From the NCBI RefSeq assembly GCF_002216775.1, contig NZ_CP022315.1, positions 3,162,001 to 3,226,000 of the forward strand: DNA of 64,000 bases. Reading direction: 5' to 3'. The notes under the pieces are model-generated. The model searched no databases and had not been told where the DNA came from. It worked only from the letters and a program-made list of their open reading frames with translations. Position 1 is the stretch's first letter. Each line of letters opens with the position of its first letter. Shown piece after piece: positions 1 to 64,000 of the stretch. The DNA comes from Virgibacillus phasianinus (GTDB taxonomy: Bacteria; Bacillota; Bacilli; Bacillales; Amphibacillaceae). Position numbers and translations under genes: made by a program.

Positions 1-1788
1 TAACAATGGTTTCATCTTTTTCCAAAGTGGCAATATTTGATATATGCTGGCCAATATCCTTCCATCTTATATCTGGAAGCTGATGTACAGGCAGATACAA
101 GTATTTCCCTTTATTTGTAAACAAAAGGATATTATCCGTTGTGTTTAATTCAAATAACCCAACTACGTAATCATCATCCTTAATAGCCATATCCTCCCCG
201 TTTGAGGCGGAATACGACCGCAGACTTGTCCGCTTAATATAACCGTCCCTGGTCGTGGAAACTAATACATCTTCACTTGCGACCATCACATCTATATCTA
301 TTTTTAATTCTTCAATATTATTTTCTATTTTGGTTTTCCTTGTATCTCCATATGTCTTTTTTAACTTTTTGAGATCATTTTTAATGGTTTGAAATAATTT
401 TTTTTCATTGCCAAGAATTAATTCTAACTCGGCAATTTTCTTTCTTAACGCTTCGGCTTCTTTTTCCAAAGAAGTAATATCCGTATTGGTTAATCGATAA
501 AGTTGCAGCATCACAATTGCTTCCGCTTGTGGTTCAGTAAAGTCATATGCCTCAATAATCCTTCTTTTGGCATCTGCTTTATTTTTGGACGCACGAATCG
601 TGGCAATCAGCTCATCTAAAATAGAGATAGCTTTTATCAATCCTTCAACAATATGTGAGCGTTCATTTGCTTTTTTAAGTTCAAAAGCTGCTTGTCTTGT
701 GACTATTTCTTTTTGATGCATAATATAGGCATCAAGCATCTGCGGTAAAGATAATAGTTTTGGTGTTTTATCTTTAATAGCTACCATGTTGAAATGATAG
801 GTTACCTGTAAATCGGTATTTTTATATAAGTAGTGTAGAACACCTTCACTATTCGCATCTTTCTTGAGCTCAATTACAATGCGAAGTCCTGTCCGATCTG
901 TTTCATCACGTATTTCGGCGATTCCCTCTACCTTTCGATCAATTCGTAGCTCATCGATTTTTTTAACCATATTTGCTTTATTTACTTCAAATGGAATTTC
1001 GTCAATAACGATTTGTTCCCGATTACCACGAATTTGTTCAACCTCAGCTTTACCACGAACAATAACTTTCCCTTTTCCTGTCTCATAGGCCTTAACAATT
1101 CCATCAATACCTTGAATAATTCCACCGGTAGGAAAATCCGGCCCTTTCATTACCTGCATTAGATCCTGTACGGTGACAGATGGATTATCAATTTTCATAA
1201 TCACTGCATCAATAACTTCAACTAAGTTATGTGGAGGAATGTCTGTAGCGTATCCAGATGAAATCCCTGTCGAACCATTCACTAGCAAGTTCGGAAACTT
1301 TGCTGGTAATACGGTTGGTTCGTCATTTGTGTCGTCAAAGTTTGGTATGAAGTCGACGGTTTGTTTGTCGATGTCACGAAGTAATTCAGAAGAGATACTT
1401 GATAATTTTGCCTCCGTATAGCGCATTGCTGCTGGGGATCACCATCAAGGCTACCGTTGTTCCCGTGCATCTCAATTAGTACGTTTCGAACTTTCCAATC
1501 CTGGCTCAACCGAACCATTGCTTCATAAACAGAAGAATCACCATGAGGGTGGTAGTTACCAATTACCGTACCGACAGTTTTAGCTGACTTGCGGAAGTTA
1601 CTGTCATGCGTATTTTTATCTTCGTACATTGCATATAGAATGCGGCGTTGTACCGGTTTAAGGCCGTCTCGAGCATCTGGGAGTGCTCTTTCTTGAATAA
1701 TGTATTTACTGTATCTACCAAAACGATCACCAATCACTTCTTCAAGTGGCAGGTCTAAATATTTCTCTGGCTGTGACAATAATGTCAC
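1..1788 (-). pseudogene. parC: DNA topoisomerase IV subunit A, partial and frameshifted
   Basis: ParC cuts and religates DNA within the ParC2ParE2 topoisomerase IV that decatenates daughter chromosomes. The first ~118 residues are intact, with the quinolone-determining segment [14 protein letters not shown] carrying unmutated Ser and Glu. After GDP the frame shifts: the bases read GDPQQQCAI where the family has [12 protein letters not shown], and the shifted frame stops at 1282. Adding one base to the four-G run at 1434-1437 (plus strand) restores the family sequence, including the catalytic tyrosine in MRYTEA, and this frame stays open to the left window edge. ParC is normally essential, so a sequencing or assembly error is the likeliest cause; a real mutation cannot be excluded. 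It lies 9 bases after parE, as one operon. The gene continues beyond position 1. Confidence 0.93.
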
Positions 1789-1797
1789 CCCCCTTTA

Positions 1798-3750
1798 TTA
1801 CGTATGAATTTTATCATTTTCTAATATGTTTTCATCTTCGTTCATTCCGAATTTAACGTTACCTTCAATCCATTTACGTCTCGGTTCTACTTTATCGCCC
1901 ATCAGGGTGGTAACTCGTCGTTCGGCTATTGCCAGATCCTCAAGCGTCACTCGGATTAATGTTCTCGTATCTGGGTCCATGGTAGTTTCCCATAGCTGTT
2001 CAGCATTCATTTCACCAAGGCCCTTGTACCGTTGAATTGTATATCCGTTTTTAAACTTGTTTAGGACACTTTTTAGTTCATCATCTTCCCATGCGTACTC
2101 GATTTTTTCATTTTTCCCCTTACCTTTTGAAACTTTATATAATGGCGGCAATGCAATATAAATCTTTCCGGCCTCGATTAATGGTTTCATATACCGATAA
2201 AAGAATGTCAGCAATAGAACCTGGATGTGGGCTCCATCCGTATCGGCATCGGTCATAATAATAATTTTATCATATTGCACATCTTTTAAATCAAAATCCC
2301 CACCAACTCCTGCTCCTATGGTATGGATAATGGTTGAAATTTCTTCATTCTTAAAGACATCTTCTAATTTTGACTTTTCCGTATTGATTACCTTACCTCT
2401 AAGTGGCAGAACTGCCTGAAATTTACGGTCGCGTCCTTGTTTAGCTGATCCACCTGCAGAGTCTCCTTCGACTAAATAAAGCTCATTTTTTTGCGGATTT
2501 TTAGACTGAGCGGGGGTCAGTTTTCCGCTTAACAATGAGTCCTTTCGTCTTTTTTTCTTTCCAGTACGTGCATCTTCACGTGCCTTGCGGGCAGCTTCTC
2601 TAGCCTCTTTTGCCTTTACCGCTTTGCGAATTAATAATCCAGCATTATCAGGATTTTCCTCCAGAAAGTAGGAGAGTTTTTCTGAAACAATAGCATCTAC
2701 AACTGATCTAGCTTCAGAGGTTCCAAGCTTACTTTTCGTTTGTCCCTCAAACTGCAATATTTCTTCCGGTATACGAACAGAGACAATTGCAGTAAATCCT
2801 TCACGGATATCCGTTCCTTCGAGGTTCTTATCTTTTTCTTTGATAATACCAAGTTTACGGGCATACTCATTAAAAGTCCTGGTTATGGCGGTTCTTGCCC
2901 CGGATTCATGGGTTCCGCCATCTCTAGTCCGCACATGGTTTACAAAAGACAGCATACTTTCTGAATAGCCATCATTAAATTGAAAAGCAAAGTCCACTTC
3001 AATACCCTGCTGTTCACCCTCAAAAGATACAACTTGATGCAGTGTATCTTTTTCCTCATTTAAATAAGCAACAAATGACTCCAGACCATCCGGGAACTCA
3101 TATATTTCATGATTGTTTTCCCGTTCATCCACCAGTTCGATTTTTAAACCTTTTAATAGAAAGGCAGCTTCTCGAAGTCTTTCGGATAACGTTTCAAAAT
3201 TATATACTGTTGCGGAGAAAATCGCCGGATCAGGTTTGAAGTGAATAACTGCACCTTTTTTCCTGGTCGTCCCTTGATTTTCCACAGTTCCTGCGGGGAT
3301 ACCACCGTTTTCAAACCGCTGGAAATATTTCGTCCCATCACGGTAGCTCGTGACTTCCAACCATTCAGAGAGTGCGTTAACTACCGAAGCACCAACGCCA
3401 TGCAAACCCCCGCTTGTTTTATACCCACCCTGACCAAATTTACCGCCAGCGTGCAATACCGTAAAGATTACTTCAATGGTAGGTCTTCCAGAACTATGCA
3501 TTCCACCTGGGATACCACGTCCGCTATCCTCAACTGAAATACTATTGTCTTTATGTATCGTTACTTTTATTTTATCCCCGTAACCAGCCAATGCCTCATC
3601 CACAGCGTTATCAACGATTTCATCAACTAGATGATGCAAACCGCGGTTATCGGTGCTTCCTATATACATACCAGGTCTTTTTCGAACAGCTTCGAGCCCT
3701 TCGAGAACCTGAATAGAGTCATCGGTATACTTTAATGGTTTCTTAACCAA
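1798..3750 (-). CDS. parE: DNA topoisomerase IV subunit B (ATPase)
   Basis: ParE is the ATPase subunit of topoisomerase IV. The 650-aa length matches the family (about 655 in B. subtilis). The N-terminal GHKL ATPase domain shows EIVDNAVDEALAG and GGLHGVGASVVNALSEW; the C-terminal Toprim part shows ELYLVEGDSAGGSAKQGRD and MTDADTDGAHI, the metal-binding acidic residues. The start is TTG at 3750 (MVKKPLKY), about 10 bases after AAAGGGG; the nearer ATG is out of frame and closes at once. The upstream promoter has a LexA-like box in its spacer, consistent with the SOS control described for parEC in B. subtilis. Operon with parC. Confidence 0.97.
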   Translation of the reverse strand: MVKKPLKYTDDSIQVLEGLEAVRKRPGMYIGSTDNRGLHHLVDEIVDNAVDEALAGYGDKIKVTIHKDNSISVEDSGRGIPGGMHSSGRPTIEVIFTVLHAGGKFGQGGYKTSGGLHGVGASVVNALSEWLEVTSYRDGTKYFQRFENGGIPAGTVENQGTTRKKGAVIHFKPDPAIFSATVYNFETLSERLREAAFLLKGLKIELVDERENNHEIYEFPDGLESFVAYLNEEKDTLHQVVSFEGEQQGIEVDFAFQFNDGYSESMLSFVNHVRTRDGGTHESGARTAITRTFNEYARKLGIIKEKDKNLEGTDIREGFTAIVSVRIPEEILQFEGQTKSKLGTSEARSVVDAIVSEKLSYFLEENPDNAGLLIRKAVKAKEAREAARKAREDARTGKKKRRKDSLLSGKLTPAQSKNPQKNELYLVEGDSAGGSAKQGRDRKFQAVLPLRGKVINTEKSKLEDVFKNEEISTIIHTIGAGVGGDFDLKDVQYDKIIIMTDADTDGAHIQVLLLTFFYRYMKPLIEAGKIYIALPPLYKVSKGKGKNEKIEYAWEDDELKSVLNKFKNGYTIQRYKGLGEMNAEQLWETTMDPDTRTLIRVTLEDLAIAERRVTTLMGDKVEPRRKWIEGNVKFGMNEDENILENDKIHT

Positions 3751-3804
3751 TTACCATCTACCCCTTTCTTGCATCCATGTTACCCTGTTTCACTATCTTC
3801 TATA

Positions 3805-3833
3805 ATGATAGAACAAACGTTTGTTTTTGTAAA
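3805..3833 (-). promoter_or_regulatory. parEC promoter with LexA-like box in the spacer
   Basis: On the minus strand TTTACA (3828-3833) and TATCAT (3805-3810) are separated by 17 bases. The spacer holds AGAAC-AAAC-GTTTG (3810-3823), one mismatch from the Bacillus LexA consensus CGAAC-N4-GTTYG. The position between -35 and -10 would let LexA block RNA polymerase. Promoter and operator are predictions from sequence only. Confidence 0.65.
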
Positions 3834-3959
3834 TGTAGTACCCTTCCTGTAAAGAACCTGTTATTTAGTATACTACAATTAATTTGAGCTTGTATAGAAA
3901 GATAATATAGCATTAATGTTTCCAATATAAAGTTGTTCCCGTTTTGAAGCAGAAGAAAA

Positions 3960-3991
3960 GCCTTATCCCTGATGTTTTTCAGGGATAAGGC
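3960..3991 (-). terminator. Terminator of yneT
   Basis: A perfect 12-bp stem, GCCTTATCCCTG paired with CAGGGATAAGGC, with an 8-base loop. On the minus strand it is followed by TTTTCTTCT. It lies just past the yneT stop. Confidence 0.85.
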
Positions 3992-3999
3992 CGAACCAA

Positions 4000-4416
4000 T
4001 TATCTTATCAACATCGAGTGCGCTACTTTAATGCAAGTATCCATAATTACAGTAAAGTCGCGTTCTTTCAGGTATTGATATGCCTCTTCATTAGCAATTC
4101 CCAATTGTGCCCAAAATATCTTGGCCGTTGTTTTTGCAGCATCTTCAGCGATTGCAGGTAAAAATTCAGACCTTCTAAATACATTAATGATATCAATCGG
4201 CCGATCAACATCCAATAAAGAAGGATATGATTTTTCCCCTAATGCTTCCGTTATCGTCGGATTTACTGGAATAATGGTATATCCCTCATCCTGCATGATC
4301 TTTGCTATTTGGTACGATGTTCTGGCGGGATTATCGGATAAACCCACAACTGCTATATTCGTTGAATCCTGTAAAACCTGTTTAATTTTATCATTTGACG
4401 GATTTGTGATATTCAT
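4000..4416 (-). CDS. yneT: CoA-binding domain protein YneT
   Basis: A 138-aa single-domain protein of the CoA_binding_2 (YneT/YccU) family. The Rossmann-like start IAVVGLSDNPARTSYQIAKIMQDEG and the later VNPTITEALGEKSYPSLLDV are typical. The family resembles the CoA-binding domain of succinyl-CoA synthetase; its cellular role is not settled. Start ATG at 4416 follows AAAAAGGAGTGTTAAA. B. subtilis keeps yneT next to parE in the opposite arrangement of operons; here it sits between the parE promoter and the osmolyte transporter, 14 bases after the latter, so it may be co-transcribed with it. A strong terminator follows. Confidence 0.9.
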   Translation of the reverse strand: MNITNPSNDKIKQVLQDSTNIAVVGLSDNPARTSYQIAKIMQDEGYTIIPVNPTITEALGEKSYPSLLDVDRPIDIINVFRRSEFLPAIAEDAAKTTAKIFWAQLGIANEEAYQYLKERDFTVIMDTCIKVAHSMLIR

Positions 4417-4430
4417 TTTAACACTCCTTT

Positions 4431-5954
4431 TTAATCAAGTAATCCTTGCTTAGTTAAATAATTTTGAGCAACGGATTCAGGTGATTTGCCATTGTAGTCA
4501 ACCTGATAATTCATTTGACGCATTTGCTCATCTGTTATTTTGCCGCCTAATTGATTCAATATTTCTTCTAACTCCGGATATTTCATTAACGTTTCCTCCC
4601 TTAACAGCGGAGCACCCTGATAAGGCGGGAATAAATGTTTAGGATCATCCAGTGTTACTAAATCAAATTTAATCATATAACTGTCAGTTGCATAGGCATC
4701 TATAACATCCACTTCCCCGTTTGATAACGCTTCTTGACGAATGCCCGGTTCCATGGTAACTACTTTGGCAAAATTCACGTTATATACATCCTGCATTCCA
4801 ACATAGCCATCATAACGATCTTTAAATTCCAGGGTGAACCCGGCTGTTAATTTATCCTCAACTTTATTTAAATCGCCGATTGATTGAAGACCATATTTTT
4901 TCGCTAATTCTTTTGTAGTGGTGACAGCATATGTGTTGTTATATTTCATTGGCTGTAAAAATGCCATGTCGTATTTTTCTTTCATACCTTTTTTAGCTTG
5001 CTGATAAACTTCTTTTGGATCATTGCTCTGGGCTTTTTCACCAAGATGTGTAACGATAGCTGTTCCAGTAAATTCAGGATACATATCGATGCTGCCTTCC
5101 TCTAATGCTGAAAACACAAATGCGGTTTTACCCAAACCTGTTTTTAATGCAACGTTTAAGTCTGTTTCATCTTCAATTAACAATTTGTACATGTTAATTA
5201 ATATGGCTGGTTCTGAACCAAGCTTGGCCCCAATAACTAAATCAGCCTTTTTGTCACCATTAAAGAGAAATGGAGTTGCGACTACTAAAACTGCTATAAT
5301 CAGCATGGCTACAAAAGATTTAAAGCCGGAGCGTTTCGATATAAATTCAAAGCCACGCAGGATAATATCCAGACAAATTGCCAGCAGCGCAGCTGGAATA
5401 GCACCCAATAAGATTAAATTAATATCAGCTCCCCGATCGATTCCAAGTAAAATCAATTCACCAAGCCCACCAGCACCAATCAATGCAGCAATTGTTGTAG
5501 TTCCCACGATTAGTACCATTGAGGTCCGTATGCCAGCCATCATAACAGGCATCGCAATAGGCAGTTCAACTTTTGTCAGCCGTTTAAACGAATTCATTCC
5601 CATCCCGGTTGCGGCCTCTTTTAAAGATGGGCTTACTTCTTTAATACCGGTATATGTATTACGTAAAATTGGTAATAAGCCATAAGCGGTTAAGGCAATA
5701 ATTGCCGGAGTTGTCCCAATGCCGAAAAATGGAATTAAAAATGCTAATACAGCAAGGCTGGGAATCGTCTGCAGGACAGCTGTAATTCCAATAATCGGTT
5801 CCGCAATCCTTGTATATCTTGTTAAGATCAGGCCGAGCGGCACAGCAATAATGATGGCAATAATCAAAGCAATTAACGATATTTGCAGATGTTCCCAGAT
5901 TGTTTCAAGTAACACATCCTGCCTTTTTTGAAAAACGTCGATGAATTCACTCAT
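4431..5954 (-). CDS. opuFB: Glycine betaine/choline-type ABC transporter, fused permease and substrate-binding protein (OpuFB-like)
   Basis: This 507-aa protein fuses two parts of an osmolyte importer. Residues ~1-215 form a BPD-type permease with about six membrane spans and the EAA-type loop LKEAATGMGMNSFKRL. Residues ~230-507 form an extracytoplasmic OpuAC-type binding domain starting at DLVIGAKLGSEPAIL, anchored to the membrane by the permease. This arrangement is that of OpuF and related hybrid systems; classical OpuC/OpuB have a separate lipoprotein. Substrate (betaine, carnitine, choline or proline betaine) cannot be fixed from sequence alone. The start overlaps the ATPase stop by 4 bases (ATGA), so translation is coupled. 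A role in osmotic stress protection is inferred. Confidence 0.92.
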   Translation of the reverse strand: MSEFIDVFQKRQDVLLETIWEHLQISLIALIIAIIIAVPLGLILTRYTRIAEPIIGITAVLQTIPSLAVLAFLIPFFGIGTTPAIIALTAYGLLPILRNTYTGIKEVSPSLKEAATGMGMNSFKRLTKVELPIAMPVMMAGIRTSMVLIVGTTTIAALIGAGGLGELILLGIDRGADINLILLGAIPAALLAICLDIILRGFEFISKRSGFKSFVAMLIIAVLVVATPFLFNGDKKADLVIGAKLGSEPAILINMYKLLIEDETDLNVALKTGLGKTAFVFSALEEGSIDMYPEFTGTAIVTHLGEKAQSNDPKEVYQQAKKGMKEKYDMAFLQPMKYNNTYAVTTTKELAKKYGLQSIGDLNKVEDKLTAGFTLEFKDRYDGYVGMQDVYNVNFAKVVTMEPGIRQEALSNGEVDVIDAYATDSYMIKFDLVTLDDPKHLFPPYQGAPLLREETLMKYPELEEILNQLGGKITDEQMRQMNYQVDYNGKSPESVAQNYLTKQGLLD

Positions 5955-7018
5955 GATTGAACCACCCCGTTTTCCACTTTAGTTTTACTTCTTAAAAATG
6001 CGACAATATCTTTATTTGTTAATACTCCAACTAACTTCTGATCTTTTAATACAGGTAAAATTGCTTGTTCATCCGGTTGAATGGTTTCAGTTGCTTCAAT
6101 TAGGGGCATGTCATTTTTAATTGTTTGAATGTCTACATTCTGGCCGTTTTTCACCGCGCCAATATACATGCCATGCTCATCTTTTATGGCGAACACCCCT
6201 GATTGATCATACGTGCCTTGTTGATAATCAGACAATGATATTACATGCGACTGTGATTGATCAGCAATGACGTCCACCGCCGTTTGCCAGGGAGATTTTC
6301 TTTCCCCAATAAAATCCCGCACAAACTGTGTTTTCGGATTCAAAATTAATTGTTGTGGTGTGTCAACCTGAATGACCTGTCCTTCCTTCATTAAACAAAC
6401 TTTATCGCCAATCGCCATCGCTTCATCCATATCGTGTGTTACAAAGACAATGGTTTTCTTTATTTCTTTCTGCAAAATTCGAATATCCTTCTGCAATTGT
6501 TCCCTGCTAATTGGGTCCAGCGCACTAAAGGGCTCGTCCATTAGAATAATATCCGGATCGGCAGCCAACGCCCGGATAACTCCTATTCGCTGCTGTTGCC
6601 CGCCAGACAGTTCTCTTGGCATTCGTTTTTGATAAGTAGACGGGTCTAGGCCAACCATTTCCAATAACTCCATTCCCCTGTCGCGTATCTTTTTCCTTTT
6701 CCATTTTTTCATTTCAGGAACAACTGCTATATTTTCTGCGATTGTCATGTGTGGAAAAAGTGCGATTTCCTGTAATACATATCCGATATTCCAGCGCAAT
6801 TCATGGATATTGTATTCATTAATATCTTTATCATCTATGTAGATGGATCCTGATGTGGGTTCAATCAGGCGATTAATCATTTTCATCGTTGTTGTTTTCC
6901 CACAGCCACTTGGGCCAATTAATGTCATCAGCTCCCCGTCTTCCACTTTTAATGAAAAGTTTTTTAATGCTTCAGTACCGTCTGGATACACCTTTTGAAT
7001 ATTGCTAAACTCAATCAT
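5951..7018 (-). CDS. opuFA: Osmolyte ABC transporter ATP-binding subunit with CBS domains (OpuFA-like)
   Basis: ATPase of the compatible-solute importer, 355 aa. Walker A GPSGCGKTTTMK, signature ELSGGQQQR and Walker B IILMDEPFSALDP are intact. The C-terminal ~100 residues form a CBS pair (ending near LVGVLTNKDIVAFLRS), the module that senses ionic strength in OpuA-type systems. Start ATG at 7018 follows AAAGGACGAGACGA with 8-base spacing. It is the first gene of a two-gene operon with the permease/binding-protein hybrid and is divergent from plsY. Its family is that of OpuCA/OpuBA/OpuFA; the hybrid partner argues for OpuF. Confidence 0.92.
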   Translation of the reverse strand: MIEFSNIQKVYPDGTEALKNFSLKVEDGELMTLIGPSGCGKTTTMKMINRLIEPTSGSIYIDDKDINEYNIHELRWNIGYVLQEIALFPHMTIAENIAVVPEMKKWKRKKIRDRGMELLEMVGLDPSTYQKRMPRELSGGQQQRIGVIRALAADPDIILMDEPFSALDPISREQLQKDIRILQKEIKKTIVFVTHDMDEAMAIGDKVCLMKEGQVIQVDTPQQLILNPKTQFVRDFIGERKSPWQTAVDVIADQSQSHVISLSDYQQGTYDQSGVFAIKDEHGMYIGAVKNGQNVDIQTIKNDMPLIEATETIQPDEQAILPVLKDQKLVGVLTNKDIVAFLRSKTKVENGVVQS

Positions 7019-7246
7019 TCGTCTCGTCCTTTTTGATTTATTCCCACACGATCATGGGTGGTATTGTATGTTATAAATTAAACTGGAATAATGGAAAACA
7101 TACGTATAATTTACCCGCTATCCTTAATTTGGAAACGTTATTTCCTGAAATTAATATACTATTTTAGGTTCTTTACCATATAACTTCATGATAAAATAAG
7201 AAATAGGCTTATTTTTAAGAGATTAATATAGAAAGAAGGACAGTAC

Positions 7247-7831
7247 ATGGAATACGTGCTATTTATCATCATTGCATACCTGCTTGGTTCAATTCCATCC
7301 GCGTTAATCGTTGGCAAGCTTGGGTATAAAATTGATATACGTGAACACGGAAGCGGTAATTTAGGCGCAACAAACACATTCCGTGTATTAGGAATTAAAG
7401 CCGGAACTATTGTAACCTTGTCTGATATTTTAAAAGGAACAATTGCCACTTTGATACCATTATTCTTGGATGCAGATGTATATCGCTTAATTATCGGCCT
7501 CTTTGCTGTGTTGGGCCATACATATCCGTTATTCGCTAAATTTAAAGGTGGTAAGGCCGTAGCTACATCCGGTGGGATCATATTAGGTGTAAGTCCATTA
7601 TTATTTATTAGTGCTGTAATAGTTTTTTTACTAACCTTATATCTTTCAAAATATGTTTCCCTATCATCAATCATCACCGCGGTTATAGCAGTTGTTGTAG
7701 CGGTCTTGTTAAAAGAAGACATTGGATTAATATTTGTTGTATGTGCACTGGCAGCTTTCGTTTCCTATAGGCATAAAGACAATATAAAACGAATACGCAA
7801 TGGCACAGAACCAAAAATCACCTGGATGTAA
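7247..7831 (+). CDS. plsY: Acyl-phosphate:glycerol-3-phosphate acyltransferase PlsY
   Basis: PlsY moves the acyl group from acyl phosphate to glycerol-3-phosphate at the membrane, the first committed step of phospholipid synthesis. The 194-aa protein has about five membrane spans and the three family motifs: [11 protein letters not shown] near the N-terminus, [16 protein letters not shown] (residues ~34-49) and [13 protein letters not shown] (~95-107). Start ATG at 7247 follows AGAAGGACAGTAC. It corresponds to B. subtilis yneS, next to yneT; here the osmolyte operon separates the two. Monocistronic as far as visible; folE2 has its own promoter downstream. Confidence 0.96.
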
Positions 7832-7873
7832 TATTTTCGCCTTTTATCTTAATTAATTCAGCAATCCAAAAAA

Positions 7874-7902
7874 TTGAATATAGACACCAAATTGTTTATA
7901 AT
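7874..7902 (+). promoter_or_regulatory. folE2 promoter
   Basis: TTGAAT (7874-7879), a 17-base spacer and TATAAT (7897-7902) make a good sigma-A promoter. The TTG is in frame with folE2 and can be mistaken for a start codon, but it is the -35 hexamer and would not be transcribed. No Zur operator (AAATCGTAAT-type palindrome) is visible nearby. Confidence 0.7.
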
Positions 7903-7936
7903 TTTAATTATTCTTAGCATGAAAGGGGACACTGTC

Positions 7937-8872
7937 ATGACTTATACACCTACATCCCTTACAGTAAACTTACCAAACAAGGAAGAACGACATCAACTAT
8001 TTGGTTCCGTAGCACCTGGGCCCAGGACAAAACCTGAGGAAAAGGATAAAATGGCGGATTTACAAAATACAAAAAAAGATTTTCTATTTGATTTAGATGA
8101 GGTTGGTATTTCAAATGTGAAACATCCGATAACGGTAAAAAGCCATATAGAGCCACTAACACAATCAACAATTGGAACTTTTTCTTTTACTTCTTCTATC
8201 AAAAAAACGAATAAAGGTACGAATATGAGCCGATTTATGGAGCAGTTGAATGCGTATTATCATAATGGGTCTGTAACCAGCTTATCGACACTTAAGCAAT
8301 TTACAAAGGATCTGGCAACTCGGCTTAATCAGGAAGATGCAGAAGTGCAAATATCATTTCCCTGGTTTTACGAACGTACCGGACCGAAGTCCAATATAGC
8401 AGGCATGAATCATGCCGATGTCAGTATTACTGTTTCATATGATAACAAAAATGGATTTGACATCTACGCAACCTTGTCAGCATCAATAACAACTTTATGT
8501 CCTTGTTCAAAAGAGATCAGCGAATACAGCGCACATAATCAACGTGGTTTGGTTTCCATGGAAGTTTCAATTGCTGACGACTTTGATGAAGAAAAAACAG
8601 ACTGGAAGTTAATGCTGTTAGAAGCGGCTGAGAGCAATGCAAGCGCACGCCTGCACCCAGTACTGAAACGCACTGATGAGAAGACTATCACAGAACAGGC
8701 ATATGAAAATCCAAGATTTGTCGAGGATATAGTAAGACTTGTAGCTGCAGATTTATTTGAAATGCCCTTTGTAACAAAGTTCAAGGTCGCCTGTCGAAAT
8801 GAAGAATCTATTCACATGCATGATGCAATAGCATCTGTAACGATTGATAAGGCTGACTATATTTCACAATAA
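7937..8872 (+). CDS. folE2: GTP cyclohydrolase FolE2 (type IB)
   Basis: FolE2 converts GTP to 7,8-dihydroneopterin triphosphate, the entry to folate (and queuosine) synthesis, without the strict zinc need of FolE. The 311-aa protein has the family hallmarks TLCPCSKEISEYSAHNQRG around residues ~190-210, with the catalytic Cys, and a C-terminal PFVTKFKVACRNEESIHMHDA region. Start ATG at 7937 (MTYTPTSL) follows AAAGGGGACACTGTC; longer in-frame starts overlap the promoter. Set between plsY and yidD, where B. subtilis has other genes. In B. subtilis FolE2 is zinc-starvation induced; no matching operator is seen here, so it may be expressed constitutively. Confidence 0.95.
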   Translation: MTYTPTSLTVNLPNKEERHQLFGSVAPGPRTKPEEKDKMADLQNTKKDFLFDLDEVGISNVKHPITVKSHIEPLTQSTIGTFSFTSSIKKTNKGTNMSRFMEQLNAYYHNGSVTSLSTLKQFTKDLATRLNQEDAEVQISFPWFYERTGPKSNIAGMNHADVSITVSYDNKNGFDIYATLSASITTLCPCSKEISEYSAHNQRGLVSMEVSIADDFDEEKTDWKLMLLEAAESNASARLHPVLKRTDEKTITEQAYENPRFVEDIVRLVAADLFEMPFVTKFKVACRNEESIHMHDAIASVTIDKADYISQ

Positions 8873-8917
8873 GAAAAGCTTATGACCGGCAGCTTCTGGG
8901 CGCTTGTGCTTGACATA
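8871..8917. repeat. Short intergenic repeat fragment (REP-like family 2)
   Basis: AAGAAAAGCT joined to TATGACCGGCAGCTTCTGGGCGCTTGTGCTTGACATA. The same right end occurs at 16358-16450, 39703-39826 and 58636-58748. The family begins AAGAAAAGCGCAAGCGCC and ends GGGCGCTTGCGCTTGACATA, so its ends are inverted repeats. This copy lacks the middle. Confidence 0.6.
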
Positions 8918-8940
8918 TCTTTTAAAAAAGGTCGATTTCT

Positions 8941-9189
8941 ATGAAATTCGTTTTTATTGCACTCATAAATTTTTACCGAAAAGCAATTAGTCCATTTAAA
9001 CCACCATCGTGCAGGTTTTATCCCACTTGCTCAGAGTATGGCCTAGAAGCGATTAAACGTTTTGGGGCGATCAAGGGTGGATATTTAACGATTAAACGTA
9101 TTTCAAAATGTCATCCTTTTCATACTGGTGGCGTAGATTTAGTTCCTGAAAAAAAGGTTAAAAAAACTCGGCAATCACCCCATTCTTAG
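8941..9189 (+). CDS. yidD: Membrane protein insertion efficiency factor YidD
   Basis: An 82-aa member of the YidD family (DUF37), small peripheral inner-membrane proteins that assist YidC/SpoIIIJ-type insertion. The family core is complete: [20 protein letters not shown] with the conserved cysteines, then [19 protein letters not shown] and the [12 protein letters not shown] end. Start ATG at 8941 follows AAAAAAGGTCGATTTCT. The left arm of the downstream terminator lies inside the last codons. It follows folE2 after a short repeat; no oxa1/rnpA neighbours, unlike proteobacteria, which is normal for Bacillaceae. Confidence 0.93.
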
Positions 9190-9208
9190 GGCGGAAGCCG
9201 AGTTTTTT
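9161..9208 (+). terminator. Terminator overlapping the end of yidD
   Basis: AAAAAACTCGGC (9161-9172) pairs with GCCGAGTTTTTT (9197-9208), a perfect 12-bp stem ending in a T-run. The left arm is coding sequence of yidD, so ribosomes finishing yidD would cover it. It may work on both strands. Confidence 0.85.
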
Positions 9209-9270
9209 CTATTTATTTTGCAAAGCTCTTTATATAACAAAGGACTGCTGCTTATGTTCTTACATTAGTC

Positions 9271-9791
9271 CGCTTTCTAAAGATTGTTGTTTTGTTACAA
9301 AACCTATAAACTTCGGGCACTGGATTCACCATAATTCAATACAATCATCTCAGTGATTGGAGCTGCGGGTAGTCCACTCCAGCGGGAAAATAGGCATAGG
9401 TGAGACCCCACAGAGCGTAAGGAGGCCACTGAAAAAGGTATAGATAGTACACAAACATGTGGATCTATAATCGCATCTTGAATATACTGCGCGCACCTTA
9501 GGGCGAGCGACGAGCCTCCTTGCCCCGGCAAGGGGTAGCCGACGTTGCCCGCAAAGGGCGGTTTTAGTCGGGCTTCCTTAAATGCCGTCCTCCGGGGTCT
9601 CGCCGATCTCTCACTTCCCACAGGAGTCTCCGTATATTCAAGATGCTAGGTAAAGGTGAAAAGCTGAATTTATAAAATCCACCACTTTTTCAGTGGCCTT
9701 GAGCGTAAGCTCAAGGAGGCTCACCAGCCGCCTGCGGAAATCACGTTGCTGTTACGTCGCATTTTATATCAACTGCGGTGATATTAGTAAC
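9271..9791. repeat. Dispersed GC-rich intergenic repeat, copy A (interrupted)
   Basis: This 600-base gap holds no gene. The outer part begins near TAAAGATTGTTGTTTTG and ends near GTCGCATTTTATATCAACTGCGGTGATATTAG; similar ends flank copies at 48161-48656 and 52484-52729. It is richer in G+C than its surroundings. A MITE-like element (9422-9700) is inserted in it. A 105-codon ORF across it on the minus strand has no sign of being a gene. Confidence 0.7.
9422..9700. mobile_element. MITE-like element, copy 1 (about 279 bp)
   Basis: Outer inverted ends GGCCACTGAAAAAG (9424-9437) and CTTTTTCAGTGGCC (9685-9698) are perfect. A second perfect 14-bp inverted pair, GCATCTTGAATATA (9473-9486) and TATATTCAAGATGC (9633-9646), encloses 174 bp of GC-rich sequence. 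A 9-bp direct repeat, GAGCGTAAG, flanks the element (9413-9421 and 9701-9709), as expected for a target duplication. No ORF for a transposase. The second copy, at 48295-48571, is in opposite orientation. Confidence 0.75.
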
Positions 9792-9799
9792 AAACAGGT

Positions 9800-10102
9800 T
9801 TACATTAGACTAAACTTTTCCAATTGTTCTAGTTGATTTTCAGCGATTAATATTTCTCTTTGTTTTGCACCTAATAGATCAAAGTGTGGAAAGTTCTTAT
9901 CCAAATGAATCCAATTTTCCTGTAATTGATATTTTTCACCCCAGGTAATTAGCTTTTCCATGTCACTGCAACCCACCTTTGTAACGGAATAGTATTCTGG
10001 AAATCGGCTATCCTGCCAATAATGAGTCAAGAAAGAAATATTACCTTGTTTGACGCTGGTTTTCCAACGTTGTAAATCAGCACGTTTAAGGCCAAATGCC
10101 AT
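9800..10102 (-). CDS. yneQ: YneQ family protein of unknown function
   Basis: A 100-aa protein beginning MAFGLKRADLQRWKTSVKQGNISFLTHYW, which matches the small YneQ family of Bacillaceae. It lies 2 bases after yneP, as in B. subtilis, so the two are almost certainly one transcript. Charged and probably cytoplasmic; no membrane span and no catalytic motif I can name. Function unknown. Confidence 0.85.
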   Translation of the reverse strand: MAFGLKRADLQRWKTSVKQGNISFLTHYWQDSRFPEYYSVTKVGCSDMEKLITWGEKYQLQENWIHLDKNFPHFDLLGAKQREILIAENQLEQLEKFSLM

Positions 10103-10104
10103 CC

Positions 10105-10527
10105 TTATTCACCTACTAATTCTTTCTTATATGCGTGGTGCCAGTCTGGAAATGCACGTTTAAGGGATAATGGCCGAAAGTTTTCTTTTTTTACAATAAC
10201 ATGCTTCGTTGTTCCTGTAATTGCAATATCATTTTCCTCATTTAATATTCGATACCCATAAATGGACCGTATTCCGTCATATTCAGCAAGCCAAGTCTCA
10301 ACTGTTGCTTTTTCACCGTAACGAATTGGTTTTTTAAAAGATACCTGTGCATCCACAATCGGTGAAACTACATTGCTCTTTTCCATATCAGCATAATTAA
10401 AACCAAGGTATTCAATGAACTTTGTCCGGCCAATTTCAAACCAGACTAAATAATTTGCATGGTAAACAACGCCCATTTGATCTGTTTCCTGATATCTCAC
10501 GTCTATGTCTGTTTTCACTATACTCAA
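10105..10527 (-). CDS. yneP: Acyl-CoA thioesterase, hotdog fold (YneP)
   Basis: A 140-aa 4HBT-type thioesterase. The N-terminal motif RYQETDQMGVVYHANYLVWFEIGRTKF is the YbgC-like active region, with the catalytic Asp in ETDQMGVVYH. Expected to hydrolyse acyl-CoA esters in the cytoplasm; the physiological substrate is not known. Start ATG at 10527 lies behind GGAGGAGTATGTTTTGAGTAT. First gene of the yneP-yneQ pair. B. subtilis has the spore protein gene tlp upstream at this locus; I find no tlp here, only the FbpB-like ORF. Confidence 0.92.
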   Translation of the reverse strand: MSIVKTDIDVRYQETDQMGVVYHANYLVWFEIGRTKFIEYLGFNYADMEKSNVVSPIVDAQVSFKKPIRYGEKATVETWLAEYDGIRSIYGYRILNEENDIAITGTTKHVIVKKENFRPLSLKRAFPDWHHAYKKELVGE

Positions 10528-10598
10528 AACATACTCCTCCTACTGGTTTCAATACATACATATTTTAGCATATTGGTTTCATAAGCATAAAAAGAAAA

Positions 10599-10629
10599 GC
10601 ATTTCCAAACATATACGTTTTGGAAATGC
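10599..10629 (-). terminator. Terminator of the fbpB-like gene
   Basis: GCATTTCCAAA (10599-10609) pairs with TTTGGAAATGC (10619-10629); on the minus strand TTTTCTTTTTA follows. It separates the FbpB-like gene from yneP. Confidence 0.8.
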
Positions 10630-10636
10630 CCTCTAG

Positions 10637-10780
10637 CTATGCTTCCTTATTTTCTTTCAGCTGCTGGTATTTCAGTTCAAATTTTGATTCAATTTTCTCC
10701 AGAACTGATTGATCCTGCATAATTTCCTTTCGGTTCTGACTAACTAATTCGTTGTAGGAAAGTCTTCTTTTTAAAGAAAT
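10637..10780 (-). CDS. FbpB-like small basic protein with probable ATT start
   Basis: A 47-aa protein, MSLKRRLSYNELVSQNRKEI and onwards to LKENKEA. It resembles the FbpB family (Fur-regulated basic proteins, proposed RNA-chaperone partners of an iron-sparing sRNA in B. subtilis): a basic start, S-[YF]-x-E-L-V-x-x-N-[RK]-x-E-I core and a charged helical tail. In frame there is no ATG, GTG or TTG before the conserved KRRLSYNELV; the codon 9 bases after a strong AAGGAG (10790-10795) is ATT at 10780. An internal ATG exists at MQDQ but would cut off the conserved half. No Fur box was recognised. Iron link is by family only. Confidence 0.6.
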   Translation of the reverse strand: MSLKRRLSYNELVSQNRKEIMQDQSVLEKIESKFELKYQQLKENKEA

Positions 10781-10875
10781 AGAAATCCACTCCTTTTTTA
10801 AAAGAAGTATTCCCAAATAATTGAAAATTTATAAGGTAACGATAAGTAAAACCTTTTTAGCGAGGGCATGTCATT

Positions 10876-11457
10876 CTAATTTAACTTTTCCAGCATTTCA
10901 ACCATAAAATCGTGAGTCATTGGCCCAATTTTTTTCGGTTGTTGAATGACACCATCAGTTCCTACAAAATAGGTTGTTGGTATCGTAATCACACCATAGT
11001 TACTGGTAACCTGAGATTCCTTGTCCAGCAGGACTGGAAATGAATAACTATTATGATCAATGTATTCGCGTACATCTTTTAAATTATTTTCCGATGTAAT
11101 TGCCAAAACTTCAATTTCATCCGAATGTTGCTTGTAAAACTCCTGTAATTCCGGCATCTCTTTTTTACATGGTGGACACCAGCTCGCCCAAAAATTTATA
11201 AATACTTTTTTACCTTGTAAATCAGATAATTTAATGGTTTCACCTGACAATGTTTCCAATTCAAAATCTGGTGCCTTTTTCCCAACCTCAAGCCCCGAGT
11301 CACTGGGCGATACAATCGCAGCTCCATCTACATTCGTGTTGCCTGTAACGTCGACTTCATTGCTACCAGTATCATTATTCGGCTTATTTGTAACATTTAT
11401 TATTAGAAGAACTACTAAGATTATCAATATTGCAGCAGCTAATACCTTTTTAATCAT
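10876..11457 (-). CDS. yneN: Membrane-anchored thiol-disulfide oxidoreductase (YneN, ResA/TlpA-like)
   Basis: A 193-aa extracytoplasmic thioredoxin. Residues ~5-23 form an N-terminal membrane anchor (VLAAAILIILVVLLIINV), followed by a polar linker and a TlpA/ResA domain with the redox motif WASWCPPCKKE near residue 93, then the cis-Pro region ITIPTTYFV. It probably reduces disulfides outside the membrane, possibly for cytochrome c biogenesis, where CcdA (17545-18249) would supply electrons; this link is inferred. B. subtilis also has yneN next to citB. Separated from aconitase by the citB terminator. Confidence 0.92.
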   Translation of the reverse strand: MIKKVLAAAILIILVVLLIINVTNKPNNDTGSNEVDVTGNTNVDGAAIVSPSDSGLEVGKKAPDFELETLSGETIKLSDLQGKKVFINFWASWCPPCKKEMPELQEFYKQHSDEIEVLAITSENNLKDVREYIDHNSYSFPVLLDKESQVTSNYGVITIPTTYFVGTDGVIQQPKKIGPMTHDFMVEMLEKLN

Positions 11458-11565
11458 GCACTCTCTCCTCTATCATCTACAGAAATATTCACCACTAATA
11501 GTATGTGTGAATGCGTTAAAAGTAAAGCAAAAGACAGTAATGTTCATTAATTCCTCACATTAAAA

Positions 11566-11598
11566 AACTCCTACACTAGAGTAAATAGTGTAGAAGTT
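11566..11598 (-). terminator. Terminator of citB
   Basis: AACTCCTACACTA (11566-11578) pairs with TAGTGTAGAAGTT (11586-11598), one G-T type mismatch; on the minus strand a T-run of six follows. Confidence 0.85.
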
Positions 11599-11611
11599 AA
11601 TGTTGTATATT

Positions 11612-14323
11612 TTATGCTTCCAGCTTGTCACGTAGAACCATTTGCAGGATTCCGCCATGACGATAGTAATCAATCTCTACATCACTATCAAATCGTGCAA
11701 TCACTTCAAATTCAGTTACTTTACCATCTTCACTTACTGCAGTAACTTTAACCAAGTCATGTGGTTTAACAGATTCATCAATTTCTACATTATATGATTC
11801 TTTACCAGTTAAACCTAGTTTATCTGCGCTTTCACCTTTTTGGAATTGTAGTGGTAATACGCCCATCATTACCAGGTTTGAACGATGAATTCGTTCAAAG
11901 CTTTCAGCGATTACCGTTTTAATTCCTAGTAAGTTGGTACCTTTAGCCGCCCAGTCACGGGAACTACCCATACCATAATCTTTACCGCCCATTACAATTA
12001 AACCAGTATCTGCTTCTTGGTATTTCATTGCAGCATCATAGATTGGCATTACTTCATCGGTTGGCCAGTAGGTCGTATATCCACCCTCTGTTCCGGGTGC
12101 CAGCAGGTTGCGAATACGAATGTTAGCAAATGTTCCCCGCATCATTACTTCATGGTTACCACGACGTGATCCGTAAGAGTTGAAATTACGCGGTGATACA
12201 TTTTTATCCTGTAAATATTTACCTGCTGGCATATCTTTTGCAATTGCCCCTGCAGGAGAAATATGATCAGTTGTGACAGAATCACCGAATAAACCAATAG
12301 CACGAAGCTTGTTTAATGGTTTAACAGAACCTGCTTCTTTTGATAACCCTTCAAAATATGGAGGATTTTGAATGTATGTTGATTCATCATTCCATTTATA
12401 CAATGGTTCGTCAGTGGTTTCAATTTCATTCCACTTTTTGTTTGAATCAAAGACATTTTCGTATTCTTTACGGAACACTTCTGGTTTAACTGTCTTTTCA
12501 ACTTGCTCTTTAATTTCTTCCATTGTAGGCCAAATATCATTCATATAGATATCATTGCCTTCACTGTCTTTACCTAAAGGTTCTGTCACTAGGTCAATAT
12601 CCACTGTACCAGCTAATGCATACGCAACAACCAGTGGTGGTGATGCAAGATAGTTAGCTTTTACAAGCGGATGAATTCGTCCCTCAAAGTTTCGGTTACC
12701 GGATAAAACGGAAGAAACAGTTAAGTCATTGTCCGCGATTGCAGTTTCAATTTCTTCTTTAAGTGGACCAGAGTTACCAATACATGTTGTACAACCGTAA
12801 CCGACCAGGTTAAATCCTAATTGATCGAGATATGGTGATAATCCGGAATCATCCAAGTAACGTGTAACCACTTTTGATCCCGGTGCAAGTGATGTTTTCA
12901 CATAAGCAGGTACAGTAAGTCCCTTTTCAACAGCTTTTTTAGCAATTAATCCAGCACCCAACATAACGTATGGGTTAGATGTGTTCGTACATGATGTAAT
13001 TGCTGCAATTGCCAGCGCACCAGTTTTCATAACAGATGTTGAACCATCTGCATGTTTAACGGTTGCTTCTTTATCAAACTCTGATTTTTTCAATCCAAAT
13101 CCTTGGTTACCAGCTGGAGCTGTAACAGCTTTATTAAATTCTTTTTTCATATCAGAAAGTGCTATTAAATCTTGTGGGCGCTTTGGTCCAGAGAGGTTTG
13201 GTTCAAGCTCGGACAAGTTAATTTCCACCAGTTCTGTATATTCAGGATCGGCTTGTTCTGATGAATACCACATATTGTTTTCTTTGCAGTATTTTTCAAC
13301 CAAGTCAATATGCTCTTCATTACGTCCAGTCAAACGCAAATAATTCAAAGATTCTTCGTCAACTGGGAAAAATCCGCATGTAGCGCCATATTCTGGAGCC
13401 ATGTTAGAGATGGTAGCACGGTCCGCAAGTGGCATATCCTTAAGACCAGGTCCAAAATACTCTACAAATTTGCCAACTACTGCTTTTTCACGAAGGACTT
13501 GGGTTACCTTCAGCGCTAAATCCGTTGCAGTAGTACCATTAGGGAAACTACCCGTAAATTTAACACCAATTACCTCCGGAACTGGCAAAATAGAAGCCTG
13601 GCCTAACATTCCTGCCTCTGCCTCAATTCCACCTACACCCCAACCAAGAACACCTAAACCATTAATCATAGTAGTATGGGAGTCAGTTCCAAATAATGTA
13701 TCAGGAAATGCATTAAAGCTTCCATCTTCATTTTCTAATTCATGAACTACATTTGCAATATACTCAAGGTTTACTTGGTGAACAATTCCTGTTGCTGGTG
13801 GAACCGCACGATAATTGTCGAATGCCTTTTGTGCCCAGTTTAAAAATTCATACCGTTCACCGTTACGTTTAAATTCTAACTCCATGTTAGCTTGTAAGGC
13901 ACCTGGTGTACCATATTGATCCACCTGTACAGAGTGGTCAATTACTAGATCCACTGGTACTTCGGGATTAATCCTATTAGGTTCTCCACCCATATCTACC
14001 ATTGCTTTACGTAAAGAGGCAAGGTCGACAACTGCCGGCACTCCGGTGAAATCCTGTAAAATAACACGTGAAGGTTTAAATGGTACATCTACCCCTTTGC
14101 CTTCTTTTGTGCCCCATTTAGTTAACCCTTTAATATGTTCATCTTTAATTACCCGGCCATCATGTTGACGGAGGATTGATTCTAGTAAAACACGAATCGA
14201 AAATGGTAGTCTTGCAACTTTGCCAAGTCCAGCTTCTTCTAATGCTTTTAATTGATAATAATTATACGTTTTACCATTCAGCTCAAACTGTTTTTTAGCT
14301 TGAAATGCATCATTTTGTGCCAT
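11612..14323 (-). CDS. citB: Aconitate hydratase (aconitase A)
   Basis: Aconitase interconverts citrate and isocitrate in the TCA cycle; in Bacillus the apo form also binds RNA with iron-responsive-like elements. The 903-aa length is normal for the AcnA/CitB family. The [4Fe-4S] ligands are in SCTNTSNP and [12 protein letters not shown]; the C-terminal swivel domain carries [13 protein letters not shown] and [15 protein letters not shown]. Start ATG at 14323 follows GAAAGGAGCATTACATA. Single-gene unit with its own promoter and terminator. Control by carbon and iron signals is known for B. subtilis; I did not identify the operators here. Confidence 0.97.
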
Positions 14324-14361
14324 TATGTAATGCTCCTTTCACTCTTTATTGTCGAGGATTT

Positions 14362-14390
14362 ATTAAAATACAAAAGCAAATCCAGGACAA
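14362..14390 (-). promoter_or_regulatory. Candidate citB promoter
   Basis: On the minus strand TTGTCC (14385-14390) and TTTAAT (14362-14367) are 17 bases apart. The start codon is 39 bases downstream. A plausible sigma-A promoter with weak hexamers. Confidence 0.45.
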
Positions 14391-14426
14391 TCCTATTAAT
14401 CTTACCTATTCATATTAAATGAAAAA

Positions 14427-14453
14427 AGCATATAAAACAAATGTTATATGCTA
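14427..14453 (-). terminator. Terminator of the sensor kinase gene
   Basis: AGCATATAA-type arms pair across ACAAATG (AGCATATAAAAC ... GTTATATGCT); on the minus strand TTTTTTC follows the stem. It separates the kinase from citB. Confidence 0.65.
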
Positions 14454-14546
14454 TTTACCATATATTAAAATTTTATGTAAAGTGATAACAAATAGTTATA
14501 TATTAAATGTAATGTTAACAATGTAAATTATACCCAATGACAAATT

Positions 14547-15686
14547 TTAATCACTGGGTAAAGGAAGGATTATTTTAAATGTGCTTCCCTTGCTTATATT
14601 TTGCTCTATAGCTAACCTTCCATTATGCTTTTCTAGAATTTGTTTGGTAATCATTAAACCAAGTCCGGTACCGCTTTTTTTGGTTGTGAAAAATGGTTCA
14701 CCCAATTTATGAATAATTTCTTCTGGAATACCTGGGCCATCATCTATAATTGCAATTTCAAGTTCCGAGTCCGACGCGGATATGGTAATTTCAATTTCAC
14801 CTTTCGCAACCATCGCCTCAATCGCATTTTTCACAATATTAATTAAAACCTGCTTGATCTGGGAACGATCACAATAAATTTTGTGTTTCTCCTGCCGCTT
14901 CCAATTAATTTCCACATTTTTTAAACGGGCTTGGGGCAGCAATAATGCTACAATCTCGTGAACCATAACTTCAACATTTTCTTCTTTACGATTATCTGTT
15001 AAAGGTTTAGAAATAAATAGAAGTTCTGATGTAATGGTTTCCATTTTTTCAATTTCATCAATCATAATTTTATAATATTCTTCTTTGCGGTTCACACCTG
15101 CCTGCAATAATTGCATGAACCCTTTTAAGGAGGTTAATGGATTACGTATTTCATGGGCGATTCCTGCTGCTAATTGCCCTGCCACTGACATCTTCTCCGA
15201 GCGGATCATCATCTCCTCAGCTTCTTTTTTATCTGAGATATCTTTCACCATGGAAATATAGAAAAACTTGCCGCTTTCATCCGAGATAATTTTTGAAACT
15301 ACACACTCTGTCCAGATATATTTTCCCAATTTGTTCCGAATATTTATATTAAATTTATGGTTATTATGATCCTTTTCATCGTCGGTAAAATAGTTCCTTA
15401 TATGTGACACATCTTCGGAAGACAAAAAATCATACCAGGAAACCTCCCCTAAATCATCAAGAGGATAACCTAAAATACGCTCAACAGATTTAGATAAGAA
15501 CATTACTTTTCCCTTGTTATCCCAAATGGAGATTAACTCGTTGCTATTATTTTCAATCCATGTAATTATATACGGTGGCAGCTCACTCATATTCGCATAG
15601 ATTCCTTGTTTCATCATTGTCTTATCTGAGCAGGACATGTTTTCACCATTCTCATCCGTATGCTCAATAAAAGAATTAGATTTCAT
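14547..15686 (-). CDS. PAS-domain sensor histidine kinase (sporulation-kinase type)
   Basis: A 379-aa soluble histidine kinase. A PAS domain with PAC end (residues ~40-160, from ISIWDNKGKVMFLSKSVERI) precedes HisKA with the phospho-accepting His in GIAHEIRNPLTSLKGFMQ, and a HATPase_c domain with N box NIVKNAIEAM, G1 DDGPGIP and G2 GTGLGL. No membrane span, so it senses an internal signal. The architecture resembles the KinA/KinE kinases that feed Spo0F, and no response regulator is adjacent, as usual for orphan sporulation kinases; the assignment to that pathway is inferred. ATG at 15686 is chosen because AGGGGTG lies 5 bases before it; an upstream in-frame start at 15716 lacks such a site. 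Confidence 0.88.
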   Translation of the reverse strand: MKSNSFIEHTDENGENMSCSDKTMMKQGIYANMSELPPYIITWIENNSNELISIWDNKGKVMFLSKSVERILGYPLDDLGEVSWYDFLSSEDVSHIRNYFTDDEKDHNNHKFNINIRNKLGKYIWTECVVSKIISDESGKFFYISMVKDISDKKEAEEMMIRSEKMSVAGQLAAGIAHEIRNPLTSLKGFMQLLQAGVNRKEEYYKIMIDEIEKMETITSELLFISKPLTDNRKEENVEVMVHEIVALLLPQARLKNVEINWKRQEKHKIYCDRSQIKQVLINIVKNAIEAMVAKGEIEITISASDSELEIAIIDDGPGIPEEIIHKLGEPFFTTKKSGTGLGLMITKQILEKHNGRLAIEQNISKGSTFKIILPLPSD

Positions 15687-15931
15687 CGCTTCACCCCTAG
15701 TTACAGATTCCAACATAAAATTGTATATAATTACTTATATGACTTTATTTATATAAATATGTCACTTGTAAGAAACCCTATGTACTTTTATAATATAACT
15801 ATACAAAAAGATTAGAATGTATTTAGATCAAACTTATTAAATTAGTAATTATTAGTAATATTACTATACTTAACGTAAAAAATAAATATTTTGAATGATT
15901 TAGAAAAAGAAAATTAGAAACAGGTGATTAT

Positions 15932-16357
15932 ATGTCAATGATTGGCGAGTATTTAATTATACTATGGGGATTCTTATTAATTGGACTTATGGGCATTGGC
16001 GGTTTCTTCATGTTTCGTAAGTTTCTTAAAAAACTGCCAAAAGAAGACGGAAAATCTAATATGGACTGGGAAGAGTATTACATGGAAAAAACACGGCATA
16101 TGTGGAAGAAAGAAGAAAAGGAACTATTAGAAGAACTTGTATCGCCCGTCCCTGAATTATTCCGTGATATAGCCAGACATAAAATAGCAAGTAAGATAGG
16201 TGAAGTGGCACTTAAAAAGAAAAGAAAAAAAATAACAGAAGACGTTTTAATCGAGGGATATATTGTTGCAACACCGAAACGGGATCATAAATTTCTGCGA
16301 AAAAAACTTGCAGAAAAGGAAATTGATGTAACACCGTATGAAATATATTTTGAATAA
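15932..16357 (+). CDS. yneK: DUF2621 family membrane protein YneK
   Basis: A 141-aa protein with one N-terminal membrane span (residues ~5-28, IGEYLIILWGFLLIGLMGIGGFFMF) and a basic cytoplasmic part with MDWEEYYMEKTRHMWKKEE. It matches the YneK/DUF2621 family, found in spore-forming Bacillaceae beside the ccd genes. Start ATG at 15932 follows AGGTGATTAT. In B. subtilis it sits next to ccdC (yneJ), as here but convergent. Function unknown. Confidence 0.85.
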   Translation: MSMIGEYLIILWGFLLIGLMGIGGFFMFRKFLKKLPKEDGKSNMDWEEYYMEKTRHMWKKEEKELLEELVSPVPELFRDIARHKIASKIGEVALKKKRKKITEDVLIEGYIVATPKRDHKFLRKKLAEKEIDVTPYEIYFE

Positions 16358-16450
16358 GAAAGCTCAGGATACCCTGTTAAGAAGCAGACGCATAAGGGTT
16401 CGTAGGACCTTTGCTTATGACGGCAGTTTCTGGACGCTTGCGCTTGACAT
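16358..16450. repeat. REP-like family 2 repeat
   Basis: Begins AAGAAAGCTCAGG, has GAAGCAGACGCATAAGGGTTCGTAGGACCTTTGCTTATGACGGC in the middle and ends GGACGCTTGCGCTTGACATA. Close relative of 39703-39826, where the parts are in the same order. Confidence 0.65.
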
Positions 16451-16480
16451 ATTTCCGTATAATTTCTGACCTTTTAAAAT

Positions 16481-16512
16481 AAACGAGCTGCCTAATTTTT
16501 AGGAGCTCGTTT
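16481..16512 (-). terminator. Terminator of ccdC
   Basis: AAACGAGCT (16481-16489) pairs with AGCTCGTTT (16504-16512), continued inside by CCTAA/TTAGG. It ends right at the ccdC stop and could also stop yneK transcription from the other side. Confidence 0.75.
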
Positions 16513-16992
16513 TTAATGTGCTTCTGAATATTTCAGCTGTTTTTCTAATCGTTTATACTTTATTAGCATCGCAATTCTCCATGTAATAATCATACCAAAC
16601 GCTAATAAAAAGAACATTCCACTTGTTTCATACAACGAAATGGACCCACTAACGGCTAATTTCAAAACGATACGTAATAGGAGTAAACCAATTAAAATAA
16701 AAATAAATGATTTGGAAGGGATTAAGTAAATATCATTCTCCTTAATTTCAAACTTAGAACCAATTATTAGCAATATAGAAAAGACTACACCAACAAGAAG
16801 CGCCTCCAGTACTTGGCTTAAGCCAATTCGAAATTCAGGAAAAACAAACATTAACGCCCCGGTACTCATAAAAATTGGAGGTAAAATAATTTTTTTTACT
16901 GAAGCAGGTTTTTTGGCAGATTTCATGCGCACAAATATCATAAATCCTGCCATACATCCTGCACCTAATGTACTCATAATAATCCAAAACAT
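16513..16992 (-). CDS. ccdC: CcdC family membrane protein
   Basis: A 159-aa protein with about four to five hydrophobic segments, matching CcdC (YneJ, DUF1453). In B. subtilis it is the third gene of the ccdA-ccdB-ccdC locus for cytochrome c biogenesis, although CcdC itself is dispensable there. Here the second position, held in B. subtilis by the CheY-like yneI (ccdB), is taken by an MrpB-like gene. Start ATG at 16992. Last gene before the terminator at 16481-16512. Confidence 0.88.
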   Translation of the reverse strand: MFWIIMSTLGAGCMAGFMIFVRMKSAKKPASVKKIILPPIFMSTGALMFVFPEFRIGLSQVLEALLVGVVFSILLIIGSKFEIKENDIYLIPSKSFIFILIGLLLLRIVLKLAVSGSISLYETSGMFFLLAFGMIITWRIAMLIKYKRLEKQLKYSEAH

Positions 16993-17066
16993 GAATAATC
17001 ATCTCTTTCACTATCTTCAATTGATAATTTATCGTAATTGTAGCCCCGAGTATAAATGGCTTATTA

Positions 17067-17495
17067 TTACCGGTCATTTGCAATGGTTAGAATTATTGTT
17101 ACCGTAACACCTAAAACAGTTACAAACACACCAAAGTCAAATATCATTGCCGTAGCCAGTTCAACCTCACCAAAAATAGGAAGGTGAAAATAGCCATAAG
17201 TATGTGATAAAAATGGAACATGGAATACAAAGGACCCAATGCCAGTTGACAATGCAATAAGCAGGCCAAGCGGAATCAACTTACGGTAATTAATTGGCAA
17301 AACCTTATCTACCGCCTCTATTCCATACGACATGTACATTAATAAAATTGCACCTGAAGTAACCAAACCACCAACAAACCCGCCACCTGGTGCATTATGA
17401 CCAGCAAGCAATAAATAAATCGCAAATCCAAACAGGATAAAGGCGATAAGGGATGTGGTTGTTCGAAGTATGAGATCATTCGATTTATACATCAT
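17067..17495 (-). CDS. MrpB/MnhB-like Na+/H+ antiporter subunit, outside an mrp operon
   Basis: A 142-aa membrane protein with four spans. It shows the MrpB signature AGHNAPGGGFVGGLVTSGAI (residues ~31-50), FLSHTYGY and ELATAMIFDFGVFVTVLGV. MrpB is normally one of six or seven subunits of the Mrp cation/proton antiporter, needed for the whole complex. No mrpA, C, D, E, F or G lies here; neighbours are ccdA and ccdC. RBS GGGGAAAGTT precedes tandem ATG codons at 17495 and 17492. It may supplement an Mrp complex encoded elsewhere or have another function; both are inferences. Confidence 0.9.
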   Translation of the reverse strand: MMYKSNDLILRTTTSLIAFILFGFAIYLLLAGHNAPGGGFVGGLVTSGAILLMYMSYGIEAVDKVLPINYRKLIPLGLLIALSTGIGSFVFHVPFLSHTYGYFHLPIFGEVELATAMIFDFGVFVTVLGVTVTIILTIANDR

Positions 17496-17544
17496 AACTT
17501 TCCCCTTTTGTCTTTATACTAATACATACACGCGAAAAAATCTA

Positions 17545-18249
17545 TTATAATCCAGTGAATCCGAACATACCTGCTAAAAATGAGGTGAGATCGGTCATCC
17601 AGTCAAAGAATAACGCAATCCCCATTAGTATCATAATATATCCACCTATTTTCATGAAGATTGCACTATTTCGTTTAATCCAAGACAATTTTCCAATGAA
17701 AAAAGACAGAATTAAAAATGGTAATGAAAAACCAAGGATATAGCTAATCATCATTACCATACCAAGGTCCGGATTGGTCGCAGTTAACGAAATGACAACC
17801 ATTAGGATAGGACCCATGCACGGTGTCCAGCCTAGAGAAAAGGCCATTCCGATTAAAAAGGAACCAATAAATCCCGCGGGACGATTTTTGAATGTAATTT
17901 TTTTATCTTTCATTAGAAACTCAAAGTTAAATATCCCGACTATGACTAACCCAAAGAAGACAATTAATATGGCACCAACCTGGCGAATAATATCCTGGTT
18001 CGCTGTTAAAAATTCGGAAACAAATGTAGTGCTGAACCCAAGTACAATAAAGATACTGGAAAACCCAATTAAGAAACATATGGTATGTAATAAACTTTTT
18101 CGTTTTAGCATGATATTATCTTCTTTTATCTCACTCACACTCATACCCGTGATATATGACAAAAAAGCCGGATACAATGGCAGTACACAAGGCGAAATAA
18201 ATGATAAAAATCCTGCCCCAAACGCAATGAATATATTGATTTCTGACAT
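17545..18249 (-). CDS. ccdA: Cytochrome c biogenesis protein CcdA (DsbD-type thiol transporter)
   Basis: CcdA carries electrons from cytoplasmic thioredoxin across the membrane to reduce extracytoplasmic thiol proteins, for cytochrome c maturation and spore formation. The 234-aa protein has six spans and the two redox cysteines, in FISPCVLPLYPAFLSY (near residue 21) and GWTPCMGPIL. Start ATG at 18249 follows GGAGGGTTACCT. A ResA-like partner candidate is yneN at 10876-11457. The order ccdA then ccdC follows B. subtilis. Confidence 0.95.
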   Translation of the reverse strand: MSEINIFIAFGAGFLSFISPCVLPLYPAFLSYITGMSVSEIKEDNIMLKRKSLLHTICFLIGFSSIFIVLGFSTTFVSEFLTANQDIIRQVGAILIVFFGLVIVGIFNFEFLMKDKKITFKNRPAGFIGSFLIGMAFSLGWTPCMGPILMVVISLTATNPDLGMVMMISYILGFSLPFLILSFFIGKLSWIKRNSAIFMKIGGYIMILMGIALFFDWMTDLTSFLAGMFGFTGL

Positions 18250-18344
18250 AGGTAACCCTCCTGAAAACTAGTCACTTCTCATTAGTTTAACAGAAAGTGA
18301 ATAGATTATCTGTTGGGAATTTGACAATATACCAACTATTTTAA

Positions 18345-18379
18345 ATACCCCTTAATACTAAACAAGTATTAAGGGGTAT
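18345..18379 (-). terminator. Terminator of yneF
   Basis: A perfect 15-bp stem, ATACCCCTTAATACT with AGTATTAAGGGGTAT, loop AAACA. Both sides are A/T rich, so it could act in both directions. Confidence 0.8.
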
Positions 18380-18410
18380 GATACAGTAACTGCATTAACG
18401 TGCTTAATGA

Positions 18411-18632
18411 TTATTTACCTTGCTGATTATTCATTGCACGCATCATTTGATTGATTTTCTTCTGAGATGGTTTTTGACCCATTTGCATCATCATAGTTCG
18501 CAGCATTTGTTCATTAATTGGTGGGTTTTTCTTTAAGTAGTTCATCATATATTTTCTTGCAATGAAGAAACCAAGAGCAACTCCAACAATGAGAGCCAAT
18601 ATAGCAATTAATACGACCCAAATCGTGCCCAT
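18411..18632 (-). CDS. yneF: UPF0154 membrane protein YneF
   Basis: A 73-aa protein with an N-terminal span (residues ~4-26, [22 protein letters not shown]) and the family motif [35 protein letters not shown]0154 is widespread in Firmicutes; function unknown. Start ATG at 18632 follows GGGGGAAGACTTGAA. Located between sirA and ccdA exactly as in B. subtilis. Confidence 0.93.
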
Positions 18633-18677
18633 TTCAAGTCTTCCCCCTTCATGTTGTCTCTCATACAGTATAGTAAA

Positions 18678-19136
18678 TCAAAGAGTAGAATACAATATTT
18701 GCTCATTCAAATGATCCTTCAACTTTGTTACTGGAGAAATCCAACCATAGTTATTTAATTTATTATCCAATACAAATAAGGATGGATGGAATAATTGTAA
18801 AATAGGAAATAACAACATCTCTGCATCCTGAAGCATATTGCAACGAAAGTTTATCTGCTTTTCACTAATATGTAAAGAGATATAATGCTTATCTTGTACT
18901 ATTTCTATTGAATTATTACCATCTTTCACCATAGCATTTTTATTATACAATGATTTAATTTTAGTATTCAACTCTTTTGTAGAAAAAACGCAGGTAATTT
19001 CGTTAAACTGATCGTTTATCAACTGATTTTTATTATTTTCGTGGTATTGTTTTAAAAAGCGATAGAGAATATCACTTCTATAATAATAACGTCGTGCAAA
19101 TTCAATTTTTATTGGATAAATAGAATACGTATTCAA
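18678..19136 (-). CDS. sirA: Sporulation inhibitor of replication SirA
   Basis: SirA (YneE) is made under Spo0A control and binds DnaA domain I to stop new rounds of replication at sporulation. The 152-aa protein keeps the family start YSIYPIKIEFARRYYYR and the C-terminal YGWISPVTK. Conservation is limited to these parts, as usual for SirA. The GTG at 19145 overlaps its own Shine-Dalgarno AAAAGGAG; the TTG at 19136, 8 bases after GGAG, gives a product starting MNTYSIYPIK that aligns with known SirA, and is chosen. Position between yneF and tkt matches B. subtilis. Confidence 0.85.
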   Translation of the reverse strand: MNTYSIYPIKIEFARRYYYRSDILYRFLKQYHENNKNQLINDQFNEITCVFSTKELNTKIKSLYNKNAMVKDGNNSIEIVQDKHYISLHISEKQINFRCNMLQDAEMLLFPILQLFHPSLFVLDNKLNNYGWISPVTKLKDHLNEQILYSTL

Positions 19137-19216
19137 CAATATCACTCCTTTTATTATTATTATACGTATTCTATTTCAAAAAAATGTCACAATGAGTTGC
19201 ACATTACCACTAGTTT

Positions 19217-19223
19217 TGTCGAT
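19217..19223 (+). promoter_or_regulatory. Possible Spo0A box upstream of sirA
   Basis: TGTCGAT is one mismatch from the 0A box TGTCGAA and lies about 80 bases upstream of the sirA start; a TATAAT occurs between. Such 7-mers occur by chance, so support is mainly that B. subtilis sirA is Spo0A activated. Confidence 0.3.
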
Positions 19224-19230
19224 AAAGCAA

Positions 19231-19255
19231 AGGGCCTCAACTTATTGGAGGCCCT
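19231..19255 (-). terminator. Terminator of tkt
   Basis: AGGGCCTC (19231-19238) pairs with GAGGCCCT (19248-19255), loop AACTTATTG. On the minus strand TTTGCTTT follows. Confidence 0.75.
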
Positions 19256-19263
19256 ACTGAGTT

Positions 19264-21267
19264 TTATTTGATTAGTTTTTCCACTTGTTTTACAACATTT
19301 TCAACCGTGAAACCATATTCTTCCATAACCTTATCTCCGTTTGCTGATGCTCCAAATGTATCAATGCCAAGCACAGTTCCCTGGTCACCTACATAGCGTT
19401 CCCAGCCAAATGGCGATGCCATTTCAATTGCTAGACGACTTTTAACCTGTGGAGGAATTACTTCGTTACGATAAGCTGCCTCCTGTTCATTAAAACGATC
19501 CCATGATGGCATGCTGACAACATTTACATGAATGTCTTTTTCCAGTAGTTCTTTTTGTGCTCTGACAGCAAGTTGAACCTCAGATCCTGTTGCAAGGATT
19601 AACGCATCAGGTGTTTCTTTTTCACTTTTACTTATTACATAAGCGCCTTTTTTGACACCTTCATAGGCGTTTTCTTTTGTACCTTCAAGTGTCGGTAATC
19701 CTTGTCTTGTTAATACTAATGCAGTCGGCTTGTTCGTTGATTCTAAGGCCAAACGCCATGCAGCCTGTGTCTCATTTCCGTCAGCCGGACGAATTAGTGA
19801 TAATCCAGGCATTGCACGGAATGCAGGTAAATGCTCGATTGGTTCATGTGTCGGACCGTCTTCTCCAACTGCAATAGAATCGTGTGTAAATACATAAGTT
19901 ACCGGATTATTCATTATCGCCGACAACCGGACAGCGGGACGTAAATAATCACTGAAAACAAAGAACGTACCTGCATATACTTTTAATCCACCGTGAAGAG
20001 CCATACCATTTAGGGCCGCAGCCATTGCAAATTCACGGACACCAAACCAGATATTTTTCCCTGCATAATTATCGAGAGAAAAATCAGTTTGATTTTTTAC
20101 AGTAGTTTTGTTTGAACCTGCTAAATCAGCACTGCCTCCGAATAAATTAGGGACAGCATTAGAGACCGCGTTAAGAACTTCTCCGGATGAAGCACGGGTT
20201 GCCAATTTATCTTTGCCCGGTTCATACAAAGGTAATTCTTCGTTCCAATCAAGTGGTAGTTCTCCGTTTATTGCTTGTTCCAATTTCTCTGCATCTTCAG
20301 GATACTTTTCTTTATAATTATCAAACAATTGGTTCCAATTATCTTCCACATCCTGGCCGTTTTTACCGATTTTCTCGTTGAAATCCGCATAAACTTCTTC
20401 AGGAACATGGAAGTCATCATGTGTCCACTTATAGGATTCCTTTGTAAGTTTCACCTCATCCACACCGAGTGGAGCCCCGTGCGACGCAGAAGAAGCGGAT
20501 TTATTAGGTGAACCAAAACCAATGACTGTTTTAACCTCTATCAATGTTGGCTGACTCGTGTTTTCTTTCGCTTCTTTGATTGCATTACGTAATGCCTTCA
20601 CATCATTACCGTCCTCAACACGAATTACCTGCCATCCGTATGCTTTAAAACGAAGCTCGGTATCATCGGAAAAGGAACGGTCCAAGTCACCGTCTAAAGA
20701 GATATCATTTGAATCATATAACGCAATTAATTTTCCTAAGCCTAGATGCCCGGCAAGTGAAGCTGTCTCATGGGAGATACCCTCCATCAGATCGCCATCA
20801 CTTATTAATGCATACGTATGGTGGTCCACAATCGATAAATCTTCTTTGTTAAAAGTAGCTCCAAGATGTGCTTCAGCCATTGCCATCCCCACTGCCATTG
20901 CAATACCTTGCCCTAATGGACCAGTTGTTGCCTCAACACCATCAGTATGATGAACCTCAGGATGTCCTGGCGTTTTGGAATCCCATTGTCTGAAATTCTT
21001 CAGGTCTTCAATTGTTACATCATATCCAGCTAAATGCAGTAATCCGTATAGCAGCATTGATCCATGTCCTGCTGATAAAACAAAACGATCCCGATTAAAC
21101 CATTTTGAATTTTTAGGATTCTGATTCATAAAGTCTGTCCATAGTGTGTAAGCCATTGGAGCAGCCCCCATTGGTAAACCTGGATGGCCTGAATTAGCAT
21201 TTTCAATAGCATCAATAGCCAGGGTGCGAATGGTATTTATTGATAGTTCTTCTACATTTGATGACAC
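19264..21267 (-). CDS. tkt: Transketolase
   Basis: Transketolase moves two-carbon ketol units between sugar phosphates in the pentose phosphate pathway, with thiamine diphosphate. Motifs seen: [19 protein letters not shown] near the N-terminus, the ThDP-binding [10 protein letters not shown]-type segment (read here as [12 protein letters not shown]), and [12 protein letters not shown] with the Glu/His region of the pyrimidine domain. GTG at 21267 ([15 protein letters not shown]) is 7 bases after GGGG and gives 667 aa, the B. subtilis length; a longer in-frame start at 21309 adds 14 unconserved residues. Downstream of ynzC. Confidence 0.96.
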
Positions 21268-21371
21268 GTAAATTCCCCTTCCTTGTCGAAACTTGTATAA
21301 CCTATTCAATTCTATAATGAAAACTAGCTCGGAACAAGTATCATTTTAGCTTATTTAATCTATTAATTATT

Positions 21372-21608
21372 TCACTGATCCTTTTTATTATTCTTTTGCA
21401 GGTCTTTTACCTTTTGCGGGGTTACATCATTTCCTTCTGGATCCTTCACTGTCATTGTTTTAAATTGATTTTTAAAAGATGAGCGAACATTGCTTAGGTA
21501 CTCTTCACGTAATCCTTTTTGTTCTTTTTTCTCTTCTACAGTTAACCCTTCATTTTTCGCTTTTTTTGAAAGTGCATTAATACGTTCCAATTTTTCTTTT
21601 GAAATCAC
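21372..21608 (-). CDS. ynzC: DUF896 protein YnzC
   Basis: A 78-aa charged protein of the UPF0291/DUF896 family: KEKLERINALSKKAKNEGLT, EKKEQKGLREEYL and FKNQFKTMTVKDPEGNDVTP. In B. subtilis ynzC is the third gene of the SOS-induced yneA-yneB-ynzC operon; here it lies 82 bases after yneB with the same orientation. A helical hairpin fold is known for the family, function is not. Confidence 0.92.
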   Translation of the reverse strand: MISKEKLERINALSKKAKNEGLTVEEKKEQKGLREEYLSNVRSSFKNQFKTMTVKDPEGNDVTPQKVKDLQKNNKKDQ

Positions 21609-21690
21609 AATATTACCTCCCTAACATATAAAAAAGCACGAACTTATACTAGTTCCTGCTTTTTAATATTACCGTTCTATTCTTGTTAAT

Positions 21691-22344
<654 letters not shown>

Positions 22345-22367
22345 CTAGTTCTATATTTGACTATTAT

Positions 22368-22463
22368 TTAAGCACTGGTGACTAAAGAAAAATATAAAAA
22401 TCCTAAAGTTAATGCAAATGCCACCAAATAAAATGCATCCGTCTTGCTTATTTTATCAAACAT
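22368..22463 (-). CDS. 31-aa single-span membrane peptide in the yneA position
   Basis: Reads MFDKISKTDAFYLVAFALTL and ends GFLYFSLVTSA, 31 residues: a short charged head and one membrane span (residues ~9-28). ATG at 22463 follows GAAAGGG with 10-base spacing. It is the first gene downstream of a LexA-controlled promoter and precedes yneB and ynzC, the exact place of yneA in B. subtilis. YneA there is a division inhibitor with one span and a LysM domain; this peptide has the span but no LysM, and no LysM remnant follows. An SOS membrane peptide acting on the divisome is inferred from place and shape. It could instead be a decayed yneA. Confidence 0.6.
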   Translation of the reverse strand: MFDKISKTDAFYLVAFALTLGFLYFSLVTSA

Positions 22464-22514
22464 TAAAAATCAACCCTTTCCCGTTTAACAGAACTATTGT
22501 TCGCCTCTGTTAAT

Positions 22515-22543
22515 AGAGTACATCGAACGTATGGTCCTGTCAA
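22515..22543 (-). promoter_or_regulatory. SOS promoter of the small membrane ORF, yneB and ynzC
   Basis: On the minus strand TTGACA (22538-22543), 17-base spacer, TACTCT (22515-22520). The spacer holds GGACC-ATAC-GTTCG (22524-22537), a LexA half-conserved box with a perfect GTTCG half. A perfect LexA box lies just upstream at 22553-22566. Confidence 0.7.
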
Positions 22544-22552
22544 CTGTTTTTT

Positions 22553-22566
22553 CGAACGAACGTTTG
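22553..22566. promoter_or_regulatory. LexA box
   Basis: CGAAC-GAAC-GTTTG matches the Bacillus consensus CGAAC-N4-GTTYG exactly. It overlaps the -35 of the lexA promoter and is close upstream of the divergent promoter, so LexA bound here would control both sides. Confidence 0.9.
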
Positions 22567-22592
22567 CTTTTTATGGATATCAGTGGTAAACT
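22564..22592 (+). promoter_or_regulatory. lexA promoter
   Basis: TTGCTT (22564-22569), 17-base spacer and TAAACT (22587-22592). The -35 is overlapped by the LexA box, the usual autorepression layout. Confidence 0.65.
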
Positions 22593-22629
22593 AGCAATTA
22601 ATAAATCCTATGCGTGAGGTGTTAGATAG

Positions 22630-23253
22630 ATGACAAAGTTGTCCAAACGGCAAGAAACCATTCTTGAATATATTAAAGATGAAGTAAATAAAAAAGGGTA
22701 TCCACCATCAGTAAGAGAAATTGCAGAAGCAGTGGGTCTAGCATCTAGTTCAACCGTTCATGGGCATTTATCAAGGCTTGAAAGCAAAGGGTATATAAGA
22801 AGAGATCCCACTAAGCCGCGCGCGATAGAGGTACTTGATCTATCATTAGATAGCAACGTTCCACGAGAGGCAGTGCGTTATGCCCCTGTCATCGGTAAGG
22901 TTACTGCAGGAATACCAATCACAGCAGTTGAAAACATTGAAGAATTTATTCCATTACCCGGTTCGTCATCATCGCCGGACGATAATATTTTTGTCCTGAT
23001 TATTCAAGGAGAAAGTATGATTGAAGCTGGCATATTAGACGGAGACATGGTAATTGTAAAGCAGCAAAACGTTGCCCAAAATGGCGAAATTGTTGTAGCT
23101 ATGACTGAAGAAAATGAAGCGACAGTGAAACGTTTTTTTAAGGAAAAAGATCATATCCGATTGCAACCAGAGAATGCTACAATGGAACCTTTAATCTATC
23201 AAAACGTTACCATATTAGGTAAAGTGATAGGGTTGTATCGTAATATTCATTAA
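22630..23253 (+). CDS. lexA: LexA SOS repressor
   Basis: LexA represses SOS genes and cuts itself when RecA filaments form. The 207-aa protein has the winged helix ([24 protein letters not shown], residues ~22-45), the Ala-Gly cleavage site in GKVTAGIPI, the catalytic Ser in [10 protein letters not shown] and Lys in GDMVIVKQQ. Start ATG at 22630 follows GAGGTGTTAGATAG. It is divergent from the yneB side and autoregulated through the box at 22553-22566. Targets in this window by box content: parEC, recA, lexA and the small membrane ORF operon. Confidence 0.98.
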
Positions 23254-23361
23254 GAATAGCTTTTGGCGCCTGTTTAGCAACGTACAAACTGGAGTTAGAA
23301 ATGGCTATTGCTAAAAGTAGGGTTTATAGGGTCAACTTTTATACATTCTAATCTTTAAAAT

Positions 23362-23398
23362 AAAAACCGTGATGCATACTTTCTGCATCACGGTTTTT
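23362..23398. terminator. Bidirectional terminator between lexA and glnA
   Basis: AAAAACCGTGATGCA pairs with TGCATCACGGTTTTT, a perfect 15-bp stem with A- and T-runs on both sides. Serves convergent lexA and glnA. Confidence 0.9.
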
Positions 23399-23402
23399 AT
23401 TA

Positions 23403-24740
23403 TTAATAGCTCGTTAAATACTGTTCACGTTCCCAAGGATGTACAGTTGTTCTGAACATATCCCATTCAATTTCTTTCGCTTCAATAAAGTGTTCATATA
23501 AATGCTCACCAAGCGCCTCTTTTATAACTTCATCCTTTTCAAGTTCTTCGAGTGCGTCCATCAGGGTTGCTGGAAGATCTTTGACACCATTTTTAATTCG
23601 CTCTGCTTTGTCCATGGCATAAATATTGCGGTCAACAGGGCTTGGCGCCTCTAATTTATTTTCAATCCCATCTAATCCAGAAGCAAGTAATACAGCCATT
23701 GCCATATAAGGATTTGCTGCTGGATCCACACTTCTTGCTTCGATCCGGGTACTTAACCCCCTTGAATAAGGAATACGTACCAACGGGCTGCGGTTCTGAC
23801 CTGACCAGGCAACATAACATGGCGCTTCATATCCAGGGACCAACCTTTTATAGGAATTAACAGTTGGATTCGTTACTGCAGTGAAGCTTGTTGCATGTTT
23901 GATAATTCCAGCTGTAAATTGAAACGTCAGTTCACTAAGTTTCATATCCCCTTTTTCATCAAAAAACATGTTTTGCCCATCTTTAAATAAGGACATATTG
24001 ACATGCATTCCTGAACCATTGACACCAAATAGTGGCTTTGGCATAAAAGTAGCATGTAAATTATGTTTTCGTGCGATTGTTTTAACAACCAATTTAAATG
24101 TTTGAATATCATCAGCATGTTTCACTGCATCAGAATATTTAAAGTCAATTTCATGTTGTCCAGGTGCAACTTCATGGTGAGACGCCTCAATTTCAAAGCC
24201 CATTTCTTCTAATTCAAGCACGATATCACGTCTGCAATTTTCCCCTAAATCAGTCGGTGCAAGGTCGAAGTATCCCCCTCTATCATTCAATTCTAGTGAA
24301 GGATCACCTTTTTCATCCAGTTTAAACAAGAAAAATTCAGGTTCTGTACCAATATTGAATGCAGTAAAACCTAATTTTTCCATTCTTTTTAGGTTTCGTT
24401 TTAAATTGTATCTTGGACAGCCCTCAAATGGCGTACCATCCGGATTATAAATATCACAAATAAAACGTGCAACTTTCCCTTTATCTGATGTCCATGGATA
24501 TACCACAAATGTATCCATGTCAGGGTACAAATACATATCTGACTCTTCAATTCGAACAAATCCTTCAATTGATGATCCGTCGAACATCATTTTGTTATCC
24601 ATTGCTTTTTCCAATTGACTTAAAGGGATTTCAACATTCTTAATCGTTCCAAGCATATCAGTAAACTGCAGACGAATAAATCGTACATTTTCCTCTTCTA
24701 TCACCTGATAAATTTTTTCTTTAGTCATCTTTGATCCCAT
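23403..24740 (-). CDS. glnA: Glutamine synthetase type I
   Basis: GlnA makes glutamine from glutamate, ammonia and ATP. The 445-aa length is that of the GSI-alpha enzymes of Bacillus (444), which are feedback inhibited and, when inhibited, steer GlnR and TnrA. Motifs: [16 protein letters not shown], the Mg/substrate region [18 protein letters not shown] and [13 protein letters not shown]. Start ATG at 24740 follows AAGGAGGATGAACG. It is 33 bases after glnR; the operon is under the GlnR boxes upstream of glnR. Confidence 0.98.
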
Positions 24741-24773
24741 CGTTCATCCTCCTTGAATTATGTATCATGTATT

Positions 24774-25160
24774 TTAATGAAAAAATCTTGATAACTCACC
24801 TTGTCGTAAACTTGATTTCCCGAAACGACCTGCTTCATACAATTCATGCTTTAGCATGTGGCGTAACTCGCGTTCTGTTATTTCAGTAGCCTTTTCTTCT
24901 GCTTCTTCTGCCTTTTTCATTGATGGATCAAGTAATAATTTGACACCCGCCAGGTTTACACCTTTATCTAAATAATTTTTTATTTCCAGCAGACGATCAA
25001 CATCATTAAATGAAAACAATCGTTGATTTCCTGTTGTGCGTTCTGGTTGAATCAAATCATGATCCTCATAGTATCTAATTTGTCTGGCAGTTAATTCCGT
25101 TAATTTCTTAACAATTCCTATAGCAAACAAGGGCATCGAACGGCGATCCTGATCATTCAT
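24774..25160 (-). CDS. glnR: Nitrogen repressor GlnR (MerR family)
   Basis: A 128-aa MerR-type regulator. The N-terminal winged helix (KKLTELTARQIRYYEDHDLIQPERT) is followed by a coiled coil and a C-terminal tail (LYEAGRFGKSSLRQGELSRFF) like that of GlnR, which in B. subtilis senses feedback-inhibited glutamine synthetase. It represses glnRA under nitrogen excess. Start ATG at 25160 follows GAAGGAGGGTGTCCA. The tail distinguishes it from TnrA less clearly, but position before glnA makes GlnR the right call. Confidence 0.97.
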   Translation of the reverse strand: MNDQDRRSMPLFAIGIVKKLTELTARQIRYYEDHDLIQPERTTGNQRLFSFNDVDRLLEIKNYLDKGVNLAGVKLLLDPSMKKAEEAEEKATEITERELRHMLKHELYEAGRFGKSSLRQGELSRFFH

Positions 25161-25190
25161 TGGACACCCTCCTTCTTTGATAATAATAAC

Positions 25191-25219
25191 ACTATATATT
25201 ATGTGAGGTATTTTGTCAA
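25191..25219 (-). promoter_or_regulatory. glnRA promoter
   Basis: On the minus strand TTGACA (25214-25219), 17-base spacer, TATAGT (25191-25196). A strong sigma-A promoter, with the -35 covered by the second GlnR box. Confidence 0.75.
25202..25218. promoter_or_regulatory. GlnR/TnrA box 2
   Basis: TGTGAGGTATTTTGTCA fits TGTNA-N7-TNACA with one mismatch and overlaps the glnR -35 hexamer, the repressing position. Confidence 0.65.
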
Positions 25220-25224
25220 TTAAA

Positions 25225-25241
25225 TGTAAGGTTTCCTGACA
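25225..25241. promoter_or_regulatory. GlnR/TnrA box 1
   Basis: TGTAAGGTTTCCTGACA matches TGTNA-N7-TNACA at all fixed positions. It lies 6 bases upstream of box 2 and 9 bases from the 3' end of the group II intron. Confidence 0.8.
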
Positions 25242-25293
25242 TATAAATTAATCGAGTAGAGGGGAAAGTTAAATGACTTTCCGCCCCTCTCAC

Positions 25294-25325
25294 ACCACCG
25301 TACGTACGGTTCCGTATACGGCGGT
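25294..25325 (-). ncRNA. Group II intron domain V
   Basis: A 32-34 base hairpin read on the minus strand: ACCGCCGTATACGGAACCGT then ACGTACGGTGGT. It is the catalytic core of the ribozyme and the most conserved intron part; domain VI follows toward 25252. Confidence 0.75.
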
Positions 25326-25330
25326 TCAAT

Positions 25331-26677
25331 TTATATCGCAGTGTGTACTTTTAAGTAGTAGTCTAAGGCAAAGGGAATACCCCTTTGCTTTAGACGTTTG
25401 TTAGATAAAGCTTTATGAACTACCTTGGATAGCCCAATGAAACGATAACCCCTTCGACAGTAAGTTAAGCCTTTTGCTTCCTCTTTGGGAATGCCAAGCT
25501 GGACAAGGGATTTTATTCTCTTCCTGCTGTTCTTCCATTGCTTCCAAATGATTATTCGCAGTCTGGAGCGAAGTTTTGCGTCGATTGCTCCGAGTGCTTT
25601 CTTCATGTTGGCTATCTTGAAGTAGTTGACCCAGCCAAATATGACCTGTTTTAACTTGACGATCCTGTCATCTAATGAGATGCTCCAATTTCTTTTTGTT
25701 AACTTTCGCAATTTCCTTTGAAATTTCTGAATCGAACTTTCATGCGGTCTTGGTTGAAACTTTCCCTTATTAAAATCAAAATAGTAACCGAATCCTAGAA
25801 ATTTTGTTTCACTAGGGCGGGAGATTTTACTCTTTTCCGCATTGACCTTTAATCCCAATTTCTTCTCGATAAATTTTGTAATGGAAGTGAGCACTCTATT
25901 CGCTGCTTTTTCGCTTTTGACGAAAATGAGACTATCATCTGCGTATCTGACGAAACGCAGACCTCTTGTTTCCAGTTCCTTATCCATCTCGTTCAACATA
26001 ATATTGCTTAGAAGTGGACTAAGGTTGCCTCCTTGTGGTGTTCCAACTAACGTATCTTTATATTTACCGTGGACTATCACGCCACTTACGAGATATTTCC
26101 GTATAAGGGAAATTATATCCCCCTCTTTTATCGTATGGGAGATGATTCTCATCAATTTGTCGTGATGCACCGTATCAAAGAATCGTTCTAGGTCAATATC
26201 TACTAACCACTCATATCCGTCATTCATATATTCCAGCGCTTGGATGATTGCCATCTCACAGCTTCTTCCCGGTCGGAAACCGTAGCTATATTCGCTGAAT
26301 TGTTTTTCGAATATGGGGCTCAGTTTTTGACTGATTGCTTGCTGTACTACTCTGTCAACAACCGTTGGGATACCTAGTTTGCGCATTTTCCCATTTTCTT
26401 TTGGAATCTCTACACGCAATGCTGGCGCTGGTTGGTATTTCCTTTTTCGGATTTGAGAACGAAGTTCATCCTTATGTTCTTTAAGATATCCCTTCAATTC
26501 TTCTATACTCACTCCGTCTACTCCACTTGCGCCTTTATTGCGATACACGCGCTTATAGGCTTGATTCATATTTTGATTACTTAAGATTTCTTCTAAAAGC
26601 TCCACACTCGTTTCTTCCTTTCCTTTCACGTAACGGTAAGACACTTCGTTTTTGAGTATCCTCTGAGATACGCTCAT
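25331..26677 (-). CDS. ltrA: Group II intron reverse transcriptase/maturase
   Basis: A 448-aa intron-encoded protein that helps splicing and copies the intron into DNA. The reverse transcriptase core is complete: NKGASGVDGVSIEELK, YSYGFRPGRSCEMAI, DLERFFDTVHHD, GTPQGGNLSPLLSNIML and the catalytic FVRYADDSLIF. A maturase domain X (GWVNYFKIANMKKAL region) follows and the protein ends without an HNH endonuclease, as in class C. ATG at 26677 (MSVSQRILK) has GAGG 5 bases upstream; a start at 26719 has none. Apparently intact, so the intron may be mobile. Confidence 0.95.
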   Translation of the reverse strand: MSVSQRILKNEVSYRYVKGKEETSVELLEEILSNQNMNQAYKRVYRNKGASGVDGVSIEELKGYLKEHKDELRSQIRKRKYQPAPALRVEIPKENGKMRKLGIPTVVDRVVQQAISQKLSPIFEKQFSEYSYGFRPGRSCEMAIIQALEYMNDGYEWLVDIDLERFFDTVHHDKLMRIISHTIKEGDIISLIRKYLVSGVIVHGKYKDTLVGTPQGGNLSPLLSNIMLNEMDKELETRGLRFVRYADDSLIFVKSEKAANRVLTSITKFIEKKLGLKVNAEKSKISRPSETKFLGFGYYFDFNKGKFQPRPHESSIQKFQRKLRKLTKRNWSISLDDRIVKLKQVIFGWVNYFKIANMKKALGAIDAKLRSRLRIIIWKQWKNSRKRIKSLVQLGIPKEEAKGLTYCRRGYRFIGLSKVVHKALSNKRLKQRGIPFALDYYLKVHTAI

Positions 26678-27124
26678 ACTTTCCTCATTAACACATTCTG
26701 AAGTATATCTACCGTGCATTCATGGCGTAGAAACACTATAAATTGTTCAGCCCTTCGTGATATCTTCACTACTATGGCTTCGGCTGACTTCTCACGATAA
26801 ACCTTTTCCGACCAGCCTTCTTTATAGGGGACTCCTCAGCTGTCCGTGAGACCTCCCAGGGTAAGACAACTATCTTTCCTCTTTTACTCGCCTAATTTAC
26901 TTTATAGGATTACGCACACCTTTTGGACTTTGACTTGTATTGGAGCCTTATCCACCTATAAAGCCTTGGTATCAGATTTCTGTTCGTCGAGCCAAGATTT
27001 TGATACACGCTTCCTTCAGCCATTACCTCACGATAATTGCCTTGCGTTTCTCTAGTAGTTAGTCGGTGTGTACCCCCACAGTGGACTTTCACCACCTAGA
27101 TAGTCGCCATGACTGGCGCACAAT

Positions 27125-27170
27125 AAAAAAAAAAAAAAAAAAAAGAGCTGCCCACTGCAACTCTTTATCT
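27125..27170 (-). terminator. Terminator of ynbB, with 20-base T-tract
   Basis: On the minus strand AGAGTTGC-AGTGG-GCAGCTCT forms an 8-bp stem with one G-T pair, followed by 20 T (27125-27144). The tract is unusually long and abuts the intron start after ATT. Confidence 0.85.
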
Positions 27171-27190
27171 TTTACCCTAATTTCATCAGA

Positions 27191-28420
27191 TTAATCCTGA
27201 TTTAACAGACTTTTTATTGATTCTTTCAATGCTATTTTTACATGTTCGTAAGTTAAACCGCCCTGAACAAAAGCAGTGTACGGCGGACGTATTGGCCCAT
27301 CAGCAGTAAGTTCAAGACTTGCCCCTTGAATAAATGTTCCCGCCGCCATGATTACCTTGCTGTCATAACCTGGCATGTCACTAGGATAAGGGGTGACGAA
27401 CGAATTTACTGGTGAGTTTTGTTGAATCGTTTGGCAAAATGCAATCATTTGATCAGCGGTTTTAAAGGTTACTGACTGAATTAAGTCTGTTCGTTTTGCC
27501 AGATAATGTGGATTGGTTGAAAAACCTGCTAATTCAAGTAATCTAGCAGTAAGAACAGCCCCTTTTAATGCCTCTCCAACAATATGCGGTGCTAGGAACA
27601 AGCCTTGAAACATTTCTTGCAGCATGTTTAGTGTCGCACCGGTTTCTTTTCCAAGTCCTGGTGCAGTTAATTGGTGCGCACACTTTTCAACAAGCTTTTC
27701 TTTTCCCGCTATATAGCCACCTGCACGCACTATTCCACCACCAGGATTTTTAATTAAAGATCCGGCTATTATATCCGCTCCCACGTGTAGAGGCTCCATT
27801 TTTTCAACGAATTCTCCGTAACAATTATCAACAAAAACAATAATTGTTTCATCGATTTGCTTTACGAATTGAACCATTTCTTCTATTTCACCGATAGTAA
27901 AGGACGGCCTGTCCGCATAACCCTTTGACCGCTGGATGCCAATCACCTTCGTTTGTTTCGTTATGGAAGCTTTAATTTGGTTATAATTTATTTTCTTATT
28001 GTTCAGTAAAGCAATTTCTTTATAGGTAATTTGGTAATTCTTTAAAGAACCATTATCACCATCGGAATTGCCAATAACACTTTGCAGCGTATCATACGGT
28101 TCCCCGGTTATATACATAAGTTCATCAAACGGACGCAGTAGTCCAAATAATGTTGTCGAAATAGCATGTGTTCCGGAAACCAACTGCGGACGAACAAGCG
28201 CGTCCTCCCCGCCAAAAATGTCAGCATATACCTTTTCAACCACTTCTCTGCCATAGTCATCGTACCCATAGCCTGTCGTGGAATTAAAATGACTATCGCT
28301 GACCCGATTCTTCTTAAATGCATCCAGAACACGTTTTTGATTGTATTCTACGATGGATGCAACTTGTTCATGCTTTTGTTTACAATCTAATTCAGCTTCT
28401 ATTGCCAGTTCATCTATCAT
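27191..28420 (-). CDS. ynbB: Methionine gamma-lyase/aluminium-resistance family protein YnbB
   Basis: A 409-aa PLP-dependent fold type I protein. The probable PLP lysine is in AGSLIKNPGGGIVRAGGY; VRPQLVSGTHAISTTLFGLLRP and IVFVDNCYGEFVE are other conserved parts. The family is annotated as methionine gamma-lyase or aluminium resistance by similarity only; the reaction in Bacillus is not settled. Start ATG at 28420. It lies 7 bases after hflX, as in B. subtilis, and is followed by its terminator and the group II intron. Confidence 0.9.
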   Translation of the reverse strand: MIDELAIEAELDCKQKHEQVASIVEYNQKRVLDAFKKNRVSDSHFNSTTGYGYDDYGREVVEKVYADIFGGEDALVRPQLVSGTHAISTTLFGLLRPFDELMYITGEPYDTLQSVIGNSDGDNGSLKNYQITYKEIALLNNKKINYNQIKASITKQTKVIGIQRSKGYADRPSFTIGEIEEMVQFVKQIDETIIVFVDNCYGEFVEKMEPLHVGADIIAGSLIKNPGGGIVRAGGYIAGKEKLVEKCAHQLTAPGLGKETGATLNMLQEMFQGLFLAPHIVGEALKGAVLTARLLELAGFSTNPHYLAKRTDLIQSVTFKTADQMIAFCQTIQQNSPVNSFVTPYPSDMPGYDSKVIMAAGTFIQGASLELTADGPIRPPYTAFVQGGLTYEHVKIALKESIKSLLNQD

Positions 28421-28427
28421 AAATCTG

Positions 28428-29663
28428 TTATTGCTCCCTTAAAATGTTCTGTAGTGGATGTTCCTGTCTAATAAAACCATTAACAATGTAAGCATCCTGT
28501 TTTTCATCATATTTGTTATTCTTCATGATTGTTTCGTGTTCCAATCTGTTAATCATTTTACCCTTATCTGGTTCAAGTACTGTCGAATACCATTCCCACT
28601 CTGCTTCTAATAACGATTCAATTTTAGCAAATAATCGTTCAATGTCATCCTGATCAAATGCACTGATAACAATGTATGGATGATTGTCAGGGATAAATTT
28701 CTCATTCATTTTATCTTTTTTATTATAGACTGTCAGCATTGGAATAGAGGCCGCATCTAAATCCTGCAGCAGCTTCCCAACAGTTTCCTGGTGTTGTCCT
28801 TTATCATCACTCGAACCATCCACTACATGCAGGATAAAATCAGCTTCCGTTACTTCCTCCAGCGTAGACCTGAATGCGGCAATTAATGATGTAGGAAGAT
28901 CCTGCAGGAATCCGACTGTATCGGTAATTAAAGCTTGAAACCCTGAAGGTAGCCGAAAATGTCGTGTCAAGGGGTCGAGTGTCGCAAACAATTGGTCTTC
29001 CTCCAACGATTGTTCATTAGTTATCTTGTTAAATAGTGTTGACTTACCAGCATTTGTATAACCAACGATGGCAATTTGAAATGCTTTATTCGTTTTTCTT
29101 CGTTTCCGGTATTGTTCACGCTGACTTACCACAACCTGAAACCGCCGTTTAATATCATGAATTCTTCTTCTTATGTGGCGCTGGTCTGTTTCCAGCTTTG
29201 TTTCTCCAGGTCCCCTGGTTCCTATGCCTGCACCTAATCGTGACATTTGCGTTCCCTGTCCATGGAGTCTTGGCAATAAGTATTGCAGCTGTGCAAGTTC
29301 TACCTGCAGCTTACCCTCTTTTGTTTTCGCACGCATTGCAAAAATATCAAGGATTAACTGACTCCGGTCGATTAAAGGGATACATAGCTGGTCCGATAAA
29401 TTTCGTGATTGACCTGCAGATAGTTCATCATTTGAAATAATAAGATCGATTTCAAGTTCTTCAACATAATTTTTAATTTCTTCTATTTTACCTTCACCAA
29501 TATACGTTGCAGGATGGATTCGGTTTCTTTTTTGTGTAACAACCTGTTTAACCAGTCCGCCAGCCGTATCGCATAAAGAAGATAATTCCTCCAAAGATGA
29601 ATCAAAATGTTCATCTGTTTGGGAGGGGTGCTTTACTGCAATGATTAATATTTGTTCCTGCAT
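28428..29663 (-). CDS. hflX: GTPase HflX
   Basis: HflX is a ribosome-associated GTPase that splits stalled or hibernating ribosomes. The 411-aa protein has the N-terminal HflX domain (TYIGEGKIEEIK, residues ~52-63; MSRLGAGIGTRGPGETKLE), then the G domain with G1 GYTNAGKST, G3 DTVGF and G4 YNKKD. Start ATG at 29663. B. subtilis calls it ynbA; same order with ynbB and spoVK. Confidence 0.95.
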   Translation of the reverse strand: MQEQILIIAVKHPSQTDEHFDSSLEELSSLCDTAGGLVKQVVTQKRNRIHPATYIGEGKIEEIKNYVEELEIDLIISNDELSAGQSRNLSDQLCIPLIDRSQLILDIFAMRAKTKEGKLQVELAQLQYLLPRLHGQGTQMSRLGAGIGTRGPGETKLETDQRHIRRRIHDIKRRFQVVVSQREQYRKRRKTNKAFQIAIVGYTNAGKSTLFNKITNEQSLEEDQLFATLDPLTRHFRLPSGFQALITDTVGFLQDLPTSLIAAFRSTLEEVTEADFILHVVDGSSDDKGQHQETVGKLLQDLDAASIPMLTVYNKKDKMNEKFIPDNHPYIVISAFDQDDIERLFAKIESLLEAEWEWYSTVLEPDKGKMINRLEHETIMKNNKYDEKQDAYIVNGFIRQEHPLQNILREQ

Positions 29664-29716
29664 GATTTATCAGACCTCTTTCTTTAATCTCCTATCATCA
29701 ATCATAGCAAAGTGAA

Positions 29717-29746
29717 AACCTTATCACAATTTGTATGATAAGGTTT
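29717..29746 (-). terminator. Terminator of spoVK
   Basis: AAACCTTATCA (29717-29727) pairs with TGATAAGGTTT (29736-29746); on the minus strand TTCACTTTG follows, a weak T-tract. Confidence 0.65.
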
Positions 29747-29757
29747 CCTTAGCGTGC

Positions 29758-30690
29758 CTAATAATTAGTTGTTTTATCAAATACCAAATCTTGCTTCGTT
29801 AAGGTTATCAATGTATCGGTGGTAATTTTATTCTGATTTAATATACGCATAGCCTGTTTTCGAATGGAACGTTCAATTACATTCCGAACATAACGCGCAT
29901 TAGAGAAATTATGGGAAGAATTATTTTTCTCCATAGAAATCTGTTCTCTTAACTTCCATTCTGCTTCGTTTGTTAATTGGTACTCCCGTTCACGCAGCAT
30001 TTTTTTTGCTATTTGCAGCAACTGATCAACAGGATAGTCGTCAAAGTCAAGGATAAACGGAAACCTGGATTTCAACCCTGGGTTTAACAGTAAAAATCGC
30101 TCCATTTCATATGGATATCCTGCGAGGATTAATACAAAGTCATCGTGCTTATCCTCCATATGCTTCACCAATGTATCAATCGCTTCTTTACCGAAATCCT
30201 TCTCTCCACCGCGTGCGAGAGAATACGCTTCATCAATAAATAATATACCACCGGCCGCCTTTTGTATAATAGCACGCGTTTTTTGGGCAGTTTGACCAAT
30301 ATATTCCCCAACCAAATCGGCCCGTTCCGCTTCGATAAAATGTCCTTTTGACAATATGTTCATATCATAGTATGCAGAAGCTAATTTCCTGGCGATAGTT
30401 GTTTTTCCAGTACCTGGATTACCTTTGAATAACATATGCAGTACCTGATTAGCGGATTGGAGGCCCACCTGCTTCCGCTTCTCATTAATCGTTATCATGG
30501 CGTAAATTTCTTTTATTGAATGCTTCAAATAGTCCATCCCTACGAATGATGAGAATTCTTGGTCAATACGATAAAATGGGCTGCTTTCGTTAACCGATAA
30601 ACGTTCTTCCGGCTCAACTTTTACACCATCTTTATCATATAAAACGATGTTAATTTGCCCGTTTTTATTTTGCATCATTTGCGATTCCAA
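29758..30690 (-). CDS. spoVK: Stage V sporulation protein K (AAA+ ATPase)
   Basis: SpoVK is a mother-cell AAA+ ATPase needed for spore maturation. The 310-aa protein has Walker A GNPGTGKTT near residue 95, Walker B GGILFIDEAYSL and the CbbX-like sensor segment LNPGLKSRFPFILDF. Start is TTG at 30690 (MESQMMQNKNG), 6 bases after GGGGTG. Lies between hfq and hflX as in B. subtilis. A sigma-E promoter is expected but I did not identify one with confidence. Confidence 0.94.
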   Translation of the reverse strand: MESQMMQNKNGQINIVLYDKDGVKVEPEERLSVNESSPFYRIDQEFSSFVGMDYLKHSIKEIYAMITINEKRKQVGLQSANQVLHMLFKGNPGTGKTTIARKLASAYYDMNILSKGHFIEAERADLVGEYIGQTAQKTRAIIQKAAGGILFIDEAYSLARGGEKDFGKEAIDTLVKHMEDKHDDFVLILAGYPYEMERFLLLNPGLKSRFPFILDFDDYPVDQLLQIAKKMLREREYQLTNEAEWKLREQISMEKNNSSHNFSNARYVRNVIERSIRKQAMRILNQNKITTDTLITLTKQDLVFDKTTNY

Positions 30691-30752
30691 ATCATCACCC
30701 CTTAGTCATTTCAGTATACGTTCGACATGAAAAAGTTGTGACAAACGCCCAC

Positions 30753-30780
30753 TAAGAAAAGCGGAATCGGCGTTAAGGAA
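30753..30780. repeat. Fragment of REP-like family 2
   Basis: AAGAAAAGCGGAATCGGCGTTAAGGAAG resembles the left end of the family. Short and uncertain. Confidence 0.35.
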
Positions 30781-30811
30781 GCTTTAACCTTTACAAACTC
30801 AGATCTTTTAA

Positions 30812-30847
30812 AAAACCGAATGCCGCGATAAATCAGCATTCGGTTTT
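30812..30847 (-). terminator. Terminator of hfq
   Basis: AAAACCGAATGC pairs with GCATTCGGTTTT, a perfect 12-bp stem with A/T-runs on both sides. Confidence 0.85.
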
Positions 30848-30889
30848 ATTCATTTCAGGTAAGAATAAAAATCTATTAGGATTTCCTAA

Positions 30890-31114
30890 TTATTCTTTTT
30901 CAAGTTTAATATTTTTTACCGGTGCAAAAGTTGAAATTGCATGTTTAAAAATCAATTGTTGTTTACCATCAGATTCCAGTAAAACGGTAAAATTATCAAA
31001 CGCTTTAACCACACCCCTTAATTGAAATCCATTCAATAAAAATACCGTAACGGACATATGGTCTTTGCGCAACTGATTTAAATACTGTTCTTGTATGTTT
31101 ACCGATTGTGCCAT
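30890..31114 (-). CDS. hfq: RNA chaperone Hfq
   Basis: A 74-aa Hfq with the Sm1 region [27 protein letters not shown] and the Sm2 signature [10 protein letters not shown]. Forms a hexamer that binds sRNAs and A-rich RNA; in Bacilli its effects are mild. The short C-terminus is typical of Firmicutes. Start ATG at 31114 follows AAAGGAGGAAGCGGG. Downstream of miaA by 44 bases, as in most bacteria. Confidence 0.97.
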
Positions 31115-31158
31115 CCCGCTTCCTCCTTTTTCTATCTATATAGTAATAATTTCTACTT

Positions 31159-32085
31159 TTATCCCAACATTCCTGCTAAATCCCTTAAAATAGTTCGAAA
31201 TTTTTCACCAATTGTATCAGGAGTAACAGAATACCAAGCTACATCCATCTTATTCTTAAACCATGTGTATTGACGTTTAGCGAACCTTCTGGAGTTACGT
31301 TTTAATAACTCAATTGCATAATCAAGGTCATATTCACCCTTAAAATAAGGGATAAATTCCTTATAGCCAATTCCCCGCATCGATTGACAATCTTCCAACC
31401 CTCTCACATACAATTGATGAACCTCATACAGTAATCCATTTTGTACCATTTGGTCAATTCGAGTATTTATCCGATTGTATAACATTTCCCTTTCCATTTC
31501 CAGTCCGATAAAAATGGGGTCATACGGAGATTCTTTCTGTTCCGCTTGAAATGCAGACATTGTTTTCCCGGTTGTTTCATAGATTTCGATTGCACGAATA
31601 AGCCGGCGATGGTTGTTGGGATGTATTTTAACAGCCTGGTGTGGATCAATTTTTTGTAATCGCTCGTGTAAATATGCAGCACCAAATTTATCAAGATCCT
31701 GTTCTAATTCCAGAGTTAATTCATTATCCCTTGCATCATTTGAGAAATTATAATTGTATAATGCCGATTGAATATAAAGCCCACTTCCCCCTGCGATAAT
31801 AGGTAAATGACCTTTCGATGAAATTGTCTCAATATGATCTGTTACATGATGCTGAAAATCGGCAACTGAGAAATTATCGCTTGGGTCCTTGATATCCAGC
31901 ATATAGTGCGGTATGCCAAGTTTTTCACCTTCAGTAATTTTAGCCGTCCCTATATCCATACCCCTATAGATTTGCATGGAATCCCCGCTAATAATCTCAC
32001 CGTTGAATTGTTTAGCGATTTCTATACTTAATTTCGTTTTTCCAACAGCTGTTGGTCCAACTATCGCAATTACTTTCTGTTTCAT
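31159..32085 (-). CDS. miaA: tRNA dimethylallyltransferase MiaA
   Basis: MiaA adds the dimethylallyl group to A37 of tRNAs reading UNN codons; MiaB at 37990-39558 then methylthiolates it. The 308-aa protein has the P-loop GPTAVGKTKLSIE, SGDSMQIYRGMDIGTAK and GGSGLYIQS. Start ATG at 32085 follows GCAGGAGGAAATT. Located between mutL and hfq, 13 bases after the mutL stop. Confidence 0.97.
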   Translation of the reverse strand: MKQKVIAIVGPTAVGKTKLSIEIAKQFNGEIISGDSMQIYRGMDIGTAKITEGEKLGIPHYMLDIKDPSDNFSVADFQHHVTDHIETISSKGHLPIIAGGSGLYIQSALYNYNFSNDARDNELTLELEQDLDKFGAAYLHERLQKIDPHQAVKIHPNNHRRLIRAIEIYETTGKTMSAFQAEQKESPYDPIFIGLEMEREMLYNRINTRIDQMVQNGLLYEVHQLYVRGLEDCQSMRGIGYKEFIPYFKGEYDLDYAIELLKRNSRRFAKRQYTWFKNKMDVAWYSVTPDTIGEKFRTILRDLAGMLG

Positions 32086-32098
32086 AATTTCCTCCTGC

Positions 32099-33910
32099 TT
32101 ACATCACTCGTTTAAACATCTTCTCCAGTTCGTAGGAAGAGAAATGCACAATGATTGGCCGTCCATGCGGACAGGTAAATGGATCAGTGGTTTTCCGCAA
32201 ATCTTCCAGTAAGCGGAACATATCCTGTTCATTTAGGTAATGATTAGCTTTAATTGAGCCTTTACAGGACATCATGATTGCTGCGTCCTCACGGATTGAT
32301 TCAATGTTTACCTGTTCGTTATCCATGATTTGATCAACCATTTCGCGAATAACTTCCTCTTCGTACCCTGTTGGGAACCAGACAGGGTGTGACCGTATGA
32401 TGTATGTCTGATTACCAAATTCTTCAAAAAACAATCCAACACGTTTAAACTCTTCCTCATACTGATCGATAAAAATCGATTCTTGTTTTGAAAATTCAAA
32501 GGTCATCGGCAATAAAAGTTCTTGTAGCGTGTTGTCTGATTTACCAAGTTTATCCCTGAAAAATTCATATTTCACCCGTTCTTGTGCTGCATGTTGATCA
32601 ATCATGTATAAACCATTCTCATTTTGGGCAAGTAAATAAGTTCCATGCAATTGCCCGATGGGGTACATAATTGGGACACGTTCCTGTTTTTCTACTGTTT
32701 TCGTTTCCGTATTTTTCTGAACAGGTGGTACATAATCCTGTTCGTTAACCTGGAAACCAGTCTTAATATCAGAGGCATGGGCTTGGTCGAATTGTTGTTC
32801 TTTTTTTGTAACAGGGGGGAAATACGATTTTGAATTACCGGAATCTCTTTTTGGTTCATCAAAATCTATTGACCGCTGAAACGATTGCTGCGGTTTTGGT
32901 TCAGGTTGTTCGACTTCCGGAATTAGTGACGTTTGGCGGAATGTCTGCCTAATCAGTTCCTCAATCATTTGAAATAACTCTTTTTCCTTACTAAATCTAA
33001 CTTCTAGTTTAGTTGGATGGACGTTCACATCTACTAGAATTGGATCCATTGTAATTGACAAGACAACAACAGGCATCCTGCCAATTGGAAGCAATGTATG
33101 ATAACCTCTGATGATCGCTTGAGATAAAGGAATACTTTTGATGAACCTGCCATTGATTATTGTGGAAATATAATTACGTGATGCTCTGGTAATCTCAGGC
33201 TTAGCAATGAATCCATCTAATTGAAAATCCAGCGACTTGTCAGTAATTGGAACCATTTTCTTAGCAACATTCATTCCATATACCTGTGAAATAACCTGGA
33301 GCAAATCTCCTGTTCCTGCCGTCTTAGATAATTGTCTCCCATTATGCGTTAATTCAAACCGGACATCTGGATGTGATAATGCTAAACGATTCATCAGATC
33401 AGTAATATGGCCAAGTTCAGTATGAATTGTTTTCATGTATTTCAGCCGGGCAGGTGTATTGAAAAATAGGTCCTCAACCAGAATTTCCGTTCCTTTACGT
33501 GCATCACTTTTCCGTTGATTTATTATTTTACCGCCCTCTAATTCAAGCAGTGTCCCAGATTGATCACCCTCCGATGTCTTTATTTTTAATCGGCTGACAG
33601 CAGCAATGCTTGCTAATGCTTCTCCCCGGAATCCAAGGGTTTTAACATGGAACAAATCCGTTTCATTTTTAATTTTGCTGGTGGCATGACGTGAAAAAGA
33701 TTTTAAACAATCTGGTTCAGACATACCTTCCCCATTGTCTATCACATTTATTTTCTGTAATCCAGCTTCTTCAATTTCAATTTTTACCCATGTACTGTTT
33801 GCATCGATACTATTTTCCACGAGTTCCTTTACGACAGATGCCGGTCGCTCCACCACTTCACCGGCAGCTATTTTATTTGCAAGCGCGTCAGTCATTTGAA
33901 ATATTTTCAT
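32099..33910 (-). CDS. mutL: DNA mismatch repair protein MutL
   Basis: MutL couples mismatch recognition by MutS to strand nicking. The 603-aa protein has the GHKL ATPase part ([30 protein letters not shown]), a variable linker at residues ~335-410, and the C-terminal dimerisation/endonuclease domain ([21 protein letters not shown]-type end read as [12 protein letters not shown]). The [12 protein letters not shown] motif marks an endonuclease-type MutL, fitting the absence of MutH in Bacillus. Start ATG at 33910. Operon mutS-mutL-miaA-hfq. Confidence 0.97.
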
Positions 33911-33932
33911 GCTTCAATCCTTTCCGCTCCTA

Positions 33933-36503
33933 CTATTTGAGCTTTTTTTGCAGACGATTTAATTCATTCATTGCATCGAGTGGAGTCATATCAAAAAGAT
34001 TTACTTTTTTCAGCTCAGCGAGTACGGATTCATTTGACTTATCTGTCTGTTTTGGTTGCCTTTTGCTTTCTTCTACAAAAAAGGATAATTGACTTGTACT
34101 ATTACTATACACAGCATTCTCTTCTTTTTCATAACTCTCAAGTTCCTCTAAAATTGACGATGCTCGATTAATTAACCTGTCAGGAAGTTCAGCAAGCTTG
34201 GCCACATGGATGCCATAGCTCTGGTCTGCCGGACCCTCTTTTATTTGATGCAGAAAAACAACACTTCCTTCATGCTCCTCCGCTCGAACATGAATATTTT
34301 TCAACTTATCCAGTGATTGGTCAAGTGAGGTCAATTCATGATAGTGGGTGGAAAAGAGTGTTTTGGCATGAATATGATCATGGATATATTCGACAATTGC
34401 CTGCGCTAATGCCATCCCATCATAAGTGCTTGTCCCTCGCCCAATTTCATCCAAAAGAATCAAACTGCTGCTAGTAGCATTTTCGATTGCATGGTTTGCT
34501 TCAAGCATTTCAACCATAAAGGTACTTTGCCCAGAAACTAAATCATCCGCAGCGCCAATTCGAGTGAAAATCTGATCAAAGATGAGCAAATCTGCTTCCT
34601 CACATGGAACAAAACAGCCAATTTGACCCATCAATACCGTCAATGCCAACTGACGCATATAAGTGCTTTTCCCCGACATATTTGGACCGGTAATCAATAG
34701 CACATCTGAATCCTGATCCAGCAAAACATCATTAGGAACGAACTGACCACTCTTCATCACCCTTTCAACTACTGGGTGTCGCCCACTTTTGATGGATAAC
34801 TTATCAGTAACAAAACGTGGACGGTGATAATTGTTATTTTCACTTACAGTAGCAAATGCCTGCATGACATCGATTTTACTGACAACTTCGGCAAGACCCT
34901 GCAGCTCTGGAATAAACGCTTTTAAATGATCACGAATCGCAATAAAGAGTTCGTATTCCAATTCGACACTTTTTTCTTCAGCTTCTAGAATCAATTGCTC
35001 TTTTTCTTTTAATTCAGGTGTAACGTATCTTTCTGCATTCGTCAGCGTTTGCTTGCGCTCATATCTACCTTCTGGCAGTAAATGAAGATTTGCTTTGGTA
35101 ACCTCAATATAGTAACCAAAAACCCTATTGTAGCCAACTTTCAAGGATTTAATATTTGTTTCCTGCTTTTCCTTTTGTTCCAGTTCCTTAATCCATTGTT
35201 TACCGTTTTTTGATGCGTCACGGTACTTGTCCAATGTTTCATTATATCCATCTTTGATCAGTGAACCATCCTTTATGGAAACGGGTGGGTTTTCGACTAA
35301 ACTGGTTTCTAGCAGATCAACTAATTGCTCCGGGAATTTAAATTCATTCACAATTTTATTGATCTGCTTTGAATTAAATTGGTTTAAGATTGACTGCAGT
35401 TCTGGAATTTTTTTCAATGAATATTTCAATTGAATTAAATCCCGCCCATTTACATTACCAAAAGCAATGCGTCCTGCCAATCGTTCGAGATCATAGACCG
35501 ATTTCAATGCTTCACGCAGCGCATCACGCTCCATGAAGCTGTTGAAGAAGGTTTCCACAACATCCAATCTTTCTTCGATTTGTTTTTTGCTGAGCAATGG
35601 ACGTTCAATCCATTTTTTTAATTGCCTGGACCCCATTGATGTAACTGTCTGATCCAGCACCCAGAGCAGACTTCCGTGTTTCCCTTTTTTCAAAATAGTT
35701 TCCGTTAATTCCAAATTACGCTTCGAGTACATATCCAGTTTCAAAAAATGTTTTAACTCAATAACCTCAGCAGGCTGCAGATGGTCAAGAGATCGCTTTT
35801 GTGTATGTTGAACGTAATTTAATAAACGGCTAAATGCTTTTACCAGCCGTTCGTCATTTAAATGGTCAAATAAACCTCTGTATTCCCCATTAAAGGAGAT
35901 TTCATCCTGATGGGATAACGTAACATTCAACTTCTCCTTAAGCTGTTGCTGATGTTCAGGAGGCATTTTAGAAGATACTACAATTTCCTTAATCGGTTGA
36001 TTATAGAGTTCATGAATCACTGCGTTCCATCCATCTGATACAAGTGCAAGCATGTTTTCCCCTGTTGATAAGTCATGGTAAACAATTACATAGGATCCAT
36101 CTTGGAAATAGGAAAGGCTAGCTATATAATTATTCTCGCTCTCGCTTAGCATATTCGATTCCATTACTGTTCCTGGAGTAATTAATTGAACAACCTCACG
36201 TTTTACGACACCTTTTGCATGCTTTGGATCTTCTACCTGCTCACATATCGCAACTTTATACCCTTTTTCAATTAAATTTTTTATGTAATTTGCTGCGGCA
36301 TGATAAGGTACCCCGCACATTGGTATTGGTTCATCCTTTGCTGCATCACGCTTTGTTAACGTGATTTCCAATTCCCTGGCAGCAACTATCGCATCATTAA
36401 AAAACATTTCATAAAAATCCCCAAGGCGGAAAAATAAAAAAGCATCCTGATAGTCAGCTTTTATTCGTAAGTATTGCTCCATCATTGGTGTATATTTCGA
36501 CAT
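33933..36503 (-). CDS. mutS: DNA mismatch repair protein MutS
   Basis: MutS recognises mispairs and small loops. The 856-aa protein has the mismatch-binding [12 protein letters not shown] motif (FxE clamp) near residue 26, Walker [14 protein letters not shown] and Walker [20 protein letters not shown] at 36503 ([11 protein letters not shown]) is chosen, behind GGGGGAATAGGC; a longer in-frame start at 36542 overlaps non-conserved sequence. 22 bases before mutL, first gene of the operon; cotE upstream has its own terminator. Confidence 0.97.
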
Positions 36504-36550
36504 GCCTATTCCCCCAAAAACAACAAAATATTCTCCCGCCATTATAGCAT

Positions 36551-36700
36551 AAAATGAAAAGCGGAGGCGACTGGTTTGGGGTGAAACGCGTAAGCAAGGG
36601 ACCGTAGAGCACCGTACTTCGTGCTCGAAGTGTCAATTGCTTACGTCGCGAACCCCAAGGAGCCACAGCCGGACAATGAAAAGCGGAGGCGACTGGTAGC
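36551..36700. repeat. REP-like repeats with a tandemly duplicated left end
   Basis: The gap between mutS and cotE (about 310 bases) holds no gene. AATGAAAAGCGGAGGCGACTGGT occurs at 36553-36575 and again at 36675-36697, 122 bases apart. The first copy continues with TAAGCAAGGGACCGTAGAGC and its inverted match GCTTACG-type arm, related to family 2. The second is followed by unrelated sequence rich in ACGT palindromes. Confidence 0.6.
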
Positions 36701-36779
36701 GACGTACAAATAGATAGGACTGTGAAACGTGCGTCGAATTTTACGTACGTTCATCGGGACTAACTATCCCCCAAAAAAA

Positions 36780-36808
36780 AATTACGAGAGAAAATTTCCC
36801 TCGTAATT
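36780..36808 (-). terminator. Terminator of cotE
   Basis: AATTACGAG pairs with CTCGTAATT; on the minus strand a run of eight or more T follows. Confidence 0.85.
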
Positions 36809-36811
36809 ACA

Positions 36812-37378
36812 TTAATCCTTATCTTTGTTTAGAAAATCTGGATTAATTTCATCCAGTTCCTCATCATTTACGTCAAAGTCCCAGTCTTCATCGTCATCAT
36901 TGTGGTGATGACCCACTGGATTAACTTTAACATATACTTTAGTGTCGCCAATGATTTGGACCAAAAATTCTCTTTCAACTTCCACTTCTATTTTATTCCC
37001 TTGGTTTGTTATTTTACATTCCAGGCAATTCGGTTGCTGAAGAACCTTTGCTACTACGTCATAATCGTCGTTTATACAATGATCATCCTTTACAGATAGT
37101 TTAACATGATCACAGTACGTAATTCTTTCTGTAACCACCTCTGTTTTGGTATTGTCATTGTACGAATACCAAATATTGATATCGTAGCTGCCATTTACTT
37201 CAACAACGTCTTTTGATTTCTTTTTTGCATGGTACAAATGATTAATTACCCAGCACCCCAAAATACTTGATGGCTTATGGGATGGTGTTATTGAATGTGT
37301 TGCCTCAACAAACCTGCGTCCTTTACCACATACTGCCTTCGTAATGATTTCTCTATATTCTTGATCAAGAAAAGTCAT
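36812..37378 (-). CDS. cotE: Outer spore coat morphogenetic protein CotE
   Basis: CotE assembles around the forespore and directs outer coat assembly. The 188-aa protein has the conserved [17 protein letters not shown] start, [13 protein letters not shown] and [20 protein letters not shown], and a strongly acidic tail ([18 protein letters not shown]) as in other CotE. ATG at 37378 ([11 protein letters not shown]) follows AGAGGAGGT with 10-base spacing; longer starts to 37420 cover the Shine-Dalgarno. A His-rich GHHH stretch before the tail is typical too. Same position relative to mutS as in B. subtilis. Confidence 0.96.
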
Positions 37379-37520
37379 AATTTCGTATACCTCCTCTTTT
37401 TTCATAGTCATTTTATGCAAGACAAATACCTAAAGTGCATAACAAAACCATGAAAACGAAAGAGGATGAAATTCACCCACCTGCGAAGGGTTACTCCACA
37501 TGACTTTACGCGATTAAAAA

Positions 37521-37555
37521 ACCAGATAAGAAATAGAAACTATTTCTTATCTGGT
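37521..37555 (-). terminator. Terminator of the miaB-ricA operon
   Basis: ACCAGATAAGAAATA pairs with TATTTCTTATCTGGT, a perfect 15-bp stem, loop GAAAC. On the minus strand TTTTTAATCG follows. Confidence 0.9.
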
Positions 37556-37560
37556 CACGA

Positions 37561-37989
37561 TTAATGACTACATGCTGAATTATTTTTGGATTTGGAACCA
37601 GTTTCACCCGCGAGTACATCGCCACCCGTTGAACGAATAACATCATTTGTTACCTCACGGGCAATTGTTCCAGATACAACCTGCAAAATATCGTTAACGA
37701 CACCCTGTGTCTCTTTAAACTCCTGTACAACTGGAATATCATCTATTTCAGCCTGTAAACGATCTATTTCTTCCTCGACCCGTTTTAGCGCTTCTTTTTT
37801 TTCATATGCCTGAAAATTAACTGCCTGTTTTTGCAATGCCTTTATTTTTGTAATTAGCTTTTGGACCTTTTGATTATCATTAATCTTTGCTTCAACCTGC
37901 TTAAAGCGATCAATTTCCTCCGTACTAGCTAGCATTTGTGCCAGATTTCTTGCCTCATCTAGAATTTGTTTACGTGTATATTCAGCCAT
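37561..37989 (-). CDS. ricA: RicA (YmcA), regulator of competence, biofilm and sporulation
   Basis: A 142-aa helical protein of the YmcA/YlbF family. With YlbF and YaaT it forms the Y-complex, which carries Fe-S clusters and adjusts RNase Y cleavage and Spo0A activation. Seen: YTRKQILDEARNLAQML and a long coiled segment QAYEKKEALKRVEEEIDRLQ; one C-terminal cysteine in NNSACSH fits cluster binding. Start ATG at 37989, immediately after the miaB stop, so coupled. rny itself is nearby at 41237-42799. Confidence 0.93.
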   Translation of the reverse strand: MAEYTRKQILDEARNLAQMLASTEEIDRFKQVEAKINDNQKVQKLITKIKALQKQAVNFQAYEKKEALKRVEEEIDRLQAEIDDIPVVQEFKETQGVVNDILQVVSGTIAREVTNDVIRSTGGDVLAGETGSKSKNNSACSH

Positions 37990-39558
37990 TTAATTCACCT
38001 CAACCGTATTTTCTACCATCATACCATTTAATGACCATGTTTTCGCTTCTGTTATTTTAACTTCCACGATTTTTCCAATTGCGGAATCAGGCCCTTTAAA
38101 GTTTACAAGCTTGTTTTTTTCCGTGTATCCTGCTAACACATCCGGGTTTTTTTTGCTTTCACCTTCAACAAGCACTTTTACTATTTTATTTTCGTATCCT
38201 TTCATCGACTCAGCCGACTGTTTGTTAACTAAATCATTTAACCGGTACAAACGCTGCTTTTTAACATCCATTGGTACGTTATCTTTCTTCCTCGCAGCCG
38301 GGGTTCCTTCCCTTGGTGAATAAATATACGTATAAGCTGCCTCAAAGCCAACTTCTTCCATAAGCGTCATCGTTTCTTCAAATTGCTCATCTGTTTCATT
38401 CGGAAACCCTACAATAATATCAGTAGTTAACGTGGCATTTGGTATTGCTTTACGGATCTTCGCAACCAGTTCAAGGTATTGTTCCCTGGTATATTTACGA
38501 TTCATTAATTTTAATACTTCACTGCTACCTGATTGAACGGGTAAATGAATATGGTCTAACAGATTGCCGCCCTGTGCAAGCACTTCAATTAAGTGATCAT
38601 CGAAATCTCTTGGATGTGAGGTGGTAAATCGAACACGTGGGATATCGATTTTGTGAATGTCATCCATTAATTCACCCAATCCGTAACTGATATCGTCAAA
38701 GTCCTTTCCATAGGCATTAACATTCTGACCTAATAATGTGATCTCCTGGTAACCCTGCGCAGTTAAATGGCGAACTTCTTGGATGATATCCTCGGGTCGG
38801 CGACTGCGTTCTTTACCTCTGGTCATTGGGACTATACAATATGTGCAGAATTTATCACAGCCGTACATAATATTTACCCATGCTTTTATTTTACCTTTTC
38901 GGACCTTAGGGAGATTTTCAATAACGTCTCCCTCTTTCGACCACACTTCAACAACTTTTGCCTTGCCAAACATTGATTCTTTAATTAACTGCGGTAACCG
39001 ATGAATATTATGCGTACCGAAGATAAGATCAATTTGCGGATGCTTTTTTAGAATACGATTAACTACTGACTCCTCCTGGGACATGCAGCCACAAACGCCT
39101 AGAATGAGATCGGGCTTCTCAAGCTTTAAAGGTTTTAAGTGACCAATCTCACCGAATACTTTATTCTCAGCATTTTCACGAATGGCACAGGTGTTCAGCA
39201 GGATAATATCAGCATCTTCTGTGTTACTCGTTGATTCATAACCTAATTCTGTCAGAATACCAGCCATAACCTCTGTATCATGTTCATTCATTTGGCAGCC
39301 ATATGTACGGATTAAAAACTTCTTTCCTTCTCCAATATTCTCTATATCCTCGGGTATGCCGAAATCATAATGAACATTTACTTTATCACGCCCGCGTTTG
39401 CGTGCCTTATTCAGATTCGGTGGTTCATAGGTAGTTTCAAAGTATTTTGCAAAGTCCTCACTTGTTTTTTCATGCAAAGGTTTTTCCTGGCCGGATTTTC
39501 TGTCCGCGGCATCTCTTTGCTTGATTTGGGACATTTCCTTACGTTGTTGCTCGTTCAT
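37990..39558 (-). CDS. miaB: tRNA-2-methylthio-N6-dimethylallyladenosine synthase MiaB
   Basis: Radical SAM enzyme that methylthiolates i6A37 of tRNA after MiaA. The 522-aa protein has UPF0004 with cysteines in [10 protein letters not shown], the radical SAM motif [12 protein letters not shown] and a C-terminal TRAM domain. A charged ~60-residue N-terminal extension precedes the core, as in Bacillus. ATG at 39558 (MNEQQRKEM) has AAGGAG 8 bases upstream; the in-frame codon at 39579 does not. Operon with ricA. Confidence 0.97.
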
Positions 39559-39702
39559 GTATATAGCTCCTTTCCTCACTTAAAAAATTACATTTTAATG
39601 CATAGAATTTCATTATTTCAGTATAAAGCTTATACGCAAAATAAACAATAGAATCGGTGCTATAGCCAACAGTAAAATCATATCTTTCACCATTTTGCCA
39701 TT

Positions 39703-39826
39703 AAGAAAAGCGCAAGCGCCCCGTTTAGAAGCGGACGCATAAGCAAGGGGCCGTAGAACGCATGGGTTTAGCGTTCGTAGTATCCATTGCTTATGACGGC
39801 AGCTTTTGGGCGCTGAAGCTAGACAG
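39703..39826. repeat. REP-like family 2 repeat, complete copy
   Basis: The gap 39600-39909 holds no gene. AAGAAAAGCGCAAGCGCC at the left and GGGCGCTGAAGCTAGACA at the right form imperfect inverted ends. Inside, GCATAAGCAAGGGGCC and GCTTATGACGGC also pair. This is the longest family 2 copy in the window and defines the element as about 124 bp. An 83-codon ORF across it is not credible as a gene. Confidence 0.7.
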
Positions 39827-39852
39827 ATTTTTATTATGCTTTCTAATCCATT

Positions 39853-39889
39853 AAAAAAAAGCACTATACATATAAAATGTATAGTACTG
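39853..39889 (-). terminator. Terminator of spoVS
   Basis: GCACTATACAT pairs with ATGTATAGTAC-type arm (GCACTATACA/TGTATAGTAC); on the minus strand TTTTTTTT follows. Confidence 0.85.
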
Positions 39890-39909
39890 CAAGAATAGAT
39901 AATTGCATG

Positions 39910-40170
39910 TTACCGTGGTTCTACTATTAATTTAATTGCTGTTCGTTCTTCATTATCAATCATGATGTCTGTAAATGCAGGAATACAAATCAGGTCTATC
40001 CCGCTTGGCGCTACAAAACCTCGGGCAATTGCTACCGCCTTTACGGCCTGGTTTAACGCACCAGCGCCAATAGCCTGCATTTCCGCTGAGCCACGTTCCC
40101 GTAGTACGTTTGCAAGTGCACCTGCTACTGAATTTGGACTTGATTTAGCTGAAACTTTTAATACATCCAT
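39910..40170 (-). CDS. spoVS: Stage V sporulation protein S
   Basis: An 86-aa protein nearly identical to the highly conserved SpoVS family: VSAKSSPNSVAGALANVLRE, GAGALNQAVKAVAIARGFV and IPAFTDIMIDNEERTAIKL. Alba-like fold, probably nucleic-acid binding; in B. subtilis it affects septation and coat formation. Start ATG at 40170 follows GGGAGGTACTAGTA. Between ymdB and miaB. Confidence 0.97.
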   Translation of the reverse strand: MDVLKVSAKSSPNSVAGALANVLRERGSAEMQAIGAGALNQAVKAVAIARGFVAPSGIDLICIPAFTDIMIDNEERTAIKLIVEPR

Positions 40171-40276
40171 TACTAGTACCTCCCTTATTAGCTAATGTGG
40201 TTCTATTGCTACTATATTCCCGGAGATGATAGCTTATTACCCTATTATGCATTAAAGATTCTAAACATTCAAATAG

Positions 40277-41074
40277 TCAGCCGAAGAAAGGGTGGTCATC
40301 ATTGATTAAAATACGCTCCACACGTGAGGTTTTCCCGCTTTTTTCATCGACCGTTGCCAAAAAACCATTTAGTTGTGTTCTTCCCTTTTTATCTGTATTG
40401 AAACGTACTGGCAGGTTAGTCAAAAATCGATTGATAACTGCATCTCTTTCCACACCTAGAATACCATCATATGGACCCGTCATTCCGACGTCTGTGATAT
40501 ATCCCGTTCCCTGTGGTAAAATTCTTTCATCCGCAGTTTGGGTATGTGTGTGCGTCCCTACAACAACACTTACCCGACCATCCACATACCATCCCATTGC
40601 TTGTTTCTCACTTGTTACCTCCGCATGAAAATCAAGAAATATGATAGAGGTGTGTTTTTTTGCTTCGTCAATTAATTCATCCACCTTGCGAAATGGGTCA
40701 TCAAGTGGGGGCAAAAAGGTACGACCTTGCATATTGATGACCGCAACCATCGCTCCATTTAAATTGACATATACAATTCCATTCCCTGGAGTTCCTTCAG
40801 GAAAATTTGCCGGTCTAATCATATATTTGGCATTATCGATAAACTCGAATATTTCTTTTTTATCCCATGTATGGTTTCCCATCGTCACAACCTGTGCGCC
40901 GTATTCTAAAAATTCTTTATAAATTTTTTCCGTAATCCCTTTTCCGGCGGCAGCATTTTCTCCGTTAATAATGGTCATATTTGGACGGTATTTATCTTTT
41001 AACTTTGGTAAATATTCCTTTACCATATCTCTACCCGGAGATCCAACTACATCACCTATAAATAAAATTTTCAT
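40277..41074 (-). CDS. ymdB: Phosphodiesterase YmdB (metallophosphoesterase)
   Basis: YmdB hydrolyses cyclic nucleotides (2',3'-cAMP in vitro) and affects the choice between motility and biofilm in B. subtilis. The 265-aa protein has the metal-binding motifs GDVVGSPGR, NGENAAAGKGIT, MGNHTWDKKE, LDFHAEVTSEKQA and GTHTHTQTAD, all intact. Start ATG at 41074. Downstream of rny, whose terminator lies between; co-transcription by read-through is possible. Confidence 0.95.
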   Translation of the reverse strand: MKILFIGDVVGSPGRDMVKEYLPKLKDKYRPNMTIINGENAAAGKGITEKIYKEFLEYGAQVVTMGNHTWDKKEIFEFIDNAKYMIRPANFPEGTPGNGIVYVNLNGAMVAVINMQGRTFLPPLDDPFRKVDELIDEAKKHTSIIFLDFHAEVTSEKQAMGWYVDGRVSVVVGTHTHTQTADERILPQGTGYITDVGMTGPYDGILGVERDAVINRFLTNLPVRFNTDKKGRTQLNGFLATVDEKSGKTSRVERILINDDHPFFG

Positions 41075-41212
41075 AATTTCTTTTCATCCCATCTCTATAA
41101 AAGTAAGATTAATGTTTCATATTTTAGTATCAGGTTTGGCTGCTTCTAATAAAAAACAACAATCTTTTTGAAAACAGCCTTAAGTTTTTTATACTTTCCT
41201 TAAGTGCAAAAA

Positions 41213-41241
41213 AATAAAAGCGGCACGTGCCCGCTTTTATT
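41213..41241 (-). terminator. Terminator at the end of rny
   Basis: AATAAAAGCGG pairs with CCGCTTTTATT, loop CACGTGC; overlaps the rny stop codon. On the minus strand TTTTTTGCAC follows. Confidence 0.8.
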
Positions 41242-42799
41242 TCGCATACTCAACTGTTCTAGTTTCTCTTATAACAGTTACTTTAATGTGTCCAGGATAG
41301 TCAAGTTCATTCTCTATACGTTTTCGAATATCCCTTGCAATACGGACTGATTCCAGATCATTAATTTCATCCGGTTTAACAATGATGCGAATCTCCCGTC
41401 CAGCCTGGATTGCAAATGATTTCTCAACACCTGTAAATGATTCCGAAATTTCTTCTAGTTTTTCTAATCGTTTAATATAATTCTCTAGTGTTTCACTTCT
41501 TGCGCCTGGACGCGCTGCTGACAATGCATCAGCTGCTGCCACTAAAACCGAAATAACAGAAGTAGCTTCTTCGTCACCATGATGGGAAGCTATCGCATTA
41601 ATTACAACTTCATGTTCCTTGTACTTAATGCCAAGTTCCTTTCCAATTTCTACGTGGCTTCCTTCTACCTCATGATCGATTGCTTTACCAATGTCATGCA
41701 GAAGTCCCGCCCTACGCGCAAGTTTTACATCTTCACCTAATTCTGCAGCAAGCAATCCAGATAAATAAGCAACTTCTGTAGAATGCTTTAATACATTTTG
41801 TCCATAGCTAGTACGATATTTTAGACGACCAAGTATTTTAACAAGATCTGGATGTAGGCCATGTACTCCAATTTCGAACGTTGTTTCTTCACCGATTTCC
41901 CGTATATATTCATCAACTTCACGACGAGCCTTATCAACCATTTCCTCAATTCGAGCTGGATGAATGCGACCGTCCTGTACAAGCTTCTCTAATGCCATAC
42001 GAGCGGTTTCTCTCCGAATTGGATCAAAACCAGATAAAATTACTGCTTCTGGTGTATCATCAATAATTAAATCGATACCAGTTAAGGTTTCTAATGTCCG
42101 TATATTACGACCTTCACGTCCAATTATCCGCCCTTTCATTTCATCATTAGGAAGGTTAACCACAGATACAGTAGTTTCTGCTACATGATCTGCTGCACAA
42201 CGCTGTAACGCCAAAGATAGAATACTTTTCGCTTTTTTATCAGCTTCTTCTTTTGCACGATTTTCAGCCTCTTTTATCATTAATGCCGATTCGTGTGTAA
42301 CTTCTTGTTCAATACGATCTAAGATAATCTGTTTAGCCTGGTCAGTTGTATATCCTGAAATGCGTTCAAGCTCCGTTTGCTGCTTTTGTATCATAGCTTC
42401 CACTTTGCTTTCCATTTCTTCAATTTGTTGTTGTTTTTCTGTTAGTGAATTTTCTTTCTTCTCTAACAAGAGCTCACGATTATCAAGCGTTTCACTTTTT
42501 CTGTCCAGATTTTCTTCTTTTTGCATAAGACGCGTTTCTTGCTTTTGCGCTTCGTTTCGTCTCTCACGCAAATCTTGTTCTGTTTGCTGGCGAAGTTTAT
42601 GATTTTCATCTTTCGCCTCAAGAAGTGCTTCTTTTTTCGAAGCATCTGCATTTCGATGTGCTTCATCAACTATCTGCTTTGCTAACTTTTCTGCACTGGA
42701 AATTTTAGCTTCAGCTATAGATTTACGAATCAGATAACCAACAACAATACCGACGATTAGGGTAAGCAAAATGGAGATGATTAGTGTAATAATGTCCAA
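41237..42799 (-). CDS. rny: Ribonuclease Y
   Basis: RNase Y is the membrane-bound endonuclease that starts decay of many mRNAs. From an N-terminal span ([19 protein letters not shown]) it has a long coiled coil, a KH domain ([19 protein letters not shown]) and an HD domain with [15 protein letters not shown] at 42799 (product [11 protein letters not shown]) stands 5 bases after GGGAGGTG and gives 520 aa, the B. subtilis length; an ORF start at 42856 would include the Shine-Dalgarno itself. Partner RicA is encoded upstream at 37561. Confidence 0.96.
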
Positions 42800-43095
42800 G
42801 GTTTCACCTCCCATTGCTATAAAGTTGTACAATTCATTATTGTCGGCATGTACCAAATTAAGCTAAAAATTATCAATATTGTATAATGCAATTAAAATAA
42901 TTATACAACTTAATTTTAATTGTCAATTTTATCATTGTCAAGGAATCGTAAAAATTAAAAAATATAGTTTTACAAATACAACGAATATTGGCCATGACAA
43001 TGTTCAAAAACGATTAAAACGAACCACAATAAAAACAATACTTAGCTATTATATTTACAGTTTTACCTTTTTATAATCTCCAAATAAAAGAAAAA
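42800..43095. other. Non-coding leader region of rny
   Basis: About 300 A/T-rich bases without a gene. On the minus strand TTGACA occurs twice (42921-42926 and 42935-42940), with TATAAT-like hexamers 15-17 bases on, so one or two rny promoters probably lie here. I see no riboswitch-type structure. Confidence 0.4.
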
Positions 43096-43157
43096 GTAAA
43101 CCCCCATTCCAGATTTACAGAATGAGAATTTACTAGACAAAAGGTATAATTAGGGGG
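43096..43157 (-). terminator. Terminator of recA
   Basis: On the minus strand AAACCCCC (near the recA stop) pairs with GGGGGTTT after about 40 bases that fold internally (ATTCTCATTCTG region); ACTTTTTCTTTT follows. Confidence 0.65.
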
Positions 43158-43159
43158 TT

Positions 43160-44194
43160 TTACACATCCAATGTTTCTTGCCCTTCTCCGACAGGTTCTT
43201 CTGGCGCAGCATCCAAATTATAATGATCGCGAACCTTTCCTTTAATTTCAATTAACACATCATTATTTTCCTTTAAGAATTGCTTAGCATTTTCCCGCCC
43301 CTGCCCAAGACGTTCTTCATTGTAGGAGTACCAAGAGCCACTCTTTTGAACAATATCCAAATCTGATCCAATATCAATAAGTTCTCCTTCTCTTGAAATC
43401 CCTTCTCCATACATAATATCCACTTCAGCAACTTTAAACGGTGGTGCTACCTTATTTTTAACTACTTTGATTTTAGCTCTATTACCAAGTATTTCGTTCC
43501 CTTGTTTTAATGTTTCTGCACGGCGTACTTCTAAGCGGACAGATGAATAAAACTTAAGTGCACGGCCACCAGGCGTTGTTTCCGGGTTTCCAAACATAAC
43601 GCCAACTTTTTCTCTGATTTGGTTTATAAAAATGGCAGTTGTTTTTGATTTATTGATGGCGCCTGATAACTTCCGTAAAGCTTGCGACATAAGACGTGCC
43701 TGCAGCCCTACATGTGCGTCACCCATTTCGCCTTCAATTTCGGCCTTTGGAACCAGTGCAGCAACTGAATCGACAACAATAATATCCACAGCGCCACTTC
43801 GCACAAGTGCCTCTGCAATCTCTAATGCTTGTTCCCCTGTATCAGGCTGTGATAAAAGCAATTCGTCAATATCCACACCCAATGCCCTTGCGTAACTTGG
43901 ATCAAGCGCATGCTCGGCATCTATAAAAGCAGCTTGTCCACCCTGACTTTGTGCTTCTGCAATTGCATGCAAAGCCACAGTTGTCTTACCGGATGATTCC
44001 GGTCCATATATTTCTACAACACGTCCGCGTGGATACCCGCCAATTCCCAATGCCACATCTAATGCTAATGACCCGCTTGGAATAGTGGCGATTCTTTGTT
44101 CCGCTGTTTCACCTAATTTCATAATCGAACCTTTACCAAATTGCTTTTCTATGTTTCTTAAAGCCATATCAAGTGCTTGTTTTTTATCGCTCAA
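43160..44194 (-). CDS. recA: Recombinase RecA
   Basis: RecA forms filaments on single-stranded DNA for recombination and triggers LexA cleavage. The 344-aa protein has Walker [31 protein letters not shown] and L1/L2 regions with [22 protein letters not shown]. Start is TTG at 44194 (MSDKKQALD), 8 bases after AAAGGAGG. A LexA-like box is upstream. After cinA, the usual order. Confidence 0.99.
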
Positions 44195-44224
44195 CGAGAC
44201 AACCTCCTTTAACTAACTATATCT

Positions 44225-44253
44225 ATCATACATGGTTTTATTTTATTTGCCAA
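44225..44253 (-). promoter_or_regulatory. recA promoter
   Basis: On the minus strand TTGGCA (44248-44253), 17-base spacer, TATGAT (44225-44230); the start codon is about 30 bases on. Confidence 0.7.
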
Positions 44254-44262
44254 GACTAAAGT

Positions 44263-44276
44263 CGAATAAATGTTCT
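44263..44276. promoter_or_regulatory. LexA-like box of recA
   Basis: CGAAT-AAAT-GTTCT differs from CGAAC-N4-GTTCG at two positions. It ends 9 bases upstream of the -35, not over it, which may give weaker repression than at lexA. Confidence 0.55.
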
Positions 44277-44372
44277 CATTTTTTATTACAATTTATTCTA
44301 AAAAAATTACTCTTTAACAATATAGTTAATGGTCAAACTACAATTTTGTCTAGTTTTTCTTTTTATAAAATT

Positions 44373-45620
44373 CTATTTTAACAAATTAAATAAAAGTTGA
44401 TAACCTTTCCAAACTGCCTTTTTCCGGATTGTCTGACGATCACCGTTAAAAATAAATTTCTTTATCCGTTTAGTACCCTTACCGTCTACAATTCCAATAT
44501 ACACTGTCCCAACTGAATACCCCTCTACCTTATCCGGACCAGCAACACCGGTGAAACTAATTCCTAAAGACGAACCAAGTACAGATCGTACATTTAATGC
44601 TAACGATTCCGCGCATTCCGCACTAATTACACCAATATCCCTTGTGATATGTGATGGAACATGCAAGAGATCTTCTTTTACTTTTGTATCATAACAAACA
44701 ATGCCACCTGGACATATTGCAGAAGCACCCTCTACACCTATTAATCGATCCGTAAACAATCCGCCGGTCAAACTTTCAGCAGCAGCTACTGTTTTACGCT
44801 GTTCTAATAATAATTGAAAAACTTTTTGTTCAATAGTTTCATCGTCAATACCATATAAATAAGCCCCAGCCTTATCCTCAATTTTTATCTGGGTATCGGC
44901 TATTAACTGTTTTGCTTGTTTCATAGTTTCGGCCTTTGCAGTTAATCGAATTGCAACACCCTCTGTTTGTGCTAGCGGGGCAATTGTTGGATTGGATTGT
45001 GCAGCTATTATGTCCTTTATTTCATGCTCCAATTGCGATTCACCAATACCGATAAACCGAAGCATAGTAGATTCTATTGTTGTGGTATCCTGGGTTTTAT
45101 TTTTAATATAAGGCAACACTCCATCCGAAAATAACTGTTTCATTTCCTTTGGAACGCCAGGAAGAAAAATCCAAATCGTATTGTTTTTGGTGATAATCAT
45201 GCCCGGTGCCATTCCAACCTTATTTTCAAGGATGGTTGCACCTTCAAAAACCCTTGCCTGTTTTTTATTATTTGGCGTCATCGTCCCATTCTGGCGGTCG
45301 AAATAGGATGAGATTTTATCCATAGAAGGTTTATGTTCAATTATAGGAGTTCCGGACAATAATTGATATGCTTCCCTTGTTAAATCATCATCCGTTGGCC
45401 CCAATCCACCGGTAACGATAACTATATCTGAACGTTTAGCAGCATGTTCAAACTCAGCATGTACTCTAGTCAGATTATCCCCAACTACACTGTGAAAAAG
45501 AACATTAACGCCATACAATGCCAGTTGTTGCGAAATCCATTGTGCATTTGTATTTGCTATTTGTCCAAGTAGCAGTTCCGTCCCTACAGCAACTATTTCC
45601 GCATTAAGTTGTTTCATCAT
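44373..45620 (-). CDS. cinA: CinA: competence/damage-inducible protein, NMN amidase family
   Basis: A 415-aa two-domain protein. The N-terminal molybdopterin-binding-like COG1058 domain has GTELLLGQIANTNAQW and TGGLGPTDDDLTREA; the C-terminal CinA domain, NMN deamidase in several bacteria, has AAAESLTGGLFTDRL and VCYDTKVKEDLL. Start ATG at 45620 overlaps the pgsA stop by 4 bases. In B. subtilis it is co-transcribed with recA; here a separate recA promoter lies in the 180 bases between them. Confidence 0.95.
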   Translation of the reverse strand: MMKQLNAEIVAVGTELLLGQIANTNAQWISQQLALYGVNVLFHSVVGDNLTRVHAEFEHAAKRSDIVIVTGGLGPTDDDLTREAYQLLSGTPIIEHKPSMDKISSYFDRQNGTMTPNNKKQARVFEGATILENKVGMAPGMIITKNNTIWIFLPGVPKEMKQLFSDGVLPYIKNKTQDTTTIESTMLRFIGIGESQLEHEIKDIIAAQSNPTIAPLAQTEGVAIRLTAKAETMKQAKQLIADTQIKIEDKAGAYLYGIDDETIEQKVFQLLLEQRKTVAAAESLTGGLFTDRLIGVEGASAICPGGIVCYDTKVKEDLLHVPSHITRDIGVISAECAESLALNVRSVLGSSLGISFTGVAGPDKVEGYSVGTVYIGIVDGKGTKRIKKFIFNGDRQTIRKKAVWKGYQLLFNLLK

Positions 45621-46195
45621 TTCGAATCCCTCATTACATTCCAGTTTTTCACAAAGTAATCATAGCCTGATATTACCGTAATAATTAATGCAGCGTACAA
45701 TGCTATAATATCAAAACGTAATCCGAGATAAGAAAATGGAAAGTTATGAAGAAGTAATGCTGATATTGCGATGATTTGAATCCATGTTTTCAACTTGCCC
45801 ATTTGACTTGCAGCCAGTACAGTTCCCTCTCCTGCTGCGACCAGACGCAATCCTGTAACTGCAAACTCCCTGCTTATAATTAAAATAACAATCCATGCCG
45901 GGGCGAGTCCCATTTCAACAAGCAATATTAAGGCAGCGGAAACGAGAAGTTTATCAGCAAGCGGATCCAAAAACTTCCCTAAATTGGTAACTAGGTTATA
46001 CTTTCTTGCATAGTGCCCATCAATCCAATCTGTTGTTGAAGCAATAATGAATAATAAAGCTGCTACAAAGTGGGATACAGGTAAAAATGCCTCTCCAATG
46101 TCCAGTTGCCCCCATTCAAAGGGAATAGAAAGTAATAAAATAAAAATTGGAATCAAAAATATCCTGGATAATGTAATTTTATTTGGTATGTTCAT
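45617..46195 (-). CDS. pgsA: Phosphatidylglycerophosphate synthase
   Basis: PgsA joins CDP-diacylglycerol and glycerol-3-phosphate, the committed step to phosphatidylglycerol. The 192-aa membrane protein has the CDP-alcohol phosphotransferase motif DGHYARKYNLVTNLGKFLDPLADK, with all Asp residues present. Start ATG at 46195 follows AGGAGGACAAACA. Translationally coupled to cinA. Confidence 0.97.
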   Translation of the reverse strand: MNIPNKITLSRIFLIPIFILLLSIPFEWGQLDIGEAFLPVSHFVAALLFIIASTTDWIDGHYARKYNLVTNLGKFLDPLADKLLVSAALILLVEMGLAPAWIVILIISREFAVTGLRLVAAGEGTVLAASQMGKLKTWIQIIAISALLLHNFPFSYLGLRFDIIALYAALIITVISGYDYFVKNWNVMRDSK

Positions 46196-46228
46196 TGTTT
46201 GTCCTCCTGAAAATTGCCTTTATAAGGT

Positions 46229-46259
46229 AAACCCTTCCTAATTACACGTGGAAGGGTTT
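46229..46259 (-). terminator. Terminator after the rodZ-like gene
   Basis: AAACCCTTCC pairs with GGAAGGGTTT, a perfect 10-bp stem; the T-tract on the minus strand is poor (TTTACCTT), so read-through into pgsA is likely. Confidence 0.6.
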
Positions 46260-46273
46260 AAATTTCAATTACT

Positions 46274-47200
46274 TTATTGTTCTTGATTAATATTAATCCA
46301 TATCTTTTGATGTACTTTTTCTGCGGGGTCTACTGGGTATTTCAACTCAACCCCGTCAATTGTTATTTGCAGTCCTGGGGCACTACCCACATTAAAATAA
46401 ATTCGTTCATCACCAGAAACATCTATTTCCTTTGGTGAATCATCGGCAGTAAAGGGGCCAGCATAATATTCTTTCTCTTCACCATTTGTTAGCCCGAGAT
46501 AAGAATTACTGTCAGACTCTAATTTGATAATTACTTCATCACCGGCATTATTTAAATCAAACGTAGATTCCGGACTTGGACCAGAACCTTCTTCAACTAG
46601 CTCCAATGTTGGTTCGGTTTTTTCGGGATTTTCCTCCTCTTTGGTTGCATCTGTTTGATTTTCATCCTTTGAAGCACTATCTGTTCCGTCTGCATTATCT
46701 GCTCCGTCATCAGGTTTTTGGTTATCCTGATTCTCATTTTCACCAGGATTATAGATAATCTCATTATCGTCATTCGTATCTACTGGTTCTGATGTATCTC
46801 CAGACGATGATTTAGAATAAAAATAATAGGCCGCAAATATGATGCCGATGATAAGGATAATTACAATGATTGTTGGAAAAAAAGAAAATATTGCCGGTCC
46901 TCTTGATGAATTCGTATCCCTTCTGGATCGCTGAATACGGGTATATTGTTCAGTGTTTTCCTCCTCAGTTTTCGGAACTTCATCCTGATATTCATCCAAT
47001 AATTCACCAGGATCTAACCCAACGGCAGTAGCATATTCCTTAATAAATGCACGAGCATAAAATTTCCCTGGGAGTATCTGAAAGTTGCCCTCTTCAATAG
47101 CAACTAGATACCGTTTCTGAATCTTTGTTGTTTCCTGAACACTTTCAAGGGATAAATCTTGCGCGACGCGTGCTTCCTTTAATTTAGTTCCAATCTCCAT
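46274..47200 (-). CDS. ymfM: RodZ-like cytoskeletal protein (YmfM)
   Basis: A 308-aa RodZ homologue. N-terminal helix-turn-helix (KLKEARVAQDLSLESVQETTKIQKRYL), one span (residues ~100-120, IFSFFPTIIVIILIIGIIF), a ~100-residue acidic linker rich in D, E and N, and a C-terminal DUF4115 domain (IYFNVGSAPGLQITIDGVEL). RodZ links MreB to the wall synthesis machinery. ATG at 47200 (MEIGTKLKEA) follows GGATGGTG; an in-frame start at 47212 overlaps it. Between ymfK and pgsA as in B. subtilis. Confidence 0.93.
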   Translation of the reverse strand: MEIGTKLKEARVAQDLSLESVQETTKIQKRYLVAIEEGNFQILPGKFYARAFIKEYATAVGLDPGELLDEYQDEVPKTEEENTEQYTRIQRSRRDTNSSRGPAIFSFFPTIIVIILIIGIIFAAYYFYSKSSSGDTSEPVDTNDDNEIIYNPGENENQDNQKPDDGADNADGTDSASKDENQTDATKEEENPEKTEPTLELVEEGSGPSPESTFDLNNAGDEVIIKLESDSNSYLGLTNGEEKEYYAGPFTADDSPKEIDVSGDERIYFNVGSAPGLQITIDGVELKYPVDPAEKVHQKIWININQEQ

Positions 47201-47217
47201 AAGTAACACCATCCAAT

Positions 47218-48009
47218 TTAAAAATCAAACATTGAAAAACCACTTTCATTCGGTCCATTCTCTGGTTCAATAGGTTCGTATGTAATTATTTCGTCCTCAT
47301 TGCTTCGCAGTTCAATAATATAATCAAAATCCTCTAATTCATATTCCGTGGATTTCACAAACATATCCGGATGTTCCACCACTTTAATAGCCGGAAGTGC
47401 CATTATTTCCCTGATTAACTGCCAATGTTTTTCATTGGCACGACGTGTTGATACAATTCCATCGACAATATAAATATTATTACTATTATATTCGTCCTTA
47501 ATTAACTGGCTTCGGATGGTTTGTTTTAGTAAAGTACTAGATACAAACAACCAGCGTTTATTTGCACAAACACTTGCAGCAACAATTGATTCCGTTTTAC
47601 CGACACGCGGCATGCCACGAATCCCAATCAATTTGTGCCCTTCCTTTTTATATAACTCTGCCATAAAATCAACTAATAGTCCCAATTCATCACGGACAAA
47701 TCGAAATGTCTTTCGATCATCTACATCACTCTGTATATATCTGCCATGCCTTACGGCTAATTTGTCACGTAATTTTGGTTTACGAAGCTTGGTTATTCTT
47801 ATAGTATCTGTTGTTTCTAAAATCGACATCAATCGAGTTATTTGCTCATCTTTTTTAGATAACAATAGCATGCCTCGTCTAGAATTTTCCACACCATTTA
47901 TTGAAATGATATTGATGGAAAGCATTCCTAATAAAGAAGAGATATCACCTAATAAACCAGGACGGTTATATTGAATTTCATATTCAAGGTACCATTCTGT
48001 TTTTTCCAT
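47218..48009 (-). CDS. ymfK: DUF3388 protein YmfK
   Basis: A 263-aa protein with an N-terminal ACT-like part (EYEIQYNRPGLLGDISSLLGMLSINIISINGVEN) and a DUF3388 domain with a P-loop-like GMPRVGKTESIVAA. Known only as a conserved Bacillaceae protein; function not established. The ACT-like fold suggests ligand sensing, which is inference. Start ATG at 48009 follows AAAAGGAGCGTATT. Upstream of ymfM. Confidence 0.88.
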   Translation of the reverse strand: MEKTEWYLEYEIQYNRPGLLGDISSLLGMLSINIISINGVENSRRGMLLLSKKDEQITRLMSILETTDTIRITKLRKPKLRDKLAVRHGRYIQSDVDDRKTFRFVRDELGLLVDFMAELYKKEGHKLIGIRGMPRVGKTESIVAASVCANKRWLFVSSTLLKQTIRSQLIKDEYNSNNIYIVDGIVSTRRANEKHWQLIREIMALPAIKVVEHPDMFVKSTEYELEDFDYIIELRSNEDEIITYEPIEPENGPNESGFSMFDF

Positions 48010-48160
48010 AATACGCTCCTTTTTGTTACACGCTGTTTTAATGTTACCGAATTCATCCTATAAATGCAATTTATCCATACAACCATAATAAAGGATTTTT
48101 ACTTCCCTGAAAAGAAGAATCTGCGTAAATGGGATTTTCTTCCCTTTTTTTTAAAAGCTG

Positions 48161-48656
48161 CTTTTTAAAAGATTGTTGTTTTTGACACAAAATCCATAAA
48201 CTGCTACGTAACTAAAATCATGTTTGGTGGTCCAGCGACCGCTACGGAAAAACACTTTCCGTGTGCAGCTGATGAGCCTCCTTGCCCCGGCAAGGAAGGG
48301 CACTGAAAAAGTGGTGGATTTTAAAAATTTAGTTTTGCACCTTTACTTAGCATCTTGAATATACGGAGACTCCTGCGGGAAGTAAGAGATCGGCGAGCCC
48401 CCGGAGGACGGCAGTTAATGAGGCCCGACTAAAACCGCCCTTTGCGGGCAACGTCGGCTACCCCCTTGCCGGGGCAAGGAGACTCGACACTCGCCCGCGG
48501 AAAGCGAAATATATTCAAGATGCGATGATAGATCCCTTATTTTGTACCATATTTACCTTTTTCAGTGGCCACCCGGCAAAGAGGCTTAAGCCGTGCCCGC
48601 GGAAAGCAACCCTGCGTATATGTCGCTATTTTTATCAACTGGGACGATATAAGCAC
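48161..48656. repeat. Dispersed GC-rich intergenic repeat, copy B (interrupted)
   Basis: The gap 48010-48713 holds no gene. Left end AAAAGATTGTTGTTTTTGACACAAA, then CCGCTACGGAAAAACAC and GATGAGCCTCCTTGCCCCGG; after the inserted element it continues with GAGGCTTAAGCCGTGCCCGCGGAAAG and ends TTTATCAACTGGGACGATATAAG. Copy C at 52484-52729 has these parts joined. Confidence 0.75.
48295..48571. mobile_element. MITE-like element, copy 2 (about 277 bp)
   Basis: Same element as 9422-9700, opposite orientation. Outer ends GGCACTGAAAAAG and CTTTTTCAGTGGCC; inner 14-bp inverted pair at 48350-48363 and 48510-48523, again enclosing exactly 174 bp. Flanking direct repeat CCCGGCAAG (48286-48294) and CCCGGCAAA (48572-48580), 8 of 9 bases equal. 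No coding capacity. Confidence 0.75.
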
Positions 48657-48676
48657 AGCAAAAGCCTGTTAAAAAA

Positions 48677-48703
48677 AGAAGCTGAATCGGAATCAGCTTC
48701 TTT
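48677..48703 (-). terminator. Terminator of ymfJ
   Basis: AAGAAGCTGA pairs with TCAGCTTCTT; on the minus strand TTTTTAACAGG follows. Confidence 0.85.
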
Positions 48704-48713
48704 ATGTGAAGTA

Positions 48714-48974
48714 TTATTGGGTGTTTCCCTGGTTCTGAACAAGTTTAACCATTGTACTTGCAAGCGCATGTTTCTCATCTTTTGAAGCTGCATTCCATAA
48801 TTCTCTTAGAACGGCCTCTTCATTATTTTTTGCATCTACACTTTTGGATAAATAGTCGCCTACTTCAACTGCAACATTATTAACTGATTGTTGGCTCATT
48901 CCCTCAGATTGCGCTTGCTGCAAACGATTTGATAAGAATTCTTTCCAAGTATCAAAATTATCTAAAACAGACAT
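48714..48974 (-). CDS. ymfJ: DUF3243 protein YmfJ
   Basis: An 86-aa protein of the DUF3243/YmfJ family: MSVLDNFDTWKEFLSNRLQQA, VNNVAVEVGDYLSKSVDAKN and EAVLRELWNAASKDEKHALASTMVKLV. Small, helical, cytoplasmic, function unknown. ATG at 48974 stands 7 bases after AAAGGAGG; the longer ORF to 49037 includes this site. Between ymfI and ymfK, as in B. subtilis. Confidence 0.9.
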   Translation of the reverse strand: MSVLDNFDTWKEFLSNRLQQAQSEGMSQQSVNNVAVEVGDYLSKSVDAKNNEEAVLRELWNAASKDEKHALASTMVKLVQNQGNTQ

Positions 48975-49089
48975 CGAACATCCTCCTTTTAACTTTTTTA
49001 CATCGTTAGTATTTGATTTTCTAAATACTTTATACATAGATAAGTTGGAAAAGCGGAAGGACGTTTCAAATCAAGAATTCACCAGAAAA

Positions 49090-49806
49090 TTACCATGCCC
49101 CATTAATATTGATTATTTCACCTTGAATATAATTGGACTTTTCATCCATTAGAAATTGAACTGTATGTGCAATATCGTCGGGCGAACCGGATTTATTCAT
49201 TGGTATCTGTTGAATAATCGCTTGTTTCTCTTCCGGCGATAAGTGCTGATTCATTTTTGTATTGATGAAGCCAGGACTGATTGCATTAACCGAGATCCCA
49301 CTTGCTGCAACCTCTTTAGCCAAAGCCTTAACAAAACTATTTTGCGCCCCTTTAACTGATGAGTAGATGACTTCATTACTCGCTCCAACATCTCCCCAAA
49401 TAGAAGTGATAAGAATAATCGTTCCCTTTTTCCGCCTAATCATTGATGGCAGCAAATGGTTAACAATCATCCAAGGAGCCTTGACATGTAAATTGAGCAT
49501 TTCATCCATTTCATGCTCTACACTGTCTTGAAAGAGTGAATGGTGGGCTTTTCCACTAGCAATAACAATGGCGTCCACCGGAAAGACGATCTGCGTTAAT
49601 AAGTAATTGATCCCCTCTACACAGCTAAGATCGGCTTTAATTTCCAGCAAAATGCACTCTTCATTTATCGTTTTTCGTATTGTTTTAAATCCGTCATGGT
49701 TATTGTGAAAATGAAGCAGTAAATTAAACCCGTCATTTGCCAACTGCCTCGTTATCGCAAGTCCAATATCTCCACTTGCCCCGATGACTAATACATTTTT
49801 CCCCAT
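49090..49806 (-). CDS. ymfI: SDR reductase YmfI (EF-P modification)
   Basis: A 238-aa short-chain dehydrogenase. NAD(P) motif GASGDIGLAITRQL, catalytic Ser in LITSIWGDVG and the Tyr-x-x-x-Lys in VIYSSVKGAQN are present. In B. subtilis YmfI reduces the 5-aminopentanone on Lys32 of EF-P to 5-aminopentanol; the same role is expected from synteny. Start ATG at 49806. Ten bases downstream of ymfH, last of the ymfF-ymfH-ymfI group. Confidence 0.92.
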   Translation of the reverse strand: MGKNVLVIGASGDIGLAITRQLANDGFNLLLHFHNNHDGFKTIRKTINEECILLEIKADLSCVEGINYLLTQIVFPVDAIVIASGKAHHSLFQDSVEHEMDEMLNLHVKAPWMIVNHLLPSMIRRKKGTIILITSIWGDVGASNEVIYSSVKGAQNSFVKALAKEVAASGISVNAISPGFINTKMNQHLSPEEKQAIIQQIPMNKSGSPDDIAHTVQFLMDEKSNYIQGEIININGAW

Positions 49807-49815
49807 TGTATCTCC

Positions 49816-51099
49816 CTACTCCGCTTTAATTTTAAATGTGGTCAATTGTTCTTCATCTATCCAGTCCTGAACAAATGATGTAACTTGTTCATATGCTAAT
49901 TCCTCAAGCTTTGAGACAATCTCCATGAAATCGATCCCTACCCGGTGGTAATGAATGTATTGTTTTGCAATAAATTCAACTGAGTTCATAGACCGCAGTA
50001 ATTGACCTATTTGTTTTTTTCTCATCCGTTCGAATTCTTCTTCACTAATCTTTTTTTCTTTAATACTTAATAACATCTCTTTTACCATGCTACTAAACTT
50101 TTCAGGTTCTGAGGTGTTCCCGCCAATTATGGCATAACCAAATCCCTTTTCCATATTGATTTCAAAATAAAAACTATTGTCAATAATACCCTCATTATAC
50201 AGTTGTTGATAAAAAGAACCACCTTGTGAGAAATAAAAATCCAGGACCATCCCTTGAATCAAATCATGCAATAAATATGTTTCACTATTTAATTCACCAA
50301 TATGACCTTTTATTCCTACAGCACATCTTGGTGTGGAAACTGGCATTTTGATAGTGGTTTCCTTTTTGTATGCTTCCCTTGGCTCGTCTGGCATGATTCG
50401 TCTTATTTGATCAGATGGTGCAAATTCTTTTGCTGATTGATTTTCTTTAATAAGGGACATCATGCTTTTTTCATCAAAATTACCAGCAATAAATAATGTC
50501 ATATTATCAGGGTGATAAAAGGTTTCGTAACATTCGTATAAATTCTCTTTTGTAATAGCACTTATTGATTCAACAGTTCCAGCAATATCCACCTTTACAG
50601 GATGATTCTTGAATAAGTTTTGAATCGTTCCCATAAACATCCGCCAATCAGGCTGGTCCTCATACATAGTAATTTCCTGTCCAATGATTCCTTTTTCCTT
50701 TTCAACTGATTGATCAGAGAAATATGGCGCTTGCACAAAATCGAGCAGCGTCTTTACATTTTTCTCAATATAATTGGTTGCAGTGAAAAGGTAAGCTGTA
50801 GTTGTGAATGAGGTAAATGCATTTGCCGAAGCACCCTGTTTACTAAAATCAGCGAATACATCATGATCTTCTTTTTCAAACATTTTATGTTCAAGGAAGT
50901 GAGCAACACCTTCTGGTACAGTAACAGCTTCTTCTTTATCTCGTGGAACAAAGCTTAGATCAACTGACCCGTAGTTTGTTGAAAATATCGCAAACGTTTT
51001 GGAAAGTTCTTTCTTTGGCAACAAGAAAACCTGCAGCCCATTGGCAAGTTTTTCTGCTATTAGCACTTCATTTATATCCTCGTATCTTTTAAGTGACAA
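49816..51099 (-). CDS. ymfH: M16 family zinc peptidase YmfH
   Basis: A 427-aa insulinase-family (M16) protein. The inverted zinc motif HxxEH is intact as VAHFLEHKMFEKEDHDVF, followed at distance by the Glu of IGQEITMYEDQP. It probably pairs with YmfF, the next upstream gene, as active and inactive partners. Start is TTG at 51099 (MSLKRYEDI) 8 bases after GAGGGG. Substrate unknown; the family includes peptide-processing enzymes. Confidence 0.93.
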   Translation of the reverse strand: MSLKRYEDINEVLIAEKLANGLQVFLLPKKELSKTFAIFSTNYGSVDLSFVPRDKEEAVTVPEGVAHFLEHKMFEKEDHDVFADFSKQGASANAFTSFTTTAYLFTATNYIEKNVKTLLDFVQAPYFSDQSVEKEKGIIGQEITMYEDQPDWRMFMGTIQNLFKNHPVKVDIAGTVESISAITKENLYECYETFYHPDNMTLFIAGNFDEKSMMSLIKENQSAKEFAPSDQIRRIMPDEPREAYKKETTIKMPVSTPRCAVGIKGHIGELNSETYLLHDLIQGMVLDFYFSQGGSFYQQLYNEGIIDNSFYFEINMEKGFGYAIIGGNTSEPEKFSSMVKEMLLSIKEKKISEEEFERMRKKQIGQLLRSMNSVEFIAKQYIHYHRVGIDFMEIVSKLEELAYEQVTSFVQDWIDEEQLTTFKIKAE

Positions 51100-51104
51100 T
51101 TTGA

Positions 51105-52385
51105 TTACCCCTCTTCCTTATTTGTAAGTAAGTATGTGGTATCCTCTTGGATTCGTTTCGCTACCTGCAAAACATCTTCCTTTCGCACCTTTTTAATGTT
51201 TTCAATTAACTTTTCCGGTGGTAATTCATGATTAGCAACGACCTGCTGATACAGCATTTCAATAATTCCCTGGGGGTGATCGAGGGTTTCCAGAAGCTGA
51301 TTTACGATTAACTCTTTAACGGAGCTGATCTCATCCTCTGTAAACTCACCATTTTTCATTGCGGTCATTTGCTGATCCATGATTTCTTTTGCTTGGTGAA
51401 AGTCCTTCGGGGCAATACCGCTAAATACAAACAATAGCCCTTTATGGCTCTCCATACGTGATGAAGCGTAATAGGCAAGGCTATTTTTCTCCCGGACATG
51501 GATAAACAGTTTGGAATTTGGAAACCCCCCATATAATCCATTAAATACATGTAATGCGAAATAAGCTGGATCACTATAGGTGCAATTTGTCCGGTACCCG
51601 ATATGGAGTTTCGCCTGTTGCACCTCCTGTTTCTCAGTAATGGTTGTCGGTTTTATCTGAAAGTCCTTTTTAGAAGTTGTGTGATGTGTTTCAATTTGTT
51701 GCTCATCCCTATGAAAAACAGAGTTGATGCTTGACGTCATTTTCGTTTCATCAAAATCTCCAAGCACATAAAAATCCATACAATCTTTCTTTAATACTGT
51801 CTGATAGTATGTAAATAAACTTTCGCCATTAAGTTCAGGTAAGTCGTCAATATATCCCTGCACATGTGTTTTATATACTTCATCCTCACACATTTCATCT
51901 ATCAGCCGTATGTTAGCATAGCTCATTTTATCATCCATAATCGAATTGATCTTTTGTTTCAGCGTTTCTTTTTCCCGGTCAACAATTTTCGGGTCAAAAC
52001 TACCTTTAGAAACCTTTGGATGGTTTATAATTTCATTTAATACTTCCAGCGCTTCTTCGATAAGTGCTGATTCATTTTGTAATAAACGCTGGTTTGGAAT
52101 TTCCATTCGAAAGGTAAGAATATGAAAATCACCTTTTTTAGTGCCATCAATTGATAAAACAGCACCATATAAATCATCCAATTTTTGTTGTAAAATTTTT
52201 CGTTTCGGATAATTCATTGTTCCCTGTCGCAATACATAGGGCAGGATTGCACGCCTGGTAATTGTCGTCGGGTCTAATACAGTTTTAAATTTAACTACGA
52301 AATTGAGTGTCTTAAACTTATTACTTGGCACCAAATGAAGATTTAATCCACCTGATTCAATAACTTTTTCATTCACCTGATTCAT
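51105..52385 (-). CDS. ymfF: M16 family protein YmfF, probable inactive partner
   Basis: A 426-aa M16 homologue. The zinc motif HxxEH cannot be found at the expected place (RAILPYVLRQGTMNYPKRKILQQ instead), so it is likely non-catalytic and forms a heterodimer with YmfH, as in other two-part M16 systems. Start ATG at 52385. It lies 5 bases before ymfH, first of the group; the repeat copy C lies just upstream. Confidence 0.9.
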   Translation of the reverse strand: MNQVNEKVIESGGLNLHLVPSNKFKTLNFVVKFKTVLDPTTITRRAILPYVLRQGTMNYPKRKILQQKLDDLYGAVLSIDGTKKGDFHILTFRMEIPNQRLLQNESALIEEALEVLNEIINHPKVSKGSFDPKIVDREKETLKQKINSIMDDKMSYANIRLIDEMCEDEVYKTHVQGYIDDLPELNGESLFTYYQTVLKKDCMDFYVLGDFDETKMTSSINSVFHRDEQQIETHHTTSKKDFQIKPTTITEKQEVQQAKLHIGYRTNCTYSDPAYFALHVFNGLYGGFPNSKLFIHVREKNSLAYYASSRMESHKGLLFVFSGIAPKDFHQAKEIMDQQMTAMKNGEFTEDEISSVKELIVNQLLETLDHPQGIIEMLYQQVVANHELPPEKLIENIKKVRKEDVLQVAKRIQEDTTYLLTNKEEG

Positions 52386-52483
52386 AAAAACATCTCCAGA
52401 CTGTTTATTTTTTTGATAGCAGTATAATTCTATGTTGTAGTATTGACCGTTTCAACTATAACCATGAATTTTTTTAAAGCTTG

Positions 52484-52729
52484 TTTTCTAAAAGATTGTG
52501 TTTTTGACACAAACTGCGAATTAACGTTATACAAGTGTTAGTCCACCGCTACGGAAAAACATCGCGCATTTCGTGGCAGCCGATGAACCTCCATGCCCCG
52601 GCAAGGAGGCTGAAGCCGTGCCCGCGGAAAGTAACAGTCCGGAGCGGAAAACAACCCAGCGCATTTTTCGTCGGAAATTACCTTACTGTTACGTCGCAAT
52701 TTTTATCAACTGCGATATGATTAGTGACC
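52484..52729. repeat. Dispersed GC-rich intergenic repeat, copy C (uninterrupted)
   Basis: The gap 52386-52791 holds no gene. Ends AAAAGATTGTGTTTTTGACACAAA and TTTTTATCAACTGCGATATGATTAG match copies A and B. Inside, GATGAACCTCCATGCCCCGGCAAGGAGGCTGAAGCC is continuous where copy B has the MITE-like insert, so it shows the empty site. It also has CCCGCGGAAAG and GGAGCGGAAAACAAC, modules I know from GC-rich repeats in other Bacillaceae. Confidence 0.75.
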
Positions 52730-52747
52730 TTTTTAAACAAAAGTAAG

Positions 52748-52780
52748 AAGCTGTTCCTTGATTTTGTTTTGGAACAGCTT
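52748..52780 (-). terminator. Terminator of the nup operon
   Basis: AAGCTGTTCC pairs with GGAACAGCTT, a perfect 10-bp stem just past the nupQ stop. Confidence 0.8.
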
Positions 52781-52791
52781 CTTTATCATGC

Positions 52792-53751
52792 TTATCTATT
52801 ACCTTTAATATAGGGAACACCATTCGCTTTCGGAGCTTCTGCCCGGCCAATAAAACCAGCCAGTGCCAAAATCGTTAAAATATACGGTGCGATTAACAGG
52901 TATACCTGTGGTACATCTTCGAGAAATGGAATCCCAGCACTAATTACGCTTAGACTTTGGGCAAAACCAAAAAACAGCGCCGCCCCCATTGCTCCTAGTG
53001 GGTGCCATTTACCAAAAATTACAGCTGCTAGCGCCATAAAACCCTGCCCTACAATTGTTGCATGTGAGAAATTGAGTGCAATAGTTAATGCGAAAACCGA
53101 TCCGCCTAAACCACCAAAAGCTCCAGATAGGAACACTGCCATATAACGCATTTTGTAAACACTGATCCCATTTGTATCAGCGGCCATTGGATGTTCGCCT
53201 ACAGCTCGCAGACGTAATCCAAACGGTGTTTTATACAATACATACCAGGCTATAAAAGCTAAAGCAATTGCCAAATAAGATGTTAAATAAATACCTTGGA
53301 ACAAGATGGGTCCTAAGACAGGAATATCGCTTAATAAAGGAATATCTGTTGTATAAAATGGTTTACTAACCATATCTGTTTGACCTTTATCATACCATTG
53401 TTTGGTTAAAAATACTCCTAATCCCAGAGCAAGGAAGTTGATTGCTACACCACTTACTACTTGTTCTGCACGAAATGTAATGGATGCAACTGCATGTATT
53501 AATGAGAAGATAGCGGAAACAACCATTGCTACAAGGATCGAAATCCATGGAGTCCATGCTCCTAGTGCATCAGCAAACGTTAAATTAAACACAACACCTA
53601 CGAACGCACCCATAACCATTAATCCTTCAAGTCCAATATTAACTACTCCGGAACGTTCACTAAATACACCACCGATCGCAGTAAAAATTAGGGGTGCCGA
53701 AAAGAATAATGCAGGTGGAATAATTGATTGCAGAAGATCTACAATGTTCAT
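52792..53751 (-). CDS. nupQ: Nucleoside ABC transporter permease NupQ-like
   Basis: A 319-aa BPD_transp_2 permease with eight to nine spans. It matches YufQ/NupQ, one of two permeases of the guanosine importer NupNOPQ. Seen: GVVNIGLEGLMVMGAFVGV, RAEQVVSGVAINFLALG and LRAVGEHPMAADTNGISVYKMR, the conserved cytoplasmic loop facing the ATPase. Start ATG at 53751, directly after nupP. Last gene of the operon. Confidence 0.92.
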   Translation of the reverse strand: MNIVDLLQSIIPPALFFSAPLIFTAIGGVFSERSGVVNIGLEGLMVMGAFVGVVFNLTFADALGAWTPWISILVAMVVSAIFSLIHAVASITFRAEQVVSGVAINFLALGLGVFLTKQWYDKGQTDMVSKPFYTTDIPLLSDIPVLGPILFQGIYLTSYLAIALAFIAWYVLYKTPFGLRLRAVGEHPMAADTNGISVYKMRYMAVFLSGAFGGLGGSVFALTIALNFSHATIVGQGFMALAAVIFGKWHPLGAMGAALFFGFAQSLSVISAGIPFLEDVPQVYLLIAPYILTILALAGFIGRAEAPKANGVPYIKGNR

Positions 53752-54798
53752 TTATTTCCCCTCCTTTTTAAAGCGAAGTATAGCCCATCTTATGATATAG
53801 CTTGATGCCACAAAGAATATAATAATTGCAATAATGATATCAACTAATTCTGCAGGAACGTCTGCGGCAAGCGGCATATTCAATGCCCCAACTTTTAATA
53901 CACCAAATAAAAAGGCTGCAATAATAACACCCAGCGCTGTATTTGCACCTAATAATGCTACGGCGATTCCATCGAATCCTAAATTGGTAAAGCCAGATTG
54001 CACGGACATATAACCAAATGTTCCTAATCCTTCAGCTGCTCCGGCAAGTCCAGCAAACGCCCCGGAAATAACCATTGATAGCACAATATTTTTCTTTACG
54101 TTCATTCCTGCATATTTAGATGCATGCTGATTAAATCCAACGGATCGCAATTCATAACCCAGTGTCGTTTTTTCAATGATAAACCACATTATAATTGCTG
54201 CAAACAAAGCTAATAAAATTCCATAGTGCATTCGAGAATACATGGTGATTTGCTGTAACCACTCAGATGCCATGGATGCTGAGGCTGGAATGGTTTCAGT
54301 TGAGTCCTTTGAATCAGTTAACACATGTCGAATAATTGCATTAGCTGTGTATAAGGCCGTGTAATTAAGCATAATGGTCACGATTACCTCATGGACACCA
54401 AGTCTAGCTTTAAGTATCCCTGGAATGAATCCCCAGAGCCCACCTGCAACTGCAGCAGCTAATATGGCCAAAGGCAAATGAACAAAGATTGGCGCATCAA
54501 CAGCAAGTCCAACCCAGACTGCCGCAAGCCAACCGACAATCACTTGTCCTTCTGCACCGATATTGAACAATCCGGTACGAAAAGCAAAAGCAACTGCCAG
54601 ACCAGTTAAAATATATGGGGTAACTTGTCTGATTGTTTCACCAAAGAAGTAGACATCGCCAAAAGCACCATTCCATAATGCTATATAACCTTCAATAGGA
54701 TTGTAACCAAAAACAAGCATCAGGATTGCACCGGAAATCAACCCCAGAATCACCGAAATGACTGGTACCAAAATATTAAACAATTTACTAGAAGCCAC
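53752..54798 (-). CDS. nupP: Nucleoside ABC transporter permease NupP-like
   Basis: A 348-aa permease with about nine spans: FNIGAEGQVIVGWLAAVWVGL, GVHEVIVTIMLNYTAL and LRSVGFNQHASKYAGMN (loop to the ATPase). GTG at 54798 (product MASSKLFNIL) is preferred, 6 bases after AGGTG; the GTG at 54807 is too close to its GAGG. The start lies inside the nupO end (11-base overlap), so translation is coupled. Confidence 0.91.
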   Translation of the reverse strand: MASSKLFNILVPVISVILGLISGAILMLVFGYNPIEGYIALWNGAFGDVYFFGETIRQVTPYILTGLAVAFAFRTGLFNIGAEGQVIVGWLAAVWVGLAVDAPIFVHLPLAILAAAVAGGLWGFIPGILKARLGVHEVIVTIMLNYTALYTANAIIRHVLTDSKDSTETIPASASMASEWLQQITMYSRMHYGILLALFAAIIMWFIIEKTTLGYELRSVGFNQHASKYAGMNVKKNIVLSMVISGAFAGLAGAAEGLGTFGYMSVQSGFTNLGFDGIAVALLGANTALGVIIAAFLFGVLKVGALNMPLAADVPAELVDIIIAIIIFFVASSYIIRWAILRFKKEGK

Positions 54799-56323
54799 TA
54801 TTATCACCTGCCTCAGCGTTGGTGCTGCCTGCCATAAGCAGACCTAATTCTTGTTCATTTGTTTCTTCCGGTTTGACATTTGCAACAACTTTTCCATCAA
54901 ACATAACTGCGATTCGATCACTAACATCCATTACTTCATCTAATTCAAAAGAAACTAGTAAAACAGCTTTTCCTTTGTCTCGTTCTTGTACTAGTTTACT
55001 ATGAATGAACTCAATAGCTCCTACATCAAGTCCGCGTGTTGGCTGCGCAGCAATAAGTAAATCCGGAGATCTGTCTATCTCGCGGCTTATAATTGCCTTT
55101 TGTTGATTTCCACCTGATAGTGCCCGGGCTTTTGTATGCACACTTGGTGTACGAACATCATATTCCTCGACAAGTTCCTTAGCCTTTGTATAAATATTCT
55201 TATAGTGCAGAACTTTATTTTTCGAGTAGGGCTTTTGATAGTAGGTTTGTAATACAATATTTTCAGCCACGGGAAAATCCAATACTAAACCAAATTTATG
55301 ACGATCTTGCGGTATGTGTCCAACACCACTTTCTGTCACCTTTCGTGGTTTAAAGTTTGTAATATTTTTACCGTTTACTTTTATCGAACCTGATTGGGAT
55401 TTTGTCAATCCAGTAATAGCCTCAATTAATTCTGTCTGACCGTTTCCATCTACACCTGCAATACCGACTATCTCACCCGCACGGACTTCCAGATTTAAAT
55501 CCTTTACAATTTTAACATTTCTAGAATCTTTTACATTTAAATTTTCAATCTCCAAAACAACATGTGATGGATCAGCAGTTTTTTTATCGGTTGTAAACTT
55601 AACATCCCTGCCTACCATTAACGATGCAAGCTCTGTTACATTAGTCTCACTAACATTAACAGTACCAATTCCCTTACCTTTACGAATTACTGTACATCTA
55701 TCACACACCTGCATAATTTCTTTTAGTTTATGTGTGATTAGAATAATAGATTTACCCTCATTAATTAAAGAGTGCATGATATCGATTAACTCATTTATTT
55801 CCAAAGGTGTTAATACAGCTGTTGGTTCATCAAAAATTAAAACATTAGCACCGCGGTACAGTGTTTTTAATATTTCTACACGCTGCTGCATTCCAACAGA
55901 AATATTGCGAATTTTAGCAGTAGGATCCACTTTGAGACCGTAGCGGTCAGATAGCTCTTGAACCTCTCTCTCCGCCTTTTTTATATTGATTTTTCCATTT
56001 TTTGTCGGTTCACTTCCAAGAATAATGTTTTCAGTAACTGTATAGTTGTCCACCAGCATAAAATGTTGATGAACCATACCAATTCCAAGTCTAGTCGCAA
56101 CATTGGGATCTGTAATGTTTACTTTTTCACCTTTGTAACGTATTTCGCCTTTTTCCGGCTGGTACAGTCCGAATAATACATTCATTAAGGTTGATTTCCC
56201 TGCGCCATTTTCGCCTAACAATGCATGTATCTCACCTTTTCTCACTTGGACGGTGATATTATCGTTAGCAACAATGCCCGGGAATTCTTTTCTTATATTT
56301 AGCATTTCTACTACGTAATCCAA
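54788..56323 (-). CDS. nupO: Nucleoside ABC transporter ATPase NupO-like (double ABC domain)
   Basis: A 511-aa protein with two ABC modules. The first has Walker A GENGAGKSTLMN, signature SVGMQQRVEI and DEPTAVLTP; the second has the degenerate GVDGNGQTELIEA and LSGGNQQKAIISREI. This matches the RbsA-like ATPases of nucleoside importers (YufO/NupO). TTG at 56323 (product MDYVVEMLNI) has GGGAG 8 bases upstream and aligns with B. subtilis NupO; the GTG at 56332 overlaps the Shine-Dalgarno. Confidence 0.92.
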   Translation of the reverse strand: MDYVVEMLNIRKEFPGIVANDNITVQVRKGEIHALLGENGAGKSTLMNVLFGLYQPEKGEIRYKGEKVNITDPNVATRLGIGMVHQHFMLVDNYTVTENIILGSEPTKNGKINIKKAEREVQELSDRYGLKVDPTAKIRNISVGMQQRVEILKTLYRGANVLIFDEPTAVLTPLEINELIDIMHSLINEGKSIILITHKLKEIMQVCDRCTVIRKGKGIGTVNVSETNVTELASLMVGRDVKFTTDKKTADPSHVVLEIENLNVKDSRNVKIVKDLNLEVRAGEIVGIAGVDGNGQTELIEAITGLTKSQSGSIKVNGKNITNFKPRKVTESGVGHIPQDRHKFGLVLDFPVAENIVLQTYYQKPYSKNKVLHYKNIYTKAKELVEEYDVRTPSVHTKARALSGGNQQKAIISREIDRSPDLLIAAQPTRGLDVGAIEFIHSKLVQERDKGKAVLLVSFELDEVMDVSDRIAVMFDGKVVANVKPEETNEQELGLLMAGSTNAEAGDNSGF

Positions 56324-56356
56324 AATATTCACTCCCCTATAAGCACATTTCTTTTA

Positions 56357-56430
56357 GAAAACCTTGGCTGTCGTCAAAAACTAATGGCGAAAGCTTTGGA
56401 TCTTTTTATACTTTATACCGATAAAAATTT
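56357..56430. repeat. Repeat pair, copy 1 (CTTGGCTGTCG ... TTTATACCGAT)
   Basis: Reads AAAACCTTGGCTGTCGTC, then ACTAATGGCG and TTTTTATACTTTATACCGAT. A second copy is at 62274-62334, with the same order and spacing. Each lies in an intergenic region of the minus-strand operons. No clear hairpin; nature unknown. Confidence 0.5.
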
Positions 56431-56508
56431 ATACTTAGTGTAAAAAATCCCCAAATGAAAAGGGCCGGAACTTACTCCTCTTCAGTTGAGGATTTTGCTA
56501 AGAGTGAT

Positions 56509-56533
56509 AAAAGGCTGGAGAGTCCAGCCTTTT
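56509..56533 (-). terminator. Terminator between nupN and nupO
   Basis: AAAAGGCTGGA pairs with TCCAGCCTTTT, loop GAG. It stands after the binding-protein gene; in such operons partial termination raises the binding protein over the transporter core. That role is inferred. Confidence 0.8.
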
Positions 56534-56541
56534 CACCTTAA

Positions 56542-57645
56542 TTATAGAGCATCTACATATGCTTTCGTTTCTTCACGTGTTTTAGGAACCTCTAGTTCCC
56601 CACTAACGATCTTTTCTTTCCATTTTTCAATTGCTTTAACAATTTCATCAGTTAAGGCTTCTTTGTTTGTTTTAGCATAAGCTACAGCGTCATCCTTCAA
56701 ACCATACTCAAGCACTTTTCCACCAGGGAATTCACCGTTCATGGCTTTATTGGAAACGTCCTGTACAGCAATATCAACACGTTTAACCATAGAGGTAAGT
56801 GTGATATTATAATCGCCAATTTGACCCTCATCATATTGATCACGGTCAACACCAATTACCCAGATTTCACGTTCTGGATCATTTTGTTTAATGTCTTTTG
56901 CCTGTGCAAATACACCATTTCCTGTTGCGCCTGATGAGTGATAAATAACATCAACGCCATTATTGTACATGTTTGCTGCAATCAGTTTACCATCATCTGG
57001 GGCGTCAAATGCGCCAGCATATTGTACATCAATTTTGATGTCCGGATTTACCGATTTAGCGCCAGCGATATAGCCAGATTCAAATTTATTAATTAACTCT
57101 GAATCAGTTCCGCCAACGAAACCAATTTTATTGGTTTTTGTTTTCTTGGCAGCTGCTACACCTACGAGGAAAGATCCTTGGTGCTCTTTAAAAGTAATAC
57201 TTGCTACATTTGGTTGATCAACGACGGAATCAACAATTGCAAAATTTGTATCAGGATACTGTTCCGCCGATTTATTAATACCATCATTTAGTTTATAGCC
57301 AATACCAAAAATCAAGTTATAATCCTGACGCACAAGACGTGTTACGTTTGGCATGTAATCTGCATCTTCGTTTGATTGAATATAATCGAATTGTTTACCT
57401 TTTTCAAAGTCATGTTCCTTGCCCCATGCTTGAAGACCTTCCCAGGCTGATTGGTTAAATGATTTGTCATCGACCCCGCCAACATCAGTAACCATACCGA
57501 CCTTGTAATCACCTGATTTTTTGTCGCCATCTGAACTTCCCCCGGAATCTTTTGATGATTCATCGTCAGAGTTTCCACATGCAGCTAAAATAAATCCTAG
57601 ACTTAAAATCAATGCAAACAACACTAAAAATTTACGATTTTTCAA
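56542..57645 (-). CDS. nupN: Nucleoside-binding lipoprotein NupN (BMP family)
   Basis: A 367-aa extracytoplasmic binding protein of the Bmp/Med family. The N-terminus has a lipoprotein signal with lipobox ILAAC (Cys ~22), followed by an S/D-rich linker. Domain marks: YKVGMVTDVGGVDDKSFNQSAWEGL and HSSGATGNGVFAQA. Family members bind nucleosides; guanosine is the known B. subtilis NupN ligand. Start is TTG at 57645, 8 bases after GGGGG. First gene of the operon. Confidence 0.94.
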   Translation of the reverse strand: MKNRKFLVLFALILSLGFILAACGNSDDESSKDSGGSSDGDKKSGDYKVGMVTDVGGVDDKSFNQSAWEGLQAWGKEHDFEKGKQFDYIQSNEDADYMPNVTRLVRQDYNLIFGIGYKLNDGINKSAEQYPDTNFAIVDSVVDQPNVASITFKEHQGSFLVGVAAAKKTKTNKIGFVGGTDSELINKFESGYIAGAKSVNPDIKIDVQYAGAFDAPDDGKLIAANMYNNGVDVIYHSSGATGNGVFAQAKDIKQNDPEREIWVIGVDRDQYDEGQIGDYNITLTSMVKRVDIAVQDVSNKAMNGEFPGGKVLEYGLKDDAVAYAKTNKEALTDEIVKAIEKWKEKIVSGELEVPKTREETKAYVDAL

Positions 57646-57693
57646 CCTAAATACCCCCTATTATTGAATTAATTAAAATCATGACTTTCACCT

Positions 57694-57723
57694 ATAATAT
57701 GTGATGTTAGTTGCTGTTAACAA
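57694..57723 (-). promoter_or_regulatory. Candidate nup operon promoter
   Basis: On the minus strand TTGTTA (57718-57723), 18-base spacer, TATTAT (57694-57699). A CATGACT at 57680-57686 near the expected transcription start resembles the heptads upstream of ymfC. Confidence 0.45.
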
Positions 57724-57751
57724 CCACCCCCTAAACCTGTTATGAAACCCC

Positions 57752-58477
57752 TTACATACGTTTCCTCAAAACATGGAAACTAAACACATCTGATCGGAAA
57801 TAGTTTGCTGAGTATAAGACAGGTTCATCTTCTTCAGTGTAATGCATTTGTTTTAATAACAATAATGACTGCTCGGGATCACAATTGAGAATTTCATAAA
57901 TACGGTCATGGTAACCGATTGGTTCGATATACGTAACTGCATAGGCTATGCGCTTACGGGAATATTCTTCTATTAATTTAAATAGAGAATCCTCTTTATG
58001 TACTCGTTCTAATGGTATGACTCCTTCTGGAACCTTATCGATACAAAAAACGACAGGTTCATTATCAGCCGTTCTGACTCTCTCAATTTGGGCAATTGTA
58101 TGAATGGTTAACGGTGAAAATTTTTCCCTGTCTTCATCCATTGGCTCTAGAAGCTCAGTTGATAAATATTGGGATCCAGCAGTTCTGCCTGAGCTTTCGA
58201 TCATGGAAGTCACACTGTTTAACTGTTCAATCCCTGATGAAAAAATGGGTTTTGAATTTACGAATGTACCAACACCATGTTTGCGTGTTACTACATTATC
58301 CTCTTCTAGGATACGTAACGCTTCTCGCAGTGTTGCTCTGGAAACGCCCAATTGTTTAGAAAGCTGGAATTCAGAAGGCAGTTTTTCTTTTTCTTTATAC
58401 TTACCTGATTGAATATCACGTTTAATTTCTTCAATCACTTGTAAGTATAGATGACGTGAATCGGTTTTAATCGACAT
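57752..58477 (-). CDS. ymfC: GntR/HutC family regulator YmfC
   Basis: A 241-aa transcription factor. N-terminal winged helix ([32 protein letters not shown], residues ~35-66) and a C-terminal UTRA ligand domain ([16 protein letters not shown] ... [24 protein letters not shown]). ATG at 58477 ([11 protein letters not shown]) has GGAGG 5 bases upstream; a start at 58492 covers it. It is directly upstream of the nucleoside transporter in the same direction, so it probably regulates it; the ligand may be a nucleoside (inference). In B. subtilis ymfC also follows spoIIIE. Confidence 0.92.
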
Positions 58478-58519
58478 AGTGACCTCCTGCAATTCAATCT
58501 TAACTTATAGTAAAAGAGA

Positions 58520-58540
58520 TCTGACATCTGACGTATGACT
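58520..58540. promoter_or_regulatory. Three tandem 7-bp repeats upstream of ymfC
   Basis: TCTGACA-TCTGACG-TATGACT, 43 bases before the ymfC start. Regular direct heptads in a promoter region of a regulator gene suggest an operator, perhaps for YmfC itself. GntR operators are usually palindromes, so this is a weak call. Confidence 0.35.
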
Positions 58541-58635
58541 CTTTTGTCCGAGATAAATATAACACTTTTCAACTAATAAATAAACACAATAGGTCAAATT
58601 TCTCAAAAAAAATTTACTATTTTCCCACTCTTTTT

Positions 58636-58748
58636 AAGAAAAGCTCAGATGTTGACTTCTCGTAGTGAAGGTAGGTGAGGTTTGGAACTGCGCTAAATGC
58701 TCTTCCCACCTTGATCAGTGCTGATTGCTGGGCGCTGGAGCTAGGCAT
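58636..58748. repeat. REP-like family 2 repeat
   Basis: The gap 58478-58829 holds no gene. AAGAAAAGCTCAGATGTTGACTTC starts and GCTGGGCGCTGGAGCTAGGCAT ends this copy; the middle differs from other copies. Confidence 0.6.
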
Positions 58749-58787
58749 ATTTTCATTTTTACTTTCCCAACACGCACATTAAAAAAC

Positions 58788-58820
58788 CGGACAATAATTT
58801 AGGTAACTAATTATTGTCCG
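58788..58820 (-). terminator. Terminator of ftsK
   Basis: CGGACAATAATT pairs with AATTATTGTCCG, a perfect 12-bp stem; on the minus strand GTTTTTTAATG follows. Confidence 0.9.
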
Positions 58821-58829
58821 ATTCCTCTT

Positions 58830-61109
58830 TTAAGATAGTTTTTCTTCTGAAGATTGGGATATTAAAACTGCTCTTGGTTTGCTGCCTTCGTATGGGCCGA
58901 CTATGCCCCTATCTTCCATTGCATCTATTAACCTGGCAGCTCTTGTATATCCAATCCTGAACCTGCGTTGCAGCATTGAAACACTTGCAGTCTGCATTTC
59001 TGTAATCATCTGCACAGCATCTTCGTATAGTTCATCATCAACCTCTGATTGTATTTCACTAGTATCTTCAGGAATCATTTCTTCTTGATAGGAAGCCTTT
59101 TGCTGATCGATACAATGATCAACTATCCGTTCAACTTCTTCATCAGATAAAAACGCACCTTGGACTCGTGTTGGTTTCGAGGAACCAACAGGCATAAACA
59201 GCATATCACCTCGTCCTAATAACTTCTCCGCCCCACCGGAATCCAGGATGGTTCTGGAATCGGTTTGTGATGAGACACTAAATGCAATCCTGGATGGGAT
59301 ATTCGCTTTAATAACCCCAGTTATAACGTCAACGGATGGACGTTGGGTTGCAATAATAAGATGTATCCCTGCTGCACGAGCCATTTGCGCCAATCGAGTA
59401 ATGGCATCTTCAACATCACTTGATGCGACCATCATTAGATCCGCTAATTCATCGACAAGTACTACAATATACGGGAGATTAGGCTGTTTATCCTCCTCTT
59501 CCCCCAATGACTGATTATATTTACGAATGTACTCATTGTATCCTTCAATATTTCTAGTTCCAGTGTCCGAAAACAATTCATATCGTCTTTCCATTTCTGA
59601 TACAACTTTCTTCAATGCCCTTGAAGCCTTTTTCGGGTCTGTAACAACTGGCGCCAATAAATGTGGTATGCCGTTATATACATTCAATTCGACCTTTTTT
59701 GGGTCAATCATCATCATTTTAACTTCATGCGGCTTAGCCCGCATTAGGATAGTGGTGATAATTCCATTTACACAAACACTCTTACCGCTTCCCGTTGCAC
59801 CTGCAATTAACAGATGTGGCATCTTATTTAACTCGGCAACAACGGCGTCACCAGATATGTCACGCCCTAACCCGAATAATAGTTTGGAAGATTGCTTTAC
59901 TAATGACGTGTCCACCACCTCCCGTAAAGCCACCATAGCCACCTCTGTGTTAGGAACTTCTATACCAACAGCAGATTTACCTGGAATTGGCGCCTCTATC
60001 CGTATGTCTTTCGCAGCTAAGGCAAGCGCCAGGTCATCGTGAAGGCTCACTATTTTGCTTACTTTTACACCCGCCTCTGGATATACTTCATATTTCGTAA
60101 CTGCTGGACCGACATGCACCTTAGTAATTCTGGCTTTAACTCCAAAACTGCTAAATGTACGTTCAAGTTTTCTAACAGTAGCTTGGATATGTGATTTTTC
60201 CTGTTGTTGTGAATTGTGAGTCGGTTCTGTAAGTAAATCAATTGATGGCAACACATATTCATAGTTTTCCGGCTCAGTCATCGGCATCGTACTAGGAAAG
60301 TCTACATCCGTTTCCTCCGTTTGATTCGTGTCCTGGGCTGATTGTGCCTCTTGTTTTTTTGGTTCATCAAATGAATATGCTACATCGGTGAAATCCTGGA
60401 TTACGGGTTCATCGTGGTCTACAGCTTGTTGCTTAGATTCAACCTGTTTAATTTCTGGTTCTACATCTGCATCGTTTTTGTCCTGCTTATTTTCTTTCGT
60501 TTTTGTCCTGACATTTGCAGTGGCAGTTTTCACCCTGGACCATACTTTAGATGAGAAGTCACCCAAAGAAAATTCAGTCAGAAATATAATTCCAATTATG
60601 ATAGAAAAAATAGCAACAATTTTTGCTCCAATTGATGAAAACAAATAATAACAAAAAGAAAATAAAACTGCTCCAATCATCCCTCCGCCTGTTTGCGCCA
60701 ACTCCCCTGGACCGTTTACATATGTAAAGAAACGGCTCCATGTAGACCGGATAATGGAAGCATTATCTGACTTAAACAGCAACATTTCATACGTTTGGAT
60801 ATGTGTCAGGAGTAGGATTCCTAAAATAATAATATAAAATCCAATCATTTTCTTATGGGAAAAATCCGGATATCTTCGCTTAATAATTAAAAACAAACCA
60901 GTAACAAGCAATAGTAATGAGGCGATAAAATACCATATTCCGAAAAAGAATTGAAAGATATTTTCCAATATGCTTGGAATTACCCCATCACTAATAATAC
61001 CTGCACCGCTTCCAAATATAGCAATAAATAAAAAGAGTAAGCCCAATAATTCAAATTTAACTTGTTTCTTTAACTGATTCTTTTTCTTTTTCTTTCGTTT
61101 CTTAGCCAT
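58830..61109 (-). CDS. spoIIIE: DNA translocase FtsK/SpoIIIE
   Basis: SpoIIIE pumps DNA through the sporulation or division septum. The 759-aa protein has four N-terminal spans (residues ~20-175), a charged linker, then alpha/beta motor domains with Walker [35 protein letters not shown] and ILVDEL-type Walker B read as [12 protein letters not shown]. The C-terminal gamma winged helix ([25 protein letters not shown]) reads SRS/KOPS polarity sites. Start ATG at 61109 follows GAGGTGAAATAG. Downstream of ylzJ-tepA as in B. subtilis. Confidence 0.96.
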
Positions 61110-61146
61110 CTATTTCACCTCTATTAACAGATATGGCTGAATATGA

Positions 61147-61174
61147 AACCCCTGTCATCATGTTGACAAGGGTT
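61147..61174 (-). terminator. Hairpin between ylzJ and ftsK
   Basis: AACCCCTGTCA pairs with TGACAAGGGTT (one mismatch). On the minus strand TTTCATATT follows; a weak terminator or attenuator for read-through. Confidence 0.55.
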
Positions 61175-61235
61175 AACAATAATATCCAGTATCTAACGCT
61201 ATTATAGCATAGATTACCACTGGATTCTTATAAAA

Positions 61236-61448
61236 TTATTGTGAAGATAGAATGGAACCTGGCTGATACTCAGGATCCATAAAGTCTTTTGGGTCTGTTG
61301 ACAACAATTGAACAATTTGATAATTTCCAGCTTTATTTTTTTCAACATAAACGGATCTGTTTTGGTGATTAATCACTAATCGATTTGAATTTTGATTATT
61401 TTGTTCCGGAAAAATTTCTGACTCGGTCATCGGTGTATAAAGAGTCAT
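61236..61448 (-). CDS. ylzJ: YlzJ-like protein
   Basis: A 70-aa protein [20 protein letters not shown] and on, with [13 protein letters not shown] near its end, matching the YlzJ family found only beside tepA in Bacillaceae. Function unknown. Start ATG at 61448 overlaps the tepA stop by 4 bases. Confidence 0.88.
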
Positions 61449-62176
61449 TCCTTACCACCCCCTGTTTGTTTAGTTTGACCAATCAATTCGTTTACTTTTT
61501 CCATTGCTTCTTTTACGCCACCAACAGCGTCAATTAAACCGTATTCCACTGCATCAGCACCTACCACGTTTGACCCTATATCCCGAGTTAAATTGCCTTT
61601 TGCAAACATAAGATCTTTAAACTTTTCCTCTTTAATATTTGAATGATTAATCACAAAGTTAATCACTCTATCCTGCATTTTATCCAGATATTCAAAGGTT
61701 TGTGGAACACCGATTACCATCCCTGTTAGGCGGATTGGATGAATGATCATTGTAGCTGTTGGAACGATAAAAGAATGGTCTGTCGAAACTGCAATGGGAA
61801 CACCAATTGAATGTCCTCCGCCAAGCACAATGGAAACAGTCGGCTTTGAAATTGATGCTATCATTTCTGACAAAGCCAGTCCAGCCTCAACGTCCCCACC
61901 AACCGTATTTAGTAATATGACCACACCTTCAATTTTTGGATTTTGTTCTATTGCTATGAGTTGTGGAATAAGATGTTCATATTTCGTTGTTTTGTTTTGC
62001 GGAGGTAATTGTATATGCCCCTCAACTTGACCAATAATAGTAAGTACATGAATATTCGAATCTGGTGATTGCGGGACATTGGATTGTCCAAGCTGTTGTA
62101 TTTTTTCCACTAGGGAAGACTTGTTGTTTTCCTCTTCTTGGTTTTTGTCTTTATCCATTGATGGTTGATTATTCAT
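61445..62176 (-). CDS. tepA: ClpP-like serine protease TepA (YmfB)
   Basis: A 243-aa ClpP-fold protease. The Ser nucleophile is in [15 protein letters not shown] (GxSxG as GHSIG) and the His in [30 protein letters not shown] is the oxyanion-side motif. B. subtilis TepA was linked to protein translocation and to degradation of small acid-soluble spore proteins at germination. The N-terminal ~45 residues are polar and variable. Start ATG at 62176 follows GAGGAGTGTCGCTAA. B. subtilis has rnjB (ymfA) between dapA and this gene; here it is absent. Confidence 0.93.
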
Positions 62177-62248
62177 TTAGCGACACTCCTCTTGTTTTTA
62201 TACTGCTAGTAATTAGTATGAACAAGTGAAGGTTTTCCTATTAAAAAA

Positions 62249-62271
62249 ACCACCAACATTTAGTTGGCAGT
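62249..62271 (-). terminator. Terminator of the dapG-dapA operon
   Basis: ACCACCAAC pairs with GTTGGCAGT (two G-T pairs in RNA), loop ATTTA; on the minus strand seven T follow. Confidence 0.8.
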
Positions 62272-62273
62272 CT

Positions 62274-62334
62274 AAAAAGCCTGGGTTGTCGCCGGGACTA
62301 ATGGCGCCTTGGATTTTTTATACTTTATACCGAT
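62274..62334. repeat. Repeat pair, copy 2 (CTGGGTTGTCG ... TTTATACCGAT)
   Basis: AAAAAGCCTGGGTTGTCGCC, GGGACTAATGGCG and TTTTTTATACTTTATACCGAT, matching 56357-56430. Lies between the dapA stop and its terminator. Confidence 0.5.
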
Positions 62335-63221
62335 TATGCTTTCTTAAAGTATAAATCCCTTTTGATTACATCGTCTATTACCTTTTGTTCGTCTTTTGAT
62401 AAAGCAACCAGCGGTAAGCGTACACCGCCACATTCCAGTCCTTTCCGTTGCAGTGCATATTTTACTGGGGTCGGCGAAGGGTAATTGAACAATCCTTTCA
62501 TAACTGGAAGAAATCTACGATGAATGTTTGCGGCATTTGATACATTTCCTTCCTTAAATTCTTTTACCATACGATTCATTTCATTACCGATGATATGTGA
62601 TGCAACGGACACAATACCGATAGCGCCAATTGAAAGCATTGGTAATGTTAACCCATCATCCCCACTATACACACTAAATGTAGAAGAGGTATTTTCAATG
62701 ATTGTTGCTACCTGATCTAAATCACCACTTGCCTCTTTCACTGAGACAATATTATCAATTTGGCTTAACCTGATGATCGTGTCAGCTTCCATATTGACAA
62801 CTGAACGCCCAGGAATGTTATAAAGCATAATTGGTAATGATGTTTCACCCGCTATTTGCTCAAAATGTTTATATAAACCCTGCTGGCTGGGTTTGTTGTA
62901 ATAGGGGCTTACCAGCATTATTGCGTCGACACCGCACGCCTGCGCTTGTTTTGTTAACACAATTGAACTTGCCGTATCATTACTTCCTGTTCCGGCAATT
63001 ACTGGCACTCGTTTGTTTGCAACATCCACTACATGTTTAAAGAGTTCCAGCTTTTCACTTGCCGATAATGTAGGCGATTCCCCAGTAGTCCCTGCAATGA
63101 CAAGACCTTCCGTTCCATTTTCGATTAAATAATCAACCAGAATTGTTGTCTTATTAAAGTCAATTTCACCTTTCTGGTTAAACGGTGTTACCATCGCGGT
63201 AAGTACACTCCCAAAATCCAT
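62334..63221 (-). CDS. dapA: 4-hydroxy-tetrahydrodipicolinate synthase
   Basis: DapA condenses pyruvate with aspartate semialdehyde on the way to lysine, diaminopimelate and dipicolinate. The 295-aa protein has GTTGESPTLS, the Tyr in MLYNIPGRSVV and the Schiff-base Lys in IVSVKEASGDL. ATG at 63221 (MDFGSVLTAMV) follows AAAGGTGAGG; the GTG at 63230 has no Shine-Dalgarno. Downstream of dapG by 26 bases. In sporulating cells this pathway also feeds dipicolinate. Confidence 0.96.
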   Translation of the reverse strand: MDFGSVLTAMVTPFNQKGEIDFNKTTILVDYLIENGTEGLVIAGTTGESPTLSASEKLELFKHVVDVANKRVPVIAGTGSNDTASSIVLTKQAQACGVDAIMLVSPYYNKPSQQGLYKHFEQIAGETSLPIMLYNIPGRSVVNMEADTIIRLSQIDNIVSVKEASGDLDQVATIIENTSSTFSVYSGDDGLTLPMLSIGAIGIVSVASHIIGNEMNRMVKEFKEGNVSNAANIHRRFLPVMKGLFNYPSPTPVKYALQRKGLECGGVRLPLVALSKDEQKVIDDVIKRDLYFKKA

Positions 63222-63247
63222 TATCCTCACCTTTTTCGAAATAGTAT

Positions 63248-64000
63248 TTATTTTCCAGCCGGCTTTAATGATTGACTTAAGTTAAATGTCTCATGTAAGG
63301 TATTTACTGCTTTCATCACATCTGTATCACGAATTAGTACCCATATCGTTGTATGGCTGTCTGCTGATTGCAGAATTTGAATTTCCCTTTCCGTAAGTGC
63401 CTGCACAATTTTCGATGCAATCCCGGGAACTCCCATCATTCCTCCGCCAACTACTGAGACCTTCGCACAGTTTTCTATTACTTGTGGATGAAAGCCTAAG
63501 TTTGTGATGCAATCGACCGCCGATTGCGTATGAAATTCTGGAACGGTGAATAGCAGGCCGGTCGGTGAAATATTTATGAAATCAACGGAAATTCCTGTTT
63601 CAGCCAATACCTTAAATACCTCAGAATGGAGACGGTGCATCTCTTCTCGGTTCTTAATCCTGATTTGTGTAATGGATGACATATGAGCAATACCTGTAAT
63701 CAACTGATCTGGTATTTCTTTAATAGCTGCATTCGTAACCAAGGTGCCATTTTCTGTTGAATAAGTTGACCGCACGTGCAATGGTATATTTGCCTGCATC
63801 ACAAGCTCAATTGCCCTCGGATGAACCACTTTGGCACCTTGGTAGGCCAAATTACAAATTTCCGCATAGGTAACAATTTTCAGTTGCCTGGCAGACTTAA
63901 CAATTCTCGGGTCAGCAGTCATTATTCCATTTACATCGGTGAAAATTTCCACCTTTTCCGCTTGCAGTGCAACGCCAAGGGCAGCAGCAGTGGTATCACT
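63248..64000 (-). CDS. dapG: Aspartate kinase I (DapG), C-terminal part
   Basis: Aspartokinase, first step of the aspartate family pathway; DapG is the diaminopimelate-sensitive isozyme of Bacillus. The visible ~250 residues begin SDTTAAALGVALQAEKVEIFTDVNG, cover TADPRIVKSARQL and the ACT domains (VSVVGGGMMGVPGIASKI) and end at 63248. The start lies beyond 64000. Position before dapA identifies DapG rather than LysC. Confidence 0.93.
   Translation of the reverse strand, partial: SDTTAAALGVALQAEKVEIFTDVNGIMTADPRIVKSARQLKIVTYAEICNLAYQGAKVVHPRAIELVMQANIPLHVRSTYSTENGTLVTNAAIKEIPDQLITGIAHMSSITQIRIKNREEMHRLHSEVFKVLAETGISVDFINISPTGLLFTVPEFHTQSAVDCITNLGFHPQVIENCAKVSVVGGGMMGVPGIASKIVQALTEREIQILQSADSHTTIWVLIRDTDVMKAVNTLHETFNLSQSLKPAGK

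Follow-up and report, generated by a model that had tools for sequence, protein, structure and literature searches.

A LexA-linked membrane peptide of 31 residues in the place of yneA in Virgibacillus phasianinus and its relatives: a candidate minimal YneA

Results

The window, a stretch of 64,000 nucleotides of Virgibacillus phasianinus DNA, contains next to lexA an open reading frame (ORF) for a 31-aa peptide, MFDKISKTDAFYLVAFALTLGFLYFSLVTSA, that appears to be a YneA cut down to a single-span peptide of about 31 residues in a whole group of salt-loving relatives of Bacillus. Our main reading, to which we give a probability of around 0.6, is that it is a minimal YneA, an SOS-induced, one-helix peptide that has lost the LysM domain and that would bind FtsW-A and hold off septal wall synthesis. 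The gene, its regulation and its conservation are well supported; its target and the inhibition of division, as well as its topology, its induction and its binding to FtsW, we infer from sequence comparisons.

A conserved ORF occupies the yneA locus

The genes around the ORF (Table 1), lexA, yneB, ynzC, tkt and sirA, follow what we take to be the gene order of B. subtilis, with the ORF in the place of yneA. Judging from the genes, their profiles and 106 intergenic regions (see below), the peptide holds the yneA slot, between lexA and yneB and behind a divergent promoter with LexA boxes. No NCBIfam or Pfam family matches it at E 1, and a PHROGs scan with five of the peptides retrieved nothing below E 0.04. 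We also found no description of it in the literature on YneA, SosA, LexA-linked small membrane proteins, SidA, and prophages and FtsW (mostly papers free of subscription), in agreement with the initial annotation, which had suggested that it might be undescribed. Elsewhere in the window, a 462-aa ORF (25331-26719, minus strand) is recognisable by its sequence as similar to group II intron reverse transcriptases and lies near glnA- and glnR-like genes.

Table 1. Features of the lexA-sirA region, with positions in the window
Feature	Position	Strand	Basis
sirA	18678..19145	-	profile PF10747
transketolase (tkt)	19264..21309	-	recognised by sequence and position
ynzC, DUF896	21372..21608	-	profile PF05979
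yneB, resolvase-like	21691..22344	-	profile NF049883, 343 bits (cut-off 175)
31-aa single-span membrane peptide (probable TM-only YneA type)	22368..22463, stop included	-	ATG start at 22463; homologues; dN/dS
Shine-Dalgarno-like GAAAGGG ahead of the peptide ATG	22474..22480	-	sequence
LexA box 3, between the -10 and the peptide start	22490..22503	+	consensus match
Sigma-A-like candidate promoter: -35 TTGACA (22543-22538), 17-nt spacer, weak -10 TACTCT (22520-22515)	22515..22543	-	by eye
LexA box 2, within the spacer of the peptide promoter	22524..22537	+	consensus match
LexA box 1 (CGAACGAACGTTTG), exact consensus, 63 nt upstream of the lexA start	22553..22566	+	consensus match; conserved
lexA, divergent from the peptide gene	22630..23253	+	profile TIGR00498, 251 bits

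LexA was found in all of 61 related genomes, and a scan of named genomes added the best 80 loci. A peptide of 30-31 aa, as counted from the scored start, is present upstream of lexA in 105 out of 142 loci, with 89 distinct sequences; because L074 repeats L011 and L091 and some genomes are included twice among these loci, the 89 distinct sequences, or the 102 distinct coding sequences used below, are the better count. The best score with the peptide profile was at least 46 in the 105 loci and at most 20 in the other scorable ones, and the best of 2000 shuffles reached -0.7. L017, where the contig ends, was scored as a miss in this count, although the peptide is present on a different contig of its genome (G032). 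The start codon is ATG in 102 of the 105 peptides and TTG in two, and in L114 the ATG is located a few codons further upstream; a Shine-Dalgarno-like sequence, under a lenient pattern, precedes the peptide in 105 of the 106 intergenic regions.

Carriers belong to Virgibacillus, Oceanobacillus, Lentibacillus, Ornithinibacillus, Aquibacillus, Sediminibacillus, Halobacillus, Pontibacillus, Terribacillus, Gracilibacillus, Paraliobacillus, Salinibacillus, Thalassobacillus and Salirhabdus. Among the best 80 named loci the peptide is present in 74; it is absent at lexA from Virgibacillus sp. MSJ-26, two Amphibacillus and Candidatus Avamphibacillus, and in its stead there is a LysM-less protein of 78 aa in Alkalicoccobacillus and a YneA with LysM in Metabacillus. 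The tiny ORF noticed initially behind the lexA-divergent promoter is therefore real and kept next to lexA in related genera, and it is a trait of several related families, not one peculiar to this genome.

The dN/dS was 0.15 over 518 pairs from the 102 distinct coding sequences, which leave out peptides of 27, 32 and 35 aa (L185, L167 and L170, the last one alignable only with a gap). Likewise, pN/pS was 0.20, with pN lower than pS in all 43 disjoint pairs, and the other two reading frames did not show this pattern of purifying selection. In view of this selection and of the profile scores as compared with the shuffles, we reject both a chance ORF and a decay product. Residues D9, F16 and Y24 are invariant in the 102 sequences, and K7, Y12 and L20 nearly so; the 3-4-4-4 spacing of D9, Y12, F16, L20 and Y24 puts them on one helix face, and conservation tracks the 100-degree period of a helix, to a modest degree (p=0.038).

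It could be argued that the peptide is a relic of yneA, a transmembrane stub that is still translated and has no function. It does sit in the yneA slot, its gene is frameshifted in one genome (G342, locus L321, where the gene is recognisable and the LexA boxes are intact), and the transmembrane part of YneA is inactive by itself in B. subtilis, according to PMC13396833. Nevertheless, the strength of purifying selection argues strongly against a relic, as do the length of 30-31 aa and the three invariant residues across genera, and the existence of TM-only copies on prophages and other elements (see below), and we consider this reading extremely improbable. In another genome, G306 (L313), the peptide is gone and the stretch between lexA and yneB is rearranged.

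LexA boxes in the lexA-peptide intergenic region

The sequence CGAACNNNNGTTYG, which we assumed as the LexA-box consensus for scoring, has a single exact match, box 1, and boxes 3 and 2 are sites with one and two mismatches. One of these three LexA-box-like sites overlaps the candidate promoter of the peptide. Loose matches to the box are not enriched over the whole window (78 versus 70.9 expected); despite this, we take the boxes to be real because they are conserved across relatives. In 106 distinct lexA-peptide intergenic regions there is a mean of 2.85 boxes per region, versus 0.02 in mononucleotide shuffles, with at least one in every region, one at the place of box 1 in 105 of them, and clusters at around 62, 90 and 125 nt from the lexA start. 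The fixed places of the boxes across all these regions bear out the SOS-type promoter postulated in the initial annotation. LexA-type control of the peptide gene is well supported by these predicted sites, and LexA boxes are present in its promoter, as expected for the SOS regulon of Bacillales.

Relationship of the peptide to YneA

The peptide shares with YneA of B. subtilis and most Bacillales (NF010723) the locus, the divergence from lexA, the LexA boxes, an N-terminal single span and the adjacent yneB, and some YneA members have a helix pattern in common with it. Unlike YneA, it has no LysM domain, an extracellular part of about two residues at most and no match to the family model. Indeed, it does not reach the cut-off of 60 of NF010723, with which four LysM YneAs score 89-95 bits, and the absence of LysM is evident from its 31 aa, the lack of a Pfam match and the lack of room before yneB. 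Judged by the family model, then, the peptide falls outside YneA, but it probably is a YneA by descent.

A YneA profile did not find a LysM-type YneA in any of 37 family genomes (that of the window and 36 others), with a best E of 5e-8. Three of them had no match at all, the best match in the genome of the window (6.6e-5) is inside a 354-aa frame, and those of the weakest family genomes are listed without position. With the same profile, 15 genomes from other families all had matches with E no higher than 1.4e-16; 11 of these genomes had contributed sequences to the profile. On this search we reject a YneA hidden elsewhere in the genome, a full copy of which the initial annotation had named as evidence against its proposal. 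With the peptide profile, the best match in those 15 genomes had E 0.03, and a weak one in G052 (E 0.11) fell on the YneA helix itself.

The helix of the peptide was similar at p<0.05 to 13 of 46 helices from LysM-bearing YneAs (mean z 1.20, within-region shuffles), which are related to each other and include one helix twice, whereas among 18 control spans, taken from other N-termini and for the most part signal peptides, one reached this level (mean z 0.18). Similarity to L190, the YneA nearest to the B. subtilis type, was not significant (p=0.34); its K-E-F-hydrophobic-F spacing is that of the critical YneA residues in B. subtilis, as given in PMC13396833. At the sequence level, the similarity of the helix to YneA appears real but is modest.

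As the similarity is modest and 33 of the 46 YneAs do not reach significance, a new and unrelated gene might have displaced yneA, the likeness of the helices being convergent. This appears unlikely to us, because a [ST]-[KGS]-x-[DE]-helix pattern is found in some LysM-bearing YneAs (L066, L070, L191, L203 and L204) and because forms lacking LysM occupy this position in a number of other families. In this clade we saw no protein that combines a helix like that of the peptide with an intact LysM domain. The peptide is most likely the transmembrane helix of YneA after loss of the LysM domain. Of the initial idea that it replaces YneA, the occupation of the slot holds, and an unrelated substitute gives way to what is probably the trimmed transmembrane part of YneA itself.

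In sixty further loci from 34 families we counted by eye 31 full-length YneAs (29 of them marked by the LysM pattern and two recognised as such); 17 loci had a peptide of 27-35 aa, seven had a protein of 34-94 aa that lacks LysM, and five had no clear candidate. In 23 loci from other families there were 15 LysM YneAs, three forms lacking LysM and a single peptide, and the remaining four loci were empty. The families with peptides are f1, f2, f7, f36 and f32, and those with the longer LysM-less forms are f3, f6, f21, f35 and f42. In a LexA tree, the 37 f1 genomes and those sampled from f2 and f7 are on one side of a supported branch, so that one loss of LysM suffices for them. The proteins of 34-94 aa that lack LysM and fill the yneA position in other families of Bacillales (L057, L063, L067, L149, L175-L177, L188, L196, L205 and L206) are apparently parallel shortenings of YneA.

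Joint absence of the peptide and FtsW-A

If the peptide acts on FtsW, its fate should follow that of FtsW. We located the FtsW gene of the window's genome next to what we recognised as a pyruvate carboxylase gene. In a tree of 71 SEDS proteins the canonical FtsW-A was separate both from SpoVE and from a divergent clade, FtsW-B. Peptide and FtsW-A were scored in 138 family genomes, of which G346 (80% complete, with no FtsW and no LexA match) was dropped. In the remaining 137, both were present in 114 and both absent in 15, seven lacked only the peptide and one lacked only FtsW-A. That is, the peptide is absent in 15 of the 16 genomes without FtsW-A, and FtsW-A is absent in 1 of the 115 genomes with the peptide, for which location beside lexA was checked for part of the matches. 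The association yields a Fisher value of 6.7e-14, uncorrected for kinship, of 1e-7 with genera as units and of 1e-4 by our own count of events. A weak match in G025 (E 6.7e-4, within a 361-aa frame) was counted as absence of the peptide; the FtsW classes of G280, G284, G292, G293, G306, G307, G313 and G314 derive from identity and E-value and not from the tree, G322 (55%) was classed as FtsW-A by the gap in E-values, and the FtsW of G017 is not in the SEDS tree.

The peptide thus tends to be absent where FtsW-A, probably the wall enzyme that it blocks, has been replaced, an observation that we consider new. For example, in genus g29 both are present in G029 and G323 and neither in G306. The seven out of 22 peptide-less genomes that keep FtsW-A are the frameshifted G342 and six from genus g26 that have no yneB next to lexA either; G024 has the peptide and only FtsW-B. 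Among the 15 co-loss genomes, yneB is kept beside lexA in 11, missing in three of one genus and not judgeable in one; 11 of 14 judgeable genomes having kept it, removal of the peptide was usually selective. Unlike FtsW-A, PBP2B is not replaced in the family genomes, since it was found in all 138 at E 1e-100 or better (64% identity in G306, 60% in G284 and 54% in G035); its lowest identity, 50-53%, is that of the main peptide-less clade, which is thus divergent in general.

A proline in TM7 of FtsW, presumably P206 of B. subtilis by position only, is absent from all 14 FtsW-B rows, but 11 of the 29 FtsW-A rows from genomes with the peptide lack it as well, and it therefore does not simply mark sensitivity. 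Outside the family, G046 (no YneA, FtsW-B) fits the co-loss and G057 (no YneA, very divergent FtsW) does so loosely; against it, G043 and G051 have FtsW-A and no inhibitor. FtsW-B is found alongside YneA or longer LysM-less forms in G038, G041 and G060. On a LexA tree of 64 rows there are 7 changes in the peptide and 6 in FtsW-A, with only 2 independent pairs on supported branches; these are too few for significance and the co-loss is not proven phylogenetically, so it constitutes a strong lead and not a proof. The pairing, including that within a genus of G029 and G323 versus G306, predicts a sensitive FtsW-A and a resistant FtsW-B.

Regarding FtsW-B itself, it adjoins a second recognised SEDS-like gene (387-390 aa) in 7 of the 8 loci L272, L273, L276 and L278-L282, and several family genomes seem to carry FtsW-B besides FtsW-A, and some FtsW-B alone.

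The co-loss fits any ligand of FtsW, including a helix that docks on it without inhibiting, as a modulator, a localisation tag or a shield against division inhibitors of prophages or others. The transmembrane helix of YneA binds FtsW without inhibiting it (PMC13396833), and the homologues on prophages, which have the motif in part, could be competitors. However, SOS control and the yneA slot suggest inhibition, and these genomes are otherwise devoid of a known lexA-linked division brake, so we find mere docking doubtful. TisB is an SOS-induced membrane-active peptide. A peptide of the TisB/DinQ kind, lowering membrane potential with no action on the divisome, would share the small size, the one span and the SOS control; given the yneA slot, the conserved face, the similarity to some YneA helices and a loss linked to FtsW-A and not to PBP2B, we regard it as quite improbable here.

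Proposed mode of action and comparison with known inhibitors

In the preferred reading, a minimal YneA, inactivation of LexA by RecA would allow the peptide to be made from the divergent promoter. It would insert in the membrane as a single helix, K4 and K7 suggesting a cytoplasmic N-terminus, and could bind FtsW-A, the canonical divisome glycosyltransferase, possibly at TM7, with contact through the conserved helix face. Septal wall synthesis would then be held off until repair is complete. Having no LysM domain, the peptide would have to inhibit by means of its helix, in the manner of SidA of Caulobacter (29 aa).

PMC13396833 (JBC 2026) reports that in B. subtilis the YneA helix binds FtsW TM7 and localises to the divisome, and that this helix alone does not inhibit, LysM binding being essential. 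A conserved natural TM-only form is surprising in this light, and an inhibitor of this type would need a gained property. ChiZ of Mycobacterium and DivS of Corynebacterium are both larger than the peptide, and ChiZ differs by carrying LysM. They resemble it as SOS-controlled single-span division inhibitors near lexA (PMC6851548). SosA of Staphylococcus (77 aa) is likewise a LexA-linked single-span inhibitor without LysM, and it needs a conserved extracellular C-terminus, proposed as the target of CtpA (PMC6851548); the peptide has no such segment, ending about two residues past its span. SidA is comparable in size, single span and SOS control, and has FtsW as its target (PMC4211646), although it belongs to another phylum and another locus, a resemblance of kind and not of sequence. 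In AlphaFold3 models of low confidence, SidA lies across FtsW TM7 on the opposite side (PMC13396833).

If our reading is correct, the peptide would show how little protein is enough to stop FtsW, which is a candidate drug target. It would also call into question the view that the transmembrane helix of YneA only localises the protein and that the work is done by the LysM domain. Around 100 distinct natural sequences would also define the contact face with FtsW.

Copies of the peptide in mobile elements

We found 15 further copies of the peptide, in 13 genomes, away from lexA. TM-only homologues appear in the early regions of prophages or integrase-bearing elements (L218-L223, L226-L231 and L233-L238), several of them just after a small gene (MDFEKYF... 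and similar). Profiles confirmed the integrase in each of six elements, and in one more they confirmed an anti-repressor; the others were judged by eye. In 13 aligned mobile copies the equivalents of F16 and L20 are invariant and that of D9 is D in 10; all mobile copies but one lack a LexA-like site with up to two mismatches in the stretch scanned, and one prophage copy (L233, ~5990-6076) is broken by an in-frame stop. Further matches away from lexA are G298:C21 and G294:C8, and there are second matches in G015, G257 and G254. A tblastn search of three peptides against phage and plasmid records retrieved nothing at E 10; since the low-complexity filter may mask a short hydrophobic query, this speaks only weakly for their absence there.

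The TM-only prophage forms suggest that the short peptide has a use of its own. Tentatively, and at somewhat less than even odds, we propose that a clade of Bacillaceae has reduced YneA to a one-helix inhibitor of FtsW, some 30 residues long, which would block septal wall synthesis with no extracellular domain at all, that replacement of FtsW-A by FtsW-B is an escape that would make the peptide dispensable, and that prophages and mobile elements of this clade may carry the same minimal inhibitor to arrest division of the host. Over 249 genomes of the order, a profile of the mobile copies, which is not very sensitive and misses the known peptide of G004, had matches only in families f1, f2, f7, f36 and f32, plus one 287-aa frame in f19.
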